Assembly (NCBI RefSeq): GCF_001866665.1
Contig: NZ_MLYO01000037.1
Location: forward strand, 1 to 64,000
Direction: 5' to 3'
Length of the DNA stretch: 64,000 nt
From: Streptomyces monashensis
GTDB lineage: Bacteria; Actinomycetota; Actinomycetes; Streptomycetales; Streptomycetaceae
Below the pieces are notes generated by a model that made no database searches, had not been told where the DNA came from, and saw only the letters and a program-made list of their open reading frames with translations. This document shows, in pieces, positions 1-64,000 of this stretch; position 1 is the stretch's first letter, and each line of letters opens with the position of its first letter. Made by a program: the position numbers and the translations under genes.

Positions 1-118
1 CTGAAGTAGCAGTAGCTGCCGAGGCCGTACGCCTGGTGGCTGGTGACGGAGTCGGCGACCTTGTAGGCCGCGTAGCCCTTCGCGGCACCGTTCATCCAGG
101 ACGACTGGTCCGTCAAGA
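1..118 (-). pseudogene. 3' fragment of a larger gene, truncated by the window edge
   Basis: Read on the minus strand, this edge stretch encodes a protein-like segment containing SSWMNGAAKGYAAYKV and GLGSYCYF, in a frame with no stop. It reads off the left end of the window. I see no start codon or ribosome binding site, and the rest of the 5' part would have to lie where the ABC transporter terminator and gene now stand. It therefore looks like the tail of a gene whose front was lost. The wording resembles the C-terminal region of secreted glycoside hydrolase 55-like proteins of Streptomyces, but this is recollection from a short segment and is not secure. Confidence 0.3.
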
Positions 119-149
119 GGGTGGGCAGCGGCCCCGCCGCTGCCCACCC
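119..149 (-). terminator. Rho-independent-type hairpin after the ABC exporter
   Basis: Two perfect 13-base arms (119-131 and 137-149) are separated by a 5-base loop. The hairpin lies 24 bases beyond the stop codon of the minus-strand ABC exporter and is its natural terminator. There is no U-tract, as is usual in Streptomyces. Confidence 0.75.
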
Positions 150-172
150 GCCCGCCCCGCCGCCCCGCCCGC

Positions 173-2056
173 TCAGGCCGGTGCCACCTCGTCGCCCCGC
201 TCGGCGAACTGCGTCCGGTACAGCTCGGCGTACCGGCCGCCGGCCGCCAGCAGCTCCTCGTGCGTGCCGCGCTCCGCGATCCCGCCGGACTCCACGACCA
301 GGATCTGGTCGGCGGCCCGGACCGTGGACAGCCGGTGGGCGATGACCACGGCGGTCCGCCCCTCCAGGGCCTCGGCGAGCGCCTCCTGGACGGCCGCCTC
401 GGAGGTGTTGTCCAGGTGGGCGGTGGCCTCGTCCAGGATCACCACGCGCTGGCGGGCCAGCAGCAGCCGGGCGATCGTCATGCGCTGGCGCTCCCCGCCG
501 GACAGCCGGTAGCCGCGCTCGCCGACGACCGTGTCCAGGCCGTCCGGCAGGGACCGTACGACACCGTCCAGCCGGGCCCGGCCGAGGGCGTCCCACAACT
601 CCTCGTCCCCGGCGCCGGGGCGGGCCAGCAGCAGGTTGGCGCGGACGGTGTCGTGGAAGAGGTGGCCGTCCTGGGTGACCATGCCGAGCGTGGCCCGCAG
701 CGAGGCGGCGGTCAGGTCACGGACGTCGGTCCCGCCGATGCGCACCGCGCCCGCGTCGACGTCGTACAGGCGCGGCAGCAGCTGGGCGATGGTGGACTTC
801 CCGGCGCCGGAGGAGCCGACGAGGGCGACGGTCTGCCCGGGTTCGGCGCGGAAGGAGATGCCGTGCAGGACCTCGGCGCCGCCGCGCGTGTCGAGGGTGG
901 CCACCTCCTCCAGCGAGGCGAGGGAGACCTGGTCGGCGGCCGGGTAGGAGAAGCGGACGTCGTCGAACTCGACCGCGACCGGCCCCCCGGGGACCTCGAC
1001 GGCGTCCGGCTTCTCCTCGATGAGCGGCGTGAGGTCCAGCACCTCGAAGACCCGCTCGAAGCTGACGAGCGCGCTCATCACCTCCACCCGGGCGCCGGCG
1101 AGCGCGGTGAGCGGGGCGTAGAGCCGGGTCAGCAGCAGGGAGAGCGAGACGACCGCGCCCGCCTGCAGGGTGCCGTGCAGCGCGAACCAGCCGCCGAGGC
1201 CGTAGACGAGGGCCAGCGCGAGGGCGGAGACCAGGGTGAGGGAGGTGATGAACACGGACTGGGCGGTGGCCGTGCGCACGCCGATGTCCCGGACCCGGGC
1301 GGCGCGCGCCGCGAACTCCGCGGACTCCTCCTCGGGCCGGCCGAACAGCTTGACCAGGGTGGCGCCGGGCGCGGAGAACCGCTCGGTCATCCGGGTGCCC
1401 ATGGCCGCGTTCAGCGCCGCCGCCTCCCGCTGCATCCGGGCCATCCGGCTGCCCATGCGGCGGGCGGGGAGCACGAACACCGGCAGCAGCACCAGCGCGA
1501 GCAGGGTGATCTGCCAGGACAGGGTCAGCATCACCGCGAGCGTGAGCACCAGGGTGACGACGTTGCTCACCACACCGGACAGGGTGTTGGCGAACGCCCG
1601 CTGGGCGCCGATCACGTCGTTGTTGAGTCGGCTGACCAGCGCGCCCGTACGAGTCCGTGTGAAGAACGCGACCGGCATGCGCTGCACATGATCGAACACA
1701 GCCGTTCTGAGGTCGAGGATGAGTCCCTCCCCGAGCGACGACGACAGCCGTCGCCCGAGGATGCCGAGCCCCGCCTCCGCGAGCGCCACGAGCGCGATCA
1801 GCAGGGACAGCCGTACGACCTTCCCGGAGTCGTGCCCCGCCACGATCGCGTCGACGACGCGGCCGGCGAGCACGGGGGTCGCGACGGCGAGCAGGGCGGT
1901 CACCACCCCGAACAGGACGAAGCGGACGATGCCCGCGCGGTGCGGCCGGGCGAAGGCGCCGATACGGCGCAGCGTGGCGCGGGCGAAGGGACGGCGGTCG
2001 TCCTGGGCGTTCATGACGCTGTGCAGCTGCGTCCATGCGGTGGTCTCCATGCTCAT
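173..2056 (-). CDS. ABC exporter, fused permease-ATPase half-transporter, likely SoxR-regulated
   Basis: The protein has 627 residues. An N-terminal type IV exporter membrane domain (about residues 30-320, six predicted helices) is fused to a nucleotide-binding domain. Visible motifs are Walker A GSSGAGKST near residue 415, signature LSGGERQR near 517 and Walker B VVILDEATAHLD near 537. Such proteins dimerise and export lipids, peptides or drugs. The start is the ATG at 2056 because the promoter immediately upstream predicts transcription beginning at that base; an in-frame TTG at 2062 is less likely. The promoter carries a SoxR-box palindrome, so redox-active compounds such as pigments or quinones are the plausible inducers and substrates. 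This fits the SoxR-dependent ABC transporter of S. coelicolor. Confidence 0.9.
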   Translation of the reverse strand: MSMETTAWTQLHSVMNAQDDRRPFARATLRRIGAFARPHRAGIVRFVLFGVVTALLAVATPVLAGRVVDAIVAGHDSGKVVRLSLLIALVALAEAGLGILGRRLSSSLGEGLILDLRTAVFDHVQRMPVAFFTRTRTGALVSRLNNDVIGAQRAFANTLSGVVSNVVTLVLTLAVMLTLSWQITLLALVLLPVFVLPARRMGSRMARMQREAAALNAAMGTRMTERFSAPGATLVKLFGRPEEESAEFAARAARVRDIGVRTATAQSVFITSLTLVSALALALVYGLGGWFALHGTLQAGAVVSLSLLLTRLYAPLTALAGARVEVMSALVSFERVFEVLDLTPLIEEKPDAVEVPGGPVAVEFDDVRFSYPAADQVSLASLEEVATLDTRGGAEVLHGISFRAEPGQTVALVGSSGAGKSTIAQLLPRLYDVDAGAVRIGGTDVRDLTAASLRATLGMVTQDGHLFHDTVRANLLLARPGAGDEELWDALGRARLDGVVRSLPDGLDTVVGERGYRLSGGERQRMTIARLLLARQRVVILDEATAHLDNTSEAAVQEALAEALEGRTAVVIAHRLSTVRAADQILVVESGGIAERGTHEELLAAGGRYAELYRTQFAERGDEVAPA

Positions 2057-2063
2057 GGGCAAG

Positions 2064-2094
2064 AACGTAGAACCTCAAGCTTCGTTGAGGTCAA
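2064..2094 (-). promoter_or_regulatory. SoxR-box promoter of the ABC exporter
   Basis: On the minus strand a -35 TTGACC (2094-2089) and a -10 TACGTT (2069-2064) are separated by 19 bases, the long spacing typical of MerR-family-activated promoters. The spacer is filled by the inverted repeat CCTCAA-N6-TTGAGG, extended to ACCTCAA/TTGAGGT (2072-2091). The outer bases match the known SoxR box, CCTCAA-N6-TTGAGG. Seven bases separate the -10 from the ATG at 2056, so the transcript is predicted to be leaderless. Confidence 0.8.
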
Positions 2095-2125
2095 TGTCCG
2101 CCGCATTTCACTCCCGAAGGCCCCG

Positions 2126-3184
2126 ATGACCACAGCCTGTAAACCGCCGTCCCCTAATCCGCCACCCGCCGTTGGGACGGCACGGAAAACCTCTCCGGGT
2201 GTGACCGCGCCACACTTCCCCGCCCTGCGCACGCGCCGCCTGCCGGCGCTCGCCCGGCGCCTGCCCGTGCGGCAGATCCTGTGTCTGCTGCCGCTCGTGC
2301 TCGTGACCGTCGTCGCCGTGCAGAACCGCTCGGTGCTCGTCGAGGGCTTCGGCCGGCTGCGCACGGCCTCGTGGCCCTGGCTGCTGGCGGCGGGCGGCGC
2401 CACGTGTCTGACCTGGGTGGCCGCCGCCTTCACCCGGCAGGGCGCCGTCGTCCAGCCGCTGCCGAGGTGGCGGCTGCTGGCCACCCAGTTCGCGGCCGGC
2501 TCGGCGAACCACCTGCTGCCGACGGGGCTCGGCGCCGGCGCGGTCAACCTGCGGTTCATGACCGTGTGCGGGGTGCCGCTCGCCCGCTCCTCCGCCGCGC
2601 TCGCGCTGTATCTGCTCGCCGAGTCGGTCGGCCGGCTGAGCCTGCTGGCCGCGCTGCTGTTCGCCTTCCCCGACGCGCTGCGGCTCGGCACCCTGATCCC
2701 GGCCGGGGCCGTCGGCCCGCTGCTGGTGATCGCCGGAGCGGTGCTGGTGGTGGCGGTCGCCGCGCTGGCGCTCGTACGACGGCTGCGCACGGCCGTGCTC
2801 GGCTTCGTCCGCACCGCCCTGGGCGAGGCCCGCTCCGTGCACACGCGGCCGGCCCGGGCGCTCGCCCTGTGGGGCGGCTCGCTCGCGTTCCCGGCGCTGC
2901 AGGCCGCCGGTCTGGTGGCGGTCGGACAGGCGCTGGGGCTGCCGGTGCCGCCCGCGCACATGGCGCTGGCGTACCTGGCCGCGACGGTGGCGGTGGCGCT
3001 GGTGCCCACGCCGGGCGGCATCGGCTCCGTCGAGGCCGCGCTGATCGTGGCGCTGGTCGCGGCGGGCGGCCCGGTTGCGGTGGCCACGGCGGTGGTGCTC
3101 GCCTACCGGATCATCACGGTGTGGGTGCCGCTGGTGCCCGGGGCGCTGACGCTGGGGGCGCTGGTGCGGTTCAAGGTCATCTGA
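2126..3184 (+). CDS. UPF0104/lysylphosphatidylglycerol-synthase-type integral membrane protein
   Basis: The protein has 352 residues and is almost entirely hydrophobic with about eight predicted membrane helices. The C-terminal signature VPTPGGIGSVEAALI is characteristic of the flippase-like LPG_synthase_TM (UPF0104) family. The ATG at 2126 follows GAAGG by six bases. The first 45 residues are a basic, proline-rich cytoplasmic extension. Members of the family move or flip lipids or stand alone without a known substrate, and no synthetase domain is attached here. It diverges from the ABC exporter and ends 39 bases before the crotonase gene, with which it could be co-transcribed. Confidence 0.8.
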   Translation: MTTACKPPSPNPPPAVGTARKTSPGVTAPHFPALRTRRLPALARRLPVRQILCLLPLVLVTVVAVQNRSVLVEGFGRLRTASWPWLLAAGGATCLTWVAAAFTRQGAVVQPLPRWRLLATQFAAGSANHLLPTGLGAGAVNLRFMTVCGVPLARSSAALALYLLAESVGRLSLLAALLFAFPDALRLGTLIPAGAVGPLLVIAGAVLVVAVAALALVRRLRTAVLGFVRTALGEARSVHTRPARALALWGGSLAFPALQAAGLVAVGQALGLPVPPAHMALAYLAATVAVALVPTPGGIGSVEAALIVALVAAGGPVAVATAVVLAYRIITVWVPLVPGALTLGALVRFKVI

Positions 3185-3223
3185 GGCAGAGTGGCGCTCC
3201 CAGCCGAGACGAGGGAGTTCACC

Positions 3224-3988
3224 GTGCCGGTCCGTGTGGAGCGCGAGGGGTACGTCACGACGGTCGTCCTGTCCCGGCCGGAGTGCCGCAACGCGGTGGA
3301 CGGCCCCACAGCCGTCGAACTCGCCGACGCCTTCCGGGAGTTCGAGGCCGACGAACGGGCCCGGGTGGCGGTGCTGTGGGGCGAGGGCGGCACGTTCTGC
3401 GCGGGCGCGGACCTGAAGGCGATCGGTACGCCGCGCGGCAACCGCGTGGCCGAGGACGGCGACGGCCCGATGGGGCCATCCCGGATGCGGCTGTCCAAGC
3501 CGGTGATCGCGGCCGTGGCCGGGCACGCGGTCGCGGGCGGCCTCGAACTCGCCCTGTGGTGCGATCTGCGGATCGCCGAGGAGGACGCCGTCTTCGGCGT
3601 GTTCTGCCGCCGCTGGGGCGTGCCCCTGATCGACGGCGGCACGGTGCGGCTGCCCCGGCTGATCGGCGCGAGCCGGGCCATGGACCTGATCCTGACCGGC
3701 CGTCCGGTGCCGGCCCGGGAGGCGTACGAGATGGGCCTGGCCAACCGCGTCGTGCCGACCGGGTCCGCCCGCGCCGAGGCAGAAGCGCTCGCGGCCCGGA
3801 TCGCCCGCTTCCCGCAGGCGTGTCTGCGCAGCGACCGCGCGTCGGTCCTCGACCAGCAGGGGCTGACCGAGGAGGCGGCACTGCGCACCGAACTCCGCCA
3901 CGGCGTGGGCGTGCTGGCGCAGAGCACGGAGGGCGCCGCCCGCTTCGCCTCCGGCGCCGGGCGGCACGGCTCGTTCGGCGAGAGCTGA
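3224..3988 (+). CDS. Crotonase / enoyl-CoA hydratase family protein
   Basis: The protein has 254 residues from the GTG at 3224, which has GAGGGAG six bases upstream; an in-frame GTG at 3191 has a poorer site. It shows the crotonase fold signatures: the first oxyanion-hole segment GTFCAGADLKA and the second, AVAGHAVAGGLELALWCD. At the position where classical enoyl-CoA hydratases carry the catalytic Glu pair it reads PLIDGGTVRLPRLIG. This variant is common in actinobacterial crotonases, so the exact reaction (hydration, isomerisation or hydrolysis of an acyl-CoA) cannot be assigned. It probably shares a transcript with the upstream membrane protein. Confidence 0.8.
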   Translation: MPVRVEREGYVTTVVLSRPECRNAVDGPTAVELADAFREFEADERARVAVLWGEGGTFCAGADLKAIGTPRGNRVAEDGDGPMGPSRMRLSKPVIAAVAGHAVAGGLELALWCDLRIAEEDAVFGVFCRRWGVPLIDGGTVRLPRLIGASRAMDLILTGRPVPAREAYEMGLANRVVPTGSARAEAEALAARIARFPQACLRSDRASVLDQQGLTEEAALRTELRHGVGVLAQSTEGAARFASGAGRHGSFGES

Positions 3989-4025
3989 GCGCGCGGCGCC
4001 GGTCCGGGCCTGCCGGTGTGCCGGC

Positions 4026-5106
4026 TCAGCGCAGTACGGCCGCCAGCAGGTCGGTGCCGAGGGCCGTCAGGGCGGGCAGATCGAGGGTGTGCCGGACGTA
4101 GCGGCCCTGCCGCCTGGCTGTCAGCAGGCCCGCGCGGCGGAGCACGGCGAGGTGGCGGGAGACCTCCGGAGGCGAGAGTTCCCAGAAGTGGGCCAGCTCA
4201 CCGGTGGTGTGCGGGCCACGGGCCAGGGTGCGCAGCAGCCGCAGCCGTACCGGATGCGCGAGTGCCTCCAGCCGCAGGGTGACCGTCTCCAGCGACACCG
4301 GCTCCGCCGGGCCGGGCTCGGGGACGGGGTACTGCACCACCGGGTGCCAGCCGGGCGCGTGGACCGCCACCAGGTGCGGGCGGCCGAAGACGCTGGGGAT
4401 GAAGGTGACCGCGGCGCGGGCGGCGGTCGCCTTGTCCTGCACCTCGTCCACGACGATGCGGTCGCCGTCCGCTGCCAGGGTGACCGCACCGGACACCGAG
4501 GCGAGGGCCGCCGCGACGCCCTGGCGTCCGAGCAGGTCGTTCTTCAGGCGCAGATCGGTGGCGAGCTGCACGGCGACCTCCGCCCACGCGGCGTCGAAGA
4601 ACGCCTCGGCACACTGTTCGAGGGTGTCGCGCACCCGCGCCCGCACCGTGGCCGGGTCCGCGAGCAGCCGTTCCGAAGGCCTCCTGCAGCGCGCCGCGGG
4701 CCTGGGCCACGTCCAGGGCCCGCTCGCGCGCCGTCGCGTCGGTGAGCGGCGACGCCCCGGCGAAGCCGATCCGGTTGCTGCCGCACGTGGTGACGAGCGC
4801 GGCGGTCACGTACGTCTCGTCGTCGATCCGGTCCACGTCGTCCAGTTCCTCGGCGAGGGTGGGCCGCGGCCGGGCGGGGACCAGGAAGTCGGCCTGTGAG
4901 GAACGCCAGAGGAACTCCGCCTCCCGCAGCCGCTCGTCCAGTTCGGGCCGCAGCCCGGCCCGGACGTCCGCGGCCCAGCCGGCGAGCCGCGGATGGTGCC
5001 CGGGCTCGGCCAGCACGTGCAGCATCGCGGTCAGTTCGGCCAGCGGGGAGGCGGCGAAGCGCAGTCGCTCGGACGGCAGGCCGCTGATGTCGATCCTCAA
5101 CGTCAC
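4026..5106 (-). pseudogene. DUF5937/ArsR-type helix-turn-helix regulator, broken by a frameshift
   Basis: The N-terminal part (MTLRIDISGLPSERLRF, frame 1, GTG start at 5106) continues cleanly to QEAF and then turns to low-complexity sequence. The next frame picks up at ERLLADPATVRARVRD and continues to a normal C-terminal winged helix (LSPPEVSRHLAVLRRAGLL, residues about 280-340 of the joined protein). The break is at about 4670-4678 (one base gained or two lost). Joined, the protein is about 358 residues, the usual size for this actinobacterial family with an N-terminal DUF5937-like domain and C-terminal ArsR HTH. These regulators generally sit beside an MFS transporter. The neighbour here is also an MFS fragment, so the locus looks genuinely decayed rather than misread, but a sequencing error is possible. 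Confidence 0.75.
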
Positions 5107-5108
5107 CC

Positions 5109-5591
5109 CTCATCATCACCGACCGGACGGTGCTGGTGGTCACCCTCCAGGTCCCGGTCACCGTCGCGCTGTCCCGCTTCTCCCGGCGGGCCGTGCTGGC
5201 GCTCGCCGGTGTGGTGCTCGCCGTGTCCTACCTCGGCTTCCTCGCGGCCGCCTCGCCGGGCCACGGCTGGGCCGCCCCGGCCGTCGCCGCGGTGTCCGTG
5301 CTCTGCACCATGGGCGAGATCGTCTATGCGGGCAGCGCCACCGCGCTCGTCACCGCCCTCGCCCCGGCCCACGTCCTCGGGCGCACGCTCGCCCGCTTCC
5401 AGCTCTCCACGGGGTTCGGCCTCGCCGTCTCCCCGGCGGTCATCACCATGCTCGCGACCCACGGCCCGACCGCCCTCTGGGGCGACCTCGCCGCCGCGAC
5501 GCTGCTCTCCTCCGGCGCCGTCGCCCGCGGCAAGGACCGCGAAGACCGGGGAGCACGGCCCGGCGACGGCCCGACCCGGCCCGGCCGCGGA
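5109..5591 (+). pseudogene. C-terminal half of an MFS transporter, truncated at both ends
   Basis: The frame from about 5109 encodes LVVTLQVPVTVALSRFSRRA and further hydrophobic segments that match transmembrane helices 7-12 of a major facilitator drug transporter. The first six helices are absent, because the DNA upstream is the start of the divergent regulator. No stop codon appears before the frame runs into the convergent gene ending at 5592, and the sequence after about 5530 becomes charged low-complexity. This looks like the remnant of a regulator/efflux pair after a deletion. No credible start codon or ribosome binding site is visible. Confidence 0.65.
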
Positions 5592-6905
5592 TCAGCCGCG
5601 GCTCACCCGCACCTCGCCGCCTCCGGGATCGACCCGGTCGTGCCAGCGGGCGGTGAGCGTCAGGGGACGGTGCGGCAACAGCGCCCCGGGCCACGGCCGT
5701 TCGCGGTGCAGCAGGCGGCCGTCCTGGTGGACGCGCAACACTGCGGGCCGGGGCGAGAGGGCGTCGTCGCGCAGGACGTAGCGCTCGGGCCGGGCCGCGG
5801 GCGTGACGCGGTTCGGGGCGATCCAGCGCAGCGGGGCCTCGACGGTGAGCGGGACGCCGGGGCCGGGCCAGGCGCCGCCCGCGAGGAGGTCCAGGACGGC
5901 GCGGGCCGCCCGGGCGCCCTCGCGGGCGGCGGTGCCGGCGGGTTCGACGGCGTGCAGGACGTTCCCGGCGGCGAACACCCCGGGCCGTGAGGTGTGCAGG
6001 GCGCCGTCGACGGCGGGGCCGCGGGTGCCGGGGTCCGGCACGAGGGCGCCGCGGCGGGCGAGTTCGTGCTCCGGGACGAAGTCGCCGGTGAACACGACGG
6101 TGTCGCAGGCCAGTACGGTCGTACGGCCGTCACGGTGGCGGACGCGGACCCCCGACAGGCGTCCGTGGCCGAGGAGTTCAGTGACGGTGGTGTCCGTCAG
6201 CAGCGGGACGCGGCGGCGCAGCCGGACCGACTGCGCCCGGAAGGCGGGGACGTGGGCGCGGGGCTGTTCGGTGACCAGGGCGACGACCTCGGCACCGGCC
6301 GCGCGCACGGTGTCGGCGGCCGCGTAGGAGACGCCCTCGGCACCGACGACGACCGCGCGGGTGCCGACGCGCTGCCCGAACAGGTGGACGGACTGCTGGA
6401 GTTCACCGGTGGTGTAGACACCGGCGGGCCGGGTGCCGGGCACAAGCCGGGCCGTGCGCGGCCGTTCCCGGGCGCCGGTGGCGAGGACGACGGCCCGCGC
6501 CTCGACGGTCTCGGGTCCGCCGGGACCGACGGCGGTGAGCACCGGGCACGGCGGCACGTCCCGGTCCGCGGCGCCCGGGGCGGCCACGGACTCCGGTACC
6601 CCCGTCACGCCCCAGTCCAGGACGGTCACCCCGGTCCGGATCACGGCGCCCGACCGCTCGGCGGCCTTCGTCAGCAGCCGGGCGTACGCGGGGCCGGTCA
6701 GCGGGTGCGCGCGGGTACCGAAGCCGCCGTGGGCGCAGTGCCGGGGCACTCCCCCGGCCTCCTGCTCACGCTCCAGCACCTCGACCCGGCCGGCACCGGA
6801 CGCGGCCAGGCGGGCGGCGGCGGCCAGCCCCGCGGGGCCCGCACCGACGACGAGGACGTCGACCCGGCGGACCGGCGGCCCCGGCGCGCCTCGCTCAGCG
6901 GTCAT
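5592..6905 (-). CDS. NAD(P)/FAD-dependent oxidoreductase, partner subunit of a glycerol-type dehydrogenase
   Basis: The protein has 437 residues. The N-terminal FAD-binding Rossmann motif VVGAGPAGLAAAARL lies at residues 19-33. A second dinucleotide motif, VVVGAEGVSYAAADTV, lies near 190, and ATGARERPR is typical of the pyridine-nucleotide disulfide reductase-like subunits of multi-component dehydrogenases. It is the last gene of a three-gene operon. Its ATG overlaps the stop of the upstream flavoprotein (ATGA at 6905-6902), so the two are translationally coupled. The arrangement kinase, DAO-type flavoprotein with a 2Fe-2S domain, then FAD partner is the one seen in non-canonical glycerol-3-phosphate dehydrogenase operons (for example Thermotoga). 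Unlike its paralogue at 30258-31715, it lacks a C-terminal BFD-type cysteine domain. Confidence 0.8.
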   Translation of the reverse strand: MTAERGAPGPPVRRVDVLVVGAGPAGLAAAARLAASGAGRVEVLEREQEAGGVPRHCAHGGFGTRAHPLTGPAYARLLTKAAERSGAVIRTGVTVLDWGVTGVPESVAAPGAADRDVPPCPVLTAVGPGGPETVEARAVVLATGARERPRTARLVPGTRPAGVYTTGELQQSVHLFGQRVGTRAVVVGAEGVSYAAADTVRAAGAEVVALVTEQPRAHVPAFRAQSVRLRRRVPLLTDTTVTELLGHGRLSGVRVRHRDGRTTVLACDTVVFTGDFVPEHELARRGALVPDPGTRGPAVDGALHTSRPGVFAAGNVLHAVEPAGTAAREGARAARAVLDLLAGGAWPGPGVPLTVEAPLRWIAPNRVTPAARPERYVLRDDALSPRPAVLRVHQDGRLLHRERPWPGALLPHRPLTLTARWHDRVDPGGGEVRVSRG

Positions 6906-8355
6906 GACCGCGCCTCCTCGCTCCGCGTCGCCTCGCCCTGTGCCGCCTCGCCCTGTGCCCGCTCGAACAACTCCCGTACCGCCGCGCCGCAGTAGAACCC
7001 CTGGCAGCGGCCCGCCCGGGCCCGGGTGCGGCGGCGCAGGCCGTCCAGGCTGCGCGGTGGGATCGGGCTCGCCAGCGCGTCGCGGATCTCGCCGCGGGAG
7101 ACGCGCTCGCAGTGGCAGACGAGGGTGCCGTACTCGGGGTCGGCGGCGATGAGTTCGGGCCGCTGGTACGGGCGCGGGAAGGCCTCGCCGAGGTTGGGCA
7201 TGGTCAGCGGCGCCAGGTCGCGGACCGGGCCCAGGTCGAGCCCGGTGTCCGCCAGCAGGCCGGTGACGTGCGCGGCGATCGCCAGGGACGCGGTCAGGCC
7301 GGTGGAGCGGATGCCGCCGACGGTGACGTACCCCTGCTCGGGGTGGGCGGCGATGCGGTAGTCCTCCCGGCCGGTCGCCGCACGCAGCCCGGCGTAGACG
7401 GCGGTGACCTCCTCGTCCAGCAGGGCGGGCAGGATGCGGCGGCCCTGTTCCCTGAGGGCGGCGAGCCCGGCGGCGGTGGAGCCGGTGGCCCGTTTGTCGT
7501 CCAGGTCCTCGGCGGTGGGGCCGAGCAGGACGTTGCCGTGGACGGTGGGCGCGACCAGGACGCCCTTGCCGAGCGCGGTCGGGACGGGCAGCAGGATGTG
7601 CCGCACGAGGGGCCGGGCGAGCTTGTCGTGGACGAGGAGCTGGCCGCGGCGCGGGGTGACGGTGAATTCCTCGTGGCCGAGCAGCCGGTCGAGGGTGTCG
7701 GCGTGCAGTCCGGCCGCGTTGACGAGGCGGCGGGCGCGCAGGGGGCCCCGGGAGGTGCGGAGCTGGTGGACTTCGCCCCGACCGACCTCCTCCACCGTGG
7801 TGTTGAGGTGGAGGTCGACTCCGGCGCGGACCGCCTGGGTGGCGTACGCCAGGGTCGTCGTCCAGGGGCAGATGATGCTCTCGCCGGGGACGTGCAGGGC
7901 GCCGAGCGCGCCGGGGCCGAGGTGGGGTTCGCGGGCGTACACCTCGTCGGCGGGCAGCAGGCGCGTCGCGTCGTAGCCGCCCCGCCGCGCCTTGTCGGCC
8001 AGCCGGGGCAGCGCGGCCCGTTGTTCCTCGTCCCAGGCGACGAGCAGGGCGCCGACGCGTTCGACGGGGATACCGGTCTCGGCGGCGTAGGCGCCCAGCC
8101 GCTCGTACCCCTCGCGGACCAGGCGGGCCTCCAGGGTGCCGGGGACCGCGTCGAAACCGGTGTGCAGGATCGCGGTGTTGGCCTTGGAGGTGCCCTGGCC
8201 GACGTCGTCCTGGGCCTCCAGCAGGGCGATGCGGAGATCCGGGTGGCGGGCGAGTTCCCGGGCGATCGCGCAGCCGACGACGCCGGCCCCGACGATCGCC
8301 ACGTCGTACGGCTCGGCGGGCAGCGGGCCGTGTGCGGTGACGGTCACGGTGCCGG

Positions 8356-8359
<4 letters not shown>
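6902..8359 (-). CDS. GlpA-like FAD-dependent dehydrogenase with C-terminal BFD-type [2Fe-2S] domain
   Basis: The protein has 485 residues. The DAO-family FAD motif VAIVGAGVVGCAIARELA is near residue 19. The conserved GQGTSKANTAILHTGFDA block and the GGIRSTGLTASLAIA block are the FAD contacts of GlpA/GlpD- and YgaF-like enzymes. After about residue 400 a BFD-like domain carries CHC and RCQGFYC, four cysteines suited to a [2Fe-2S] cluster. The predicted role is oxidation of glycerol 3-phosphate or a similar 2-hydroxy-phosphate, with electrons passed through the cluster to the partner subunit. The ATG at 8359 overlaps the stop of the kinase gene (ATGA). Confidence 0.82.
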
Positions 8360-9786
<1,427 letters not shown>

Positions 9787-9869
9787 CGCACCGTCTCCCG
9801 TCGCACCTCGAAGATCACACCGCGTCAGCCTGCCGTCGCGCCGTGTCCGGAGTCAAGCACCGACGGACC

Positions 9870-9901
9870 GTCAACTGGACCGGATTGGTAGTTGAGTTGA
9901 C
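9870..9901. promoter_or_regulatory. Inverted repeat in the divergent promoter region of the kinase operon
   Basis: GTCAACT (9870-9876) and AGTTGAC (9895-9901) form a perfect 7-base inverted repeat with an 18-base spacer, in the A+T-richer stretch between the kinase operon and the rightward gene. It is a candidate operator for the kinase operon, but no regulator is adjacent. Confidence 0.35.
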
Positions 9902-10039
9902 AACAATGGTGGGCCGGTACCTCCCCCTCTATAGTGACCGCCGACCACCGCACCACGCCCAATCCCCGCCCACAGGAGGGCTGTTGCCACGCCACCCCGC
10001 CACCTCGCCCGTGCTCCGGTGGCCCCGGACCGACGGCTG

Positions 10040-11014
10040 ATGGCCAGAGACGGAGCACGTCCCTCCTACGACCCGGCCGGTCCCGACCGTGCGCTGCGCG
10101 CCGCCCTCCAGGATCTGCGCACCGGCCGCTGGATGGCCATGCGCACCCTGCTCGCCGACACCGCGGACCGGTGGCAGTGGACCCAGCGCACCCAGGTCCT
10201 CGCGGCGGCCGCCGCCGGCTCCGACGTGGTGCGCGCGTGGCTCGCCGAGGAGCCGGACAGCGCCCACGCGCTGGTGATGCACGCCCGGGTCGCGGTGGAG
10301 CGGGCCCTGCGCGCCCAGCGGGAGCGGCACCTGCGGACCCACGAACTGTGGATCGAGGCCTGGGACGCCGCCCAGGCGGCCACCCGGGCCGCCCCGCACG
10401 ACGCGGTGCCCTGGGTGTGTCTGGTGGCCCTCGCCCAGCTGGACCCGGAGCAGCGCTGGGAGGAGCACCGGGCGGTGGCGCCCGAGCCGTTGCTGCCGCC
10501 GGGGCCCTGGGGCCTGCTGGCCGAGGCCCACAAGCGCGACCCGTTCAACCGCGAGGCCCACCACCGGATGCTCCAGTTCCTCTACGCGCGCCGCGGCACG
10601 GGCCGGCTCGCGGAGGCCGCCGGCTACGCGCAGTGGGCCGCCGGGCAGGCCCCGGCCGGCTCCGCACTGCACGTGCTGCCGCTGTACGTCCGGGTCGAGC
10701 GCTACCGGCGCGAGAGCGGGCACGACGCGGCGCTCGACCTGCACTGGGTCGCGGAGGAGGCGGCCCGCGAGGCACGCCGCGCCCTGCACTCCTGGTTCGA
10801 GCACACGCACCGCGGCGAACGCTCGCTGCTGGACCTCAACCACGTGGCCCACGCGCTGTGGGGCTCGCTCCAGTTCCCGGACGCGGCCCGGGTGTTCGAC
10901 GCGATCGGCCCGTACGTCACGCCCACGCCCTGGATGTACCGCGCTCCCGGCCGCGACCGCGCCGTGGAGGTCTTCCTCCAGGCCCGGGACCGCTGCCGGG
11001 CGGCCCGCTCCTGA
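10040..11014 (+). CDS. Conserved Streptomyces protein, TPR-like helical repeat protein of unknown function
   Basis: The protein has 324 residues, is soluble and is mainly helical. There are repeated Ala/Leu/Trp-rich helix pairs and no signal peptide or membrane segment. Sequence such as DPFNREAHHRMLQFL and DLNHVAHALWGSLQFPDAARVFDA suggests a TPR/SEL1-like scaffold. I do not recognise a catalytic motif. The ATG at 10040 overlaps the TGA of an 18-codon frame (TTG at 9984, preceded by AGGAGGG at 9974-9980). Translation may therefore be coupled to that tiny frame, or a one-base error separates the real start from the gene. A GTG at 10019 is the other candidate start. Confidence 0.65.
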   Translation: MARDGARPSYDPAGPDRALRAALQDLRTGRWMAMRTLLADTADRWQWTQRTQVLAAAAAGSDVVRAWLAEEPDSAHALVMHARVAVERALRAQRERHLRTHELWIEAWDAAQAATRAAPHDAVPWVCLVALAQLDPEQRWEEHRAVAPEPLLPPGPWGLLAEAHKRDPFNREAHHRMLQFLYARRGTGRLAEAAGYAQWAAGQAPAGSALHVLPLYVRVERYRRESGHDAALDLHWVAEEAAREARRALHSWFEHTHRGERSLLDLNHVAHALWGSLQFPDAARVFDAIGPYVTPTPWMYRAPGRDRAVEVFLQARDRCRAARS

Positions 11015-11062
11015 CCGCACCGCCCCCGTCCGCAACGCCGTCGACCCGGAGGTCTCCCCCGT

Positions 11063-12613
11063 ATGTCCGCCACCCCCGATCCCACGCCGGCGCCCCTGTC
11101 CTCGCCCTCGCCCGGCCTGCCCCAGCAGGACGAGGAGCAGCGGCTGCGCGAACTCGGCTACCGGCCGGTGCTGGCCCGCCGCATGGGCGGCTTCGGCAAC
11201 TTCGCGATCAGCTTCTCGGTGATCTCGATCCTGTCGGGCTGCATGACGCTGTACGGCTTCGGCCTGAACACCGGCGGCCCCGCCGTGATGCTGTGGGGCT
11301 GGGCGGGCGTCGGCCTGTTCGTGCTCTGCGTCGGTCTCGCGCTCGCCGAGGTCACCAGTGCCTATCCGACCTCGGGCGCGCTGTACTACATGGCCGACCG
11401 GCTCGGCGGCCGGCGCTGGGGCTGGTACACCGGCTGGCTGAATCTGCTCGGTCTGCTCGGCGCGATCGCCGGTATCGACTACGGCGCCGCCCTGTTCACG
11501 GGGGCGTTCGCGAACCTCCAGTGGGGCTTCACGCCGACCCCCGGCAGGACCATGCTGGTCTTCTGCGCCATCCTGCTGCTGCACGCGGTGCTGAACCTGT
11601 TCGGCGTCCGCCTGGTCAGCGTGCTCAACTCGGTCAGCGTGTGGTGGCACCTGGCGGGCGTCGCGGTCATCGTCGGCGCGCTCGCGATCGTCCCCGACCA
11701 CCACCGGTCGGCCTCCTTCGTGTTCACGAAGTTCGTCAACGAGACCGGCTGGCACAACCCGCTCTACGTGGCGGCGATCGGCCTGCTGCTCGCGCAGTAC
11801 ACCTTCTCCGGCTACGACGCCTCCGCGCACCTGTCCGAGGAGACCTCGCAGGCCTCGGTGTCCGCGGCCAAGGGCATCGTGCGCTCCATCTGGGCGTCCT
11901 GGCTCGCCGGCTTCGTCCTGCTCGCCGGGCTGACCTTCGCCATCCAGGACTACGACGCCACGCGCACCACCGCCACCGGTGTACCGCCCGCGCAGATCCT
12001 GCTCGACGGCCTCGGCACCGACGGCGCGAGCGCGCTGCTGCTGGTCGTGATCACCGCCCAGCTGTTCTGCGGCAACGCCGAGGTCGCGGCGGCCAGCCGG
12101 ATGGTGTTCGCGTTCAGCCGGGACGGCGCGCTGCCCGGCTCGCGCCTGTGGCGCACGGTGAGCGGCCGCACCCAGACGCCGGTCGCCGCCGTGTGGCTCG
12201 CGGTGATCGTCGCCTGCGTCCTCGCCCTGCCCTCGCTGTACTCGGCGACCGCCTACAACGCGGTGACCGCCATCAACGTCATCGGCATCACGCCCGCCTA
12301 CGCCATCCCGGTGCTGCTGCGGCTGCGCGCGGGCGACCGGTTCCGGCCGGGGCCGTGGCAACTGGGCCGCTGGAGCAGGCCGATCGGCTGGATCGCGGTG
12401 GTCTGGGTGGCCTGTGTGACCGTGCTGTTCTGCCTGCCGCAGGCCTCGCCGGTCACCGTCGACACGATGAACTACGCCTCGGTGGCGCTCGTCGCCGTGC
12501 TGGTGCTGGCGAGCGTGTGGTGGTACGTCGCCCGCCGCTCGTACGGCACACCCACCACCGCGGCGTACGGCGACGACCGCGAGCAGGCCGAACTCGCGGA
12601 GGGCATCATCTGA
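11063..12613 (+). CDS. APC-superfamily amino acid permease
   Basis: The protein has 516 residues with about twelve predicted membrane helices. The motif GFGNFAISFSVISILSGCMTLYGFGL opens helix 1 and YTFSGYDASAHLSEET lies in helix 6; both are characteristic of the amino acid choline/GABA-type (BAT1) permease branch of the APC family. It is likely a proton-coupled importer of an amino acid or amine, with unknown specificity. The ATG at 11063 follows a GGAGG at 11049-11053. It follows the TPR-like gene by 48 bases and may share its transcript. Confidence 0.82.
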   Translation: MSATPDPTPAPLSSPSPGLPQQDEEQRLRELGYRPVLARRMGGFGNFAISFSVISILSGCMTLYGFGLNTGGPAVMLWGWAGVGLFVLCVGLALAEVTSAYPTSGALYYMADRLGGRRWGWYTGWLNLLGLLGAIAGIDYGAALFTGAFANLQWGFTPTPGRTMLVFCAILLLHAVLNLFGVRLVSVLNSVSVWWHLAGVAVIVGALAIVPDHHRSASFVFTKFVNETGWHNPLYVAAIGLLLAQYTFSGYDASAHLSEETSQASVSAAKGIVRSIWASWLAGFVLLAGLTFAIQDYDATRTTATGVPPAQILLDGLGTDGASALLLVVITAQLFCGNAEVAAASRMVFAFSRDGALPGSRLWRTVSGRTQTPVAAVWLAVIVACVLALPSLYSATAYNAVTAINVIGITPAYAIPVLLRLRAGDRFRPGPWQLGRWSRPIGWIAVVWVACVTVLFCLPQASPVTVDTMNYASVALVAVLVLASVWWYVARRSYGTPTTAAYGDDREQAELAEGII

Positions 12614-12794
12614 TCCGCCGCTGCGCGGAGCGCCGGTCCGGGTGCGAACTGGTGTTCCGGATACGGCAGGATGAACGATCGCGCCGGTCACCGCGGTTCG
12701 GGGCCGGCGCGCTCGCACATCCCGCACATCGAGCAGGTGACCACGTGACGCGTCCTCCCCACTCCGCAGCCGCCGCGAGACCCGGAGGTGACCG

Positions 12795-16261
<3,467 letters not shown>

Positions 16262-16295
16262 CCGCTCACGGCGGCCGGTCCGCCGTACCGCACTC

Positions 16296-16326
16296 CGCCC
16301 CGGCCGGGTACCTCCCGGCCGGGGCG
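16296..16326 (+). terminator. Terminator hairpin after icd
   Basis: A 13-base perfect stem (16296-16308 with 16314-16326) has a five-base loop (TACCT). It lies 35 bases past the icd stop and just before the start of the next gene. Confidence 0.7.
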
Positions 16327-16356
16327 CAGCCGTTGCCGAGCCTCCCGGAGCCGCGC

Positions 16357-17136
16357 GTGCCCTCCTTCGAACTGCTCCCCGGCGACCCCGGCTCGCCCGT
16401 CCTGCTGCACGTGCCGCACTCGGCGCGGGCGATCCCGGCGGACGTGCGCCGCGGGATCGTCCTGGACGACGCCGCACTGGAGCGGGAGCTGGACCACATC
16501 ACGGACGCGCACACCGCCGAACTCGCCGAGCGGGCGGCCGAGTCGGCCGGGGTGACGCCGTGGCGGTTCGTGAACCGGCTGTCCCGGCTGGTCGTGGACC
16601 CGGAGCGGTTCCCGGACGAGCGCGAGGAGATGGCGGCCGTCGGGATGGGCGCCGTCTACACCCGGACCACGCACCAGGGCGAGCTGCGACGGCCGGACAC
16701 CGATCCCGAACCCCTGCTGGAGCGCTGGTTCCGGCCGTACGCGCGCGCCATGACCGAGGCGGTGGCGGACCGGCTGGCGGCGACCGGGCGGGCCGTGATC
16801 ATCGACGTGCACTCCTACCCGACCGCACCGCTGCCCTACGAGCTGCACGCCGCGGGCCCGCGTCCCGCGGTGTGCCTGGGCACGGACGCGTTCCACACGC
16901 CGCCGCGGCTGGCCGAGGCCGCCCGCGAGGCGTTCGCGGCCTGCGGGGAGACGGGGCTGGACAGCCCGTTCGCCGGGACGTACGTACCCCTGGAGTTCCA
17001 CGGCGGGGACAGCCGGGTCGGCGCCCTGATGGTGGAGATCCGCCGGGACACCTACATGGCGGAGCCGGGCGGGGCGGCGGGGCCGGGGCTGGAGCGGCTG
17101 GCCGGGGCGCTGGCCGCGCTCGTCGACTCCGTCTGA
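16357..17136 (+). CDS. N-formylglutamate amidohydrolase family protein
   Basis: The protein has 259 residues. The [12 protein letters not shown] motif near the start (metal-binding His), [11 protein letters not shown] with IIDVHS in the middle and the [12 protein letters not shown] block near the end are the FGase (HutG-like) signatures of this zinc amidohydrolase. The characterised reaction is hydrolysis of N-formyl-L-glutamate in histidine degradation, but solitary copies may act on other N-formyl or N-acyl substrates, and no hut genes are near. The GTG at 16357 has GGAG six bases upstream; a TTG at 16333 is an alternative start. The icd terminator overlaps its leader region, implying its own promoter or read-through. 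Confidence 0.8.
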
Positions 17137-17215
17137 CACCGTCCGGCGCCCTGCCGGCGCCCCGCCTGGAGCACTCCCGCAGGACAGCGCCCCGCCCCCG
17201 TACCAGGGTGGGGGC

Positions 17216-18484
17216 ATGACCGAGGAGACCACGCTCACCGGCCAGGCCCCGCCGCCCGTGCGGGACTGGTCCACGCCCGACCTGGACGGAACGGACTTCG
17301 ACCCCTGCCTCGCCGGCCTCATGCGCGAGGGGCCGCTGACCCGGATCCGGCTGCCGTTCGGCGAGGGCTGGGCGTGGCTGGCGACCCGCTACGACGATGT
17401 GAAGCTGATCACCAACGACCCGCGGTTCAGCCGCGCCGAGGTGACACATCGTCAGGTCACCCGCATGGCACCGAACTTCGCGCCCCGCCCCGGCTCGCTC
17501 GCCTGGGCGGACCAGCCCGACCACAACCGGCTGCGCAAGCCGGTGGCCGGCGCGTTCACGGTGAGCGCGATGAAACGGCTGCGGCCCCGCGCCCAGGAGA
17601 TCCTGGACGAGCTGATGGACGGGGTCGTACGGGACGGGCCGCCCGCCGAGCTGATCGAGCGGGTGCTGGAGCCGTTCCCCCTCAGCGTCGTCAGCGAGGT
17701 GATGGGCGTGCCCGCCGCCGACCGGGCGCAGGTGCACGCCTGGACCCGGGAGATCATCTCCACCAACGGGGTCGAGGCGGCCGGCCGGGCCAAGGAGGGC
17801 CTGTACGGGTGGATCACCGCGACCATCCGGGCCCGGGCCGCCAGGCCCTGTCGTGAAACTCCCGTCTGCCCCGCGACGACAGGGCCTGGCCCGGGCGAGG
17901 ACGTCTACTCGATGCTCGGCGCGGCCGTGGCGCGCGGGGACGTCCGGGAGGAGGAGGCCGTCGGGCTCGCCGGGCCCCTCCAGATCGGCGGCGAGGCCGT
18001 CACGCACAACTGCGGCCAGATGCTGTACCTGATGCTGACCCGGCCGGAGCTGATCGAGCGGATGCGGGCGCGTCCCGAGGCGCGCGGCCCGGTGCTGGAC
18101 GAGCTGCTGAGGTGGATCCCGCACCGCAGCTCGGTCGGGCTGTCCCGGATCGCCCTTGCGGACGTGGAGATCGCCGGCCACCGGATCGCCGCGGGCGACC
18201 CGGTGTACGTCTCCTACCTCGCGGCCAACCGGGACCCGGCCGTCTTCCCCGACCCGGACCGCATCGACCCCGACCGCGAGCCGAACCCGCACCTGGCGTT
18301 CGGCAACGGCCCGCACTTCTGCACCGGAACGCTGCTGGCCCGGCTGCAGACCGAGCTGCTGGTCGACACGCTGCTGGAGCGGCTGCCCGGGCTGCGGCTC
18401 GCCGTGCCGCCGGAGCGGGTGGCCTGGCGGCACCGGACGATGATCCGCGGCCCGCGAACCCTGCCGGTCACCTGGTCCGGCTGA
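17216..18484 (+). CDS. Cytochrome P450 with an in-frame hairpin insertion
   Basis: The protein has 422 residues. The heme-binding loop FGNGPHFCTGTLLAR holds the axial Cys, and the K-helix ExxR pair is ELLRW. The I-helix reads LQIGGEAVTHNC: the conserved acid is kept but the usual following Thr is Ala, which may alter oxygen activation. Residues about 209-225 (RPCRETPVCPATT region) are encoded by a 51-base palindromic insert at 17840-17890 in the stretch joining two helices. Seventeen extra codons keep the frame open, so the enzyme may still fold. No ferredoxin or biosynthetic cluster is adjacent; the substrate is unknown. It converges with the next minus-strand gene. Confidence 0.88.
   Translation: MTEETTLTGQAPPPVRDWSTPDLDGTDFDPCLAGLMREGPLTRIRLPFGEGWAWLATRYDDVKLITNDPRFSRAEVTHRQVTRMAPNFAPRPGSLAWADQPDHNRLRKPVAGAFTVSAMKRLRPRAQEILDELMDGVVRDGPPAELIERVLEPFPLSVVSEVMGVPAADRAQVHAWTREIISTNGVEAAGRAKEGLYGWITATIRARAARPCRETPVCPATTGPGPGEDVYSMLGAAVARGDVREEEAVGLAGPLQIGGEAVTHNCGQMLYLMLTRPELIERMRARPEARGPVLDELLRWIPHRSSVGLSRIALADVEIAGHRIAAGDPVYVSYLAANRDPAVFPDPDRIDPDREPNPHLAFGNGPHFCTGTLLARLQTELLVDTLLERLPGLRLAVPPERVAWRHRTMIRGPRTLPVTWSG
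17840..17890. mobile_element. 51-base MITE-like palindromic insertion inside the P450 gene
   Basis: Perfect 15-base terminal arms (17840-17854 and 17876-17890) flank a 21-base centre. The inserted codons give a peptide rich in Cys, Pro and Thr that is unlike the surrounding P450 sequence. The length is a multiple of three, so the reading frame survives. This has the form of a very small non-autonomous transposable element or repeat; no transposase is present in the window and I see no second copy. Confidence 0.55.
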
Positions 18485-18499
18485 CCTCGCACCCCGGGT

Positions 18500-19051
18500 T
18501 CAGGCCCGCAGCCACTCCGTGACGATCACGTCCGCGCCGGTCCGCAGCCTGAGGGCGAACGGTCCGGCCGGGGGTGCGTCGCTGGTGAAGCGGCCGAGCG
18601 TGTCGACCATGACCGGGCGGGCGGTCTGCGGGCCGCCGAGCACCTCGACGCGCGCCGACCCCGCCGGCATCACCTGCCCGATCAGCCCGCCCTCCGTCAC
18701 CTCGACGTCCACGGTCACCTCACCCGCCCGGAACGTCAGCATCCGCGGCGGGTCCGTGACGCCCCTGACGGGCAGCGCGTCCACCAGCGAGTCGAAGGTC
18801 AGCTCGGCGATCTGCGCGTCCAGGTCGTGCAACGCGTAGGCGTCCAGCGCCAGTTGGCGCAGGGCGTCCGGGACGGGGTCCAGGACGGTGGCCGCCTGCC
18901 GCAGCTCCTCCTCCAGCAGTGCCATCGCGAACTCGGCGTCGCCCGCGTCCTCGTCGGACGGCACGCCCTCGTCGTCCGCGCCCGCCGGGAGGAAACCGTC
19001 CGCTTCGTCCGCGCCCTCCGGGGGCACGCCGTTGCCGTCATCGCCGCTCAT
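18500..19051 (-). CDS. Acidic small protein coupled to the ECF sigma factor (candidate anti-sigma or protease substrate)
   Basis: The protein has 183 residues in three parts. Residues 1-42 are very acidic and Gly/Pro-rich, probably disordered. Residues about 43-90 are helical (EEELRQAATVL, then ALRQLALDAYALHDLDAQIA). Residues 95-183 form a predicted beta sandwich (AGEVTVDVEVTEGGLIGQV, then DTLGRFTSDAPPAGPFALRL). I recognise no enzyme motif. The ATG overlaps the stop of the sigma factor (ATGA at 19051-19048), so production is tied to it, as is common for anti-sigma partners. It lacks a membrane segment, so it would act in the cytoplasm. Function is inferred from position only. Confidence 0.7.
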   Translation of the reverse strand: MSGDDGNGVPPEGADEADGFLPAGADDEGVPSDEDAGDAEFAMALLEEELRQAATVLDPVPDALRQLALDAYALHDLDAQIAELTFDSLVDALPVRGVTDPPRMLTFRAGEVTVDVEVTEGGLIGQVMPAGSARVEVLGGPQTARPVMVDTLGRFTSDAPPAGPFALRLRTGADVIVTEWLRA

Positions 19052-19686
19052 GCCGCACCTCGTGCGTCCATTCGCGCCCGCAGCCGGCGCAGACAGCGCT
19101 GGCGCAGAGGCCCGATACTGCCGACCGCGATACCGAGCGCGGCCGAGATCTCCACATAGCTGGGCGGCGGGGACGCGACCAGCACGCGCAGCAGCTGCCG
19201 GCAGCGCTCGCCCATCCCCTCCAGCTCCTGCCACAGGCGGCGCACCCGCTCGGCACGGTCCGCCGCCTCCTCCGAGTCGATCAGCGACTCCTCCGGTGTC
19301 CGGTCGTCGCTGGCCCGGTCCAGCACCTGCGGATCGTCCGTCAGGGTCAGCCGCGTCAGGCTCTTGAGCACCTTCAGGCACTCGTGCCGGGCCGTGCTGG
19401 CGAGCCACGAACCGGCCTTGTCCGGCTCGCGGATCCGCCCCAGGTTCTGGGCGAAGCGGAACCAGACGGTCTGGTAGACCTCATGGGCGTCCGCGTCGGA
19501 GAGCCGGTGTGCGCGCACCACCGACCACACCAGCGGACTCATCCCCTCCACCAGCGCCTTCCAGGCCGCGGCGTCCCCGTCGACGGCGGACTGGACCAAC
19601 CCCCCGACCTCTGTACGGTCCACGGCTCCACCCCTCGTGTACGGCACGTCATCGTACGCCGTGGAGTGGAGGGTTCCGGACCTCAT
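19048..19686 (-). CDS. ECF-type sigma-70 family RNA polymerase sigma factor
   Basis: The protein has 212 residues. A sigma-2 region (VWSVVRAHRLSDADAHEVYQ, residues about 50-110) is followed by a linker and a sigma-4 helix-turn-helix (SYVEISAALGIAVGSIGPLR, about 175-195). The ATG at 19686 overlaps the stop of the subtilisin gene (ATGA); an internal GTG (VDRTEVGG) may be the true start and better matches family length. It is the middle gene of a coupled three-gene operon with a serine protease and the acidic small protein, which makes it the transcriptional output of the module. Confidence 0.85.
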   Translation of the reverse strand: MRSGTLHSTAYDDVPYTRGGAVDRTEVGGLVQSAVDGDAAAWKALVEGMSPLVWSVVRAHRLSDADAHEVYQTVWFRFAQNLGRIREPDKAGSWLASTARHECLKVLKSLTRLTLTDDPQVLDRASDDRTPEESLIDSEEAADRAERVRRLWQELEGMGERCRQLLRVLVASPPPSYVEISAALGIAVGSIGPLRQRCLRRLRARMDARGAA

Positions 19687-21128
19687 ACCGGTACCGCCGG
19701 GTCGACGACGGCTGCCGGGCGCCAGGTGGGCGGCCGGAGCACCGGGACGCGCGCCCCGCGCACCTCCGCGCTGCCGGTGGCCGCCGCGAGCAGCGCGTCA
19801 CGGGCGGCGCGCGGGTCGCGCTCCCCGTACGCCGTCATGTGCGCGGCGACGAGACCCGCGACCACCGGCGTGGCGAACGACGTGCCGCTCCACTGCGCGA
19901 GCCCGTCGAACATCACCTGGTGCGGCTTGGCACCGGTGTTCTCCCGGCTCTCGCTCAACGCGCCGGTGTGGCGCGGGAACTGGCAGGTGCAGGCGTAGTC
20001 GTAGTCGAACCGGCAGGCCTCGTAGGTGGAGTGCTGGTAGACGTACGGCACGGGCCTGTCGAAGCCGGTGAGGGCGCTGGTGAGGCGCTCGCCGGGGGCG
20101 AAGACCTGTACCCAGGGCCCGTGGTTGCTGAAACAGGCCTCGCACGTGCCGTCCGCGCTCAGCGCGCCGACCGACAGGACGCTGTCCCGGTAGGCGGGCA
20201 CGCCGGTGTAGGCGGCGGGCCAGAACGGCGCGTGGCTGGAGTTGTTGCCGGCGGCGGCCACCAGCAGGGTGCGCTGCTCGCGCAGTTCCGCCATGAAGGC
20301 GTCCAGGCCGATGAGGCCGTCGGTGATGCCCTCGGTGGTGGTGCCGGCGGAGAGGCTGATGATGTCGGGCCAGCCGCCGTCGTCGACCGCCTCGAAGAGC
20401 CGGGCGCCGAACTCCGACTCCAGGATCGCGCCCGCGTCGCTCAGCGTGTTGCGGACGGTCACCTCGGTGCGGGGCGCGACGGCCGCGAGGATCCCGGCGA
20501 TGAACGTGCCGTGGCCGACGTACTGGCGCAGCACCCCGTCGGCGTCGGTCTCGGCGGGCTGGACGTCGCCCGTGGTGTGGGCGAGCGGCGGGTAGGCCGC
20601 GTGGTCGTGCACGAGACCGGTGTCGATCACGAGGACCTCGACGGGGCTGCCGCGGCCCTCGGCACTCTCCTCGCCGTAACGGTCCTCGGCGACGGCCGGG
20701 TTGGCCCGCCGGGTGCGCGCGACGGGCACCGGCTCGTCGCCGGGGCAGGCGTTGACCGCGATGTGCACCACGTGGTTGCGGCTCACCAGCCGCCGGCCGT
20801 GGCGGCCCTCGGCCTCGCGCAGGGCGCGCAGGGCGTGCGGGACGGTGTCGTCGCCCTCGGCCGGGTCGCCGATCCGGATGCGGGTGACGCCGGTGCGGTT
20901 GGTCTGCGGGCCCTCCCGGCGCACCTGGTCGGGGACGAGCCCCGCGGTCTCCGTGAAGTGGGCGCGCACGGTGTCCTCGACGACCCGGGCCTCCTCGCCG
21001 TCCCGGGCGAGGACGACGCCCCGCTCGTACAGGAAGTGTCCGGTGTCGTCCGGGCCCATCGCCAGGGCGGTGCCGGGCATGGACCGCTGGATGTGGTCGA
21101 ACTGCTCGTGGAAGCGCTGTGGTGCCAT
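19683..21128 (-). CDS. S8-family serine peptidase (subtilisin-like), apparently cytoplasmic
   Basis: The protein has 481 residues. The catalytic triad is visible: Asp169 in VLVIDTGL, His206 in VGHGTFIAGI and Ser417 in WSGTSFATPVVAG, with the oxyanion Asn295 in AAGNNSS. The first 150 residues form a separate domain, and there is no signal peptide or membrane anchor, unlike most Streptomyces subtilisins. A Cys cluster (EACRFDYDYACTC, about 370-382) sits in an insertion before the Ser motif. GGGGGAGGAG precedes the ATG. It is first in the protease, sigma factor, small protein operon and diverges from the CHAT gene across 77 bases holding a palindrome. Confidence 0.88.
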   Translation of the reverse strand: MAPQRFHEQFDHIQRSMPGTALAMGPDDTGHFLYERGVVLARDGEEARVVEDTVRAHFTETAGLVPDQVRREGPQTNRTGVTRIRIGDPAEGDDTVPHALRALREAEGRHGRRLVSRNHVVHIAVNACPGDEPVPVARTRRANPAVAEDRYGEESAEGRGSPVEVLVIDTGLVHDHAAYPPLAHTTGDVQPAETDADGVLRQYVGHGTFIAGILAAVAPRTEVTVRNTLSDAGAILESEFGARLFEAVDDGGWPDIISLSAGTTTEGITDGLIGLDAFMAELREQRTLLVAAAGNNSSHAPFWPAAYTGVPAYRDSVLSVGALSADGTCEACFSNHGPWVQVFAPGERLTSALTGFDRPVPYVYQHSTYEACRFDYDYACTCQFPRHTGALSESRENTGAKPHQVMFDGLAQWSGTSFATPVVAGLVAAHMTAYGERDPRAARDALLAAATGSAEVRGARVPVLRPPTWRPAAVVDPAVPV

Positions 21129-21147
21129 GGTGTCTCCTCCCCCGACA

Positions 21148-21186
21148 AGACGGTGTACGACAGTGGGAGTCCCGAGGACACCGTCT
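21148..21186. promoter_or_regulatory. Inverted repeat in the divergent subtilisin/CHAT promoter
   Basis: AGACGGTGT (21148-21156) and ACACCGTCT (21178-21186) form a perfect 9-base inverted repeat with a 21-base spacer, in the 77 bases between the two divergent starts. The position suits a shared operator, or one promoter element for each direction, perhaps read by the ECF sigma factor itself. Confidence 0.45.
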
Positions 21187-21205
21187 GATACAGCTGGCCA
21201 CTACC

Positions 21206-23818
21206 ATGCGAGACGTGACGCCGGGAAGCGAGTCAGTTTCCGAATTGCTGCCCCTGGTCTTCGCCGACCCGGGCGAGGCCCGGGCGCGCGCGGAACAGGT
21301 GCTGCGAGCCGGACCGCCGCCGCTGCACGCCAGCGTCGCCCACCAGGTCCTCGGCATCTGGCAGCGGGACTTCGGCGACCTGCGGATCGCGCTCGGGCAC
21401 CTGCGCCGCGCCCGGGACCTCGCCGCCCGCGCCGACTCGGCCGACCGGGAGGCCGATGTGCTCGCGACCCTCGGGGTCGCACTGGTGCACGCGGGGCGCA
21501 CGCGGCAGGGGCTCACCTCCTTCGAGCGCGGGGTCGCCCGGGGCAGCGGACACACCCGGGCCCGGGTGCTGTACCGGCGGGCGTACGTGTGGTGGGTGCT
21601 GGGGCACCACCGCGAGGCGCTGGAGGACGTACGGCGGGCACTGCCGGTGCTGCGGCAGGTCGGCGACGACATCTGGACCGCGCGGGCGCTGACCCTGCGG
21701 GCCACCGTGCACCTGGCGCTCGGCGCGGTGGACCGGGCCGTCGCGGACTTCACGGCGGCCGAGCGGCTGTGGGACACCACCGGCCAGGAGCACGACAAGG
21801 CCGACGCGGTGGAGAGCCGGGGCCTCGCCGCCTTCCGGTCCGGGGACGTCCCGGCCTCGCTGCGGCTGCTGGACGAGGCCGAGGAGCGCTACGCCAAGCT
21901 CGGCACGCCGACGTACATGCTGTCCATCCGGCGCTGCGAGGTGCTGATGGCGGCCGGCCTCGCCCCGGAGGCGCTGGCCGAGGCGGACGCGACGATCGCG
22001 CTGCTGGACCGCATCGGCGGGCAGTCCACCCGCAAGGCCGAGCTGCTGCTGGCGGCCGCGCGCGCGGCCCGCTCGGCCGGGGACCCGCACACCGCGGTCG
22101 CCCGCGCCGCCGTCGCCGTACGGCTGTTCGCGGCCCAGCGGCGGATGTGGTGGGAGACACACGCCCGGCTGGTGCTGATCGAGGCCCGGGTGGCGGCCGG
22201 GCGCAGCTCGGGGCGCCTCGTCGCGGACGCGGCGGCGGTCGCCGAGAAGCTCGCCTCCTTCGGTTCGCCCGCCGCGCCGGAGGCCTCGCTGCTCGCGGGC
22301 CGGATCGCGCTCGCGCTGGGCTGGACGGCGGACGCCGAACGGCACCTGGCGGTGGCCGCGCGCAGCCGGCACGCAGGGCCGCCGCCGGCCCGGGTGACCG
22401 GCTGGGCCGCCCAGGCGCTGCGGGCCCGGGCCGCCGGGTCCCGGCGCGGGGTGCTGGAGGCCTGCCGGCGCGGCCTGGACGTACTGGACGACCACCGGAT
22501 GACGCTCGGCGCCTCCGAGCTGCGCGCCCGCACGACCGCGCAGGGCGCCGAACTGGCCGCGCTCGCCCAGGAGGCGAGCCTCGCGCAGGGCGGCCCGCGG
22601 CGGCTGCTGGAGTGGAGCGAGCGCTGGCGGGCCACGGTCCTGTCGGCGCCGCCGACCCGGCCGCCGGCCGACCCGGCCCTGCTCAGCGGCCTGACCGCCT
22701 ACCGGGAGATAGCGGCCCGCGCGGAGGAGGCCCGCATGGAGGGCCGCCCGGTGCCCGCGCTGGAGCGGGAACAGCGGCGGCTGGAGCGGGAGATCCGCTC
22801 CCGTACCCACCACATCCACGGGGCCGCGTCCGACGAGGGGGACCGCTTCGACACGGCCCGGCTGCTGGAGCGGCTCGGCGACGCCCGCCTGGTCGAACTC
22901 GCCGTCGTGGACGGCCGGGTGCACATCCTGCTGTGCGGACAGGGCCGGGTGCGGCGGTTCGCCGGCGGCCCGCTGACGGAGGCGCTGGCCGAGGCCGAGT
23001 ACGTCCAGGCGGGGCTGCGCCGGCTCGCCCACCCCGGCGCCGAGGCGCGACTGCCGATGGTGGAGGCGGGCGGGCAACGGCTCCAGGAACTGCTGCTGGG
23101 CGGCGCGGCCGGGCACCTCGGCGGCGCTCCCGTGGTGATCGTGCCGCCGGGCGCCCTGCACCGGGTGCCGTGGGCGCTGCTGCCCGCGCTGCGCGAGCGG
23201 GTGCTGAGCGTGTCGCCGTCCGCGAGCAGCTGGCTGCGCGCCCGCGAGACCGAACCGCCGCCGGGCGGCCGGCACGTCCTGGTGCGCGGCCCCGGCCTCG
23301 CCACCGGCGGCGCGGAGGTGCCGGAGGTGGCCGACCGGTACGGCACGGCGACGGTGCTGGAGGGCGACGGCGCCCAGGTCCCCCGGGTCCTGGAGCACCT
23401 CGACGGCGCGGCGCTCGCGCATCTCGCGGCGCACGGTACGTTCCGCGCGGACAGCCCGCTGTTCAGCAGCCTGCGGATGGCCGACGGCCCGCTGATCGTG
23501 CACGACTTCGAGCGCCTCGACCGCAGCCCGTACCGGATCATCCTCTCCAGCTGCGACACCGCCCGCCTCGCCTCGGTCGGCGCCGACGAACTCCTCGGCC
23601 TGGTCACCGCGTTGCTCCCGCTCGGCACGGCCGGTGTGGTGGCGAGCAGCGCCCCGGTCAACGACGCGGCGGTGGTCCCGCTGATGCTCGCCCTGCACAA
23701 GGGCCTCGACACCGGCCTCTCCCTGGCCGAGGCCCTGCGCGACGCCCGTACGACCCTGCCGAACGACCCGCTCCACCAGGCGACGGGCTGGGCGTTCGCG
23801 GCGTTCGGAGCGGCGTGA
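21206..23818 (+). CDS. TPR-CHAT caspase-like protein
   Basis: The protein has 870 residues. Residues about 10-500 are TPR-like helical repeats (for example ADREADVLATLGVALVHAGR and DKADAVESRGLAAFRSGD). The C-terminal 300 residues form a CHAT caspase-fold peptidase domain with the catalytic His743 in AHLAAHGTF and Cys783 in ILSSCDTARL. VPPGALHRVPWALLPAL, the strand preceding the active site, is typical of CHAT. TPR-CHAT proteins act as sensor-activated proteases in conflict or cell-death systems. The ATG at 21206 is the likely start, with GTG at 21215 as alternative. It diverges from the subtilisin/ECF operon, with which it probably forms one functional unit. Confidence 0.88.
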   Translation: MRDVTPGSESVSELLPLVFADPGEARARAEQVLRAGPPPLHASVAHQVLGIWQRDFGDLRIALGHLRRARDLAARADSADREADVLATLGVALVHAGRTRQGLTSFERGVARGSGHTRARVLYRRAYVWWVLGHHREALEDVRRALPVLRQVGDDIWTARALTLRATVHLALGAVDRAVADFTAAERLWDTTGQEHDKADAVESRGLAAFRSGDVPASLRLLDEAEERYAKLGTPTYMLSIRRCEVLMAAGLAPEALAEADATIALLDRIGGQSTRKAELLLAAARAARSAGDPHTAVARAAVAVRLFAAQRRMWWETHARLVLIEARVAAGRSSGRLVADAAAVAEKLASFGSPAAPEASLLAGRIALALGWTADAERHLAVAARSRHAGPPPARVTGWAAQALRARAAGSRRGVLEACRRGLDVLDDHRMTLGASELRARTTAQGAELAALAQEASLAQGGPRRLLEWSERWRATVLSAPPTRPPADPALLSGLTAYREIAARAEEARMEGRPVPALEREQRRLEREIRSRTHHIHGAASDEGDRFDTARLLERLGDARLVELAVVDGRVHILLCGQGRVRRFAGGPLTEALAEAEYVQAGLRRLAHPGAEARLPMVEAGGQRLQELLLGGAAGHLGGAPVVIVPPGALHRVPWALLPALRERVLSVSPSASSWLRARETEPPPGGRHVLVRGPGLATGGAEVPEVADRYGTATVLEGDGAQVPRVLEHLDGAALAHLAAHGTFRADSPLFSSLRMADGPLIVHDFERLDRSPYRIILSSCDTARLASVGADELLGLVTALLPLGTAGVVASSAPVNDAAVVPLMLALHKGLDTGLSLAEALRDARTTLPNDPLHQATGWAFAAFGAA

Positions 23819-23835
23819 GCACCGGCCGGCGCTCT

Positions 23836-23944
23836 GCGGGTCCGGCGCAGTCCGGCGCGGTCCGGCGGCGCCCCGAAGGGGGGCGCGGGGCTCCCTCGAC
23901 ACGCGGCTCCGCCGCGTGGGCGCGACCCGCCGCGACGGACCCGC
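23836..23944. repeat. Streptomyces-type intergenic repeat with two hairpins, probable terminator
   Basis: The element is bounded by a 9-base inverted repeat (GCGGGTCCG at 23836-23844, CGGACCCGC at 23936-23944). It contains a GCGCCCC/GGGGCGC hairpin (23868-23886) and a CACGCGGC-TCC-GCCGCGTG hairpin (23900-23918). This layout is familiar from many Streptomyces intergenic regions. Placed between the convergent CHAT and LuxR genes, it would terminate both transcripts. Confidence 0.6.
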
Positions 23945-23984
23945 GGACGACCGACGGCACAGTGCGGCACTTCCGGCGGAGCGC

Positions 23985-25709
23985 TCAGGCCGACACGCAC
24001 TCCGGCAGCGCGACGACCCTCGGCAACGCCCCCCGGTCCCCGCTGCCCAGCCGGGTGTACGCGCTGTAGAGATGGTTGCCGACCGTCCGCACGGACAGGG
24101 TCAGCCGCTCGGCGATCTCCCGGTTGCTCAGCCCGGCCGCGGCGAGGGTGACGATCTGCCGCTGCCGTGCGGTCAGTTCGCCGAGCACGAGCCCGTCCAG
24201 CGCGGACGTCCGCGCCCCCTGGCAGCAGCGTGCGAGCGCGACGGCCCGGGTACGGGAGAGCCGTGCCGCCCGCGGATCCCGGTGCACCCGTACGGCCTGT
24301 GCGTGCGCCTCCGCCGCGAAGAGCAGGAACCCGCGCTCCGCCAACGCCTCGGCGGCCCGGTCCAGTCCGCCCCCGTCACCGCGCCGCAGCGCATCGGCAT
24401 GACGCGCGAACGCGCTCCCCTGCGGCAGCCGCCCCACCGCCCGCTCGGGCTTTCCCGAGCGCACCGCTTCATACCGGGCGAACACCGCATCCACGTCGTC
24501 GAACCTCAACCCACCCTCCGCCAGCCGGAGTTCCGCCTCGCAGGCCGCGTCACCCGGCGTCTCCCGCACCCCCTCGCGCGCCCAGGCGGCGGCGTCCCGT
24601 ACCTCGCCCCGCAGCCGCGCGAACCGAGCCCGTACGGCGGCGTACCCGGCCGGGACCGGCATGCCCTCCGCGACCAGCCACTCCCCCACCGGGGCGGACG
24701 CCTCCCGGACGTCCAGCCGCTCGATCCCCCGTACCAGGGCGCGCCGTTCGGCCTCCAGGGCGGGGCCGAGGTCGCGCGGCCCACGCGTCAGCCGGCGGGC
24801 GCGCAGCCGGCCGGTCACAGCGCGCAGGGCCGGGCCGTGCAGGGGATGGGCGAGGGTGACGGCCGCCGCCCGGTCGTCGACGTGGATCAGGCCGTCCGTC
24901 TCCAGACGCTCCAGGGCGTCGAGGTCGAGGCCGTCCAGCGGCAGGGCGAGCGGCTCGGCGAACGCGAGGCGTTCCAGCGTCTCCCGTTCGCCGGGGCCGG
25001 AGCGCTCCAGCAGCGGGGCGAGCCGTTCGCGCACGGCCGGGGTGACCGGCAGCGGGCCGCGCAGGCTCCGCTCGCCGGAGCCGGGAAGGGACGTCAGCAG
25101 GCCGCCGGCCGCCGACGCGGCGACCAGGTCCCGCAGCAGCCGCAGATCGCCCCGGCACACGCCGTGCAGACGGCGCACGGTGAGCGGGTCGAGCCCGGCG
25201 GTGGCGAGGAGCTGCGCGACGTCCTCGTACGGCAGCGGCGACAGGGCCAGCCGGGGCAGCAGTTCACCGGTCCACAGCCGGGAGACCGCAGCGGGTACGG
25301 GCACCCCGTCCACCGCGGCGACGACCAGCCGGGTACGCCCGTGCACGGCGAGGTGGTGGACCAGGGCGGCCGAGGCCTCGTCCAGCAGATGGGCGTCGTC
25401 CACGACGAGGAGCCGCAGGCCGGACAGGATCCGGACCGCGCGCTGCGGCGAGACGGCGTCGGGCAGCAGGTGCGCGAAGGCGGCGAAGGGCAGCTCCCGG
25501 GCCGCGGGCGTGCCGGTGACCTGGGCGTGGTCGGTGCCCCGGACCGCCTCCGTGATCAGCCGGGTCTTTCCGTGGCCGGCCGGTCCGGTCACCACGACGC
25601 CCTGCCGGACGGCCGCCCACGCGCTGCGCACCCGCTCCAGTTCGTCGTCCCGGCCGGTGAAGGGCCAGGGCGGCCGAGCGGTCGTCGCGTCCTGTTCGTA
25701 AGTCGTCAC
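23985..25709 (-). CDS. LAL-type LuxR-family transcriptional regulator with N-terminal ATPase domain
   Basis: The protein has 574 residues. An N-terminal AAA/STAND-like domain carries Walker A GPAGHGKT (residues 42-49) and Walker B LLVVDDAHLLDE (about 100). A helical middle section follows, then a C-terminal LuxR helix-turn-helix with [20 protein letters not shown] (about 510-530). It is shorter than the 900-residue LAL regulators of antibiotic clusters. The GTG at 25709 is 96 bases from the divergent astacin-like gene, the nearest candidate target. Direct ACTCAGG repeats in that gap could be part of its operator. Confidence 0.85.
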   Translation of the reverse strand: MTTYEQDATTARPPWPFTGRDDELERVRSAWAAVRQGVVVTGPAGHGKTRLITEAVRGTDHAQVTGTPAARELPFAAFAHLLPDAVSPQRAVRILSGLRLLVVDDAHLLDEASAALVHHLAVHGRTRLVVAAVDGVPVPAAVSRLWTGELLPRLALSPLPYEDVAQLLATAGLDPLTVRRLHGVCRGDLRLLRDLVAASAAGGLLTSLPGSGERSLRGPLPVTPAVRERLAPLLERSGPGERETLERLAFAEPLALPLDGLDLDALERLETDGLIHVDDRAAAVTLAHPLHGPALRAVTGRLRARRLTRGPRDLGPALEAERRALVRGIERLDVREASAPVGEWLVAEGMPVPAGYAAVRARFARLRGEVRDAAAWAREGVRETPGDAACEAELRLAEGGLRFDDVDAVFARYEAVRSGKPERAVGRLPQGSAFARHADALRRGDGGGLDRAAEALAERGFLLFAAEAHAQAVRVHRDPRAARLSRTRAVALARCCQGARTSALDGLVLGELTARQRQIVTLAAAGLSNREIAERLTLSVRTVGNHLYSAYTRLGSGDRGALPRVVALPECVSA

Positions 25710-25804
25710 ATCATCAGGAGCGCGCGTACTCAGGTTTGATACAGGGCGACTTGAGTAGACCCCGACTCAGGCGCCCGGCAGCGCCCGGCGGGCAGTCTGG
25801 GCGC

Positions 25805-26890
25805 ATGACCCGACGCCTGTGCTCGCTACCGCGGCGGCCGGCCCCGGACTTCGCACCGGGGCTGACAGCCGAGCGGCTGGGCGCGCTGCTCGCCGGGCGG
25901 CGGATGTGGGTCAACGGCACGGTGCTGCACTACTACTTCTACGACCACGGCTGCGACGCCTCCGTGATCCCGGTTCCCGGGACCGGGGAGCTGCGCCGGA
26001 TGCCGTGGGCCGGTGGGGAAGCACCACGGGACGCGGTTCGCGACTGTCTGCGCGAGTGGCAGGAGCTCGGCATCGGTGTCACGTTCACCGAGGTCGGCGA
26101 CCGGCACGAGGCGGAGCTGCGGATCGGGTTCCAGCAGGGCGGCGGCTCCTGGTCCGCGGTGGGCCGGGAAGCGCTGTCGGTCGGCCGGGGCGAGCGCACC
26201 ATGAACCTGGGATGGGATGTGACGGGGCCCCAGGAGCGCGGCACGATCCTGCATGTGATCGGGCACGCGCTCGGCATGGTGCACGAGCACCAGAGCCCGT
26301 ACGCCGGGATCCACTGGGACGACGAGGCCGTGTACGCCGAACTGGCGGGCCCGCCGAACTTCTGGAGCCGGGAGACGACGGACACCAACGTCCTGCGCGC
26401 GCTCGACGCGGGCGAGGCGAGCGGATCGGTGTGGGATCCGCAGTCGGTGATGACGTTTCCGTTCGGGCCTGGGCTGGTGCTGGAGCCGGAGCAGTACCGC
26501 GGGGGGCTGCGTCCCTCCGGTGCTCCGTCCCCGGCCGACAAGGAGTTCGTGCTCCGCTGGTATCCGCCGGCCTCTCCGGCCGGTCCGACCGCGCTGGTGC
26601 CGTTCCGTTCAGCGCCGCTCGGGCTCGGACCGGGCGAGCAGGCCGACTTCACCGTCGCGCCGCCGGAGACCCGCGAGTACACCGTGGGCACCTTCGGCGA
26701 CGCCGACACCGTGCTCGTGGTCTTCGAGGAGCGGGACGGGGAGCCGCGTTTCCTCGCGGGGCACGACGACGGCGGCGGGCCGGACAACGCCGCCGTCCGC
26801 GTCCGGCTCGTCAAGGGCCGCCGCTATGCCGTCCGGGTCCGGTTGTACTCGACCTGGGGTTCGGGGGAGACAGCGGTCATGTGCTGGTGA
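25805..26890 (+). CDS. Astacin-like (M12) metallopeptidase-fold protein lacking the catalytic glutamate
   Basis: The protein has 361 residues. The zinc motif of astacins is HExxHxxGxxHE; here it reads HVIGHALGMVHEH. His150, His154 and His160 are present but the general-base Glu is Val151 (GTG codon 26255-26257, one base from GAG). SVMTFPFG matches the Met-turn. Residues about 260-361 form a beta-rich C-terminal domain like those binding ligands or carbohydrate. No signal peptide is evident. It is probably a zinc-binding pseudopeptidase, unless the single base is a sequence error. It is divergent from the LuxR regulator and followed by a strong terminator. Confidence 0.8.
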   Translation: MTRRLCSLPRRPAPDFAPGLTAERLGALLAGRRMWVNGTVLHYYFYDHGCDASVIPVPGTGELRRMPWAGGEAPRDAVRDCLREWQELGIGVTFTEVGDRHEAELRIGFQQGGGSWSAVGREALSVGRGERTMNLGWDVTGPQERGTILHVIGHALGMVHEHQSPYAGIHWDDEAVYAELAGPPNFWSRETTDTNVLRALDAGEASGSVWDPQSVMTFPFGPGLVLEPEQYRGGLRPSGAPSPADKEFVLRWYPPASPAGPTALVPFRSAPLGLGPGEQADFTVAPPETREYTVGTFGDADTVLVVFEERDGEPRFLAGHDDGGGPDNAAVRVRLVKGRRYAVRVRLYSTWGSGETAVMCW

Positions 26891-27512
26891 CGGCACAGGG
26901 ACGACGACAACCACAGTCCGGCACCGGGGGAACGGTCGCGGACGTCACCTACGGGGGAGGTGACGTCCGCGACCGCGCCGTTTCCCCGTCGCACGGCGTG
27001 CTTCACCCGGCTGCTTCACCCACCGGGCTTCACGAGGCGGCCCGTTCGCTCCGGGCCGCGTCCGGGTGGGCGAGGGCCCAGGTGGTCGCGGATCGACCAT
27101 GTGCGGGCCTCGGCGAGCCGGCGCCACTCGCGGGCAACGGCGATCGGGTTCGGCGGCCTCCTCGTCGGTGTCGACGAGCACGCAGGCCGCGGCGGGCGGG
27201 ACGAGCAGGTCGCCGGGGCGGCGGCCGGCGCGGGCGGCACGGTGAAGGTGTCCGGGAAGTCGGACTCGGCGCGATGGCGGGGCTCCTGCCTGGGGCGGCA
27301 CCCCGGTCGTCGCACGCCGCACGGGCGTGGGCCGCGACGGCGCTACGGCGCGGGGCGGCCCGCGGCGGCGCTCGGGACACCGGGGCGGGGCAGGGGCTGG
27401 ACGGGCGACCGTGACGCGGCCGACCGTTTTCGGCCGCCGGTTGGGGCAGCCGGCCGCCGGTATGTCAACGGCCGTCCGCCAGACGGACGTTCAGCGTCCC
27501 CGCACGCCGCTC
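26891..27512. other. 622-base region without a convincing gene
   Basis: Apart from the hairpin at 26933-26975 nothing here reads as an intact gene. A minus-strand stretch around 27040-27130 encodes IAVAREWRRLAEARTWSIRD, which looks protein-like. The segment before it switches to another frame (ACVLVDTDEEAAEP), so this may be a decayed gene with at least one frameshift. No homology is recognised and no ribosome binding site supports a start. Confidence 0.4.
26933..26975 (+). terminator. Strong hairpin terminator after the astacin-like gene
   Basis: A perfect 18-base stem (26933-26950 with 26958-26975) has a 7-base G-rich loop, 42 bases past the stop codon. Confidence 0.75.
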
Positions 27513-28397
27513 TCACCTGCGGGAAGCGTCCTCGGCGCCGACGGCGTGCGTCGCCCAGTCCAGGATCTGGACGGCCGCCCCGGCGGCTTCCAGTCCCTGG
27601 CAACGGCCGTGGTGGCGGCGGGAGATGCCGTCGAGGTCGAGGTGCCGGCCGAAGGCGGGACGCGCGGCCAGCCGGCGGGCCCAGGCCCACAGGGCGCGGT
27701 GGCCGGCGATGCGGTGCACGGCGGAGGCGTCGAGGTGGCAGCGGTGGACGGTGTCGAGCTGGACCAGGGTCACCCACAGTTCGACGTCGGCGGCGGTGAG
27801 CCGGTCGTCGACCAGGTACTCCTCCCCGGCCAGCCGCCTCTCCAGCCGGCTCAGGGTGTCGAGCAGCACGTCGAGGGCGGCGGCGCGCCCGTCCGGGTCG
27901 CCGCCCGCCTGTCCGGCCCGCTGCGCGGCCTCCCCGATGTCATCGCACATCCCCTCGACGGCCTCGATCACGGACTCCTGGCCGCACGGGTACAGCACGG
28001 CGCGCCCCTCGTGCGGGAAGCGGTCGAGGTCGCGCAGGATCTCGCGGGCCCGGGTGCTGACGATGCGGCCGGACCAGTCGTCGCTGAGCACGGGGGCGAG
28101 GGCCGGCCCGGTGTAGTGGTGGGCGCTGGCCTCGTACAGCGGGCGCAGCGCGGCGTGACCGCCGCCGGGACCGTCCGGGACGGCGGGCAGGAGGGTGACG
28201 GGACAGCTGTCGCCCAGGCCGAGGACGTCGTGTCCGACGGCGAGGCGCAGTCCGTCGGGACCGGCGGTGGATAGGTGGAGCCGGTAGCGGTGGGCCACGG
28301 CGTAGTGGCCGCTGCGGGCGTCCCGGCCGATCCGGCCCCGGAAGACGGGGGCGGCGCGGTGGACGGACGGGACGGCGGCGAGCGGAGTGCTGGACAT
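27513..28397 (-). CDS. Glutathionyl-hydroquinone-reductase-like (Xi-class GST fold) protein without the active-site cysteine
   Basis: The protein has 294 residues. The C-terminal half matches the Xi-class GST/ECM4 family: YLVDDRLTAADVELWVTLVQLDTVH and LWAWARRLAARPAFGRHLDLDGI. In that family the N-terminal thioredoxin-fold motif is a Cys-Pro-Trp-Ala type site after the RYRL strand. Here RYRLHLSTAGPDGLR replaces it and no Cys is at the site. Streptomyces uses mycothiol rather than glutathione, and this copy is probably not a standard thiol reductase. The ATG at 28397 follows GGGGAGA. It is preceded by a leader-peptide frame typical of sulphur-responsive genes. Confidence 0.65.
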   Translation of the reverse strand: MSSTPLAAVPSVHRAAPVFRGRIGRDARSGHYAVAHRYRLHLSTAGPDGLRLAVGHDVLGLGDSCPVTLLPAVPDGPGGGHAALRPLYEASAHHYTGPALAPVLSDDWSGRIVSTRAREILRDLDRFPHEGRAVLYPCGQESVIEAVEGMCDDIGEAAQRAGQAGGDPDGRAAALDVLLDTLSRLERRLAGEEYLVDDRLTAADVELWVTLVQLDTVHRCHLDASAVHRIAGHRALWAWARRLAARPAFGRHLDLDGISRRHHGRCQGLEAAGAAVQILDWATHAVGAEDASRR

Positions 28398-28474
28398 GCG
28401 TCTCCCCGGGTGGTGGGCGTGCGGTGGGGCGCGCCGACGGACGGCGTCGGCCGGTGGGCGCGCGGGAGCCGGGC

Positions 28475-28600
28475 TCAGCGGCGCGGGCTGATCGCGCTGC
28501 ACACACGCAGCAGATCGATGTGGCGGCGGGAGGTGAGCAGGGGGGCGCGGAGCGGTGTACGGCCGGTGCGGCCGGTGACCGATGCGAGGCGCGCCATCAT
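28475..28600 (-). CDS. Putative cis-regulatory leader peptide (RRHIDLLRV family)
   Basis: This is a 41-codon frame starting with a double ATG (28600, 28597) behind GGTAGGGA. It contains LLTSRRHIDLLRVCSA, the hallmark of the small actinobacterial leader peptides annotated upstream of sulphur-assimilation and related genes. Translation of the Cys codon near the end is thought to sense cysteine supply and control the downstream gene. It lies 77 bases ahead of the GST-like gene on the same strand and implies that gene is expressed under sulphur or cysteine control. It is too short for usual gene callers. Confidence 0.75.
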   Translation of the reverse strand: MMARLASVTGRTGRTPLRAPLLTSRRHIDLLRVCSAISPRR

Positions 28601-28632
28601 TCCCTACCTGTTCACTAGGGTTCCCGCCCTGA

Positions 28633-28661
28633 AGTGTCGATCCGGCTCCGTGCGACGTCAA
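28633..28661 (-). promoter_or_regulatory. Predicted promoter of the leader peptide and GST-like gene
   Basis: On the minus strand TTGACG (28661-28656) and GACACT (28638-28633) are 17 bases apart, a reasonable sigma-HrdB-type promoter, about 33 bases ahead of the leader-peptide start. Confidence 0.45.
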
Positions 28662-28769
28662 GAGGGGGGCCACGCCTCAGACTCCGGGCGGGAGGGAAAG
28701 GAGGACGGTGCGGCTCGGGACGATGCGCGCGCGGCCGCGCGTGTCCGAGGTCTCCCCAGACAGTGCGCC

Positions 28770-28779
28770 ATGTGACATA
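28770..28779. promoter_or_regulatory. GntR operator copy 1, hydroxyproline operon promoter
   Basis: ATGTGACATA ends 8 bases before the first GTG of the hydroxyproline operon and overlaps a plausible -10 (CATAGT, 28776-28781), which predicts a leaderless transcript. The identical 10-mer occurs inverted ahead of the deaminase gene (31716-31726), so it is the likely binding site of the GntR regulator encoded downstream. Confidence 0.55.
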
Positions 28780-28787
28780 GTACTGCC

Positions 28788-29948
28788 GTGGCAAAGCGAC
28801 TGACCTGCGATGTCGTGGTCGTCGGAGCCGGCATGGTCGGCGCGGCCTGTGCTCTGTACGCCGCGCGGGCGGGCCTCGACGTACGGGTGGTGGACCGGGG
28901 ACCGGTGGCCGGCGGCACCACCGGGGCGGGCGAGGGCAACCTCCTCGTCTCGGACAAGGAACCGGGCCCGGAGCTCGAACTCGCCCTGCTGTCGGCCCGG
29001 TTGTGGGAGCGCCTGGCGGACGGGCCGGGTGCGGCGGCCGAGTACGAGCCCAAGGGCGGCCTGGTGGTCGCCCGGACGCCCGCCGCCCTGGCCGCGCTGA
29101 CGGAGTTCGCGGCCGGACAGCGCGCCGCCGGCGTCCTCGCCGAGCCGGTGAGCGCGGCCGAACTGCCGGACCTGGAGCCCCACTTGGCCGCGGACCTGGC
29201 GGGCGGGGTGCACTATCCGCAGGACGCACAGGTCATGCCCGCCCTGGCCGCGGCGCATCTGCTGCGCGCCTGTGGCGCCCGGCTGCACACGGGCCGGACG
29301 GTGACCGGGGTGATCCGCGGGCCGGACGGCACGGTCCGCGGCGTCCGCACCGACCGGGGCGACCTGTCCGCACCGGCGGTGGTGAACGCGGCCGGCACCT
29401 GGGGCGGCGACCTCGCGGCACTCGCGGGCGTCCGGCTGCCGGTCCTCCCCCGGCGCGGCTTCGTCCTCGTCACCGAGCCGCTGCCGCGCCTGGTCCGGCA
29501 CAAGGTGTACGCGGCGGACTACGTGGCGGACGTGGCGAGCGACTCGGCCGCCCTGCGCACCTCGCCGGTCGTGGAGGGCACGGCCGCCGGACCGGTGCTG
29601 ATCGGCGCGAGCCGGGAACGGGTCGGCTTCGACCGCTCGCTGTCCCTGCCCGCCGTACGGGCGCTCGCCGCCGGGGCGATCGGGCTGTTCCCCTTCCTGG
29701 AGCGGGTCCGCGCGCTGCGCACGTACGCCGGATTCCGGCCGTATCTGCCCGACCACCTCCCGGCGATCGGCCCCGACCCCCGGGCACCCGGGCTCTTCCA
29801 CGCCTGCGGGCACGAGGGCGCCGGCATCGGACTCGCCACCGGCACCGGCCGGCTGATCGCCCAGGCACTCACCGGCGGGACACCGGAGCTGGACCTCACC
29901 CCGTTCCGCCCGGAGCGGTTCGACGCGGACGGAGGCGACACGCCGTGA
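28788..29948 (+). CDS. D-hydroxyproline dehydrogenase, DAO-type FAD subunit
   Basis: The protein has 386 residues. The FAD motif VVVVGAGMVGAACALYAARAG sits at residues 9-29. The conserved GEGNLLVSDKEPGPELEL block and the C-terminal HACGHEGAGIGLATGTGRL are typical of the HcnC/LhpB-type subunit of D-hydroxyproline dehydrogenases. It oxidises cis-4-hydroxy-D-proline to 1-pyrroline-4-hydroxy-2-carboxylate together with the next two gene products. It is first in the operon; its stop overlaps the start of the 2Fe-2S subunit (GTGA at 29945-29948). Assignment rests on the gene set, since the subfamily also includes octopine and nopaline oxidases. Confidence 0.82.
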   Translation: MAKRLTCDVVVVGAGMVGAACALYAARAGLDVRVVDRGPVAGGTTGAGEGNLLVSDKEPGPELELALLSARLWERLADGPGAAAEYEPKGGLVVARTPAALAALTEFAAGQRAAGVLAEPVSAAELPDLEPHLAADLAGGVHYPQDAQVMPALAAAHLLRACGARLHTGRTVTGVIRGPDGTVRGVRTDRGDLSAPAVVNAAGTWGGDLAALAGVRLPVLPRRGFVLVTEPLPRLVRHKVYAADYVADVASDSAALRTSPVVEGTAAGPVLIGASRERVGFDRSLSLPAVRALAAGAIGLFPFLERVRALRTYAGFRPYLPDHLPAIGPDPRAPGLFHACGHEGAGIGLATGTGRLIAQALTGGTPELDLTPFRPERFDADGGDTP

Positions 29949-30265
29949 ATCCCCTGGAGTTGACCCGGGCCCGGCCGGGCCGGCCTTTCACCGTCACCCT
30001 GGACGGGCGGCCCGTCGAGGCGCTGCCCGGACAGACGGTCGCGGCGACGCTGTGGGCGGCCGGCGTGCCGGCCTGGCGCACCACGCGCGGCACGGGCCGG
30101 CCGCGCGGGGTGTTCTGCGGGATCGGGGTGTGCTTCGACTGCCTGGTGACCGTCAACGGCCGTGCGAACCAACGCGCTTGCCTGGTCCCGGTGCACCCGG
30201 GCGACGCGATCCGCACCCAGGAGGGGACAGGGCCGGCCGGAGGGACGGTACAGGGCGATGAGTGA
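29945..30265 (+). CDS. (2Fe-2S)-binding small subunit of D-hydroxyproline dehydrogenase
   Basis: The protein has 106 residues, a ferredoxin-like HcnA/LhpF-type subunit. Cysteines in GVFCGIGVCFDCLVTV and NQRACLVPV give the CxxxxCxxC...C ligand set of a [2Fe-2S] cluster. It carries electrons between the two flavoprotein subunits. It overlaps both neighbours: its GTG lies in the upstream stop and its stop lies inside the start of the next gene. Confidence 0.85.
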   Translation: MNPLELTRARPGRPFTVTLDGRPVEALPGQTVAATLWAAGVPAWRTTRGTGRPRGVFCGIGVCFDCLVTVNGRANQRACLVPVHPGDAIRTQEGTGPAGGTVQGDE

Positions 30266-31715
30266 GCGTGTTCATCTCGCCGTCGTCGGCGCCGGTCCGG
30301 CGGGCCTCGCCGGGGCGCTGGCGGCGGCTTCCCGGGGCGTGCGCGTCACCCTGGTCGACGCGGGCGACCGGGCGGGCGGCCAGTTCTACCGGCAGCCCGC
30401 CCCCGCCCTGAACGCCCGCCGCCCGCAGGCGCTGCACCATCAGTGGCGCACCTGGCGGCGGCTCGCGGACGGCCTGGCCCGGCACACCGAGGCCGGGTAC
30501 CTCACGCATCTGACGGGACATCATGTGTGGTGCGTACAGCGGGAGTCGGACTCCCTCGCGGTGCACGCCCTGCTCGGACCGGAGCAGGAGGAGGGCGTCA
30601 CGGTGCACGCCGACGCGGTCCTGCTCGCGACCGGCGGTTACGAGCGGGTGCTGCCCTTCCCGGGCTGGACGCTGCCCGGAGTCGTCACGGCGGGCGGTGC
30701 GCAGGCCATGCTCAAGGGCGGCCTGGTACTGCCGGGCCGTACGGTCGTGGTCGCGGGCACCGGACCGCTGCTGCTGCCGGTGGCCACGGGGCTCGCCGCG
30801 GCCGGTGCGCGGGTGGCCGCACTGGTGGAGTCCGCCAGCCCCGCGGCCCTGCTGCGCCGGGCGCCCGGCCTCGCGGCGCAGCCCGGCAAGCTCGCCGAAG
30901 GCGTCTGGTACGCGGGGCTGTTGGCGCGGCACCGGGTGCCCGTCCTGGCCCGGCACACCGTGGTGGCGGCGCACGGCACCGACCGGCTGACGGCGGTCAC
31001 CGTCGCCGCGCTGGACCGCACCGGCCGGATCCGGCCCGGCACCGCGCGCCGCATCCCCTGCGACACCCTCGCCGTCGGCCACGGCATGCTGCCGCACACC
31101 GATCTCGCCGAGACCCTCGGCTGCGCGCTCGCCGGCACGGCCGTACGGGTGGACGCGGAGCAGCGCACCGACGTGCCCGGGGTGTGGGCCGCCGGCGAGG
31201 CCACCGGCGTCGGCGGCGCGGCCCTCGCCCTGGCCGAGGGGCACATCGCCGGCCGCTCGGCGGCCGCTCGCATGCGGGGCACCGTCCCCGACCCGCCCGC
31301 CTGGGCCGCCGCCGACCGGGCCAGGACCCGGCACCGGGCCTTCTCCACGGCGCTCGACACCGTGTACGCGCCGCCCGCGGGCTGGGCGGAGCGGATCCCG
31401 GACGACACGGTGGTGTGCCGGTGCGAGGAGGTCACCGCGGGCGAGGTCCGTACGGCCGCCCGGACGCTCGGGGCCACCGACCTGCGCTCCGCGAAGCTGC
31501 TCACCCGGGCCGGCATGGGCTGGTGCCAGGGCCGGATGTGCGCACCCGCGGTGGCCGGCCTCACCGGCTGCCCGCTGACGGCGGCACGCCGCCCGTTCGC
31601 ACGCCCCGTCCCGCTCGGCGTACTGGCGGGCCTGCCGGACGCCCCGGACGGACCAAAAGCTCCGGGGGCTCCGGAGGACCGGGCGGCGGACGACAGCTCA
31701 CCCGCACAACAGTGA
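30258..31715 (+). CDS. D-hydroxyproline dehydrogenase, NAD(P)/FAD subunit with BFD-type [2Fe-2S] domain
   Basis: The protein has 485 residues. The N-terminal FAD motif is VVGAGPAGLAGALAAASRG, with a second dinucleotide motif VVVAGTGPLLLPVATGLAA near residue 160. The C-terminal segment VVCRCEEVTAGEV with GWCQGRMC supplies four Cys for a BFD-like [2Fe-2S] cluster (residues about 390-435). This is the HcnB/LhpE-type subunit. In the glycerol-type operon at 5.6-9.8 kb the same BFD domain is attached to the other flavoprotein. The start overlaps the upstream gene by eight bases. Confidence 0.85.
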   Translation: MSERVHLAVVGAGPAGLAGALAAASRGVRVTLVDAGDRAGGQFYRQPAPALNARRPQALHHQWRTWRRLADGLARHTEAGYLTHLTGHHVWCVQRESDSLAVHALLGPEQEEGVTVHADAVLLATGGYERVLPFPGWTLPGVVTAGGAQAMLKGGLVLPGRTVVVAGTGPLLLPVATGLAAAGARVAALVESASPAALLRRAPGLAAQPGKLAEGVWYAGLLARHRVPVLARHTVVAAHGTDRLTAVTVAALDRTGRIRPGTARRIPCDTLAVGHGMLPHTDLAETLGCALAGTAVRVDAEQRTDVPGVWAAGEATGVGGAALALAEGHIAGRSAAARMRGTVPDPPAWAAADRARTRHRAFSTALDTVYAPPAGWAERIPDDTVVCRCEEVTAGEVRTAARTLGATDLRSAKLLTRAGMGWCQGRMCAPAVAGLTGCPLTAARRPFARPVPLGVLAGLPDAPDGPKAPGAPEDRAADDSSPAQQ

Positions 31716-31726
31716 TATGTCACATA
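31716..31726. promoter_or_regulatory. GntR operator copy 2, ahead of the deaminase gene
   Basis: TATGTCACATA, a near-perfect palindrome, begins one base after the stop of the dehydrogenase subunit. Ten of its bases are the exact reverse complement of the site at 28770-28779. It suggests an internal promoter or secondary operator within the hydroxyproline operon. Confidence 0.55.
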
Positions 31727-31747
31727 CTCATTGATTGGGGACCGCTC

Positions 31748-32644
31748 ATGACCCACCCGGAGAACCGCCCCTGGCGCGGCGTCCTCGTCGCCACCGCGCT
31801 TCCCCTGCGCGCCGACCTCTCCGTCGACCACGACCGCTACGCCGAGCACTGCTCCTGGCTGGTCGACAGCGGCTGCGACGGCGTCGTGCCCAACGGTTCG
31901 CTCGGCGAGTACCAGGTGCTCACCCCCGAGGAGCGGGCCCGGGTGGTGCGGACGGCGGTGGCGGCGATCGGCGGGGAGCGGGTGATGCCGGGCGTCGCCG
32001 CGTACGGCTCCGCCGAGGCGCGGCGCTGGGCCGAGCAGGCGGGCGAGGCGGGCTGCGCGTCGGTGATGCTGCTGCCGCCCAACGCCTACCGTGCCGACGA
32101 GCGCTCGGTGCTCGCCCACTACGCGGAGGTCGCCCGGTCCGGCCTGCCGGTGGTGGCGTACAACAACCCGGTCGACACGAAGGTCGACCTGGTGCCCGAA
32201 CTCCTCGCCCGGCTGCACGGCGAGGGCCACGTCCACGCGGTCAAGGAGTTCTCGGGCGACGTCCGCCGCGCCTACCGCCTCGCGGAACTCGCCCCGGAAC
32301 TCGACCTGTTGATCGGCGCCGACGACGTCCTGCTGGAGCTGGCGGTGGCCGGTGCCAAGGGCTGGGTGGCGGGCTACCCCAACGCGCTGCCGCGCGCCTC
32401 GGCGCAGCTGTACCGCGCCGCCGCGGCCGGCGACCTCACCACCGCCCTCCCCCTGTACCGGCGGCTGCATCCCCTGCTGCGCTGGGACTCGCGGACGGAG
32501 TTCGTGCAGGCGATCAAGCTGTCCATGGACGTCGTCGGCCGGTACGGCGGCCCGGTGCGCCCGCCGCGTGTCCCGCTGCTGCCGGAACAGGCGGCCGCGG
32601 TCCGCGCGGCCACCGAGAAGGCCGCCGCCGCGGGCCTCGCCTGA
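31748..32644 (+). CDS. DapA-family lyase, probable 1-pyrroline-4-hydroxy-2-carboxylate deaminase
   Basis: The protein has 298 residues and a TIM-barrel DHDPS fold. The Schiff-base Lys166 is in HAVKEFSGD, the general-acid Tyr138 in VVAYNNPVD and the substrate loop is VPNGSLGEYQVL. In this context it deaminates pyrroline-4-hydroxy-2-carboxylate to 2-oxoglutarate semialdehyde (LhpC-type). GGGGA precedes the ATG by seven bases. It follows an internal operator copy. A semialdehyde dehydrogenase needed for the last step is not in the window. Confidence 0.85.
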   Translation: MTHPENRPWRGVLVATALPLRADLSVDHDRYAEHCSWLVDSGCDGVVPNGSLGEYQVLTPEERARVVRTAVAAIGGERVMPGVAAYGSAEARRWAEQAGEAGCASVMLLPPNAYRADERSVLAHYAEVARSGLPVVAYNNPVDTKVDLVPELLARLHGEGHVHAVKEFSGDVRRAYRLAELAPELDLLIGADDVLLELAVAGAKGWVAGYPNALPRASAQLYRAAAAGDLTTALPLYRRLHPLLRWDSRTEFVQAIKLSMDVVGRYGGPVRPPRVPLLPEQAAAVRAATEKAAAAGLA

Positions 32645-32675
32645 GCACCCACCCCGCGCAGGAGGGAGTCGGACC

Positions 32676-33677
32676 ATGCGCAGCAAGCTCGTCCTGCACG
32701 CCGTCGACTCGCACACCGAGGGCATGCCGACCCGCGTGATCACCGGCGGGATCGGCACCGTACCCGGTGCGACGATGAACGAACGGCGGCTGTACTTCCG
32801 CGAACACCGCGACCCGATCAAGCAGTTGCTGATGAACGAGCCGCGCGGCCACTCCGCGATGAGCGGCGCGGTCCTCCAGCCGCCGAGCCGTCCCGACTGC
32901 GACTGGGGGGTTCTCTACATCGAGGTCTCGGGCTATCTGCCGATGTGCGGGCACGGCACGATCGGGGTGGCGACCGTACTGGTCGAGACCGGCATGGTGG
33001 AGGTCGTGGAGCCGGTGACCACCATCCGGCTGGACACCCCGGCGGGGCTGGTGGTGGCCGAGGTGGCGGTGGAGAACGGTGCCGCACGGCACGTGACCCT
33101 GAGGAACGTGCCCTCGTTCGCCGTCGCCCTGGACCGCGAGATCACCCTGCCGGACGGCCGTACGGTCACCTACGACCTCGCCTACGGCGGCAACTTCTAC
33201 GCGATCCTCCCCCTCGACGCCTTCGGCATCCCTTTCGACCGCGCCCGCAAGGACGACATCCTCGCGGCCGGTCTCGCGCTGATGGAGGCGATCGACTCCG
33301 AGGCGCAGCCGGTGCATCCCGAGGACCCGTCGATCCGCGGCTGCCACCATGTGCACCTCTACGCGCCCGGCGCCACCGCGCGGCTCTCGCGGCACGCGAT
33401 GGTCATCCACCCGGGCTGGTTCGACCGCTCGCCGTGCGGCACGGGTACGTGTGCGCGCATGGCGCAGTTGCACGCGCGCGGCGAACTGCCGTTGCACACC
33501 GAGTTCGTGAACGAGTCCTTCATCGGCACCCGGTTCACCGGACGCCTGCTCGGCGAGACCGAGGTGGCCGAAGTCCCGGCCGTGCTGCCGAGCTTCACCG
33601 GCCGCGCGTGGATCACCGGCACCGCCCAGTACCTGCTCGACCCCACCGACCCCTTCCCGGCGGGCTTCGTCCTCTAG
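32676..33677 (+). CDS. 4-hydroxyproline 2-epimerase (proline racemase family)
   Basis: The protein has 333 residues. The two catalytic cysteines of the proline racemase fold are present: Cys91 in PMCGHGTIG and Cys254 in DRSPCGTGTCAR. That makes it an epimerase rather than a trans-3-hydroxyproline dehydratase, which carries Thr at the second site. It converts trans-4-hydroxy-L-proline to cis-4-hydroxy-D-proline, the first catabolic step. GGAGGGAG precedes the ATG. Operon context (dehydrogenase subunits, deaminase, GntR) supports the substrate; proline itself cannot be excluded from sequence alone. Confidence 0.9.
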   Translation: MRSKLVLHAVDSHTEGMPTRVITGGIGTVPGATMNERRLYFREHRDPIKQLLMNEPRGHSAMSGAVLQPPSRPDCDWGVLYIEVSGYLPMCGHGTIGVATVLVETGMVEVVEPVTTIRLDTPAGLVVAEVAVENGAARHVTLRNVPSFAVALDREITLPDGRTVTYDLAYGGNFYAILPLDAFGIPFDRARKDDILAAGLALMEAIDSEAQPVHPEDPSIRGCHHVHLYAPGATARLSRHAMVIHPGWFDRSPCGTGTCARMAQLHARGELPLHTEFVNESFIGTRFTGRLLGETEVAEVPAVLPSFTGRAWITGTAQYLLDPTDPFPAGFVL

Positions 33678-33696
33678 ACGCCCTCCCGACATCCTC

Positions 33697-33702
33697 TAGA
33701 AT
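33697..33702 (+). promoter_or_regulatory. -10 element giving a leaderless GntR transcript
   Basis: TAGAAT lies seven bases before GTG 33710, the spacing expected if transcription begins on the start codon. No clear -35 is visible. Confidence 0.4.
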
Positions 33703-33709
33703 CCGCGCG

Positions 33710-34429
33710 GTGATGCGTGACATGGCACAGGAACAGCACAAGCCGGACCCGGACTCGGGTCTGCCGGCGCTCCCCCGGCTCGGCGGCCGGCGCAGCAGCT
33801 ACCGGGAGCGGGTCGCCGACGCGCTGCGCGCCGCGCTGATCGCGGGTGAGCTGCGGCCGGGCGAGGTCTACTCCGCGCCCTCGCTCGCCGCCCGCTTCGG
33901 TGTCTCGGCGACACCGGTGCGGGAGGCGATGCTGGACCTCGCCAAGGAGGGCCTGGTCGACACCGTGCCCAACAAGGGCTTCCGGGTCACCGCGGTCTCC
34001 GACCGGCAGCTGGACGAGTACACGCACATCCGCGCGCTGATCGAGATCCCCACCGTGGCCGCCCTGGCCCGCACGGCCGACCGGGTCTCGCTGGAGGCGC
34101 TGCGGCCGGCGGCCCGGGAGATCGTCACCGCGGCGGCGGCCGGCGATCTGATCGCCTACGTGGAGGCCGACACCCGCTTCCACCTCGGTCTGCTGGCCCT
34201 GGCGGGCAACGCCCACCTGGTCGAGGTGGTCGCCGACCTGCGCGGCCGCTCCCGCCTCTACGGCCTGACCGCCCTGGTGCGGGCGGGCCGGCTGCTCGCC
34301 TCCGCCCAGGAACACCTCGAACTCCTCGACGCCCTGCTGGAACGCGACGAGCGGTCCGTCGTCGAGATCATGACCCGCCACCTGGGGCATGTCCGCAGCC
34401 TGTGGGCGGCGGGCGGAGACAGCGACTAG
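33710..34429 (+). CDS. GntR-family (FCD) regulator of the hydroxyproline operon
   Basis: The protein has 239 residues from the leaderless GTG at 33710 (ATG 33713 and 33722 are alternatives). The winged helix spans residues about 25-95 (APSLAARFGVSATPVREAML), followed by an all-helical FCD ligand domain with the metal/ligand residues Asp and His in EADTRFHLGLLALAGN. FCD regulators bind carboxylates and usually act as repressors. The repeated ATGTGACATA sites in the operon are the likely targets. Confidence 0.85.
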   Translation: MMRDMAQEQHKPDPDSGLPALPRLGGRRSSYRERVADALRAALIAGELRPGEVYSAPSLAARFGVSATPVREAMLDLAKEGLVDTVPNKGFRVTAVSDRQLDEYTHIRALIEIPTVAALARTADRVSLEALRPAAREIVTAAAAGDLIAYVEADTRFHLGLLALAGNAHLVEVVADLRGRSRLYGLTALVRAGRLLASAQEHLELLDALLERDERSVVEIMTRHLGHVRSLWAAGGDSD

Positions 34430-34610
34430 GCAGCCGAGGGCGCCACAGCATATTTCACGGCTCAGGCACTCTTGCGCTGCATTTTTTACGTCATCGCCCC
34501 GGCCGGACGCGACAAGGACCGGCAATTTTGCGGTTGGTGGGAGCTTCCCGGACCATACTCCCGTTCCGGCGATCCCGGGACATCTGTTCGATGAGAGGCA
34601 GACCACCCAC

Positions 34611-35987
34611 ATGGCCACGGCCGTCGACACCACACCCGCCGACACCACGGACGCCACGGACCCCGGCGGCGCCGGCAAGCACTCCCGGAGCTTCGGCCTC
34701 CCGGTCGCCACCGCGCTGGTCATGGGGAACATCATCGGCGGCGGGATCTTCACGCTTCCCGCCTCCATCGCCCCCTACGGCACGGTCAGCCTGATCGCCT
34801 TCGGCGTGCTGACCGTCGCCGCCATCGCCCTCGCCCTGGTCTTCGGCCGCCTCGCCGCGCGCGATCCGCGTACCGGCGGGCCGTACGTCTACGCCCGCGA
34901 GGCCTTCGGCGACTTCGCCGGCTTCCTGACCGCCTGGTCGTACTGGATCACCGGCTGGGTGTCGAACGCCGCGCTCGCCGTGGCCGCCGTCGGCTATCTG
35001 AACGTGGTGCTCCCGGTGGGTGGCAGCCACTGGTCCGCGTGCCTGACCGCCCTCGTCCTGCTCTGGCTGCCGGCCCTCGCCAACTTCGCCGGCACCCGGT
35101 ACGTGGGCGCCGTCCAACTCGTCTCCACGGTGCTGAAGTTCGTGCCGCTGCTGCTCGTCGCGGTCGGCGGGCTGTTCTTCTTCGACCCGTCCCGCATGGG
35201 CCCGTTCAACTCCAGCGGTCACGGCGCGGTCGGCGCGGTGTCCGCCTCCGCCGCCCTGCTGCTCTTCTCCTACCTGGGCGTGGAGTCCGCCGCCGTCAGC
35301 GCGGGCGAGGTCAGGGACGCCCGCCGCAACGTGGGCCGCGCGACGGTCATCGGCACCACGGGCGCCGCCGTCGTGTACCTGCTGGGCACCCTGTCCGTCT
35401 TCGGCACGGTCCCGCACGACCGGCTGGTGCACTCCACCGCGCCGTTCTCGGACGCCGTGACCGCGATGTTCGGCGGCGGCTGGGGCGGTACGGCGGTGGC
35501 GGTGGCGGCGGTCATCTCGATGACCGGCTGCCTCAACGGCTGGACGCTGCTCAGCGCCCAGACCCCGTACGCCGCCGCCAAGGACGGCCTGTTCCCGGCC
35601 GCCTTCGCCCGGCGCCGCCGGGGCGTGCCGACCTTCGGCGTCGCCGTCACGGCCGTCCTCGCCTCGCTGCTCACCGCGTACAACTACCTGTCGGGCTCGA
35701 CCAGGGTCTTCGACGTGCTGGTCCTGGTCACCACGTTCACGGCGACCGTGCCCTACCTGCTGGCGACGGCCGCGCAGCTCTTCCACCTGGTCTCCGGCAA
35801 GGGCGAGTCGGTGAACCGCTCCCGGCTGGTACGGGACGCGGTGATCACCACGGTCGCCGCCGGCTTCTCCCTGTGGCTGATGGCGGGCGCCGGCTACGCG
35901 GCGGTCTACCAGGGCACGCTGTTCCTGTTCGCCGGCGTCCTCGGCTACGCGGTGCTGGCGGCCCGCCGTCGGCGGAGCGCGTCGTAG
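34611..35987 (+). CDS. APC-superfamily (basic amino acid/polyamine antiporter type) permease
   Basis: The protein has 458 residues with twelve predicted helices. GNIIGGGIFTLPASIAPYG in helix 1 is the substrate-carboxylate-binding motif of APA-family transporters. It lies 181 bases past the GntR gene and is likely the hydroxyproline or amino acid importer for the pathway, although its own promoter and a different substrate are possible. The 181-base gap is A+T-richer than its surroundings and probably holds its promoter. Confidence 0.8.
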   Translation: MATAVDTTPADTTDATDPGGAGKHSRSFGLPVATALVMGNIIGGGIFTLPASIAPYGTVSLIAFGVLTVAAIALALVFGRLAARDPRTGGPYVYAREAFGDFAGFLTAWSYWITGWVSNAALAVAAVGYLNVVLPVGGSHWSACLTALVLLWLPALANFAGTRYVGAVQLVSTVLKFVPLLLVAVGGLFFFDPSRMGPFNSSGHGAVGAVSASAALLLFSYLGVESAAVSAGEVRDARRNVGRATVIGTTGAAVVYLLGTLSVFGTVPHDRLVHSTAPFSDAVTAMFGGGWGGTAVAVAAVISMTGCLNGWTLLSAQTPYAAAKDGLFPAAFARRRRGVPTFGVAVTAVLASLLTAYNYLSGSTRVFDVLVLVTTFTATVPYLLATAAQLFHLVSGKGESVNRSRLVRDAVITTVAAGFSLWLMAGAGYAAVYQGTLFLFAGVLGYAVLAARRRRSAS

Positions 35988-36263
35988 GCCGAGGCGGGCG
36001 AGCAGGTCGGCGCCGCCTCATGGGCAGTCCCTGTCAGGGGCGGCGGCGATCCGTTCCCGCGCGGCGCTCAGCGCGTCCTGCGCATCGGTCTCCTGATCAG
36101 GTGGCACCGGCCCGGTGACCAGCCGCTGCCGCGCGTCCGCGTCGTGCGCTGCCCGGCTCCGGATCAGGCCGAGCGCGTCGGCGGCCTCGCCGTCAGCAAC
36201 AGCCCCGCCCACAACGGCGCTTCGCCGGACGGCTCCGGCTCGCCGGTACCCGAGAAAGCACGT
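35988..36263. other. Spacer between permease and tRNA-Pro, possible gene remnant
   Basis: The minus strand encodes a protein-like stretch ending DAQDALSAARERIAAAPDRD just after the permease. A GTG near 36215 would give about 65 residues. There is no ribosome binding site and no recognised family, so it may be a remnant. Nothing else is seen. Confidence 0.3.
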
Positions 36264-36294
36264 GAGGCTGTTACGGGAAACCCGTAACAGCCTC
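36264..36294 (-). terminator. Terminator of the tRNA-Pro gene (copy 1)
   Basis: A perfect 14-base stem (36264-36277 with 36281-36294) has an AAA loop, 19 bases beyond the 3' end of the minus-strand tRNA. Confidence 0.75.
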
Positions 36295-36313
36295 TGACCT
36301 GCGCTTTCGCAAG

Positions 36314-36387
<74 letters not shown>

Positions 36388-36431
36388 TTGCGATCCACCC
36401 GGGGTGCCCCGCGTGATCACGCAGGTCAACC

Positions 36432-37859
36432 TTACCGCACCCGTGCCGGTGCCCGCGTCACCTCCGTCGCGGCGGGTGCCGGTGTACGGCCTGGGCGGCG
36501 GGCCGGGACCAGGAGGGCGGCGCCGGCCGCGGCCAGGCAGAGGAGGGCGAGCAGCGCCCAGCCGTGGGTGTAGCCGGAGGCGTAGGGCAGGCCGGAGGGC
36601 TGGAGGCGACCGGTCACCAGGACGCTGGTGAGAGCGGCGCCGATGGAGCCTCCGATGGTGCGGATGTTGGCGTTCATGCCGGTCGCGGCGCCGGTCTGCT
36701 CGGGCGGGACACTGCCGACGATCAGGTTGGCCATCGAGGCGAAGGCGAGCCCGATGCCCAGGCCGAAGACGCCCGCGACCACGGCTGTCTGCCACTGCGC
36801 GTCATGCCAGAAGGTGAGGAACGCGCAGGCCAGCGCGCCGAGTGCGGCGCCTGTGGTGAGCAGCGCCTTGGCGCCGACGCGGGGCTCCAGGCGGCCGGAG
36901 AGGACACCGGAGAGGAACATCGCGAGCAGCATCGGCAGCATGAGCAGCCCGGAGGCGGTGACACTGGCGCCGAAGCCGTATCCGGCGGTGGTCGGGGTCT
37001 GGACGAAGCCGGGCAGGAAGGACCAGATCGCGTACATGCCGGCGCCGAAGAGCAGGGCGGCCGCATTGGTCGTCCACACCGCAGGCAGCCGCATCACGCG
37101 CAGGTCGATCAGCGGGCTGCGGGAGCGGGCCTCGGCGGTCAGCCACACGGCGAACAGCACGACGGCGGCGGCGAACAGGCCGAGCACCTTCGCCGAGCCC
37201 CAGCCCCACTGCCCGGCCTGGCTCAGCGGCAGCAGCAGGGCCACCAGCCACGCGGAGAGCAGCGCGGCACCGGCCCAACTCACCGCCCCCTGCGCCCGCC
37301 TGGGGGATTCGGGGACGTAGCGCACGGCGATCAGCACGGTCGCGGCGACGATCGCCACGGGGATCCAGAAGAGCCAGCGGTAGTCGAGCGCGGAGACGAT
37401 CGGGCCGGCGGCCACCATGCCGACCCCGCCGCCGGCGGCGATCACCGCGGAGAGGTTGCTGATGCTCGTGCCGACCTCGGCCGCGGTGAACTCGTCCCGG
37501 ATGATGCCGAAGGACAGCGGGAAGAGGGCGCCGCCGACGCCCTGGACGACCCGGGCGACGATGAGCACGCCGATGTCCGGCGCGAGCGCGGCCACGAGGC
37601 AGCCGGCGAGGACGGTCAGCAGGACGGCGACGAGCGTGCGCTTCTTGCCGGCGAGGTCGCCGACCCGGCCGAGGATCGGGGTGAAGACCGAGGCGGACAG
37701 CAGATAGGCCGTCATCACCCAGGTCGCGGTGGACTGGGAGGTGTGCAGGGCGTGCTGGACGGTCGGCAGGGCCGGCGCGATGAGCGACTGGAGCATGGAG
37801 AACACGCCCGCACCGGTCGCGAGGACCGCGAAGGTGAGGCGGGTGGACGTGCGGGGCAT
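36432..37859 (-). CDS. MFS drug-resistance exporter, DHA2 (14-helix) type
   Basis: The protein has 475 residues with fourteen predicted membrane helices. Motif A is present as GRVGDLAGKKRTL between helices 2 and 3, and the antiporter motif C region includes GGVGMVAAGPIV in helix 5. It is likely a proton-driven exporter of hydrophobic drugs or dyes (QacA/EmrB-like). The ATG at 37859 is behind GGAGAGG. It diverges from a TetR gene across 161 bases containing three palindromic operators, so it is the TetR target. Confidence 0.88.
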   Translation of the reverse strand: MPRTSTRLTFAVLATGAGVFSMLQSLIAPALPTVQHALHTSQSTATWVMTAYLLSASVFTPILGRVGDLAGKKRTLVAVLLTVLAGCLVAALAPDIGVLIVARVVQGVGGALFPLSFGIIRDEFTAAEVGTSISNLSAVIAAGGGVGMVAAGPIVSALDYRWLFWIPVAIVAATVLIAVRYVPESPRRAQGAVSWAGAALLSAWLVALLLPLSQAGQWGWGSAKVLGLFAAAVVLFAVWLTAEARSRSPLIDLRVMRLPAVWTTNAAALLFGAGMYAIWSFLPGFVQTPTTAGYGFGASVTASGLLMLPMLLAMFLSGVLSGRLEPRVGAKALLTTGAALGALACAFLTFWHDAQWQTAVVAGVFGLGIGLAFASMANLIVGSVPPEQTGAATGMNANIRTIGGSIGAALTSVLVTGRLQPSGLPYASGYTHGWALLALLCLAAAGAALLVPARRPGRTPAPAATEVTRAPARVR

Positions 37860-37918
37860 GGCGGAGCCTCTCCGGAAAACCGGGACGGGGAAGTGTGGGG
37901 TGCACGAGCGATTGCTAA

Positions 37919-37986
37919 AGTGGAGGTGCTCCTCCACTCTAGCGGAGGCGTACCTCCGCTTCAAGATTCGGAGGTGATCCTCCGGA
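37919..37986. promoter_or_regulatory. Three tandem palindromic TetR operators
   Basis: Site 1 is AGTGGAGG-TGCT-CCTCCACT (37919-37938) and site 2 is AGCGGAGG-CGTA-CCTCCGCT (37941-37960), both with perfect 8-base arms. Site 3 is CGGAGG-TGAT-CCTCCG (37969-37984) with imperfect flanks. Centres are 22 and 26 bases apart. The consensus GGAGG-N4-CCTCC sits between the MFS and TetR starts and is the likely autoregulatory and efflux operator. Confidence 0.7.
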
Positions 37987-38020
37987 TCGTCCCGTCGTCC
38001 ATGTTCCTCAGGAGGCAGCC

Positions 38021-38599
38021 GTGACGGCCACGCCGTTCCCCGTCGGCGAGCTCGTGGCGGCCCGCCGGCCGCACCGCAAGGACGCCGCCCGCAACTACGA
38101 CGCGCTGCTCGCGGCCGCCCGCGAGGCGTTCGCCGAGCACGGCTCGGACGCCTCCCTGGAGGACGTCGCGCGCCGCGCGGGCGTCGGCATCGGCACGCTG
38201 TACCGCAACTTCCCCACCCGCCGCGATCTGTTCGAGTGCGTCTACGCCGACGAGGTCAACGCCCTGTGCGCGGCGGCCCTGGAGGTCGCCGACCGGGAGC
38301 CGTGGGAGGCGCTGACCGCCTGGCTGGACCGGTTCGCCGGGTACATGGTCACCAAGCGCGCGGTGCGCGAGGCCCTCAACGACGAGTCGGAGATCTTCCA
38401 GTCCTGCCGGGACTCGATGTACTCCGCCGGGGGCCCGCTGCTGGAGCGCGCGCAACGGGCGGGCGTGGCCCGGCCGGACATGGACTTCACCGACCTGCTG
38501 CGGATGGTCGCGGGGATCACGGCCACGGTGTTCGATGACGACGCCCAGCGCGACCGGGTCCTCGCGATCGCCCTGGACGGCGTGCGCACCGGCCGCTGA
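38021..38599 (+). CDS. TetR-family repressor of the adjacent MFS exporter
   Basis: The protein has 192 residues. The N-terminal HTH spans about residues 25-70 (SLEDVARRAGVGIGTLYRNFPTRRDLFE is the classic TetR signature region). The C-terminal ligand domain is helical and variable. The GTG at 38021 follows AGGAGG. It is divergent from the DHA2 exporter and converges with the membrane protein ending at 38615. Confidence 0.9.
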   Translation: MTATPFPVGELVAARRPHRKDAARNYDALLAAAREAFAEHGSDASLEDVARRAGVGIGTLYRNFPTRRDLFECVYADEVNALCAAALEVADREPWEALTAWLDRFAGYMVTKRAVREALNDESEIFQSCRDSMYSAGGPLLERAQRAGVARPDMDFTDLLRMVAGITATVFDDDAQRDRVLAIALDGVRTGR

Positions 38600-38614
38600 G
38601 CCTCTCGCGGGCGC

Positions 38615-39145
38615 CTACTTGATCAGCGCGTTCGCCACCACCACGACCATCCCGAGCAGCGCGTCCCCCAGCCCCATCAGGATCGCGGTGGGCCAGCGGC
38701 GGGCCGACCAGCGGGCGGTGATCAGGCCGAGGCCGAAGAGGATGACGAGGTTGAGGAGGAAGGCCGGGTACACCAGGCCCTTCGGGGGCCACCAGCCCCA
38801 GCCCGCGCCCGCGAGGACGAAGACCGTCGGCAGGACGGCCGTGACCAGCGGCCACTCGTCGCGCATGGCGCGCAGGGCGTCCCAGCGGCGGTGCGGGGCG
38901 CGTTCGGCGATGTAGTGGGCGTAGCCGTGGGCCAGGGCGGAGGCGAACGCGGTCACCAGCAGCCAGAGGGCGTCGTAGCGGCGGCCGGCCGGGCTCGTGT
39001 GGCCGTACTGGGAGAGCGCGGCGACCATCGAGCTGGCGAGGACGGCGCCGTAGACCCCGCCGAAGAGGACCGCCTCGCGCGTGCTGTGCTGCCGGTGCGG
39101 CTGCGGCGCGCCGGGCTCGGCGGCGGCCGCCGTGGAGTCAGCCAT
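38615..39145 (-). CDS. Integral membrane protein of unknown function
   Basis: The protein has 176 residues with four to five predicted helices after a polar N-terminus. HGYAHYIAERAPHRRWDAL lies between helices 2 and 3. I recognise no transport or enzyme motif; similar small membrane proteins are common in Streptomyces. It diverges from the cupin gene, with 129 bases between the starts. Confidence 0.7.
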   Translation of the reverse strand: MADSTAAAAEPGAPQPHRQHSTREAVLFGGVYGAVLASSMVAALSQYGHTSPAGRRYDALWLLVTAFASALAHGYAHYIAERAPHRRWDALRAMRDEWPLVTAVLPTVFVLAGAGWGWWPPKGLVYPAFLLNLVILFGLGLITARWSARRWPTAILMGLGDALLGMVVVVANALIK

Positions 39146-39274
39146 GCTCCCCACGGTCCCCCGGGCCCGGCACCGCCGCCAGCGGTGGCCCCCGACGAAG
39201 TGTCCCGTGACCGGCCCCGATGCCCCACACCCTGTCGCCCCCGGCCCGCCCGGCGCGCTGGCTAGGGTCGCCTC

Positions 39275-39619
39275 ATGACGCACAGCTTCGCGCTCCACAT
39301 CCCGGACGCCGACCTCGAACCCGAGCCCCTCGCCCCGGAGCAGATCGTCTCCGGGAACCCTCAGGTCAGCGGAAAGGTCGTCTGGGAGTCGCCGGACGGC
39401 AGGCGGATCCGCGGGATCTGGCAGATCACCCCGGGCGTGGTCACGGACACGGAGGCGGACGAGGTGTTCGTGGTGATCAGCGGCTCGGCGACGATCGAGG
39501 TCGAGGGCGGGGCGACGCTGAGCGTGGGGCCGGGGGACATGGCGGTGCTGCGGGAGGGCGACCGGACGCGGTGGACGGTGCACGAGACGCTGCGCAAGGC
39601 GTACGCGGTCAGTCTGTGA
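39275..39619 (+). CDS. Small single-domain cupin protein (Cupin_3 type)
   Basis: The protein has 114 residues, a single beta-barrel cupin. GIWQITPGVVTDTEADEVFVVISGSATIE covers the first motif and GPGDMAVLREGDRTRW the second. The first motif has Glu and Asp rather than the usual His pair, as in the Cupin_3/EutQ-like group, so metal binding is uncertain. Function is unknown. It ends inside the 3' end of the convergent gene. Confidence 0.8.
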   Translation: MTHSFALHIPDADLEPEPLAPEQIVSGNPQVSGKVVWESPDGRRIRGIWQITPGVVTDTEADEVFVVISGSATIEVEGGATLSVGPGDMAVLREGDRTRWTVHETLRKAYAVSL

Positions 39620-40235
39620 ACTCGGCCGGCACGTCGGCGTGGCTTCCCGCGCCCCCGTGGCCCAGCGTCTCGACCCCCGCCGCCAGCGCCTCCACCACCG
39701 CGTCCGGCGGACGGTTCGTGCCGCCGCTCGTGCGGGCCGGCAGGGGCAACTCCACCTGGACGCCGGTGAGTCGGGTCAGGTTGACCGGGTTCCTGGGGTG
39801 CAGGCCGCGCAGGTCGGACGGGATCGCCGTGAGGTCGGTGACCGCCGGGAAGTGCGGGGCGCGGGCGGCCAGCGCCGCGGCCACGACGCGGGCCGCCGCC
39901 CGGTTGCGGCCGCCGAGGAAGACCGTGTGCGGTGCGCGCATGTGACCGTGCAGGGACACCGTGAGGGAGACCCGCGAAAGGAACTCCCGCAGCAGCGCGC
40001 AGTGTTCGACCGCCATGCGCGGTGACGTGATGTGCACCGGTCGCGGGTTTCCCGGCTGGGTGAAGACCAGGCTGGTGGCGCCGCAGCGCCGGGCCAGGAT
40101 CCCGGCGAGTTCGGCGGTGCCGCCCTCGTTGCTGCCGTGCAGCGCCAGCAGCCCGACGCCGTCGCCGGGGACGAGGGTCGCGAGCAGCGCGACCCCCTCG
40201 ATCGTGACCTGCTCCACGCGTGCGGTACGCGTCAC
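39609..40235 (-). CDS. Poly-gamma-glutamate hydrolase family (DUF867-like) protein
   Basis: The protein has 208 residues. LLALHGSNEGGTAELA near the start and SLTVSLHGHMRAPHTVFLGG in the middle resemble the zinc-binding His and Glu segments of PghP/DUF867 amidohydrolases, which cleave gamma-glutamyl polymers. There is no signal peptide. AGGAGAACG precedes the GTG at 40235. The last 11 bases overlap the cupin gene end to end. Whether it acts on polyglutamate or a folate-like conjugate is not clear. Confidence 0.65.
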   Translation of the reverse strand: MTRTARVEQVTIEGVALLATLVPGDGVGLLALHGSNEGGTAELAGILARRCGATSLVFTQPGNPRPVHITSPRMAVEHCALLREFLSRVSLTVSLHGHMRAPHTVFLGGRNRAAARVVAAALAARAPHFPAVTDLTAIPSDLRGLHPRNPVNLTRLTGVQVELPLPARTSGGTNRPPDAVVEALAAGVETLGHGGAGSHADVPAEFTD

Positions 40236-40243
40236 CGTTCTCC

Positions 40244-41275
40244 TCACTCCCCCGGCTGGGCCGGCATGTTGTACGGCGTGACGACCTGGATCGCGGAGGG
40301 CGGCGGCGGTGCTGCCGGGGGCAGCGCGCCGTGCGCCCGCATGACCAGGTGGCAGGCCTCGCGCATGTCCTGGCGCAGATCGTGGTGGAGCACGGCGGAC
40401 AGCCGGTGCTCGCGCAGCAGGCGGGTGTTCTCGTGGTCCAGGTCGTGGGCGATGAACACCGCGCACTCCCGGCCGAGGTCGGCGAAGGCGCGCAGCGTGG
40501 CGTCGTTGCCGCCGCCGATCGAGTACACGGCGCGGATCCCGGGGTCGCGTGCCAGCGCGGCGCGGACGAGGTCGTACTGGGTGGCGTCCAGGCCCTGCCC
40601 CTCGGCCGCCTCCACCAGCGTCCGCTCGGGGTACCGGGCCCGCATGACGCTGCGGAACCCCATCTCCCGCTCCTCCTCGTTGCGGAAGGATCCGCTGCTG
40701 AGGCTGGTGAGGACGTTGCCGGGGCGGTCGCCGAGCCACTGGCCCATCAGGTAGGCGGCGGTGGCGCCGGCGGCCCGGTTGTCGCTGCCGACGCAGCCGA
40801 GCCGGCCGCTCGCGGGCAGGTCGGTGACCAGGGTGACGACGGGAATGCCGGCCGCCATGAGCCGGCCCACGGCTGCGGTGACCTCGGGGACGTCGGGGGC
40901 CTTGAGGATCACGCCCTGCGAGCCGCGCCGGGCGATCCGGTCCAGCGTCCTGACCTGCTCGGCGGCCGGGCCGGTCTCGCGGAAGTGGAAGCGGGAGCGC
41001 AGTACCGCCGGATGCAGCGCGGGCAGTTCGGCCTCCAGGGCGGCGCGGACGGCGGTCGAGAACCGCTCGGGCGCCTGCACCACGATGTCGACCATGAACG
41101 TACGGCCGACCAGCCGGACCTGGGTGCGCTGCCGGTCGAGGTCGGCGATGGCCCGGTGCACCTCCTGCGCGGTGCTCTCGCGCACCCCTCCCCTGCCGTT
41201 CAGCACGCGGTCCACGGTGGCCTCGCTGAGGCCCGCCTGACGTGCGATCTCCCGGATCGGGAACGGATGGCCCAT
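40244..41275 (-). CDS. LacI-family transcriptional regulator of the sugar/inositol cluster
   Basis: The protein has 343 residues. The N-terminal LacI HTH and hinge read IREIARQAGLSEATVDRVLNGRGGVR (residues 6-31), followed by a periplasmic-binding-protein-like sensor domain (GVILKAPDVPEVTAAV, then AVYSIGGGNDATL). The C-terminus is a Pro-rich tail. It diverges from the dioxygenase/SDR/dehydrogenase operon, its likely target, and is followed closely by the poly-gamma-glutamate hydrolase gene. Confidence 0.88.
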   Translation of the reverse strand: MGHPFPIREIARQAGLSEATVDRVLNGRGGVRESTAQEVHRAIADLDRQRTQVRLVGRTFMVDIVVQAPERFSTAVRAALEAELPALHPAVLRSRFHFRETGPAAEQVRTLDRIARRGSQGVILKAPDVPEVTAAVGRLMAAGIPVVTLVTDLPASGRLGCVGSDNRAAGATAAYLMGQWLGDRPGNVLTSLSSGSFRNEEEREMGFRSVMRARYPERTLVEAAEGQGLDATQYDLVRAALARDPGIRAVYSIGGGNDATLRAFADLGRECAVFIAHDLDHENTRLLREHRLSAVLHHDLRQDMREACHLVMRAHGALPPAAPPPPSAIQVVTPYNMPAQPGE

Positions 41276-41288
41276 GCTCCGGCTCCTT

Positions 41289-41340
41289 GAGGGGTTTTTG
41301 ATGGCTGGCTGCTGGTTGTTCGAGGGGTTTGTCAGGACAA
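41289..41340. promoter_or_regulatory. Candidate LacI-family operator region
   Basis: Direct repeats GAGGGGTTT at 41289-41297 and 41322-41330 are 33 bases apart (about three helical turns). The near-palindrome TTGTC-AG-GACAA lies at 41329-41340. All are between the divergent LacI-type regulator and the catabolic operon. Confidence 0.35.
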
Positions 41341-41425
41341 GAATGACAGCACCGAGCCGCTCGCGCGGCCCGACGCCCCGGTCCCCGACCCGCTCGACGC
41401 CCTGATCCCCGAAATGAGGACACCC

Positions 41426-42592
41426 ATGTCCGTCGCCTCCGCACCAGGCCGCGCCTGGCTGTCCGAGCAGGACTGCGACCTCGACACCTTCCGCGCCCTC
41501 GTCGACCGCACGACCCGACTCGCCGACCACCCGCACGCCACGTCCGTGCGCGACGGCGTCCTGCTGTACGACGCCGAACGGCTGTGCTCGGCCGGTGACC
41601 GGGGCGCGCTGCGCGCCGAGTTGGTGCGGGCCCTCGCCGACGGTCCCGGCATCGTCGTCGTACGGGGTGCCTTCGCGGACGCGGCGGTCGTGGACCGGCT
41701 CACCGCCGTCTTCGAGGCGCTCATCGCCGACCAGCGCGCCTCCGGTGCCGCCACGGGCGACCACTTCGCGAAGCCGGGCGCCAACGACCGGGTGTGGAAC
41801 GCGCTGGAGAAGGCGGCCCTGTACGACCCGGAGGCGTTCGCCGACTACTACGCCAACGACGTCCTGGCGCTGGTGTCGGGCGCCTGGCTCGGCCCGGGCT
41901 ACCAGGTGACCTCGCAGGTCAACGTGGTCAACCCGGGCGGCGCCGGACAGCGGGCGCACCGCGACTACCACCTCGGCCTCCTGAGCGACGCGGTCGCGGC
42001 CGCCTATCCCGCGCACGTGCACCGGCTCTCCCCCGTGCTCACGCTCCAGGGCGCGGTCGCCCACTGCGACATGCCGGTGGAGTCGGGTCCGACGCTGTAC
42101 CTGCCGTACTCCCAGCTGTTCGAGCCGGGCTATCTGGCCTGGCGGCTGCCGGAGTTCCAGGCGTACTTCGAGGAGCACCACGTCCAGCTGCCGCTCGCCA
42201 AGGGCGACGCGGTGTTCTTCAACCCCGCGCTGTTCCACGCCGCCGGCGGCAACCGCACGGCCGGCGTACGGCGCACCGCCAATCTGCTCCAGATCTCGTC
42301 CGTGTTCGGGCGGGCCATGGAGACGGTGGACCGCGAGGCGGTGGCGAACGCGGTGTTCCCGGTGCTGCTGCGGCGCGCGGCCGAGGGCGTCGGCGAGGCG
42401 TGGCTGGAGCATGTGATCGCGGCGAGCGCCGAGGGCTATCCGTTCCCGACCAACCTCGACAGCGACCCGCCGGTGGACGGCCTGGCCCCGCCCTCGCCGG
42501 CGGACCTGGTGCGGCGCGCGGTGCGCGAGGGATGGGAGCCGGAGCGGCTGCGGGCCGCACTGCGGGCGGGCACCGAGCGGCGCGAGAGCTGA
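41426..42592 (+). CDS. Phytanoyl-CoA dioxygenase (PhyH) family protein
   Basis: The protein has 388 residues. The iron-binding HxD of 2-oxoglutarate dioxygenases is in GQRAHRDYHLGLL, with a distal His in ALFHAAGGNRT and the Arg three residues on suited to bind 2-oxoglutarate. It probably hydroxylates a small substrate. Here it heads an operon with an SDR and an inositol dehydrogenase-like gene, so a modified cyclitol or sugar acid is more likely than phytanoyl-CoA. ATGAGGA precedes the ATG. Confidence 0.82.
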   Translation: MSVASAPGRAWLSEQDCDLDTFRALVDRTTRLADHPHATSVRDGVLLYDAERLCSAGDRGALRAELVRALADGPGIVVVRGAFADAAVVDRLTAVFEALIADQRASGAATGDHFAKPGANDRVWNALEKAALYDPEAFADYYANDVLALVSGAWLGPGYQVTSQVNVVNPGGAGQRAHRDYHLGLLSDAVAAAYPAHVHRLSPVLTLQGAVAHCDMPVESGPTLYLPYSQLFEPGYLAWRLPEFQAYFEEHHVQLPLAKGDAVFFNPALFHAAGGNRTAGVRRTANLLQISSVFGRAMETVDREAVANAVFPVLLRRAAEGVGEAWLEHVIAASAEGYPFPTNLDSDPPVDGLAPPSPADLVRRAVREGWEPERLRAALRAGTERRES

Positions 42593-42607
42593 AAGGGCAG
42601 GCAGATC

Positions 42608-43393
42608 ATGGGACGTGACGCACTTCTCGACGGCAAGGTGGTGCTCGTCAACGGCGGCAGCCGGGGTGTGGGGGCCGCGATCGCGCGGGCCGCCGTCCGC
42701 GCGGGCGCCACCGTGGCCTTCACGGGCCGGCGGAGCGAGCCGGGTGAGGCGCTGGTGAGCGAGCTGGCGGCCGCCGGCGGCACGGCGATGTTCGTCCGGG
42801 CCGACCTCGCGGACGCCGCGCGGGCGAAGGCGGCGGTCGCCGAGGTGGTGGACGCCCACGGCCGCCTCGACTGCCTGGTGAACTCGGCGGGCCTCACCTC
42901 CCGGGGCACGCTGCTGGACACCACGCCGGAGCTGTTCGACCAGCACATCGCGATCAACCTCAAGGCGCCGTTCTTCGCGATGCAGGCGGCGGTCGCCGAC
43001 ATGGTGGCCCGCAAGGCGCCCGGCACGATCGTCAACATCATCACCTCGTCGGCGCACGGCGGTCAGCCGTTCCTCGCGCCGTACGTCGCCGCCAAGGCGG
43101 GCCTCGTGGGCCTGACCCGGAACGCGGCGCACGCCCACCGCTTCGACCGGATCCGGATCAACGGCCTGAACATCGGCTGGACGGCGACGGAGGGCGAGGA
43201 CGCCACCCAGCGCGCCTTCCACGGCGCGGGCGACGACTGGCGCGAACAGGCGGCGGCGAAGCTGCCGATGGGCAAGCTCGGCCAGCCGGACGAAATCGCC
43301 GACTTCGTCGTCTTCCTGCTGTCCGACCGCTCGGGCGTGGTCACGGGCTCGGTGATCGACTGGGACCAGAACGTGCTCGGCGGCCTTGACTAG
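42608..43393 (+). CDS. Short-chain dehydrogenase/reductase
   Basis: The protein has 261 residues. The NAD(P) motif is NGGSRGVGAAIARA (TGxxxGxG with Asn in first place). The catalytic set is NSAG, Ser in ITSSAHG and YxxxK as YVAAK. The C-terminal GSVIDWDQNVLGG is typical of sugar/polyol SDRs. It lies 15 bases after the dioxygenase gene in the same operon and probably oxidises a hydroxyl on the same substrate. Confidence 0.9.
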   Translation: MGRDALLDGKVVLVNGGSRGVGAAIARAAVRAGATVAFTGRRSEPGEALVSELAAAGGTAMFVRADLADAARAKAAVAEVVDAHGRLDCLVNSAGLTSRGTLLDTTPELFDQHIAINLKAPFFAMQAAVADMVARKAPGTIVNIITSSAHGGQPFLAPYVAAKAGLVGLTRNAAHAHRFDRIRINGLNIGWTATEGEDATQRAFHGAGDDWREQAAAKLPMGKLGQPDEIADFVVFLLSDRSGVVTGSVIDWDQNVLGGLD

Positions 43394-43439
43394 ATCCCTC
43401 CGCACCCACCCCCGCGACCCCCTAGGAGCAGCACCCCTC

Positions 43440-44453
43440 ATGCGTATCGGAATCCTCGGCCTCGGCCGCATCGGCGCCTTCCACGCCGAGACCCTCTCCC
43501 GCCTCGACGCCGTCGAGTCGCTCGTCGTCACCGACCCGTTCGCGGACGCGGCCAAGGCCGCCGCCGAGAAGTTCGGCGCCGAGTTCGCCACGGTCGTCGA
43601 CTCGCCGGAGGCGCTGCTGGCCGCCGGCGTGGACGGCATCGTGGTCGCGGCGGCCACCGACGCCCACCCCGCCCTGATCCTGGCCGGCGTCGAGGCCGGC
43701 GTCCCGGTCTTCTGCGAGAAGCCCGTCGCGAGGACGATGAGCGAGGGCGTCGACGTGCTCAAGGCCGTCCGAGGCAGCGGCGTGCCCATCCAGATCGGCT
43801 ACAACCGGCGCTTCGACGCGGGCTTCGCCGCCGCCCGGGCAGCCGTGCGGGCGGGCGAGCTGGGCGCGCTGCACACGGTCCGCTCCACGACCCTGGACCC
43901 GGCGCCGCCGCCGGCCGCCTACGTCGCCGCGTCGGGCGGGATCTTCCGCGACTGTTCCGTGCACGACTTCGACATCATCCGCTGGGTGACGGGCCGCGAG
44001 GTCACCGAGGTGTACGCGGTCGGCGGCAACCGGGGCGCCGACTACATCAAGGAGGCGGGCGACGCCGACACCACCGGCGCGATCCTCACCCTGGACGACG
44101 GCACGATCGCGGTCGTCTCCAACTCCCGTCACAACGCCCGGGGTTACGACGTCCGCATGGAGCTGCACGGCTTCACGGACTCGATCGCCGTCGGTCTGGA
44201 CGACAAGCTCCCGCTGCGCTCGGTGGAGCCGGGCGTGACCTTCCCGGGCGGCACCCCGCACGACTTCTTCATGGACCGCTTCACCGACGCCTACCGCGCC
44301 GAACTCAGCGCGTTCACGGAGGTCGTGGCCGGCACCCGCCCGTCCCCCTGCACCGTCGAGGACGCCCTCGAGGCCGGCTGGATCGCCGAGGCCTGCACGC
44401 TGTCCCTGCACGAGCACCGCCCGGTGACGATCGCCGAGGTGCGGCAGGCCTGA
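43440..44453 (+). CDS. iolG: Gfo/Idh/MocA oxidoreductase, inositol 2-dehydrogenase-like
   Basis: The protein has 337 residues. The N-terminal Rossmann motif is GILGLGRIGAFHAETL, EKPVART is the conserved catalytic Lys motif, and GIFRDCSVHDFDIIRWV carries the Asp/His pair found in IolG. It oxidises myo-inositol or a related cyclitol with NAD+. AGGAG lies upstream of the ATG. It is last in the three-gene operon and followed by a 23-base hairpin terminator. The symbol is by similarity; scyllo-inositol or other cyclitol dehydrogenases are equally possible. Confidence 0.78.
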   Translation: MRIGILGLGRIGAFHAETLSRLDAVESLVVTDPFADAAKAAAEKFGAEFATVVDSPEALLAAGVDGIVVAAATDAHPALILAGVEAGVPVFCEKPVARTMSEGVDVLKAVRGSGVPIQIGYNRRFDAGFAAARAAVRAGELGALHTVRSTTLDPAPPPAAYVAASGGIFRDCSVHDFDIIRWVTGREVTEVYAVGGNRGADYIKEAGDADTTGAILTLDDGTIAVVSNSRHNARGYDVRMELHGFTDSIAVGLDDKLPLRSVEPGVTFPGGTPHDFFMDRFTDAYRAELSAFTEVVAGTRPSPCTVEDALEAGWIAEACTLSLHEHRPVTIAEVRQA

Positions 44454-44461
44454 CCTCCCGG

Positions 44462-44512
44462 GGGTACGCGTCAGGGGTACGGCGAGCACCGCCGTACCCC
44501 TGACGCGTACCC
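44462..44512. terminator. Very strong bidirectional hairpin terminator
   Basis: A perfect 23-base stem (44462-44484 with 44490-44512) has a 5-base loop, 8 bases past the IolG-like stop and 12 bases from the end of the convergent small gene. It would stop transcription in both directions. Confidence 0.85.
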
Positions 44513-44524
44513 GCCCGGTGCCGC

Positions 44525-44719
44525 TCAGAGGCAGTAGCGCACCAGCCACTCGTCCGGGTTGTACGTGTCCCGCGCCGGATCCGGCGAGGTCGCCGGCCTG
44601 CTCTCCACCATGTCCTGCGGGCGTATCCGCTCGGGCAGCGAGCCGAAGCGTTCGTGGCGCGAGGCCGCCGCGCCGTCGGCCTCCCGGGGCGCCTCACGTG
44701 CTTGCGTACGGTGTGTCAT
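44525..44719 (-). CDS. Small conserved hypothetical protein
   Basis: The protein has 64 residues. The ATG at 44719 is preceded by GGGAGG at ideal spacing, supporting a real gene. The N-terminal half is basic and polar. The C-terminal half, LPERIRPQDMVESRPATS and TYNPDEWLVRYCL, is ordered-looking, with an aromatic-rich end that I recall from other Streptomyces small proteins. No signal peptide or membrane segment. The function is unknown. It lies between the IolG-like operon and the TIM-barrel isomerase gene, converging on the terminator. Confidence 0.6.
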   Translation of the reverse strand: MTHRTQAREAPREADGAAASRHERFGSLPERIRPQDMVESRPATSPDPARDTYNPDEWLVRYCL

Positions 44720-44849
44720 CGCGTCCTCCCGTCTGCGCGGGCCTCCCCCGTCGTCCCCACAACGCCCGCGTGCCCCCGGTTGGTTCCCGGCCGCCGTGCG
44801 ACCGAATCCACCGGGGGCACGCAGGAATGCCCGTGACCGCGCCGCTCGC

Positions 44850-45758
44850 TCAGGCCCCGCAGGAGCGCAGGAACCTGCGGGTGCGGACCGCGATCGGCAG
44901 GGGCCGGTCCGGCTCGCACGGGTACATGTCCTGCTCGACGATGGCGAACAGGTCCGCGCCCAGCCGCTGTGCCGCCTCGAGGACGGGTCCCAGCTCCGGC
45001 ACGCCGGCGGGTGGTTCGCACATCACCCCCTGCGCGACGGCCGGTCCGAAGGGGGTGCCCTTCGCCCGGACGTCGGCGAGGATCTCCGGGTCCACCTGCT
45101 TGAGGTGCAGATAGCCGATGCGCTCGCCGTAGGTCTCGATCAGCTTGATGCTGTCCCCGCCGCAGTACGCGTAGTGCCCGGTGTCCAGGCAGAGGTTGAC
45201 CAGCTCGGAGTCGGTCGAGTCCAGGAACCGTTCGACGTGGTCCTCGGTGTCGATGTGGGTGTCGGCGTGCGGGTGGACCACGATGTCCAGGCCGTACGTC
45301 TCCTTGACCTCGTGCCCGAGCCGCTCCATGCCCTTGGTCAGGTGCGCCCACTGCTCGGCGGTCAGCTCCGCCGGCTCCAGGATCTCGGCGGTCTTGTCGT
45401 CCCGCCAGAAGGAGGGGATGACCACCAGGTGCCGCGCGCCCGTGGCCCGGGTGAGCTCGGCGACCTGGCTGACGTGCGCCCAGGTCGCGTCCCAGACGGA
45501 GGGGCCGCGGTGCATGCCGGTGAAGACCGTGCCCGCCGAGACCTTCAGATCGCGCCGGGCCAGCTCGTCGCGCAGGCGGGCCGGGTCGGTGGGGAGGTAG
45601 CCGTAGGGGCCGAGTTCGATCCACTCGTAGCCCGCCTCGGCGACCTCGTCCAGGAAGCGGTCCCAGGGAACCTGCTGCGGGTCGTCGGGGAACCAGACGC
45701 CCCAGGAGTCGGGAGCCGAGCCGACCCGGATGCGGTCCAGCGGGGTGGGGTGCGCCAT
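44850..45758 (-). CDS. Sugar phosphate isomerase/epimerase family (IolE-like) TIM-barrel protein
   Basis: The protein has 302 residues and an AP-endonuclease-2 type TIM barrel. VGSAPDSWGVWFPDDPQQVP at the N-terminus is characteristic of inosose dehydratase (IolE) and close relatives. Metal ligands appear in VVHPHADTHID, LCLDTGHYAY and YLHLKQVD. The predicted role is dehydration or isomerisation of the keto-inositol formed by the IolG-like enzyme. It is the last of a four-gene operon with the sugar ABC transporter; the 131 bases to the downstream small gene hold nothing else. Confidence 0.8.
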   Translation of the reverse strand: MAHPTPLDRIRVGSAPDSWGVWFPDDPQQVPWDRFLDEVAEAGYEWIELGPYGYLPTDPARLRDELARRDLKVSAGTVFTGMHRGPSVWDATWAHVSQVAELTRATGARHLVVIPSFWRDDKTAEILEPAELTAEQWAHLTKGMERLGHEVKETYGLDIVVHPHADTHIDTEDHVERFLDSTDSELVNLCLDTGHYAYCGGDSIKLIETYGERIGYLHLKQVDPEILADVRAKGTPFGPAVAQGVMCEPPAGVPELGPVLEAAQRLGADLFAIVEQDMYPCEPDRPLPIAVRTRRFLRSCGA

Positions 45759-45760
45759 GG

Positions 45761-46672
45761 TCAGGTGTTTCCTTCCGGAGAGGTCGCCACGGGTGCGGTC
45801 AGGTCGCTCTCCTCGGGGAGTTCCTCGGTGTCGACGCCGCGTACCTGGGCCAGTTCGTGCTTGAGCGCGGCGAGTTCGGCGCCGCCTGCCATGTGGTTGG
45901 TCAGCTCCTCCAGGCTGATCTGCGCACGCTCGGCGGAGAGTTCGAGGGTGCCGAGGCGCAGGACGCTGAAGTGGTCGCCGACCATGTAGGCGTGGTGGGG
46001 GTTGTGGGTGATGAAGATGACGCCGAGGCCGCGGTCGCGCGCGGCGGCGATGTACTTCAGGACCACGCCGGACTGCTTGACGCCGAGCGCGGCGGTCGGC
46101 TCGTCGAGGATCAGGACGCGGGCGCCGAAGTAGACGGCGCGGGCGATGGCGACGCACTGGCGCTGGCCGCCGGAGAGGGTGCCGATGGGCTGTTCCAGGT
46201 CGTCCAGGACGATGCCCATGTTGCGCAGTTCCTCGTCCGCCGTGGCCTTCATCCCGGCGATGTCCAGGCGCCGGACCGGCCAGGGGCCCTTCGTCATCTC
46301 CGAGCCCAGGAAGAAGTTGCGCCACACCGGCATCAACGGCACCGTCGCCAGGTCCTGGTAGACGGTGGCGATGCCCTTGTCGAGGGCCTCGCGCGGGCTG
46401 CTGAAGCGCACCGGCCGGCCGTCGACCAGGAACTCGCCCTCGGTGTGCTGGTGCAGACCCGAGATGATCTTGATAAGGGTGGACTTGCCGGCGCCGTTGT
46501 CACCGAGCACGCAGGTCACGTTGTTCGCGTGCACGGTGAGGTCCACGCCGTGCAGCGCGCGGATGTTGCCGTAGGACTTGCCCGCGCCCCGCAGTTCGAC
46601 CAGGGCCCCCTCGCCCGCGGGCGGGGTGTCGGCGAGCACGGCGCCGTGGGCGGCTGCCTTGTTGTCAGTCAT
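45761..46672 (-). CDS. ABC sugar importer ATPase, single nucleotide-binding domain
   Basis: The protein has 303 residues. Walker A is GDNGAGKST, the signature is [15 protein letters not shown], Walker B is [12 protein letters not shown] and the H-loop is [10 protein letters not shown]. Only one ATPase domain is present, unlike RbsA or MglA with two, so it works as a homodimer. The C-terminal 60 residues are a polar extension. It lies 2 bases ahead of the isomerase gene and 5 bases after the permease. Confidence 0.9.
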
Positions 46673-46677
46673 CGCTC

Positions 46678-47757
46678 TCACCTCCGGGTCGCCGCGCGGC
46701 TGACCCACAGATTGATCAGGACGGCGCCGAGGAGCATCACGCCGAGGAAGGCCTTGAACCAGTCGGGGTTCCAGCCGGCGTACACGATGCCCTGCTGCAC
46801 CATGCCGAACATGAACGCGCCGAAGACCGGGCCGATCGCCGAACCCGAGCCGCCGGTCAGCAGACAGCCGCCGATGACGGCCGCGGCGATGTAGAGCAGC
46901 TCCTGACCGATGCCCTCACCGGACTGCACCGTGTTGAAGGAGAACAGCTGGTGCATGCCGATGAACCAGGCGCCGAAGCCGACCAGCATGAACAGCGAGA
47001 TCTTCGTGAACGTCACCGGGACACCGACGGCCCGCGCGCTCTCCTTGTCGCCGCCGACCGCGAAGATCCAGTTGCCGTACTTCGTGCGCAGCAGCACCCA
47101 GGTGGCTATGGCCGCGAAGACCACCCACCACACCACGGTGATCTTCACCTGCACCCCGCCGACGTCGAACGACGACGCGAAGACCTTCCTGGCCTGGTCG
47201 AAGCCGTCCATGTCGCTGATGTCGTCGGTGGCGACGTTTCCGGTGACGAGCTTGGTCACCGCCAGGTTCACGCCCTGGAGGATCAGGAAGGTGCCCAGGG
47301 TGACCAGGAAGCTGGGCAGCCCCGTCTTCACCACGACCCAGCCGTTGAAGAAGCCGATCGCGAGGGAGACGGCCAGGGCGACGATCACGCCCGTCCACAC
47401 GTTCAGGGTCAGCTGGTAGCTGAGCATGCTCGCGGTGAGGGCGGAGGAGATCACGGCGACGCCGGAGGAGAGGTCGAACTCGCCGCCGATCATCAGCAGG
47501 GCCACCGGCAGGGCCATGATCCCGATGGTCGAGGACTGGTAGAGGATCGTCGCCATCGAGCTGCCCTGGCGGACCGAGGGCGCGACGGCCAGGAAGAAGA
47601 CCAGTACGGCGGCGGCGCCGAGGAAGACGCCCACCTCCGGCCGGGCCAGCAGGCGCAGCGCCAGGGGGCGCCGGGCGGTGCGGCCGTCGGTCGTCCGGGG
47701 ACCGGAGGCCGGGGGTGTCGTCCCCACGGCCGGCTCGGCGTGCTGGGCCATGCTCAT
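46678..47757 (-). CDS. Ribose/inositol-type (CUT2) ABC permease
   Basis: The protein has 359 residues with about ten helices. The [20 protein letters not shown] and [22 protein letters not shown] blocks are typical of RbsC-type permeases (BPD_transp_2). It forms the membrane channel for the adjacent lipoprotein and ATPase. The start at 47757 overlaps the stop of the binding-protein gene (TGATG). The first 35 residues are a polar cytoplasmic extension. Confidence 0.9.
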
Positions 47758-48776
47758 CACCGGGTCCCCTTCGCGGCGAACGCGGCGACCTTGTCGACGT
47801 TGGACTTGTCGACGAAGGCAGGGCCGGTGAGCACCGGCTGGACGCCGCCGCCGCTGTAGTTGCCGTTGTTCTTGTAGAGCCACAGTGCGTCGACGGCCAG
47901 GTAGCCCTGGAGGTAGGGCTGCTGGTCGACGGCGAACTCGATGCTGCCGTTCTGGACGGCCTTGACGAGGTCTTTGTTCAGGTCGAACGTGGCGACCTTG
48001 GCCTTGCTGCCCGCGTCGCCCACCGACTGCACGGCGGTGAGGGCGAAGGGGGCGCCCAGGGTGACGACCGTGTCGATCGAGCTGTCCTGCTTCAGCTTCG
48101 CCGTGATCGTCGACCGCACGGACGGCATGTCGGTGCCGTTCACGTACAGGGTCTCAGTGGTGCCCTTGAACGTCTTCTGCACCCCGTCGCAGCGCTGGGT
48201 GAGACCCACGTTGCCCTGTTCCTGGATGACGCAGACGATCTTCTTGGCGCCGGTCGTGTTCAGCTTGTCGCCGAACGCCTCGCCCGCGACGCTCTCGTCC
48301 TGGCCGAAGAACGACAGCAGGCCGAGCTGCTTCCAGTCGCTCAGCCCCGAGTTGAGGCCCACCACCGGGATGCCCGCCTGCTCGGACTTGCCGATGACGC
48401 TCTTCATCGCGTCCGGCTTGGCCAGCGTGACCGCGATGCCGTCCACCTTCTGGTCGATCGCGTTCTGCACCAGGTTGGCCTGGTTGCCCGCGTTCGGGTC
48501 GGCGGAGTAGACCAGCTTGATGTTGTCCTTGGCGGCGGCCGCCTCGGCGCCCTTGCGGACGGTGTCCCAGAAGGTGTCGCCGGGCGCCTGGTGCGTGACC
48601 ATGGCGACGGTCATCCGAGGGGTGTTGGCCTTGCCCGCCGAGGCGTTCTGGGCCGCCTCCTCGGCCTTTTTCCCACCGTGGGCGCTGGCGCACCCGGCGA
48701 GGGTGAGGGCCGCCGCCGCGGCCACCGCCACGAAGGGGGCCGATCGGCGAAAGCGGGAGGGAGAAGAGCGGTCCAT
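47757..48776 (-). CDS. Sugar-binding lipoprotein of the CUT2 ABC importer
   Basis: The protein has 339 residues. A lipoprotein signal with lipobox LAGC (Cys29) is followed by a periplasmic-binding fold of the RbsB/IbpA type (MVTHQAPGDTFWDTVRKGAE, then VDGIAVTLAKPDA). It delivers a monosaccharide or cyclitol to the permease. It is first in the importer operon, opposite the HutC-type GntR gene, with 177 bases between the two starts. Context with IolG- and IolE-like enzymes suggests an inositol-like ligand. Confidence 0.9.
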   Translation of the reverse strand: MDRSSPSRFRRSAPFVAVAAAAALTLAGCASAHGGKKAEEAAQNASAGKANTPRMTVAMVTHQAPGDTFWDTVRKGAEAAAAKDNIKLVYSADPNAGNQANLVQNAIDQKVDGIAVTLAKPDAMKSVIGKSEQAGIPVVGLNSGLSDWKQLGLLSFFGQDESVAGEAFGDKLNTTGAKKIVCVIQEQGNVGLTQRCDGVQKTFKGTTETLYVNGTDMPSVRSTITAKLKQDSSIDTVVTLGAPFALTAVQSVGDAGSKAKVATFDLNKDLVKAVQNGSIEFAVDQQPYLQGYLAVDALWLYKNNGNYSGGGVQPVLTGPAFVDKSNVDKVAAFAAKGTR

Positions 48777-48834
48777 CTTTCCAGCACCTCACTGTGCGTG
48801 CGACGGGGGAAGGACGCTGATGCGTTGGGACGGG

Positions 48835-48863
48835 ATCCAAGTCCCTGGTGAGCCCGCTGTCAA
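48835..48863 (-). promoter_or_regulatory. Promoter of the CUT2 importer operon
   Basis: On the minus strand TTGACA (48863-48858) and TTGGAT (48840-48835) are 17 bases apart, followed by a 58-base leader to the binding-protein ATG. Confidence 0.55.
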
Positions 48864-48915
48864 TACTTTGTTAAGACATCATTTCACGAACAGGTCCGAA
48901 TGTAAGTACAAAGCG

Positions 48916-48945
48916 TTGACATCTGGACCTTCGCGGGCCTACACC
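48916..48945 (+). promoter_or_regulatory. Promoter of the GntR/HutC gene, leaderless transcript
   Basis: TTGACA (48916-48921) and TACACC (48940-48945) are 18 bases apart. The ATG at 48954 begins 9 bases later, so the transcript is predicted to be leaderless. The A+T-rich 48865-48915 interval between the divergent promoters contains CTTTGT/ACAAAG arms and is the probable operator. Confidence 0.55.
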
Positions 48946-48953
48946 TGACAGGC

Positions 48954-49745
48954 ATGAGCCCAGTACACCGCACACCGCAGCGAACGGCACCGGGTGACCG
49001 GGCGCTCGACAGCCTCACGTTCGCCCTGGACCGCACGAGTCCGGTACCGCTGTACTACCAGTTCGCGCAGCAACTGGAGGCCGCCATCGAGCAGGGGGCG
49101 CTCGCCCCCGGCAACCTGCTGGGCAACGAGGTCGACCTGTCCGTACGGCTCGGCCTGTCCCGTCCCACCGTCCGCCAGGCCATCCAGTCCCTGGTCGACA
49201 AGGGCCTGCTGGTACGTCGCCGAGGCGTCGGCACGCAGGTCGTGCACAGTCAGGTCAAGCGCCCCCTGGAGCTCAGCAGCCTCTACGACGACCTCGCCGC
49301 GGCCGGACAGGGCCCGACCACCCGGCTGCTGCGGGGCGAGCGGATCGCGGCGTCCGCCGACGTGGCCGCGGCGCTCGACATCGCGGAGGGCGCCGAGGTC
49401 ACCGTACTGGAGCGGCTGCGCTCGGCCCACGGCCAGCCGGTGGCGTTCCTGTGCAACTTCCTGCCGCCCGCACTGCTCGAACTCCCCACGGAGCGGCTGG
49501 AGTCGACGGGCCTGTACGAGATGCTGCGGTCCGCCGGGATCGTGCTGCACAGCGCCCGGCAGTCCATCGGGGCGCGCAGCGCCACCGCCGACGAGGCCGG
49601 CCTGCTGGACGAGAAGGAGGGCGCGGCCCTGCTCACCATGACGCGCACGGCGTACGACGACACGGGCCGGGCGGTGGAGTACGGCAGCCATGTCTACCGG
49701 GCCTCGCGCTACGCCTTCGACTTCCAGCTGCTGGTCAGGCCCTGA
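48954..49745 (+). CDS. GntR-family regulator, HutC (UTRA) type
   Basis: The protein has 263 residues. A winged helix occupies residues about 25-95 (LGNEVDLSVRLGLSRPTVRQAI), followed by a UTRA ligand domain (VTVLERLRSAHGQPVAF, then GRAVEYGSHVYRASRYAFDF). UTRA domains bind sugars or sugar phosphates. It lies between two ABC importer operons, divergent from the first and in line with the second, so it may control both. Confidence 0.9.
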   Translation: MSPVHRTPQRTAPGDRALDSLTFALDRTSPVPLYYQFAQQLEAAIEQGALAPGNLLGNEVDLSVRLGLSRPTVRQAIQSLVDKGLLVRRRGVGTQVVHSQVKRPLELSSLYDDLAAAGQGPTTRLLRGERIAASADVAAALDIAEGAEVTVLERLRSAHGQPVAFLCNFLPPALLELPTERLESTGLYEMLRSAGIVLHSARQSIGARSATADEAGLLDEKEGAALLTMTRTAYDDTGRAVEYGSHVYRASRYAFDFQLLVRP

Positions 49746-49902
49746 CTCCCGCAACTCCGCCCGCACGTCACCGAAGTCGCAGGTGACGATGACGATTACG
49801 TTTCGGGCAAGAGACCCCCGAGTGCGAGCCGACCTATTGACGCATGAGCGGACATGGGGGTGTTATGACGCCCACGATGTTCGGTCGAGTTGGTTTCTGA
49901 GC

Positions 49903-49915
49903 GGTTTCGACAACC
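49903..49915. promoter_or_regulatory. Candidate operator ahead of the second sugar ABC operon
   Basis: GGTTTCGACAACC, an imperfect palindrome with GGTT/AACC ends, is preceded by another GGTTTC at 49892. It lies 55 bases before the binding-protein start within a 224-base gap that holds no gene. Confidence 0.3.
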
Positions 49916-49969
49916 TTTCGGTGATCAACTCAAACCCTTGACCGAGCCCTGCATTCCTCAGGAGCCGCC

Positions 49970-51283
49970 ATGCGCCTCTCGCCCTCCGGTGTTTCCGTCC
50001 CGGGTCCCAGCCGACGCTCACTGCTCCGCGGAGCGGGCGGCGCCGTCCTGCTCGCCGGGGCCGGCATCCCCCTGCTGTCCGCCTGCGGGAGCAGCGGTTC
50101 CTCCTCCGACCCGAAGACCGTCACGGTCGGCTCCAACGCCTCGGACGCGGTACCGAAGAAGGCCTTCGAAAGCGTCTACGCCGACTTCAAGAAGCAGTCC
50201 GGCCTCACGGTCAAGGTGAACACCAAGGACCACAACACCTTCCAGGAGCAGATCAACTCGTATCTGCAGGGCACCCCGGACGACGTCTTCAACTGGTTCG
50301 CCGGTTACCGCATGCAGTTCTTCGCGGCGAAGGGCCTGGCCTCACCGGTCGACGACGTCTGGGCGAAGATCGGGGACAACTTCCCCGACGCGATGAAGAA
50401 GCTCAGCAAGGGCGCGGACGGCAAGTACTACTTCGTGCCGGTGACGACCTACCCCTGGGCGATCTTCTACCGCAGAAGCGTCTTCCAGCAGCACGGCTAC
50501 AAGATCCCGGCCACCTGGGACGACTTCGTCGCGCTGTGCAAGCAGATGAAGAAGGACGGCCTGGTCCCGATCGCCTTCGGCGACAAGGACGCGTGGCCCG
50601 CGATGGGCACCTTCGACCAGATCAACTTCCGGCTCAACGGCTATGACTTCCACGTCCAGTTGATGACGGGCAAGGCCTCCTGGACCGACGCCAAGGTGAA
50701 GGCCGTCTTCGACCACTGGGCCGAGATCCTGCCCTACCACCAGGACGGTTTCATGGGCCGTACCTGGGAGGACGCCGCGCAGACGCTGGTCGCGAAGAAG
50801 GCCGGCATGTACCTCCTCGGTTCCTTCGTGGCCCAGCAGTTCACCAACAAGGCCGACCTGGACGACCTGGACTTCTTCCCCTTCCCGGAGATCAACTCCG
50901 CGTACGGCCAGGAGACGGTCGAGGCGCCGACCGACGGCTTCATGGTCAGCAAGTCCCCGAAGAACCACGACGGTGTCCTGAAGCTGATGGAGTACCTGGG
51001 CAGCCCGGCGGCCGAGGAGACGTACCTCAAGACCGACCCGAGCGTGGTCGCCGCCTCCAACAAGGCCTCCACCTCGGCCTACTCGCCGCTGCAGAAGAAG
51101 GCGTTCGAGATGATCGGCGCCGCCAAGAACCTCACCCAGTTCATGGACCGCGACTCCCGGCCCGACTTCACCTCCACGGTGATGCAGCCGGGGCTGCAGA
51201 AGTTCCTCCAGAACCCCCAGGGCGTGGACAGCCTGCTCTCGTCCATCGAGCGCCAGAAGAAGACGATCTTCGCGTCCCAGTGA
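49970..51283 (+). CDS. Carbohydrate-binding lipoprotein (CUT1), Tat-type signal
   Basis: The protein has 437 residues. The N-terminus has a twin-arginine SRRSLLRGAGG followed by a lipobox LSAC (Cys39), indicating export by Tat and lipidation. The body is a family 1 extracellular solute-binding protein (DVFNWFAGYRMQFFA, then TYPWAIFYRRSVFQQHGYKIP). It binds an oligosaccharide or glycoside for the two permeases that follow. The stop overlaps the first permease start (GTGA). Confidence 0.92.
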   Translation: MRLSPSGVSVPGPSRRSLLRGAGGAVLLAGAGIPLLSACGSSGSSSDPKTVTVGSNASDAVPKKAFESVYADFKKQSGLTVKVNTKDHNTFQEQINSYLQGTPDDVFNWFAGYRMQFFAAKGLASPVDDVWAKIGDNFPDAMKKLSKGADGKYYFVPVTTYPWAIFYRRSVFQQHGYKIPATWDDFVALCKQMKKDGLVPIAFGDKDAWPAMGTFDQINFRLNGYDFHVQLMTGKASWTDAKVKAVFDHWAEILPYHQDGFMGRTWEDAAQTLVAKKAGMYLLGSFVAQQFTNKADLDDLDFFPFPEINSAYGQETVEAPTDGFMVSKSPKNHDGVLKLMEYLGSPAAEETYLKTDPSVVAASNKASTSAYSPLQKKAFEMIGAAKNLTQFMDRDSRPDFTSTVMQPGLQKFLQNPQGVDSLLSSIERQKKTIFASQ

Positions 51284-52281
51284 GCGACCCGATGACGACC
51301 GACACGACCGACACGACGACGCAGACCCCGGAGGCGGCCGCCGCGGCGCCCCCGGGGCCCATGCCCGACAAGAAGCGGGCCACGCAGAGCCACCGGCGTC
51401 TGCTGACCCGCCGCGACCGGATCACGCTCGGCCTCATGGCGGGCGTGCCGACGATCCTGCACGTGGCCCTCGTCTGGGTCACGGCCCTCGCCTCGATCCT
51501 CCTCGCCTTCACCACCTGGGACGGCATCGGGTTCGACTCGATCAAGTGGGTGGGCCTGGACAACTTCACCCAACTCTTCAACGACAACCCGCAGTTCTGG
51601 CCGGCCCTCCAGCACAACGTCGTCTGGTTCGTGGTGCTGATCCTGATCCCGACGCCCTTCGGCCTGTTCCTGGCCGTGCAGCTGGACAAGAAGATCCGCT
51701 TCAGCCGGGTCTACCAGACCGCCTTCTTCCTGCCGGTCGTCATCTCGATGGCCTGCATCGGATTCGTCTGGCAGCTCGTCTACAACCCGGACACCGGCCT
51801 GATCAACAGCATCATCGGCGCCAACAAGCCCGGCCACTACATCGACTGGATCGGCGACCCGCACCTGAACCTGTGGGCGGTCCTGATCGCCGCGTCCTGG
51901 CGGCACACCGGCTACATGATGATCCTGTACCTGGCCGGCCTGAAGAGCGTCGACCCGTCGCTGCGCGAGGCCGCCGCACTGGACGGCGCGAACGAGTGGC
52001 AGACGTTCAGGAGCGTCATCTTCCCCACCCTGCGCCCGACCAACACGGTCGTCCTCGTCGTCACCATCATCGAGTCGCTGCGCGCCTTCGACCTGGTCTT
52101 CGTCTTCAACAAGGGCGCCCAGGGCACGGAGTTGCTGTCGATCCTGGTGACGAACAACATCATCGGCGAGTCCAGCCGGATCGGCTACGGCTCCGCGATC
52201 GCCGTCGTCCTGCTGGTCATCTCCCTCGCGGTGATCATCCCGTACCTGATCGCCACCTTCCGGAAGGAGCGGCGCGCATGA
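51280..52281 (+). CDS. CUT1 sugar ABC permease, first subunit
   Basis: The protein has 333 residues, a MalF-type permease with about six helices after a 50-residue Thr/Pro-rich cytoplasmic leader. The EAA loop motif is seen as EAAALDGANEWQTFRSVIFPTL. GTG 51280 overlaps the upstream stop, and its own stop overlaps the next ATG. Confidence 0.92.
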   Translation: MSDPMTTDTTDTTTQTPEAAAAAPPGPMPDKKRATQSHRRLLTRRDRITLGLMAGVPTILHVALVWVTALASILLAFTTWDGIGFDSIKWVGLDNFTQLFNDNPQFWPALQHNVVWFVVLILIPTPFGLFLAVQLDKKIRFSRVYQTAFFLPVVISMACIGFVWQLVYNPDTGLINSIIGANKPGHYIDWIGDPHLNLWAVLIAASWRHTGYMMILYLAGLKSVDPSLREAAALDGANEWQTFRSVIFPTLRPTNTVVLVVTIIESLRAFDLVFVFNKGAQGTELLSILVTNNIIGESSRIGYGSAIAVVLLVISLAVIIPYLIATFRKERRA

Positions 52282-53165
52282 GCAGCACCACTCTCCCGCT
52301 GAAGCACCGCGCCCCGATCCGCCCGGCCCGGGTGCTGCTGCACGTCTTCCTGGCCGGTACGGCGCTGGCCTGGCTGGCCCCGCTCCTGTGGGCGGTCTTC
52401 TCGGCCCTGCGGCCGTACAGCGAGACCAGCGCCAAGGGCTACGTCTCCTGGCCGTCCACACTGACCTTCGCGAACTTCACCCACGCGTTCCAGCAGTCGG
52501 ACATGCTGCACTACTTCGGCAACACGCTGGTCATCGCCGTGCCGGCCGTGCTGCTGACCCTGTTCCTGTCCTCCTGCGTGGCGTTCTACGTCAGCCGCTT
52601 CGACTTCCGCGTGAACCTCGCCCTCCTGCTGGTCTTCACGGCCGGAAACCTCCTCCCCCAGCAGGTCATCATCACCCCGCTGTACCGGCTGTACCTGCTG
52701 ACGGACCTGCCGGGCGTCACGGCGAGCGGCAAACTGTACGACTCCGCTCTCGGCCTGGTCCTCATCCACGTGGCGTTCCAGTCGGGTTTCTGCGCGTTCG
52801 TGCTGAGCAACTACATGCGCTCGCTGCCGCACGAGCTGACCGAGGCCGCACTGGTCGACGGGGCCTCGGTGTGGCGGCTGTACTGGCAGATCACGCTGCC
52901 GCTGTGCAAACCGGCGATGGCCGCCCTGGCCACCCTGCTGTCGATCTGGATCTACAACGACTTCTTCTGGGCGCTGGTGCTGATCTCGACCGGCGAGAAC
53001 ATGCCGATCACCTCGGCCCTGAACAACCTCTCCGGCCAGTACTTCACCGACCCCAACCTGGTGGCGGCGGGCTCCCTCCTGACGGCCATCCCCACCCTGA
53101 TCGTCTACTTCGCGCTCCAGCGCCAGTTCGTCAACGGCCTCACGCTCGGCTCCAGCAAGGGCTGA
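52278..53165 (+). CDS. CUT1 sugar ABC permease, second subunit
   Basis: The protein has 295 residues, a MalG-type permease with six helices and the EAA motif EAALVDGASVWRLYWQITLP. The ATGA overlap couples it to the first subunit. No ATPase gene follows. As in many Streptomyces CUT1 systems, a shared MsiK-type ATPase encoded elsewhere is probably used. Confidence 0.92.
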   Translation: MSSTTLPLKHRAPIRPARVLLHVFLAGTALAWLAPLLWAVFSALRPYSETSAKGYVSWPSTLTFANFTHAFQQSDMLHYFGNTLVIAVPAVLLTLFLSSCVAFYVSRFDFRVNLALLLVFTAGNLLPQQVIITPLYRLYLLTDLPGVTASGKLYDSALGLVLIHVAFQSGFCAFVLSNYMRSLPHELTEAALVDGASVWRLYWQITLPLCKPAMAALATLLSIWIYNDFFWALVLISTGENMPITSALNNLSGQYFTDPNLVAAGSLLTAIPTLIVYFALQRQFVNGLTLGSSKG

Positions 53166-53342
53166 CAACGGCTGACCACGTCCTGGCCTGCGGCTTCCAT
53201 CAGCGAACCGGGCAGCGCCCCGTACCCGCCCGGGCGGCCGGAGCCCGCGGCGGCGCGGGTACCGGTGCACAATCGAAGACGACGCAGCGACGGCCGCCGG
53301 CCCCGGTGGTGAGCGGGGCCCTGGAAGGACGGGGCGCCCGTG

Positions 53343-54722
53343 ATGGCGGGAGAGAGGCAGGACAGACACCCCCGGCAGCCGCATCCCCCCGACCTGCACG
53401 CGCGCCTGCGTTCCGAGCTGGGCCGGATCGACGAGCAGCTGCGGGCCCTGCTGTCCTCCATGGACCGGCTCCAGGGCCTGCTGGACGCGGTGGTGGCCAT
53501 CAGCCGTGAGGTCGAACTGCCCGCGGTGCTGCACCGCATCGTGACCACGGCCATGGATCTGGTCGGCGCCCGGTACGGGGCGCTGGGCGTACTCGACGCG
53601 TCCGGGGAGCGCCTGGAGCAGTTCGTCACGGCCGGCCTGAGCGAGCGGGAACGCGCGGCGCTGGCCGAGACCGGCCTGCCGCGCGGCCGGGGTGTCCTCG
53701 GCCATCTGATCCGCTACCCCGAACCCCTGCGCATCGACGACATCCCGGCCCACCCGTCCTCCGCCGGGTTCCCGCCCGGCCATCCGCGCCTGCACACCCT
53801 GCTCGGCGTCGCCATCAGCGTGCGCGGCGAGATCTACGGCGACCTCTACCTGTCCGAGCGGCACGACGGAAAGCCCTTCGACCTGCACGACGAGAACGTC
53901 GTCGTCGCGCTGGCCGGCGCCGCGGGCATCGCGATCGAGAACGTCCGCCTCTTCGAGCGGATCCGGGTCGGAGCCGAGCAGTTCCAGCGGCTGCTGCTGC
54001 CCACCCTGCCCGACCTGCGGCCCTTCACCGCGGCCGCCATCTACCGGCCCGCCGCCGAGCCGAGCCAGCTCGGCGGGGACTGGTACGACGCCGTCCCGCT
54101 GCCCGACCGGGTGGTGGCCGTCGTGATCGGTGACGTGGTCGGCCACGATCTGCGGGCCGCGGCCGCGATGGCCTCCACCCGGAACATGATGCGCGCCCTG
54201 CTGTTCGACCGGAGCGAACCGCCCGGCGCGGTCCTCGCCCGGCTCGACCGGGCGCTGGAGGGCATCACGGACAATCCCGTCACGACCACCACACTGGCCC
54301 GCGTCGAACCCGACGAACCGGGCTGGCGACTGCGCTGGAGCACCGCGGGCCATGTCCCGCCCCTGCTGCTCACCCGTGAGCGCCGCGCGACGTACCTGCT
54401 CGGCGAGCCCGGGCTGCCGCTCGGCGTCGACACCGAGCAGCCGCGGCCGGACCACTCGCGGCCGCTGCCCCCGGACGCCACCCTGGTCTTCTTCACGGAC
54501 GGGCTGGTCGAGCATCCCGAGCACCCCATCGACGAGCGGCTGCACGTACTCGCCGGGCTCGCCGTGGAACACTCCGCGCTGCCCCTGCCCGCGTTCGTCC
54601 GGGCCCTGGCCGATCACCACCCCAGCGACGGTCACGACGACATGGCCATCCTCGCCGTGCGCACGCCGCCCGGCGACCTGGAGCATCCGGGAGAACCGGC
54701 GGATGATGGACCTCGGGGGTGA
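53343..54722 (+). CDS. GAF-domain PP2C/SpoIIE-type serine phosphatase
   Basis: The protein has 459 residues. A GAF domain (about residues 45-205; LLDAVVAISREVELPAVL opens it) is followed by a PP2C-like SpoIIE domain (about 215-445) with GGDWYDAVPLPD, VIGDVVGHDLRAAAAM, the metal-binding Asp in FFTDGLVEHP and DDMAILAVR. It probably dephosphorylates an anti-sigma-factor antagonist in response to the GAF ligand. A GTG at 53340 is the alternative start, behind GGAAGGACGG. The next gene begins 21 bases later, forming a two-gene sensory unit. Confidence 0.9.
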   Translation: MAGERQDRHPRQPHPPDLHARLRSELGRIDEQLRALLSSMDRLQGLLDAVVAISREVELPAVLHRIVTTAMDLVGARYGALGVLDASGERLEQFVTAGLSERERAALAETGLPRGRGVLGHLIRYPEPLRIDDIPAHPSSAGFPPGHPRLHTLLGVAISVRGEIYGDLYLSERHDGKPFDLHDENVVVALAGAAGIAIENVRLFERIRVGAEQFQRLLLPTLPDLRPFTAAAIYRPAAEPSQLGGDWYDAVPLPDRVVAVVIGDVVGHDLRAAAAMASTRNMMRALLFDRSEPPGAVLARLDRALEGITDNPVTTTTLARVEPDEPGWRLRWSTAGHVPPLLLTRERRATYLLGEPGLPLGVDTEQPRPDHSRPLPPDATLVFFTDGLVEHPEHPIDERLHVLAGLAVEHSALPLPAFVRALADHHPSDGHDDMAILAVRTPPGDLEHPGEPADDGPRG

Positions 54723-54743
54723 CATCGACGCGGAGGTCGCCCG

Positions 54744-55811
54744 ATGCCCGTCGCGCGGCAGGTGCGGCTCAGCCGCAGTGGTGCTGTGGCCGTTCTGGAG
54801 ATCTGCACCCTGGCCGCGCTCTATTACGGCTCGGCCAGGCTGGGGCTGCTCCAGCAGCTGGTGCGCGGCCAGGTCACCCCGCTGTGGCCGCCGAGCGGGA
54901 TCGCGCTGGCGGCCCTGCTCCTGCGGGGGCCGCGGCTCTGGCCCGGGATCGCGCTCGGCGCGTTCCTGGTCAACATCTCGCTGGGGCCGTCACTCCCTGC
55001 CGTGCTCGCCATCGCGGCGGGCAACACCGTGGCGCCCGTCTGCTCCTGTGCGCTGCTGCGCCGCGTGGGATTCAGGACGGAACTGGGCCGGCTGCGCGAC
55101 GCACTGGCCCTCATCTTCCTCGGCGCGTTCACGGGGATGCTGATCAGCGCGACGACCGGCAGCGGAACCCTGATCCTCGCGGGCGTCCTGAACGCCGAGG
55201 GCTTCTGGCCGACGTGGTCGGTCTGGTGGACCGGCGACGCGATGGGCGTGCTCGTGGTCACGCCGGTCCTGCTCGTCCTCAGCTCGGCCCGCCTGCCGAA
55301 GGAGGTGCTCCCGCTGCGGTGGGTGGAGGGGGTGCTGCTGGCGGCGGCCACCGTCGGCGTCGGTGTCGTCGAGGCCGGGAACGCGCCGCTCCTGTTCCTC
55401 GGCTTCCCGCTGCTGATCTGGGCGGCCTTCCGCTTCCAGCTGGCCGGGGCCGCGCCCTGCGCGCTGGCCGTGTCCACCTTCGCGATCATCACCGCCGGGC
55501 GCGGAGCAGGCCCGTTCTCCCATCACGACCTGCTCACCAGCATGATCACCCTCCAGGCGTTCAACGGCTCCGCCTCGCTGACCGCGCTGCTGGTCGCGGC
55601 GGTCATCAGCGAGCGGAACGAGACCCAGCGCGAGATCGCGCGAGCCTGCGGGCAGCTCTCCGCGATGGTGGCCCGGATCGCCGGCGGCGACCACCGCCCG
55701 ATGCTCCCGGAGGGGTGCGACGACGGGGAGGGCACGCCGAAGGAGGACAAGGGCGCACGGGACGACCGGGACGGACCCGCAGATACGAGAAAGTCGTCTC
55801 CTCATGCCTGA
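54744..55811 (+). CDS. MASE1-domain membrane sensor without an output domain
   Basis: The protein has 355 residues. Residues about 15-295 are eight predicted helices with the MASE1 signatures [16 protein letters not shown] and [24 protein letters not shown]1 is normally the sensor part of diguanylate cyclases or histidine kinases. Here only about 50 charged residues follow, so it must signal through a partner, most simply the phosphatase encoded just upstream. GGAGGTCG precedes the ATG. Its last codons overlap the terminator of the tRNA on the other strand. Confidence 0.85.
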
Positions 55812-55820
55812 GAAGACGAC
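55794..55820 (-). terminator. Terminator of tRNA-Pro copy 2
   Basis: GTCGTCT (55794-55800) pairs with AGACGAC (55814-55820), with an inner CTCA/TGAG stem and one bulge. It lies 22 bases past the tRNA 3' end and overlaps the stop codon of the MASE1 gene. Confidence 0.6.
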
Positions 55821-55842
55821 CTCCGACCTGCTTCAAAGCTGG

Positions 55843-55916
<74 letters not shown>

Positions 55917-56020
55917 ATGCACTCACTCGCGGTGACCCGCGTGATCGCGCGAACAGAACTTTACCCCACGTCCGGGGGTGCGCCGAAGAGCGGCCGCGGG
56001 AAGCGGGGAGAATCGACGTC

Positions 56021-56539
56021 ATGACGAACGCGGGCGCATCGGATGCCAGGGACCGCGACGCCGACGGGCGGGCGCGCAACGCGCGGCCCCGGGACGGGCT
56101 CGGGCGCCCGCTGCCGTACGGCGCGCAGGGCGTGCCCCGGCAGCCGGAGGGTGTCGTGCGGGCGCCCGACGAGACGGTGGCCGAGGCGCAGGCCCTGCTG
56201 GACGCGGGCAGGCCCTTCCACGCGCACGAGGTCTTCGAGGACGCCTGGAAGTCGGGTCCCGAGGACGAGCGGGCGCTGTGGCGGGGCCTGGCCCAGCTGG
56301 CGGTGGGGCTCACCCACGCGGCCCGTGGCAACGCCGTCGGTGGGGCGCGCCTGCTGCGGCGGGGCGCGGGAGCGGTCGAGGCGTGGGAGAAGGCGCGCGG
56401 CGAGGACCGGCCGTACGGGATGGATCTCGCCGGGCTCGCCCGGTGGGCGCGGGAGCTGGCGCGGCGGGTGGAGCGGGGGGCCGGACCGGTGGATCCGGTC
56501 GCCGAGGCGCCGCGGCTCGGGTGGGGCGAGCTTCACTGA
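56021..56539 (+). CDS. DUF309-family protein
   Basis: The protein has 172 residues. The conserved helical motif ALLDAGRPFHAHEVFEDAWK (His-x-His near residue 68) and the GLAQLAVGLTHAARGNAVGGARLL segment define DUF309, a small all-helical family of unknown function found beside varied metabolic genes. The first 45 residues are polar and Arg/Asp-rich. A GGGGAG precedes the ATG at 56021. Confidence 0.88.
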   Translation: MTNAGASDARDRDADGRARNARPRDGLGRPLPYGAQGVPRQPEGVVRAPDETVAEAQALLDAGRPFHAHEVFEDAWKSGPEDERALWRGLAQLAVGLTHAARGNAVGGARLLRRGAGAVEAWEKARGEDRPYGMDLAGLARWARELARRVERGAGPVDPVAEAPRLGWGELH

Positions 56540-56625
56540 CCGGCGGGGCCGGCCGGGCGGGCCGTGCTGACCGTGTGTGCGGAGGCGGTGGACGCGTGGT
56601 CAGCGGCATGCGGCAGACTCGGGGC

Positions 56626-57399
56626 GTGCGAAAGATTCATGTCATCGGTATCGGCGCGGGCGACCCCGACCAGCTGACCCTGCAGGCCGTCAAGGCGTTG
56701 CGGAGCACGGACGTGTTCTTCCTGCTCGACAAGGGCGAGGTGAAGAACGATCTCACCCAGCTTCGCCGGGACATGCTCGACACGCATCTGCCCGCGGGGT
56801 CGTACCGGGTGGTGGAGGCCCGCGACCCCGAGCGGGACCGGACGGCGGGCGGCTCGGCGTACTCGCCGGCGGTGGAGGACTGGCGCAGCGCCCGTGCCGG
56901 GATCTACGAGCGGCTGATCGCCGAGGAGCTGGACGAGGACGGCACGGGCGCCTTCCTGGTGTGGGGCGACCCGGCGCTGTACGACAGCACGCTGGGGATC
57001 CTGGAGGAGGTGCTGGCGCGCGGGGCGGTCGCGTTCGAGTACGCCGTCGTCCCCGGCATCAGCAGTGTCTCCACACTGGTCGCCCGCCATCGCACGGGCC
57101 TGAACCGGGTGGCGCGGCCGGTGCAGATCACCACCGGGCGGCGGCTGGCCGAGGGCTTCCCCGAGGACGTAGACGACGTGGTCGTGATGCTGGACGCGCA
57201 CCAGACGTTCCGCCGGTACGCCGAGCACGACATGGACATCTACTGGGGCGCGTACCTCGGCACCGCGGACGAGATCCTTGTCTCCGGCCCGATCGCCGAG
57301 GCCGCTGGACGCATCGAGCGGGTGCGGGCCGAGGCGCGCGAGCGCAAGGGCTGGATCATGGACACGTATCTGCTGCGCAGGAACCCGGGCGACCGCTAG
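56626..57399 (+). CDS. cobF: Precorrin-6A synthase (deacetylating)
   Basis: The protein has 257 residues from GTG 56626, the start that matches the family N-terminus RKIHVIGIGAGDPDQLTLQA; an ATG at 56608 is also possible. It is a tetrapyrrole methylase fold with the GAGDPD loop, LVWGDPALYDSTL and VVPGISSVSTL. It methylates C-1 of precorrin-5 and removes acetate in the aerobic cobalamin pathway. It converges with cobK, leaving 9 bases between the stops. Confidence 0.93.
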   Translation: MRKIHVIGIGAGDPDQLTLQAVKALRSTDVFFLLDKGEVKNDLTQLRRDMLDTHLPAGSYRVVEARDPERDRTAGGSAYSPAVEDWRSARAGIYERLIAEELDEDGTGAFLVWGDPALYDSTLGILEEVLARGAVAFEYAVVPGISSVSTLVARHRTGLNRVARPVQITTGRRLAEGFPEDVDDVVVMLDAHQTFRRYAEHDMDIYWGAYLGTADEILVSGPIAEAAGRIERVRAEARERKGWIMDTYLLRRNPGDR

Positions 57400-57408
57400 G
57401 TCCTGTTG

Positions 57409-58155
57409 TCAGGCCGGGTCCAGTCCGAGTCGCCCCAGTACGGCCGCCACGTCGGGCACCGCCGTCACGTCCGGTGGCAGCGCGGGACGGCGTACGACGA
57501 CGACGGGCAGCCCGAGGTCCCGCGCGGCGGTCAGTTTCGCGGCCGTGGCCGCGCCTCCGCTGTCCTTGGTCACCAGGACGTCGATGCGGTGGGCACGCAG
57601 CAGGTCCGTCTCGTCGGGGACGGTGAACGGGCCGCGCGCGAGGACCAGTTCGGTGTGCGGGGGCAGCGGCGGTGCGGGCGGGTCGACCGAGCGGACGACG
57701 AAGTGCAGGCCGGTCAGCCGGGCGAACGTCGCGAGGCCCAGGCGTCCGGTGCTGAGGAAGACCCGGCGGCCGAGGCGGGGCAGGGTCTCGGCCGCGGCCG
57801 GCAGGGAGGGGACGTCGTGCCACCGGTCCCCGGGCACGGGGCGCCAGCCGGGCCTGCGCAGGACGGTCAGCGGGATCCCGGCGGAGGCCGCCGCGCGCGC
57901 CGCGTTGGCCGTGATCGACTCGGCGAAGGGGTGGGTGGCGTCGACCAGCGCGTCCACGTGGTGGGCGCGCAGCCAGTCGGCGAGGCCCTGCGCGCCGCCG
58001 AAGCCGCCGGTCCGCACCTCGCCGGGCAGCGCTCCCGGCGCGGCGACCCGGCCGGCCAGGGACGTGGTGACCCGCACGCCGGGACGGGCGGCGAGGTCCG
58101 CGGCGAGGCGGCGGGCCTCGGTGGTGCCGCCGAGGATCAGGACGTGCGCGGGCAT
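57409..58155 (-). CDS. cobK: Precorrin-6A reductase
   Basis: The protein has 248 residues. The N-terminal HVLILGGTTEARRLAADLA, the central DATHPFAESITANA and the C-terminal VLVTKDSGGAATAAKL are the CobK/CbiJ signatures. It reduces precorrin-6A to 6B with NADPH, the step directly after CobF, yet the two genes are convergent rather than co-transcribed. It is divergent from the HAD gene by 61 bases. Confidence 0.93.
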   Translation of the reverse strand: MPAHVLILGGTTEARRLAADLAARPGVRVTTSLAGRVAAPGALPGEVRTGGFGGAQGLADWLRAHHVDALVDATHPFAESITANAARAAASAGIPLTVLRRPGWRPVPGDRWHDVPSLPAAAETLPRLGRRVFLSTGRLGLATFARLTGLHFVVRSVDPPAPPLPPHTELVLARGPFTVPDETDLLRAHRIDVLVTKDSGGAATAAKLTAARDLGLPVVVVRRPALPPDVTAVPDVAAVLGRLGLDPA

Positions 58156-58216
58156 AGGGGTGAGCCTAGGCGGTCGCAGGGGCTCGCCCGGCGCCCGGGT
58201 CGCTACGGTCGGGACC

Positions 58217-59005
58217 ATGGAATCCGTGCGGGCCGTGCTGATCGACATCGACGGTGTCCTCACCGTCTCCTGGAAACCGCTGCCGGGTGCCGTGGCGGCG
58301 CTGCGCGCCGTCCGGGACGCGGGGCTGGGGGTGGTCCTGGTGACCAACACCACCTCCCGCTCCCGGGCGTCCGTCGCCGCGGCACTCGCCCGGGCGGGGT
58401 TCCCGGTGGGCGCCGAGGACGTCCTGACGGCTCCCGCCGCCACCGCCGCCCGGCTGGCCGGGGCCCGGGTCGCGCTGCTGAACAGCGGGGACGTCGGGGA
58501 GGATCTGGCGGGGATCACCCTCGTCGGGGACCGCGACGACGACGTCCCGGACGTCGTGCTGCTCGGCGGCGCCGGGGCGGAGTTCGGTTACGAGGCGCTC
58601 AATCGCGCCTTCGGCCGGGTCCGGCGGGGCGCGCGGCTGGTCGCGATGCACCGGAACCTGTACTGGCGCACGGAGGACGGACTCCGCCTGGACACGGGGG
58701 CGTTCCTGGCGGGCCTGGAGGCGGCCGCGGGGGTCGAGGCGGAGATCACCGGGAAGCCGTCGCGGGCGTTCTTCGAAGCGGCCCTCGGACGTCTCGGCGT
58801 CGGCGCGGAGCAGGCGTTGATGGTCGGGGACGACGTCGAGTACGACGTCCTGGCGGCGCAACGGCTCGGCATCACCGGGGTGTTGGTCCGTACGGGCAAG
58901 TTCCTGCCGCGGACCCTGGAGCGGGCGAGCGGCCGCCCGGACCACGTCCTGGACTCCTTCGCGGACGTCCCGGCGCTGCTGGGGCTGTCGTCGCCCGCGG
59001 CCTAG
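58217..59005 (+). CDS. HAD-superfamily (IIA, NagD/LHPP-like) phosphatase
   Basis: The protein has 262 residues. The HAD motifs are in order: I DIDGVLTVSWKP, II VLVTNTTSR, III Lys in GKPSRAFF, IV MVGDDVEYDVLAA. A class IIA cap lies between motifs II and III. It probably hydrolyses a small phosphate ester. Its TAG stop is formed by the left end of the MITE-like repeat that follows. Confidence 0.88.
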   Translation: MESVRAVLIDIDGVLTVSWKPLPGAVAALRAVRDAGLGVVLVTNTTSRSRASVAAALARAGFPVGAEDVLTAPAATAARLAGARVALLNSGDVGEDLAGITLVGDRDDDVPDVVLLGGAGAEFGYEALNRAFGRVRRGARLVAMHRNLYWRTEDGLRLDTGAFLAGLEAAAGVEAEITGKPSRAFFEAALGRLGVGAEQALMVGDDVEYDVLAAQRLGITGVLVRTGKFLPRTLERASGRPDHVLDSFADVPALLGLSSPAA

Positions 59006-59118
59006 GGGGTGTGCCCGAGCGGGAGGGGCCCCCAGCGCAGAGCCCCCGAGGCCCCGCTCGGGTCGGCCGGCAGGCGCCGTTCCGCACGGCCGACCCGATC
59101 CGAACGAACACCCCCTAG
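59002..59118. mobile_element. 117-base MITE-like element between convergent genes
   Basis: Perfect 11-base ends CTAGGGGGTGT (59002-59012) and ACACCCCCTAG (59108-59118) bound two internal hairpins: CCCGAGCGGG/CCCGCTCGGG (59014-59023 with 59053-59062) and GGTCGGCC/GGCCGACC further on. The TAG stop codons of both convergent genes lie in the ends. CTAG or TA could be the target duplication. It has no coding capacity, and probably serves as a bidirectional terminator now. Confidence 0.6.
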
Positions 59119-59897
59119 CGCAGGAGCAGTTGCACCCCGCCCACGATCGTCGCCGCGATCACGAGTTGTTCGAAGAGCCGCTGGTTGATCCTGTTCACGG
59201 CCCACTTGCCGATGAGCGCACCGGGCACGACGAACAGCACGAGCGCGGCGTCGAGGAGCAGCGAGCCTGCGTCGATCAGGCCGAGGCCCGCGCTGAACGG
59301 CACCTTGGACAGGTTCACGATCAGGAAGAAGAACGCCGACGTGCCGAGGAAGCCGAGCTTGCGGAAGCCGGCCGAGAGCAGATACAGCGACATCACCGGG
59401 CCGCCCGCGTTGGCGACCATCGTCGTGAACCCGCCGAGCACGCCGTACGACCGCGCCTTCGCCCGGCCGGTCACGGCGTCCGGCTCGTCCGCCTCACCCG
59501 CCTCGCCCGTGCGCTCCGCCCGACGCCGCCGCCACAGCGTGACCCCGGCCATCAGCAGCAGGATCGCGCCGATGGAGGTCCGCACGATCCCGTCGTCGGC
59601 CCACACCAGGAACAGCGTGCCGAGCACGACCCCGGCCGCGACGGCGGGGAACAGCCGCCACAGGGTGGGCCAGTGGGCGTGCCGACGGTAGGTGAGGACG
59701 GCGAGGACGTCGCCGGCGATCAGGACGGGCAGCAGCACGCCGGTGGAGGCGCGGGCGGGCAGGACGGCGGCGAAGACGGCGAGGCTCACCGTGTTGGCCC
59801 CACTCACCGCGGTCTTGGAGAAGCCGACGAGGAGGGCCGCGAAGGCGAGCGCGGCGAACCCCGCGCCGGATATGTGCCAGAGCGTCATCGTGTTCAT
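59115..59897 (-). CDS. Sulfite exporter TauE/SafE (TSUP) family transporter
   Basis: The protein has 260 residues with about eight helices. It carries both TSUP repeats: ALLVGFSKTAVSGANTVSL near the N-terminus and GVLGGFTTMVANAGGPVMSLYLL in the second half. It is a probable transporter of sulphonates, sulphite or another small anion. ATG 59897 is preferred; an upstream in-frame ATG at 59924 would add nine residues. Its TAG stop lies in the MITE end. Confidence 0.87.
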   Translation of the reverse strand: MNTMTLWHISGAGFAALAFAALLVGFSKTAVSGANTVSLAVFAAVLPARASTGVLLPVLIAGDVLAVLTYRRHAHWPTLWRLFPAVAAGVVLGTLFLVWADDGIVRTSIGAILLLMAGVTLWRRRRAERTGEAGEADEPDAVTGRAKARSYGVLGGFTTMVANAGGPVMSLYLLSAGFRKLGFLGTSAFFFLIVNLSKVPFSAGLGLIDAGSLLLDAALVLFVVPGALIGKWAVNRINQRLFEQLVIAATIVGGVQLLLR

Positions 59898-59969
59898 GCG
59901 AAGACCGATGCTATGTCCGGACAAGCCTGAAGCGTAAGCACCGTCTCGCCTGGTGACACCTGCCGCCCG

Positions 59970-61496
59970 CTATGACCGGTCCGCGCACTTCTCCACGTAC
60001 GCCGCCCGGAGTTCCCGCTTCAGCACCTTCATGCTGGGGCCCAGCGGCAGCGCGTCCGTGAACTCCACGCGCCGCGGGTACTTGTGCCGCCCCAGGTGCT
60101 CCTTGGACCACTCGGTGAGCGCGGCGGCGTCGGGGGCGTCGCCCGGCGCCGGGACGACGACGGCGCAGACCTCCTCGCCGTGCAGTTCGTCGGGCAGGCC
60201 GATGACCGCGACCTGGGCGATGCCGGGGTGGCGCATCAGGACCTCCTCGACCTCCCGCGGGTACACGTTGTAGCCGCCGCGGATGATGACGTCCTTCTTG
60301 CGGTCGACGATGCGCAGGAAGCCCTCGTCGTCCTTGGTGCCGAGGTCGCCGGTGCGGAACCAGCCGTCGACCAGGGCCTCGGCAGTCGCCTGCGGCCGCC
60401 CGAGGTATCCGGAGAAGACGTTGTGGCCGCGGACGACGACCTCGCCCAGCTCGCCGGCCGGCAGCAGCTCGATGCGGTCCTCCACCTCGGCACGGGCGAT
60501 CTCCACGTCGACGCCCCACAGCGGGTGGCCGATGGTGCCGGGCCTGGTGCCGAACAGCGGCTGGTTGACGGTGGCCGTCGGCGAGGTCTCCGACAGCCCG
60601 TACCCCTCGTAGATCCGCGCGCCGAACGCCTCCTCGAACCGCTCCAGCACGGCCACGGGCAGCGAGGCCCCGCCGGAGATGCAGACCCGCAGCTCGGGCA
60701 GCCGCTCCGCCTGCGCCGCCGCGGCCGTGAGGGCGACGTACATGGTCGGCACGCCCTGGAAGGTGTTGACGCCCTCCGCGACCATCAGCTCGATGGCGCG
60801 GGCCGCGTCGAAGCGGGGCAGCAGGACGAGGGTGGCACCCGCCCGCCAGGTGGAGTTGAGCGAGACGGTCTGCCCGAAGGCGTGGAACAGGGGCAGCGCG
60901 CCGAGGGCGATGTCGTCGGGGCGGATGTCGTTGGCGTCGAAGGCGTTGACGGTCGCGTTCATCACGATGTTGAAGTGGCTGAGGACCGCGCCCTTGGGGA
61001 CGCCGGTCGTGCCGCTCGTGTAGAAGATCACCGCCGGGTCGTCGGCGGCCCGGCTGACGTACGACACCGGCGGCTCGGCGTCCGCCGCGAGCCCGTCGAA
61101 CTCCTCGCCCAGGGTGACCACACGGACCCCGAGCGCCCCGGCGGCGGCCCGCCCGGTCTCCGCCTGCGCCGGGTGGACGAGCAGCAGGCTCGCCCCGCTG
61201 TCCCGCAGCACGTGCTCGACCTCGCCGGCCGACAGCAGCAGGTGCACCGGTACGACGACCGCGCCGGCCGCGACGATCGCGTAGTAGGCGACGGGGAACT
61301 CGGCGGTGTTGGGGGCCATCAGCGCGACCCGGTCCCCCGGCCGTACGCCGAGCCCGGTGAGGGCGCCCGACCGGGCGAGGGAGCGCTGCCACACCTCGCC
61401 GAAGGTGAGCCGCAGTTCACCTTCCACGAGGGCGGTCTTGCCGGGACGGCGCCGGGCGTTCTCGGCGAGGATGGCGGCGACGGACAGGGTTGCCAT
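59970..61496 (-). CDS. Long-chain fatty acid-CoA ligase-like AMP-binding enzyme
   Basis: The protein has 508 residues. The P-loop-like motif is FYTSGTTGVPKGA (about 170), with the adenylate motif YEGYGLSETSP (about 300), RTGDLGTKDDEGF (about 390) and the C-terminal catalytic Lys in GPSMKVLKRE. It activates a carboxylic acid as acyl-AMP and then acyl-CoA. It follows the thiolase gene by 69 bases on the same strand, suggesting a joint role in fatty acid or aromatic acid degradation. Confidence 0.9.
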   Translation of the reverse strand: MATLSVAAILAENARRRPGKTALVEGELRLTFGEVWQRSLARSGALTGLGVRPGDRVALMAPNTAEFPVAYYAIVAAGAVVVPVHLLLSAGEVEHVLRDSGASLLLVHPAQAETGRAAAGALGVRVVTLGEEFDGLAADAEPPVSYVSRAADDPAVIFYTSGTTGVPKGAVLSHFNIVMNATVNAFDANDIRPDDIALGALPLFHAFGQTVSLNSTWRAGATLVLLPRFDAARAIELMVAEGVNTFQGVPTMYVALTAAAAQAERLPELRVCISGGASLPVAVLERFEEAFGARIYEGYGLSETSPTATVNQPLFGTRPGTIGHPLWGVDVEIARAEVEDRIELLPAGELGEVVVRGHNVFSGYLGRPQATAEALVDGWFRTGDLGTKDDEGFLRIVDRKKDVIIRGGYNVYPREVEEVLMRHPGIAQVAVIGLPDELHGEEVCAVVVPAPGDAPDAAALTEWSKEHLGRHKYPRRVEFTDALPLGPSMKVLKRELRAAYVEKCADRS

Positions 61497-61565
61497 GGAG
61501 GGGTGCTCCGTTTCCTTGCTGCGGCTCGTACTACCGAACTCCCTCGTGGGGAGCGTCTGCTGGAG

Positions 61566-62753
<1,188 letters not shown>

Positions 62754-62786
62754 GGCTTCGACTCCTGATCGACGGGTGTCATTAAT

Positions 62787-62797
62787 TAGCACTGCTA
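62787..62797. promoter_or_regulatory. Palindromic operator in the divergent thiolase/lipase promoter
   Basis: TAGCA-C-TGCTA is a perfect palindrome in the only A+T-rich stretch of the 118-base divergent region, next to a -10-like CTATAG. It is suited to a TetR/FadR-type repressor controlling both the thiolase operon and the hydrolase. Confidence 0.45.
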
Positions 62798-62871
62798 GTT
62801 TTGGACTATAGACCTCGGACCGGCCCGCTGGGAAGATCCTCCCGACCTTCACCGAGTCGCCCGGAGGAGAC

Positions 62872-63720
62872 ATGCCCCACGTCCGCGAGCACACCCTCGA
62901 CGGCACCCGCGGCCCGATCGCCGTACGCGAGTGGCCGCACCCGGCGCCCCGCTACCTGGCCCTGGTGGTGCACGGGTACGGCGAGCACGCGGGCCGGTAC
63001 GACGGGCTCGCGGCCGTCCTGAACGCGCACGGGGCCGCCGTGTACGGGCCCGATCACGTCGGCCACGGCCGGTCGGCCGGGGAGCGCGTGGTGATCGAGG
63101 ACTTCGAGGACGTCGTCACCGATGTGCACGGCGCGGCGGACCTCGCCCGCTCCGCCCACCCCGGCCTGCCGCTCGTCCTGGTCGGCCACTCCATGGGCGG
63201 GCTGATCGCGGCCCGCTACGCCCAGCGCCACGGCGCCGAGCTGAACGCGCTGGTCCTGTCCGGACCCGTGATCGGCGCCTGGGAGCTGCCGGGGCGGCTG
63301 CTGGCGCTGCCGGAGATCCCGGACGTCCCGGTCAGCCCGGCCGCGCTGTCCCGCGACCCGGCCGTGGGCGCCGCGTACGCCGCCGATCCGCTGGTGTGGC
63401 ACGGGCCGATGAGGCGGCCGACGCTGGAGGCGTTCGTCCGGACGCTGGAGACCGTCGAGAAGAGCGGCGACGTGGGCGGGCTGCCGCTGCTGTGGCTGCA
63501 CGGCGACGACGACCGGCTCGTGCCGCTGCCCGGCAGCCGGACCGGCGTGGAGCGGCTGAGCGGCGGGCGGCTGACCCGGAGGATCTTCGCCGGGGCACGG
63601 CACGAGGTGTTCCACGAGACGGAGCCGGACCGGGCGGCGGCCTTCGCGGAGGTGCGCCGCTTCCTGGACCGCACGCTGCCCGGCCGACCCCCCAACGGTC
63701 CCTGCGGGACGGCGGGTTGA
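62872..63720 (+). CDS. Alpha/beta hydrolase, monoacylglycerol lipase-like
   Basis: The protein has 282 residues. HGYGEHAGRYDGLAAVLNAHG forms the oxyanion region, the nucleophile elbow is VGHSMGGLIA, the acid is in HGDDDRLVP and the His is in GARHEVFHE. It probably releases fatty acids from monoglycerides, feeding the adjacent ligase/thiolase genes. GGAGGAG precedes the ATG. It lacks a signal peptide. Confidence 0.9.
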   Translation: MPHVREHTLDGTRGPIAVREWPHPAPRYLALVVHGYGEHAGRYDGLAAVLNAHGAAVYGPDHVGHGRSAGERVVIEDFEDVVTDVHGAADLARSAHPGLPLVLVGHSMGGLIAARYAQRHGAELNALVLSGPVIGAWELPGRLLALPEIPDVPVSPAALSRDPAVGAAYAADPLVWHGPMRRPTLEAFVRTLETVEKSGDVGGLPLLWLHGDDDRLVPLPGSRTGVERLSGGRLTRRIFAGARHEVFHETEPDRAAAFAEVRRFLDRTLPGRPPNGPCGTAG

Positions 63721-63831
63721 GGGGGCTGCCGGCGTCCGCGGGGGGCGTGCGCCGGATGGCGTGATCGTGCCAGACTGCTGCGCGTACGCCCCGGAGCGAC
63801 CACCGGGACCGGCCGAGCGGAGGATCAGCAC

Positions 63832-64000
63832 GTGACGGGGACCGAGTCGGCCGCAACGCGCATCGACACCACCCGGCCGCATCCGGCCCGGGTGTACGAC
63901 TGGTTCCTCGGCGGCAAGGACAACTACCCCGTCGACGAGGAACTGGGCCGCCGGATCACGGCGATCGACCAGGGCGCCCTCCGCGCCGCGCGCGCCAACC
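63832..64000 (+). CDS. SAM-dependent methyltransferase (Methyltransf_19/DUF574), 5' part only
   Basis: The first 56 residues are present before the window ends. RVYDWFLGGKDNYPVDEEL is the hallmark N-terminal motif of the actinobacterial DUF574 methyltransferase family, usually about 270 residues. GTG 63832 is behind GGAGGA. The acceptor substrate of the family is mostly unknown. The 111-base gap from the hydrolase holds no gene. Confidence 0.85.
   Translation, partial: MTGTESAATRIDTTRPHPARVYDWFLGGKDNYPVDEELGRRITAIDQGALRAARAN

Follow-up and report, generated by a model that had tools for sequence, protein, structure and literature searches.

A putative leader peptide of the NF042934 family, without the family's Cys19 codon, upstream of a GST-fold gene in Streptomyces

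Canestrari et al. are said to have described, in 2020, poly-cysteine short-ORF attenuators in mycobacteria. Elements of this kind are treated as regulatory in the accessible parts of two further papers (PMC9094748; PMC13236596), and the leaders upstream of GST-fold genes that we describe here share with them, and with the Ms4527A leaders of NF042936, a related core and a sulphur setting, but have no run of Cys codons and usually carry a single UGC. Candidate cys leaders of Actinobacteria were found to be without evident terminators, and a Rho-dependent action was proposed for them, in the available portion of Seliverstov et al. (2005) (PMC1262725); the GST leader is likewise actinobacterial and without an evident terminator, whereas the Cys-codon runs near the stop and the position upstream of cys and cbs genes reported in that portion are features of those leaders and not of the GST leader.

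From its sequence, the leader reported here is best read as a member of another known family, NF042934 (cis_reg_atten, 'putative leader peptide'), in a variant form that lacks Cys19. It is like the family in core motif, size, score and place before a structural gene, and differs from it in two respects: the cysteine at position 19, encoded by UGU in 50/50 other leaders that we compared (27 of them class-wide, among the best-scoring matches), is missing, and the GST leader is preceded by an untranslated 5' region that contains a ribosome site and a conserved box. Among 15 other leaders of the same genome, 12 have no ribosome-site match before the likeliest ATG, chosen by eye, and on this choice of start may be leaderless. 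To our knowledge, Cys19/UGU is not part of the published definition of NF042934, and a literature search whose coverage left out most subscription papers found nothing on a UGU rule or a GST leader.

The window, that is, the whole stretch of 64,000 nucleotides of Streptomyces monashensis DNA that we analyzed, carries the features listed in Table 1. On the minus strand their order is promoter (28661-28633), box (28619-28600), leader ORF, a 77-nt gap and the GST gene. The initial annotation had placed in front of this gene a 41-codon leader frame with its own ribosome binding site and a TTGACG/GACACT promoter, and this observation is confirmed: the frame is there (28475-28600, minus strand), preceded by the ribosome site GGTAGGGA and by a promoter of a type common to the leader-bearing orthologues, although a start at 28597, giving 40 codons, is more likely because this second ATG occupies the position at which the ATG of most orthologues aligns. 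Membership in the leader family is borne out as well. In a profile search the window leader scores 29.3 bits against the NCBIfam model NF042934 (E 4.6e-7; 29.5 bits in the genome scan), above the curated cut-off of 27, and its 27.2 bits against NF042936 fall below that model's cut-off of 45.

Table 1. Features of the leader-GST locus, in window coordinates
Feature	Position	Strand	Remarks
-35 hexamer TTGACG	28656-28661	minus	TTGAC in 56/56 leader-bearing loci; retained in five leader-less loci
-10-like hexamer GACACT	28633-28638	minus	17 nt from -35
20-nt conserved box CCTAGTGAACAGGTAGGGAA	28600-28619	minus	right half serves as ribosome binding site of the leader
Leader peptide ORF MMARLASVTGRTGRTPLRAPLLTSRRHIDLLRVCSAISPRR	28475-28600	minus	41 codons from first ATG
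Leader family core PLLTSRRHIDLLRVCSAI	28490-28543	minus	profile positions 1-18
GST-fold gene, 294 aa	27513-28397	minus	Pfam GST_C_2; Xi-class / glutathionyl-hydroquinone-reductase-like

We compared the window with 60 further orthologous loci, all titled Streptomyces or Kitasatospora. In 56 of these 61 loci the GST-like gene has a leader in front of it; a first regular expression applied within 450 nt recovered it in 49 of the 60, and a wider search added L058, L059, L060, L070, L074 and L085. The five loci without a match are L086 and L088-L091, and because two changes on the tree could suffice to explain all five losses, they are not independent cases. A second set, which overlaps the first in species and in which several leaders look identical, yielded 53 leaders among 62 loci. 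Of its nine loci without a match to the regular expression, a leader is nonetheless present in L187 and L196, L178 lies at a contig end and L190 gave a partial hit, and no leader was found in L177, L181, L184, L185 or L194. The gap between leader and GST gene ranges from 56 to 493 nt across loci, which argues against a fixed geometry; the gaps of L056, L071 and L079 come out too long because the GST start was placed inside the gene.

Counted by parsimony on the GST tree, the core codons of the leader underwent 108 silent and 24 replacement changes; 82% are thus silent, where a simple mutation model predicts 26% (p 5e-41), and the two shifted frames of the core are only 7-8% silent. No significant silent excess was detected in the four codons 3' of the core or in the seven codons 5' of it. 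Selection therefore acts on the peptide that the core encodes, and this strongly supports its translation.

The promoter is conserved alongside: in all 56 leader-bearing loci, window included, the -35 element reads TTGAC[G/T/C], the -10 element is GACACT in 52, GAGACT in three and CAGACT in one, and the spacer measures 17 nt in 54 loci and 18 nt in two. A scan of the window for the TTGACA/TATAAT consensus did not report the TTGACG/GACACT pair. The 20-nt box has a single match in the S. monashensis genome at up to three mismatches. In L086 and L088-L091, promoter and box are retained with at most two central box bases changed, and the GST ribosome site directly follows the box, a pattern like that of a clean leader deletion. 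Since the box outlives the leader in these five loci, it may be a separate operator, one whose right half would double as the leader's ribosome site. A role as a regulon-wide operator is not supported, given the absence of a second genome copy and the dyad pattern of the box, which is not enriched in the genome (51 sites forward versus 236 in the reversed control). NdgR was rejected as the box-binding factor, its motif examples in the accessible part of PMC4340878 reading GTCC-N7-GGAC, unlike the box. We also discarded a mini-ORF within the box (GTG-N-N-TAG), conserved-looking in the first 61 loci: the start is missing in L168 and the stop in L172, with the other codon kept in each.

The feature that separates GST leaders from the rest of the family is codon 19. 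The 50 leaders with a UGU at this position (L005-L011, L013-L020, L094-L098, L100-L102 and 27 of L135-L163) comprise 23 non-GST leaders from the window's own genome and S. griseofuscus and the 27 class-wide ones, the latter drawn from 29 loci of which L140 and L159 were not located. They are not independent, since some are near-identical pairs; some also score below the NF042934 cut-off, down to 18.5 bits, two truncated leaders (L148, L149) were located by a criterion requiring the final Cys, and the own-genome hits L021-L032 (E > 0.05) were excluded from the count. UGU makes up approximately 15-22% of Cys codons in background ORFs, with 228 UGC versus 40 UGU in a rough gene set of GC3-rich ORFs and 94 UGC versus 26 UGU in the ORFs of the window, and the other Cys codons of the class-wide leaders, among the best-scoring matches, are 34 UGC and 12 UGU. 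Near the Cys19 codon a clear bias is seen solely at the next base (C in 38/48), which suggests that the codon itself is what is constrained. UGU19, seen in all 50 leaders compared, offers a sharp and testable rule for the family.

None of the GST leaders has Cys19 (0/56, and 0/53 in the second set with its overlapping species). The window leader has Ser (AGC) there, and GST leaders at large have Ser, Gly, Asn, Arg, Pro or a stop, the stop in 11/53 of the second set. The initial annotation had tied the GST-like protein to cysteine status through its leader family, and this tie is not supported as stated: because UGU19 is absent from all 56 and all 53 GST leaders, some of which are without any Cys, the family's cysteine link cannot be transferred to them unchanged. 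That interpretation as a whole is partly supported.

The association of the leader family with sulphur genes, claimed in the same place, holds for the window's own genome, where nine places score above the NF042934 cut-off and where ten leaders that we checked, above and below it, precede mostly sulphur-related genes. Genes over NCBIfam cut-offs behind these leaders encode the dimethylsulphone monooxygenase SfnG, a CysK/M-type cysteine synthase and SsuE, and one leader precedes a cysteine dioxygenase over the Pfam cut-off. Others match at E <= 1e-25 but below cut-off: an NtaA/DmoA monooxygenase, a protein of NirA/sulphite-reductase type, a mercaptopyruvate sulphurtransferase, a taurine dioxygenase, an SsuC-type permease and an amino-acid permease whose best match is a cystine permease. 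The CysM gene of L007 comes second behind the leader, with a short ORF between them, and for L011 and L015-L018 the downstream genes were assigned by visual inspection alone.

A comparison of the orthologous loci revealed an amino-acid transporter and flavin monooxygenase set beside the GST gene in most relatives. In 43/61 loci the next same-strand gene after GST belongs to one ABC permease cluster, as clustered from a mechanical ORF filter. This permease is of the same type as the amino-acid permease behind an own-genome leader; one representative scores similarly against permease models for glutamate, ectoine and cystine, and the identity of the transporter rests on two representatives, both below cut-off. 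Genes for a substrate-binding protein, a GNAT acetyltransferase and FMN monooxygenases are frequent further behind the GST gene. This set of an amino-acid (cystine-like) transporter, an N-acetyltransferase and a flavin monooxygenase probably serves sulphur scavenging. Clusters for the salvage of S-alkylcysteine and S-(2-succino)cysteine (cmo, yxe) are alike in bringing together an ABC amino-acid transporter, an N-acetyltransferase and an FMN monooxygenase, according to the accessible parts of PMC10863075 and PMC9706529; unlike the GST-bearing loci, the available main text of the yxe paper has 0 matches to 'gst' (PMC9706529).

Leaders of the family stand upstream of sulphur genes in most of the ten own-genome cases, and by neighborhood the GST leader would do so in 43/61 loci; the window copy is detached, its GST gene adjoining AbsR1/AbsR2 and not the transporter set. 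In S. monashensis that set lies on another contig, C163 (permease 84%, substrate-binding protein 77% and one monooxygenase 87% identical). A C-terminal GST fragment of 45 residues (residues 241-285, 67% identical; approximately C163:50933-51067, minus strand) lies about 0.5 kb upstream of the C163 permease, so that a GST copy must once have been part of that cluster. The five leader-less loci are all beside AbsR1 and all among the 18 loci without the transporter; leader and transporter presence are associated (Fisher p 0.0014), though the leader losses fit as few as two tree changes. The transporter, FMN monooxygenases and the GST fragment are part of a sulphur island (C163:38500-64500) that also carries the leaders L005, L008, L011, L014, L015 and L020.

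By sequence and predicted fold, the GST-fold protein belongs with the Xi-class GSTs and glutathionyl-hydroquinone reductases. Its sequence matches in the PDB are 4pts and 3r3e, and the best Foldseek match of the AF2 model (pLDDT 74.6, pTM 0.77) is YqjG, 3r3e (E 7.8e-13, TM 0.69). It shares fold and sequence with these enzymes but not their CPWA-type catalytic Cys: where 4pts has CPWA, the window protein has GPDG, with Gly at position 46. Across the 61 loci, residue 46 is Cys in 43, His in nine, Asp in six, and Gly, Ser and Arg in one each. A comparison by eye revealed no evident link between the leader Cys and the active-site Cys of the GST. Streptomyces use mycothiol rather than glutathione. 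L081-L086 and L088-L091 form a clade of GST-like proteins in which His or Arg takes the place of the catalytic-type Cys and which are shorter, at 219-225 aa, than the 294-aa protein of the window.

Turning to the RNA, a scan for terminator-like sites of the classical attenuator type (hairpin and T run) found 0 in window positions 28380-28720, Rfam gave no match, and RNAalifold on the 56 leader-bearing loci found no consensus structure in the gap between leader and GST gene. The sole consensus structure, a hairpin of four pairs, lies at the start codon of the GST gene (-2.3 kcal/mol, against -0.08, sd 0.27, for column shuffles). A masked GST ribosome site was looked for in 48 of the 56 loci (dropped were five with gaps >200 nt, L071, and L056 and L079, in which no site was found) and was not supported: the site is less paired than in shuffles (unpaired 0.20 vs 0.17, p 2e-4), and it does not change when the stretch 3' of the leader stop is blocked (gain 0.000 vs 0.003). 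In 51 loci the intergenic stretch is rich in C (C 0.52 and G 0.30; the region upstream of the promoter has C 0.38 and G 0.31), which makes an involvement of Rho possible.

We propose, with moderate confidence, that a translated, cis-acting leader of the NF042934 family controls the GST gene, and that nascent-chain pausing sets downstream expression. The nascent RRHIDLxRVxSA chain would slow the ribosome as it approaches the leader's end, and its dwell time there would set the amount of downstream gene expression, most plausibly through attenuation, either Rho-dependent or translational, at low sulphur or cysteine supply. Since a UGC-encoded Cys15 is usual and not universal, the stall in GST leaders may depend on the peptide motif to a greater extent than on a Cys codon. 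The genes that the leader accompanies make sulphur or cysteine supply its most likely signal, and the missing UGU renders that signal uncertain. Against control by the leader, the persistence of the box without it suggests control by another route, and the window's GST gene no longer has the catalytic-type Cys, nor the transporter set beside it. More tentatively, RRHxDLxRVxSA might be a nascent-chain pausing element and UGU19 the cysteine sensor of the family, with GST leaders forming a UGU-free class that responds to a signal other than charged tRNA-Cys and to which the box adds transcriptional control; such leaders would pause on the peptide alone or at a position-19 stop. GST leaders bring a GST-fold enzyme into the group of sulphur genes that share this type of leader, and they constitute a natural test of how NF042934-type leaders work: should those without UGU, or without any Cys, still regulate, the working part is the conserved peptide and not the cysteine codon.

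Pausing of this kind has to be weighed against a plain cysteine-codon attenuator, in which low Cys-tRNA would stall the ribosome at the UGC of Cys15 and open the GST ribosome site, a mode of action that has been proposed for the poly-cysteine leaders of mycobacteria. We regard this as possible but doubtful. Cys15 is present in 49/56 GST leaders and in 45/53 of the second set, and mycobacterial cysteine-rich leaders are reported as regulatory in the accessible parts of PMC9094748 and PMC13236596, but the residue is replaced by Ser, Asn or Arg in 7/56, Cys is absent altogether from 5/56 (L039, L045, L082, L084, L085) in which the motif is kept, the codon is the common UGC (48 of 49) and not the family's UGU at position 19, and the 48 loci gave no sign that the GST ribosome site is masked. 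Main control by a transcription factor on the 20-nt box, with the leader merely tuning translation, would account for the retention of the box in 5/5 named leader-less loci as well as in leader-less L194 and, diverged, in leader-less L185. The box of leader-less L177 is even a perfect 8-bp dyad (CCCTACTG-AAC-CAGTAGGG), and that of L185 reaches 6/7. We nonetheless consider such control unlikely, given that the dyad is just 4/7 in 102 of the 116 boxes collected, that the genome holds neither a second box nor an enrichment of the dyad, and that the leader peptide itself is strongly selected.

Two further explanations carry less weight. The window leader could be a relic, without importance now that its GST gene has left the transporter set and lost the catalytic-type Cys; the AbsR1 neighborhood, the GST fragment left beside the C163 transporter, Gly at residue 46 and the related AbsR1-side GST copies without a leader are all consistent with this. 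It is nevertheless improbable in view of a window promoter, box, start, core and stop that are all intact, the core being the majority sequence. That the peptide is a functional small protein acting in trans would fit its conservation at the peptide level, yet related cores with different ends stand before several unrelated sulphur genes, as expected of cis leaders, and neither the last codons nor the seven codons before the core show a silent excess, which leaves this explanation highly improbable.

The surroundings of the locus in the window include homologues of AbsR2 (minus strand) and AbsR1 (plus strand), both over NCBIfam cut-offs, beside the GST gene at 23985-26890. A divergent set on the plus strand (28788-33677), led by an FAD-dependent oxidoreductase and including a gene of proline racemase / hydroxyproline epimerase type, probably serves hydroxyproline catabolism.
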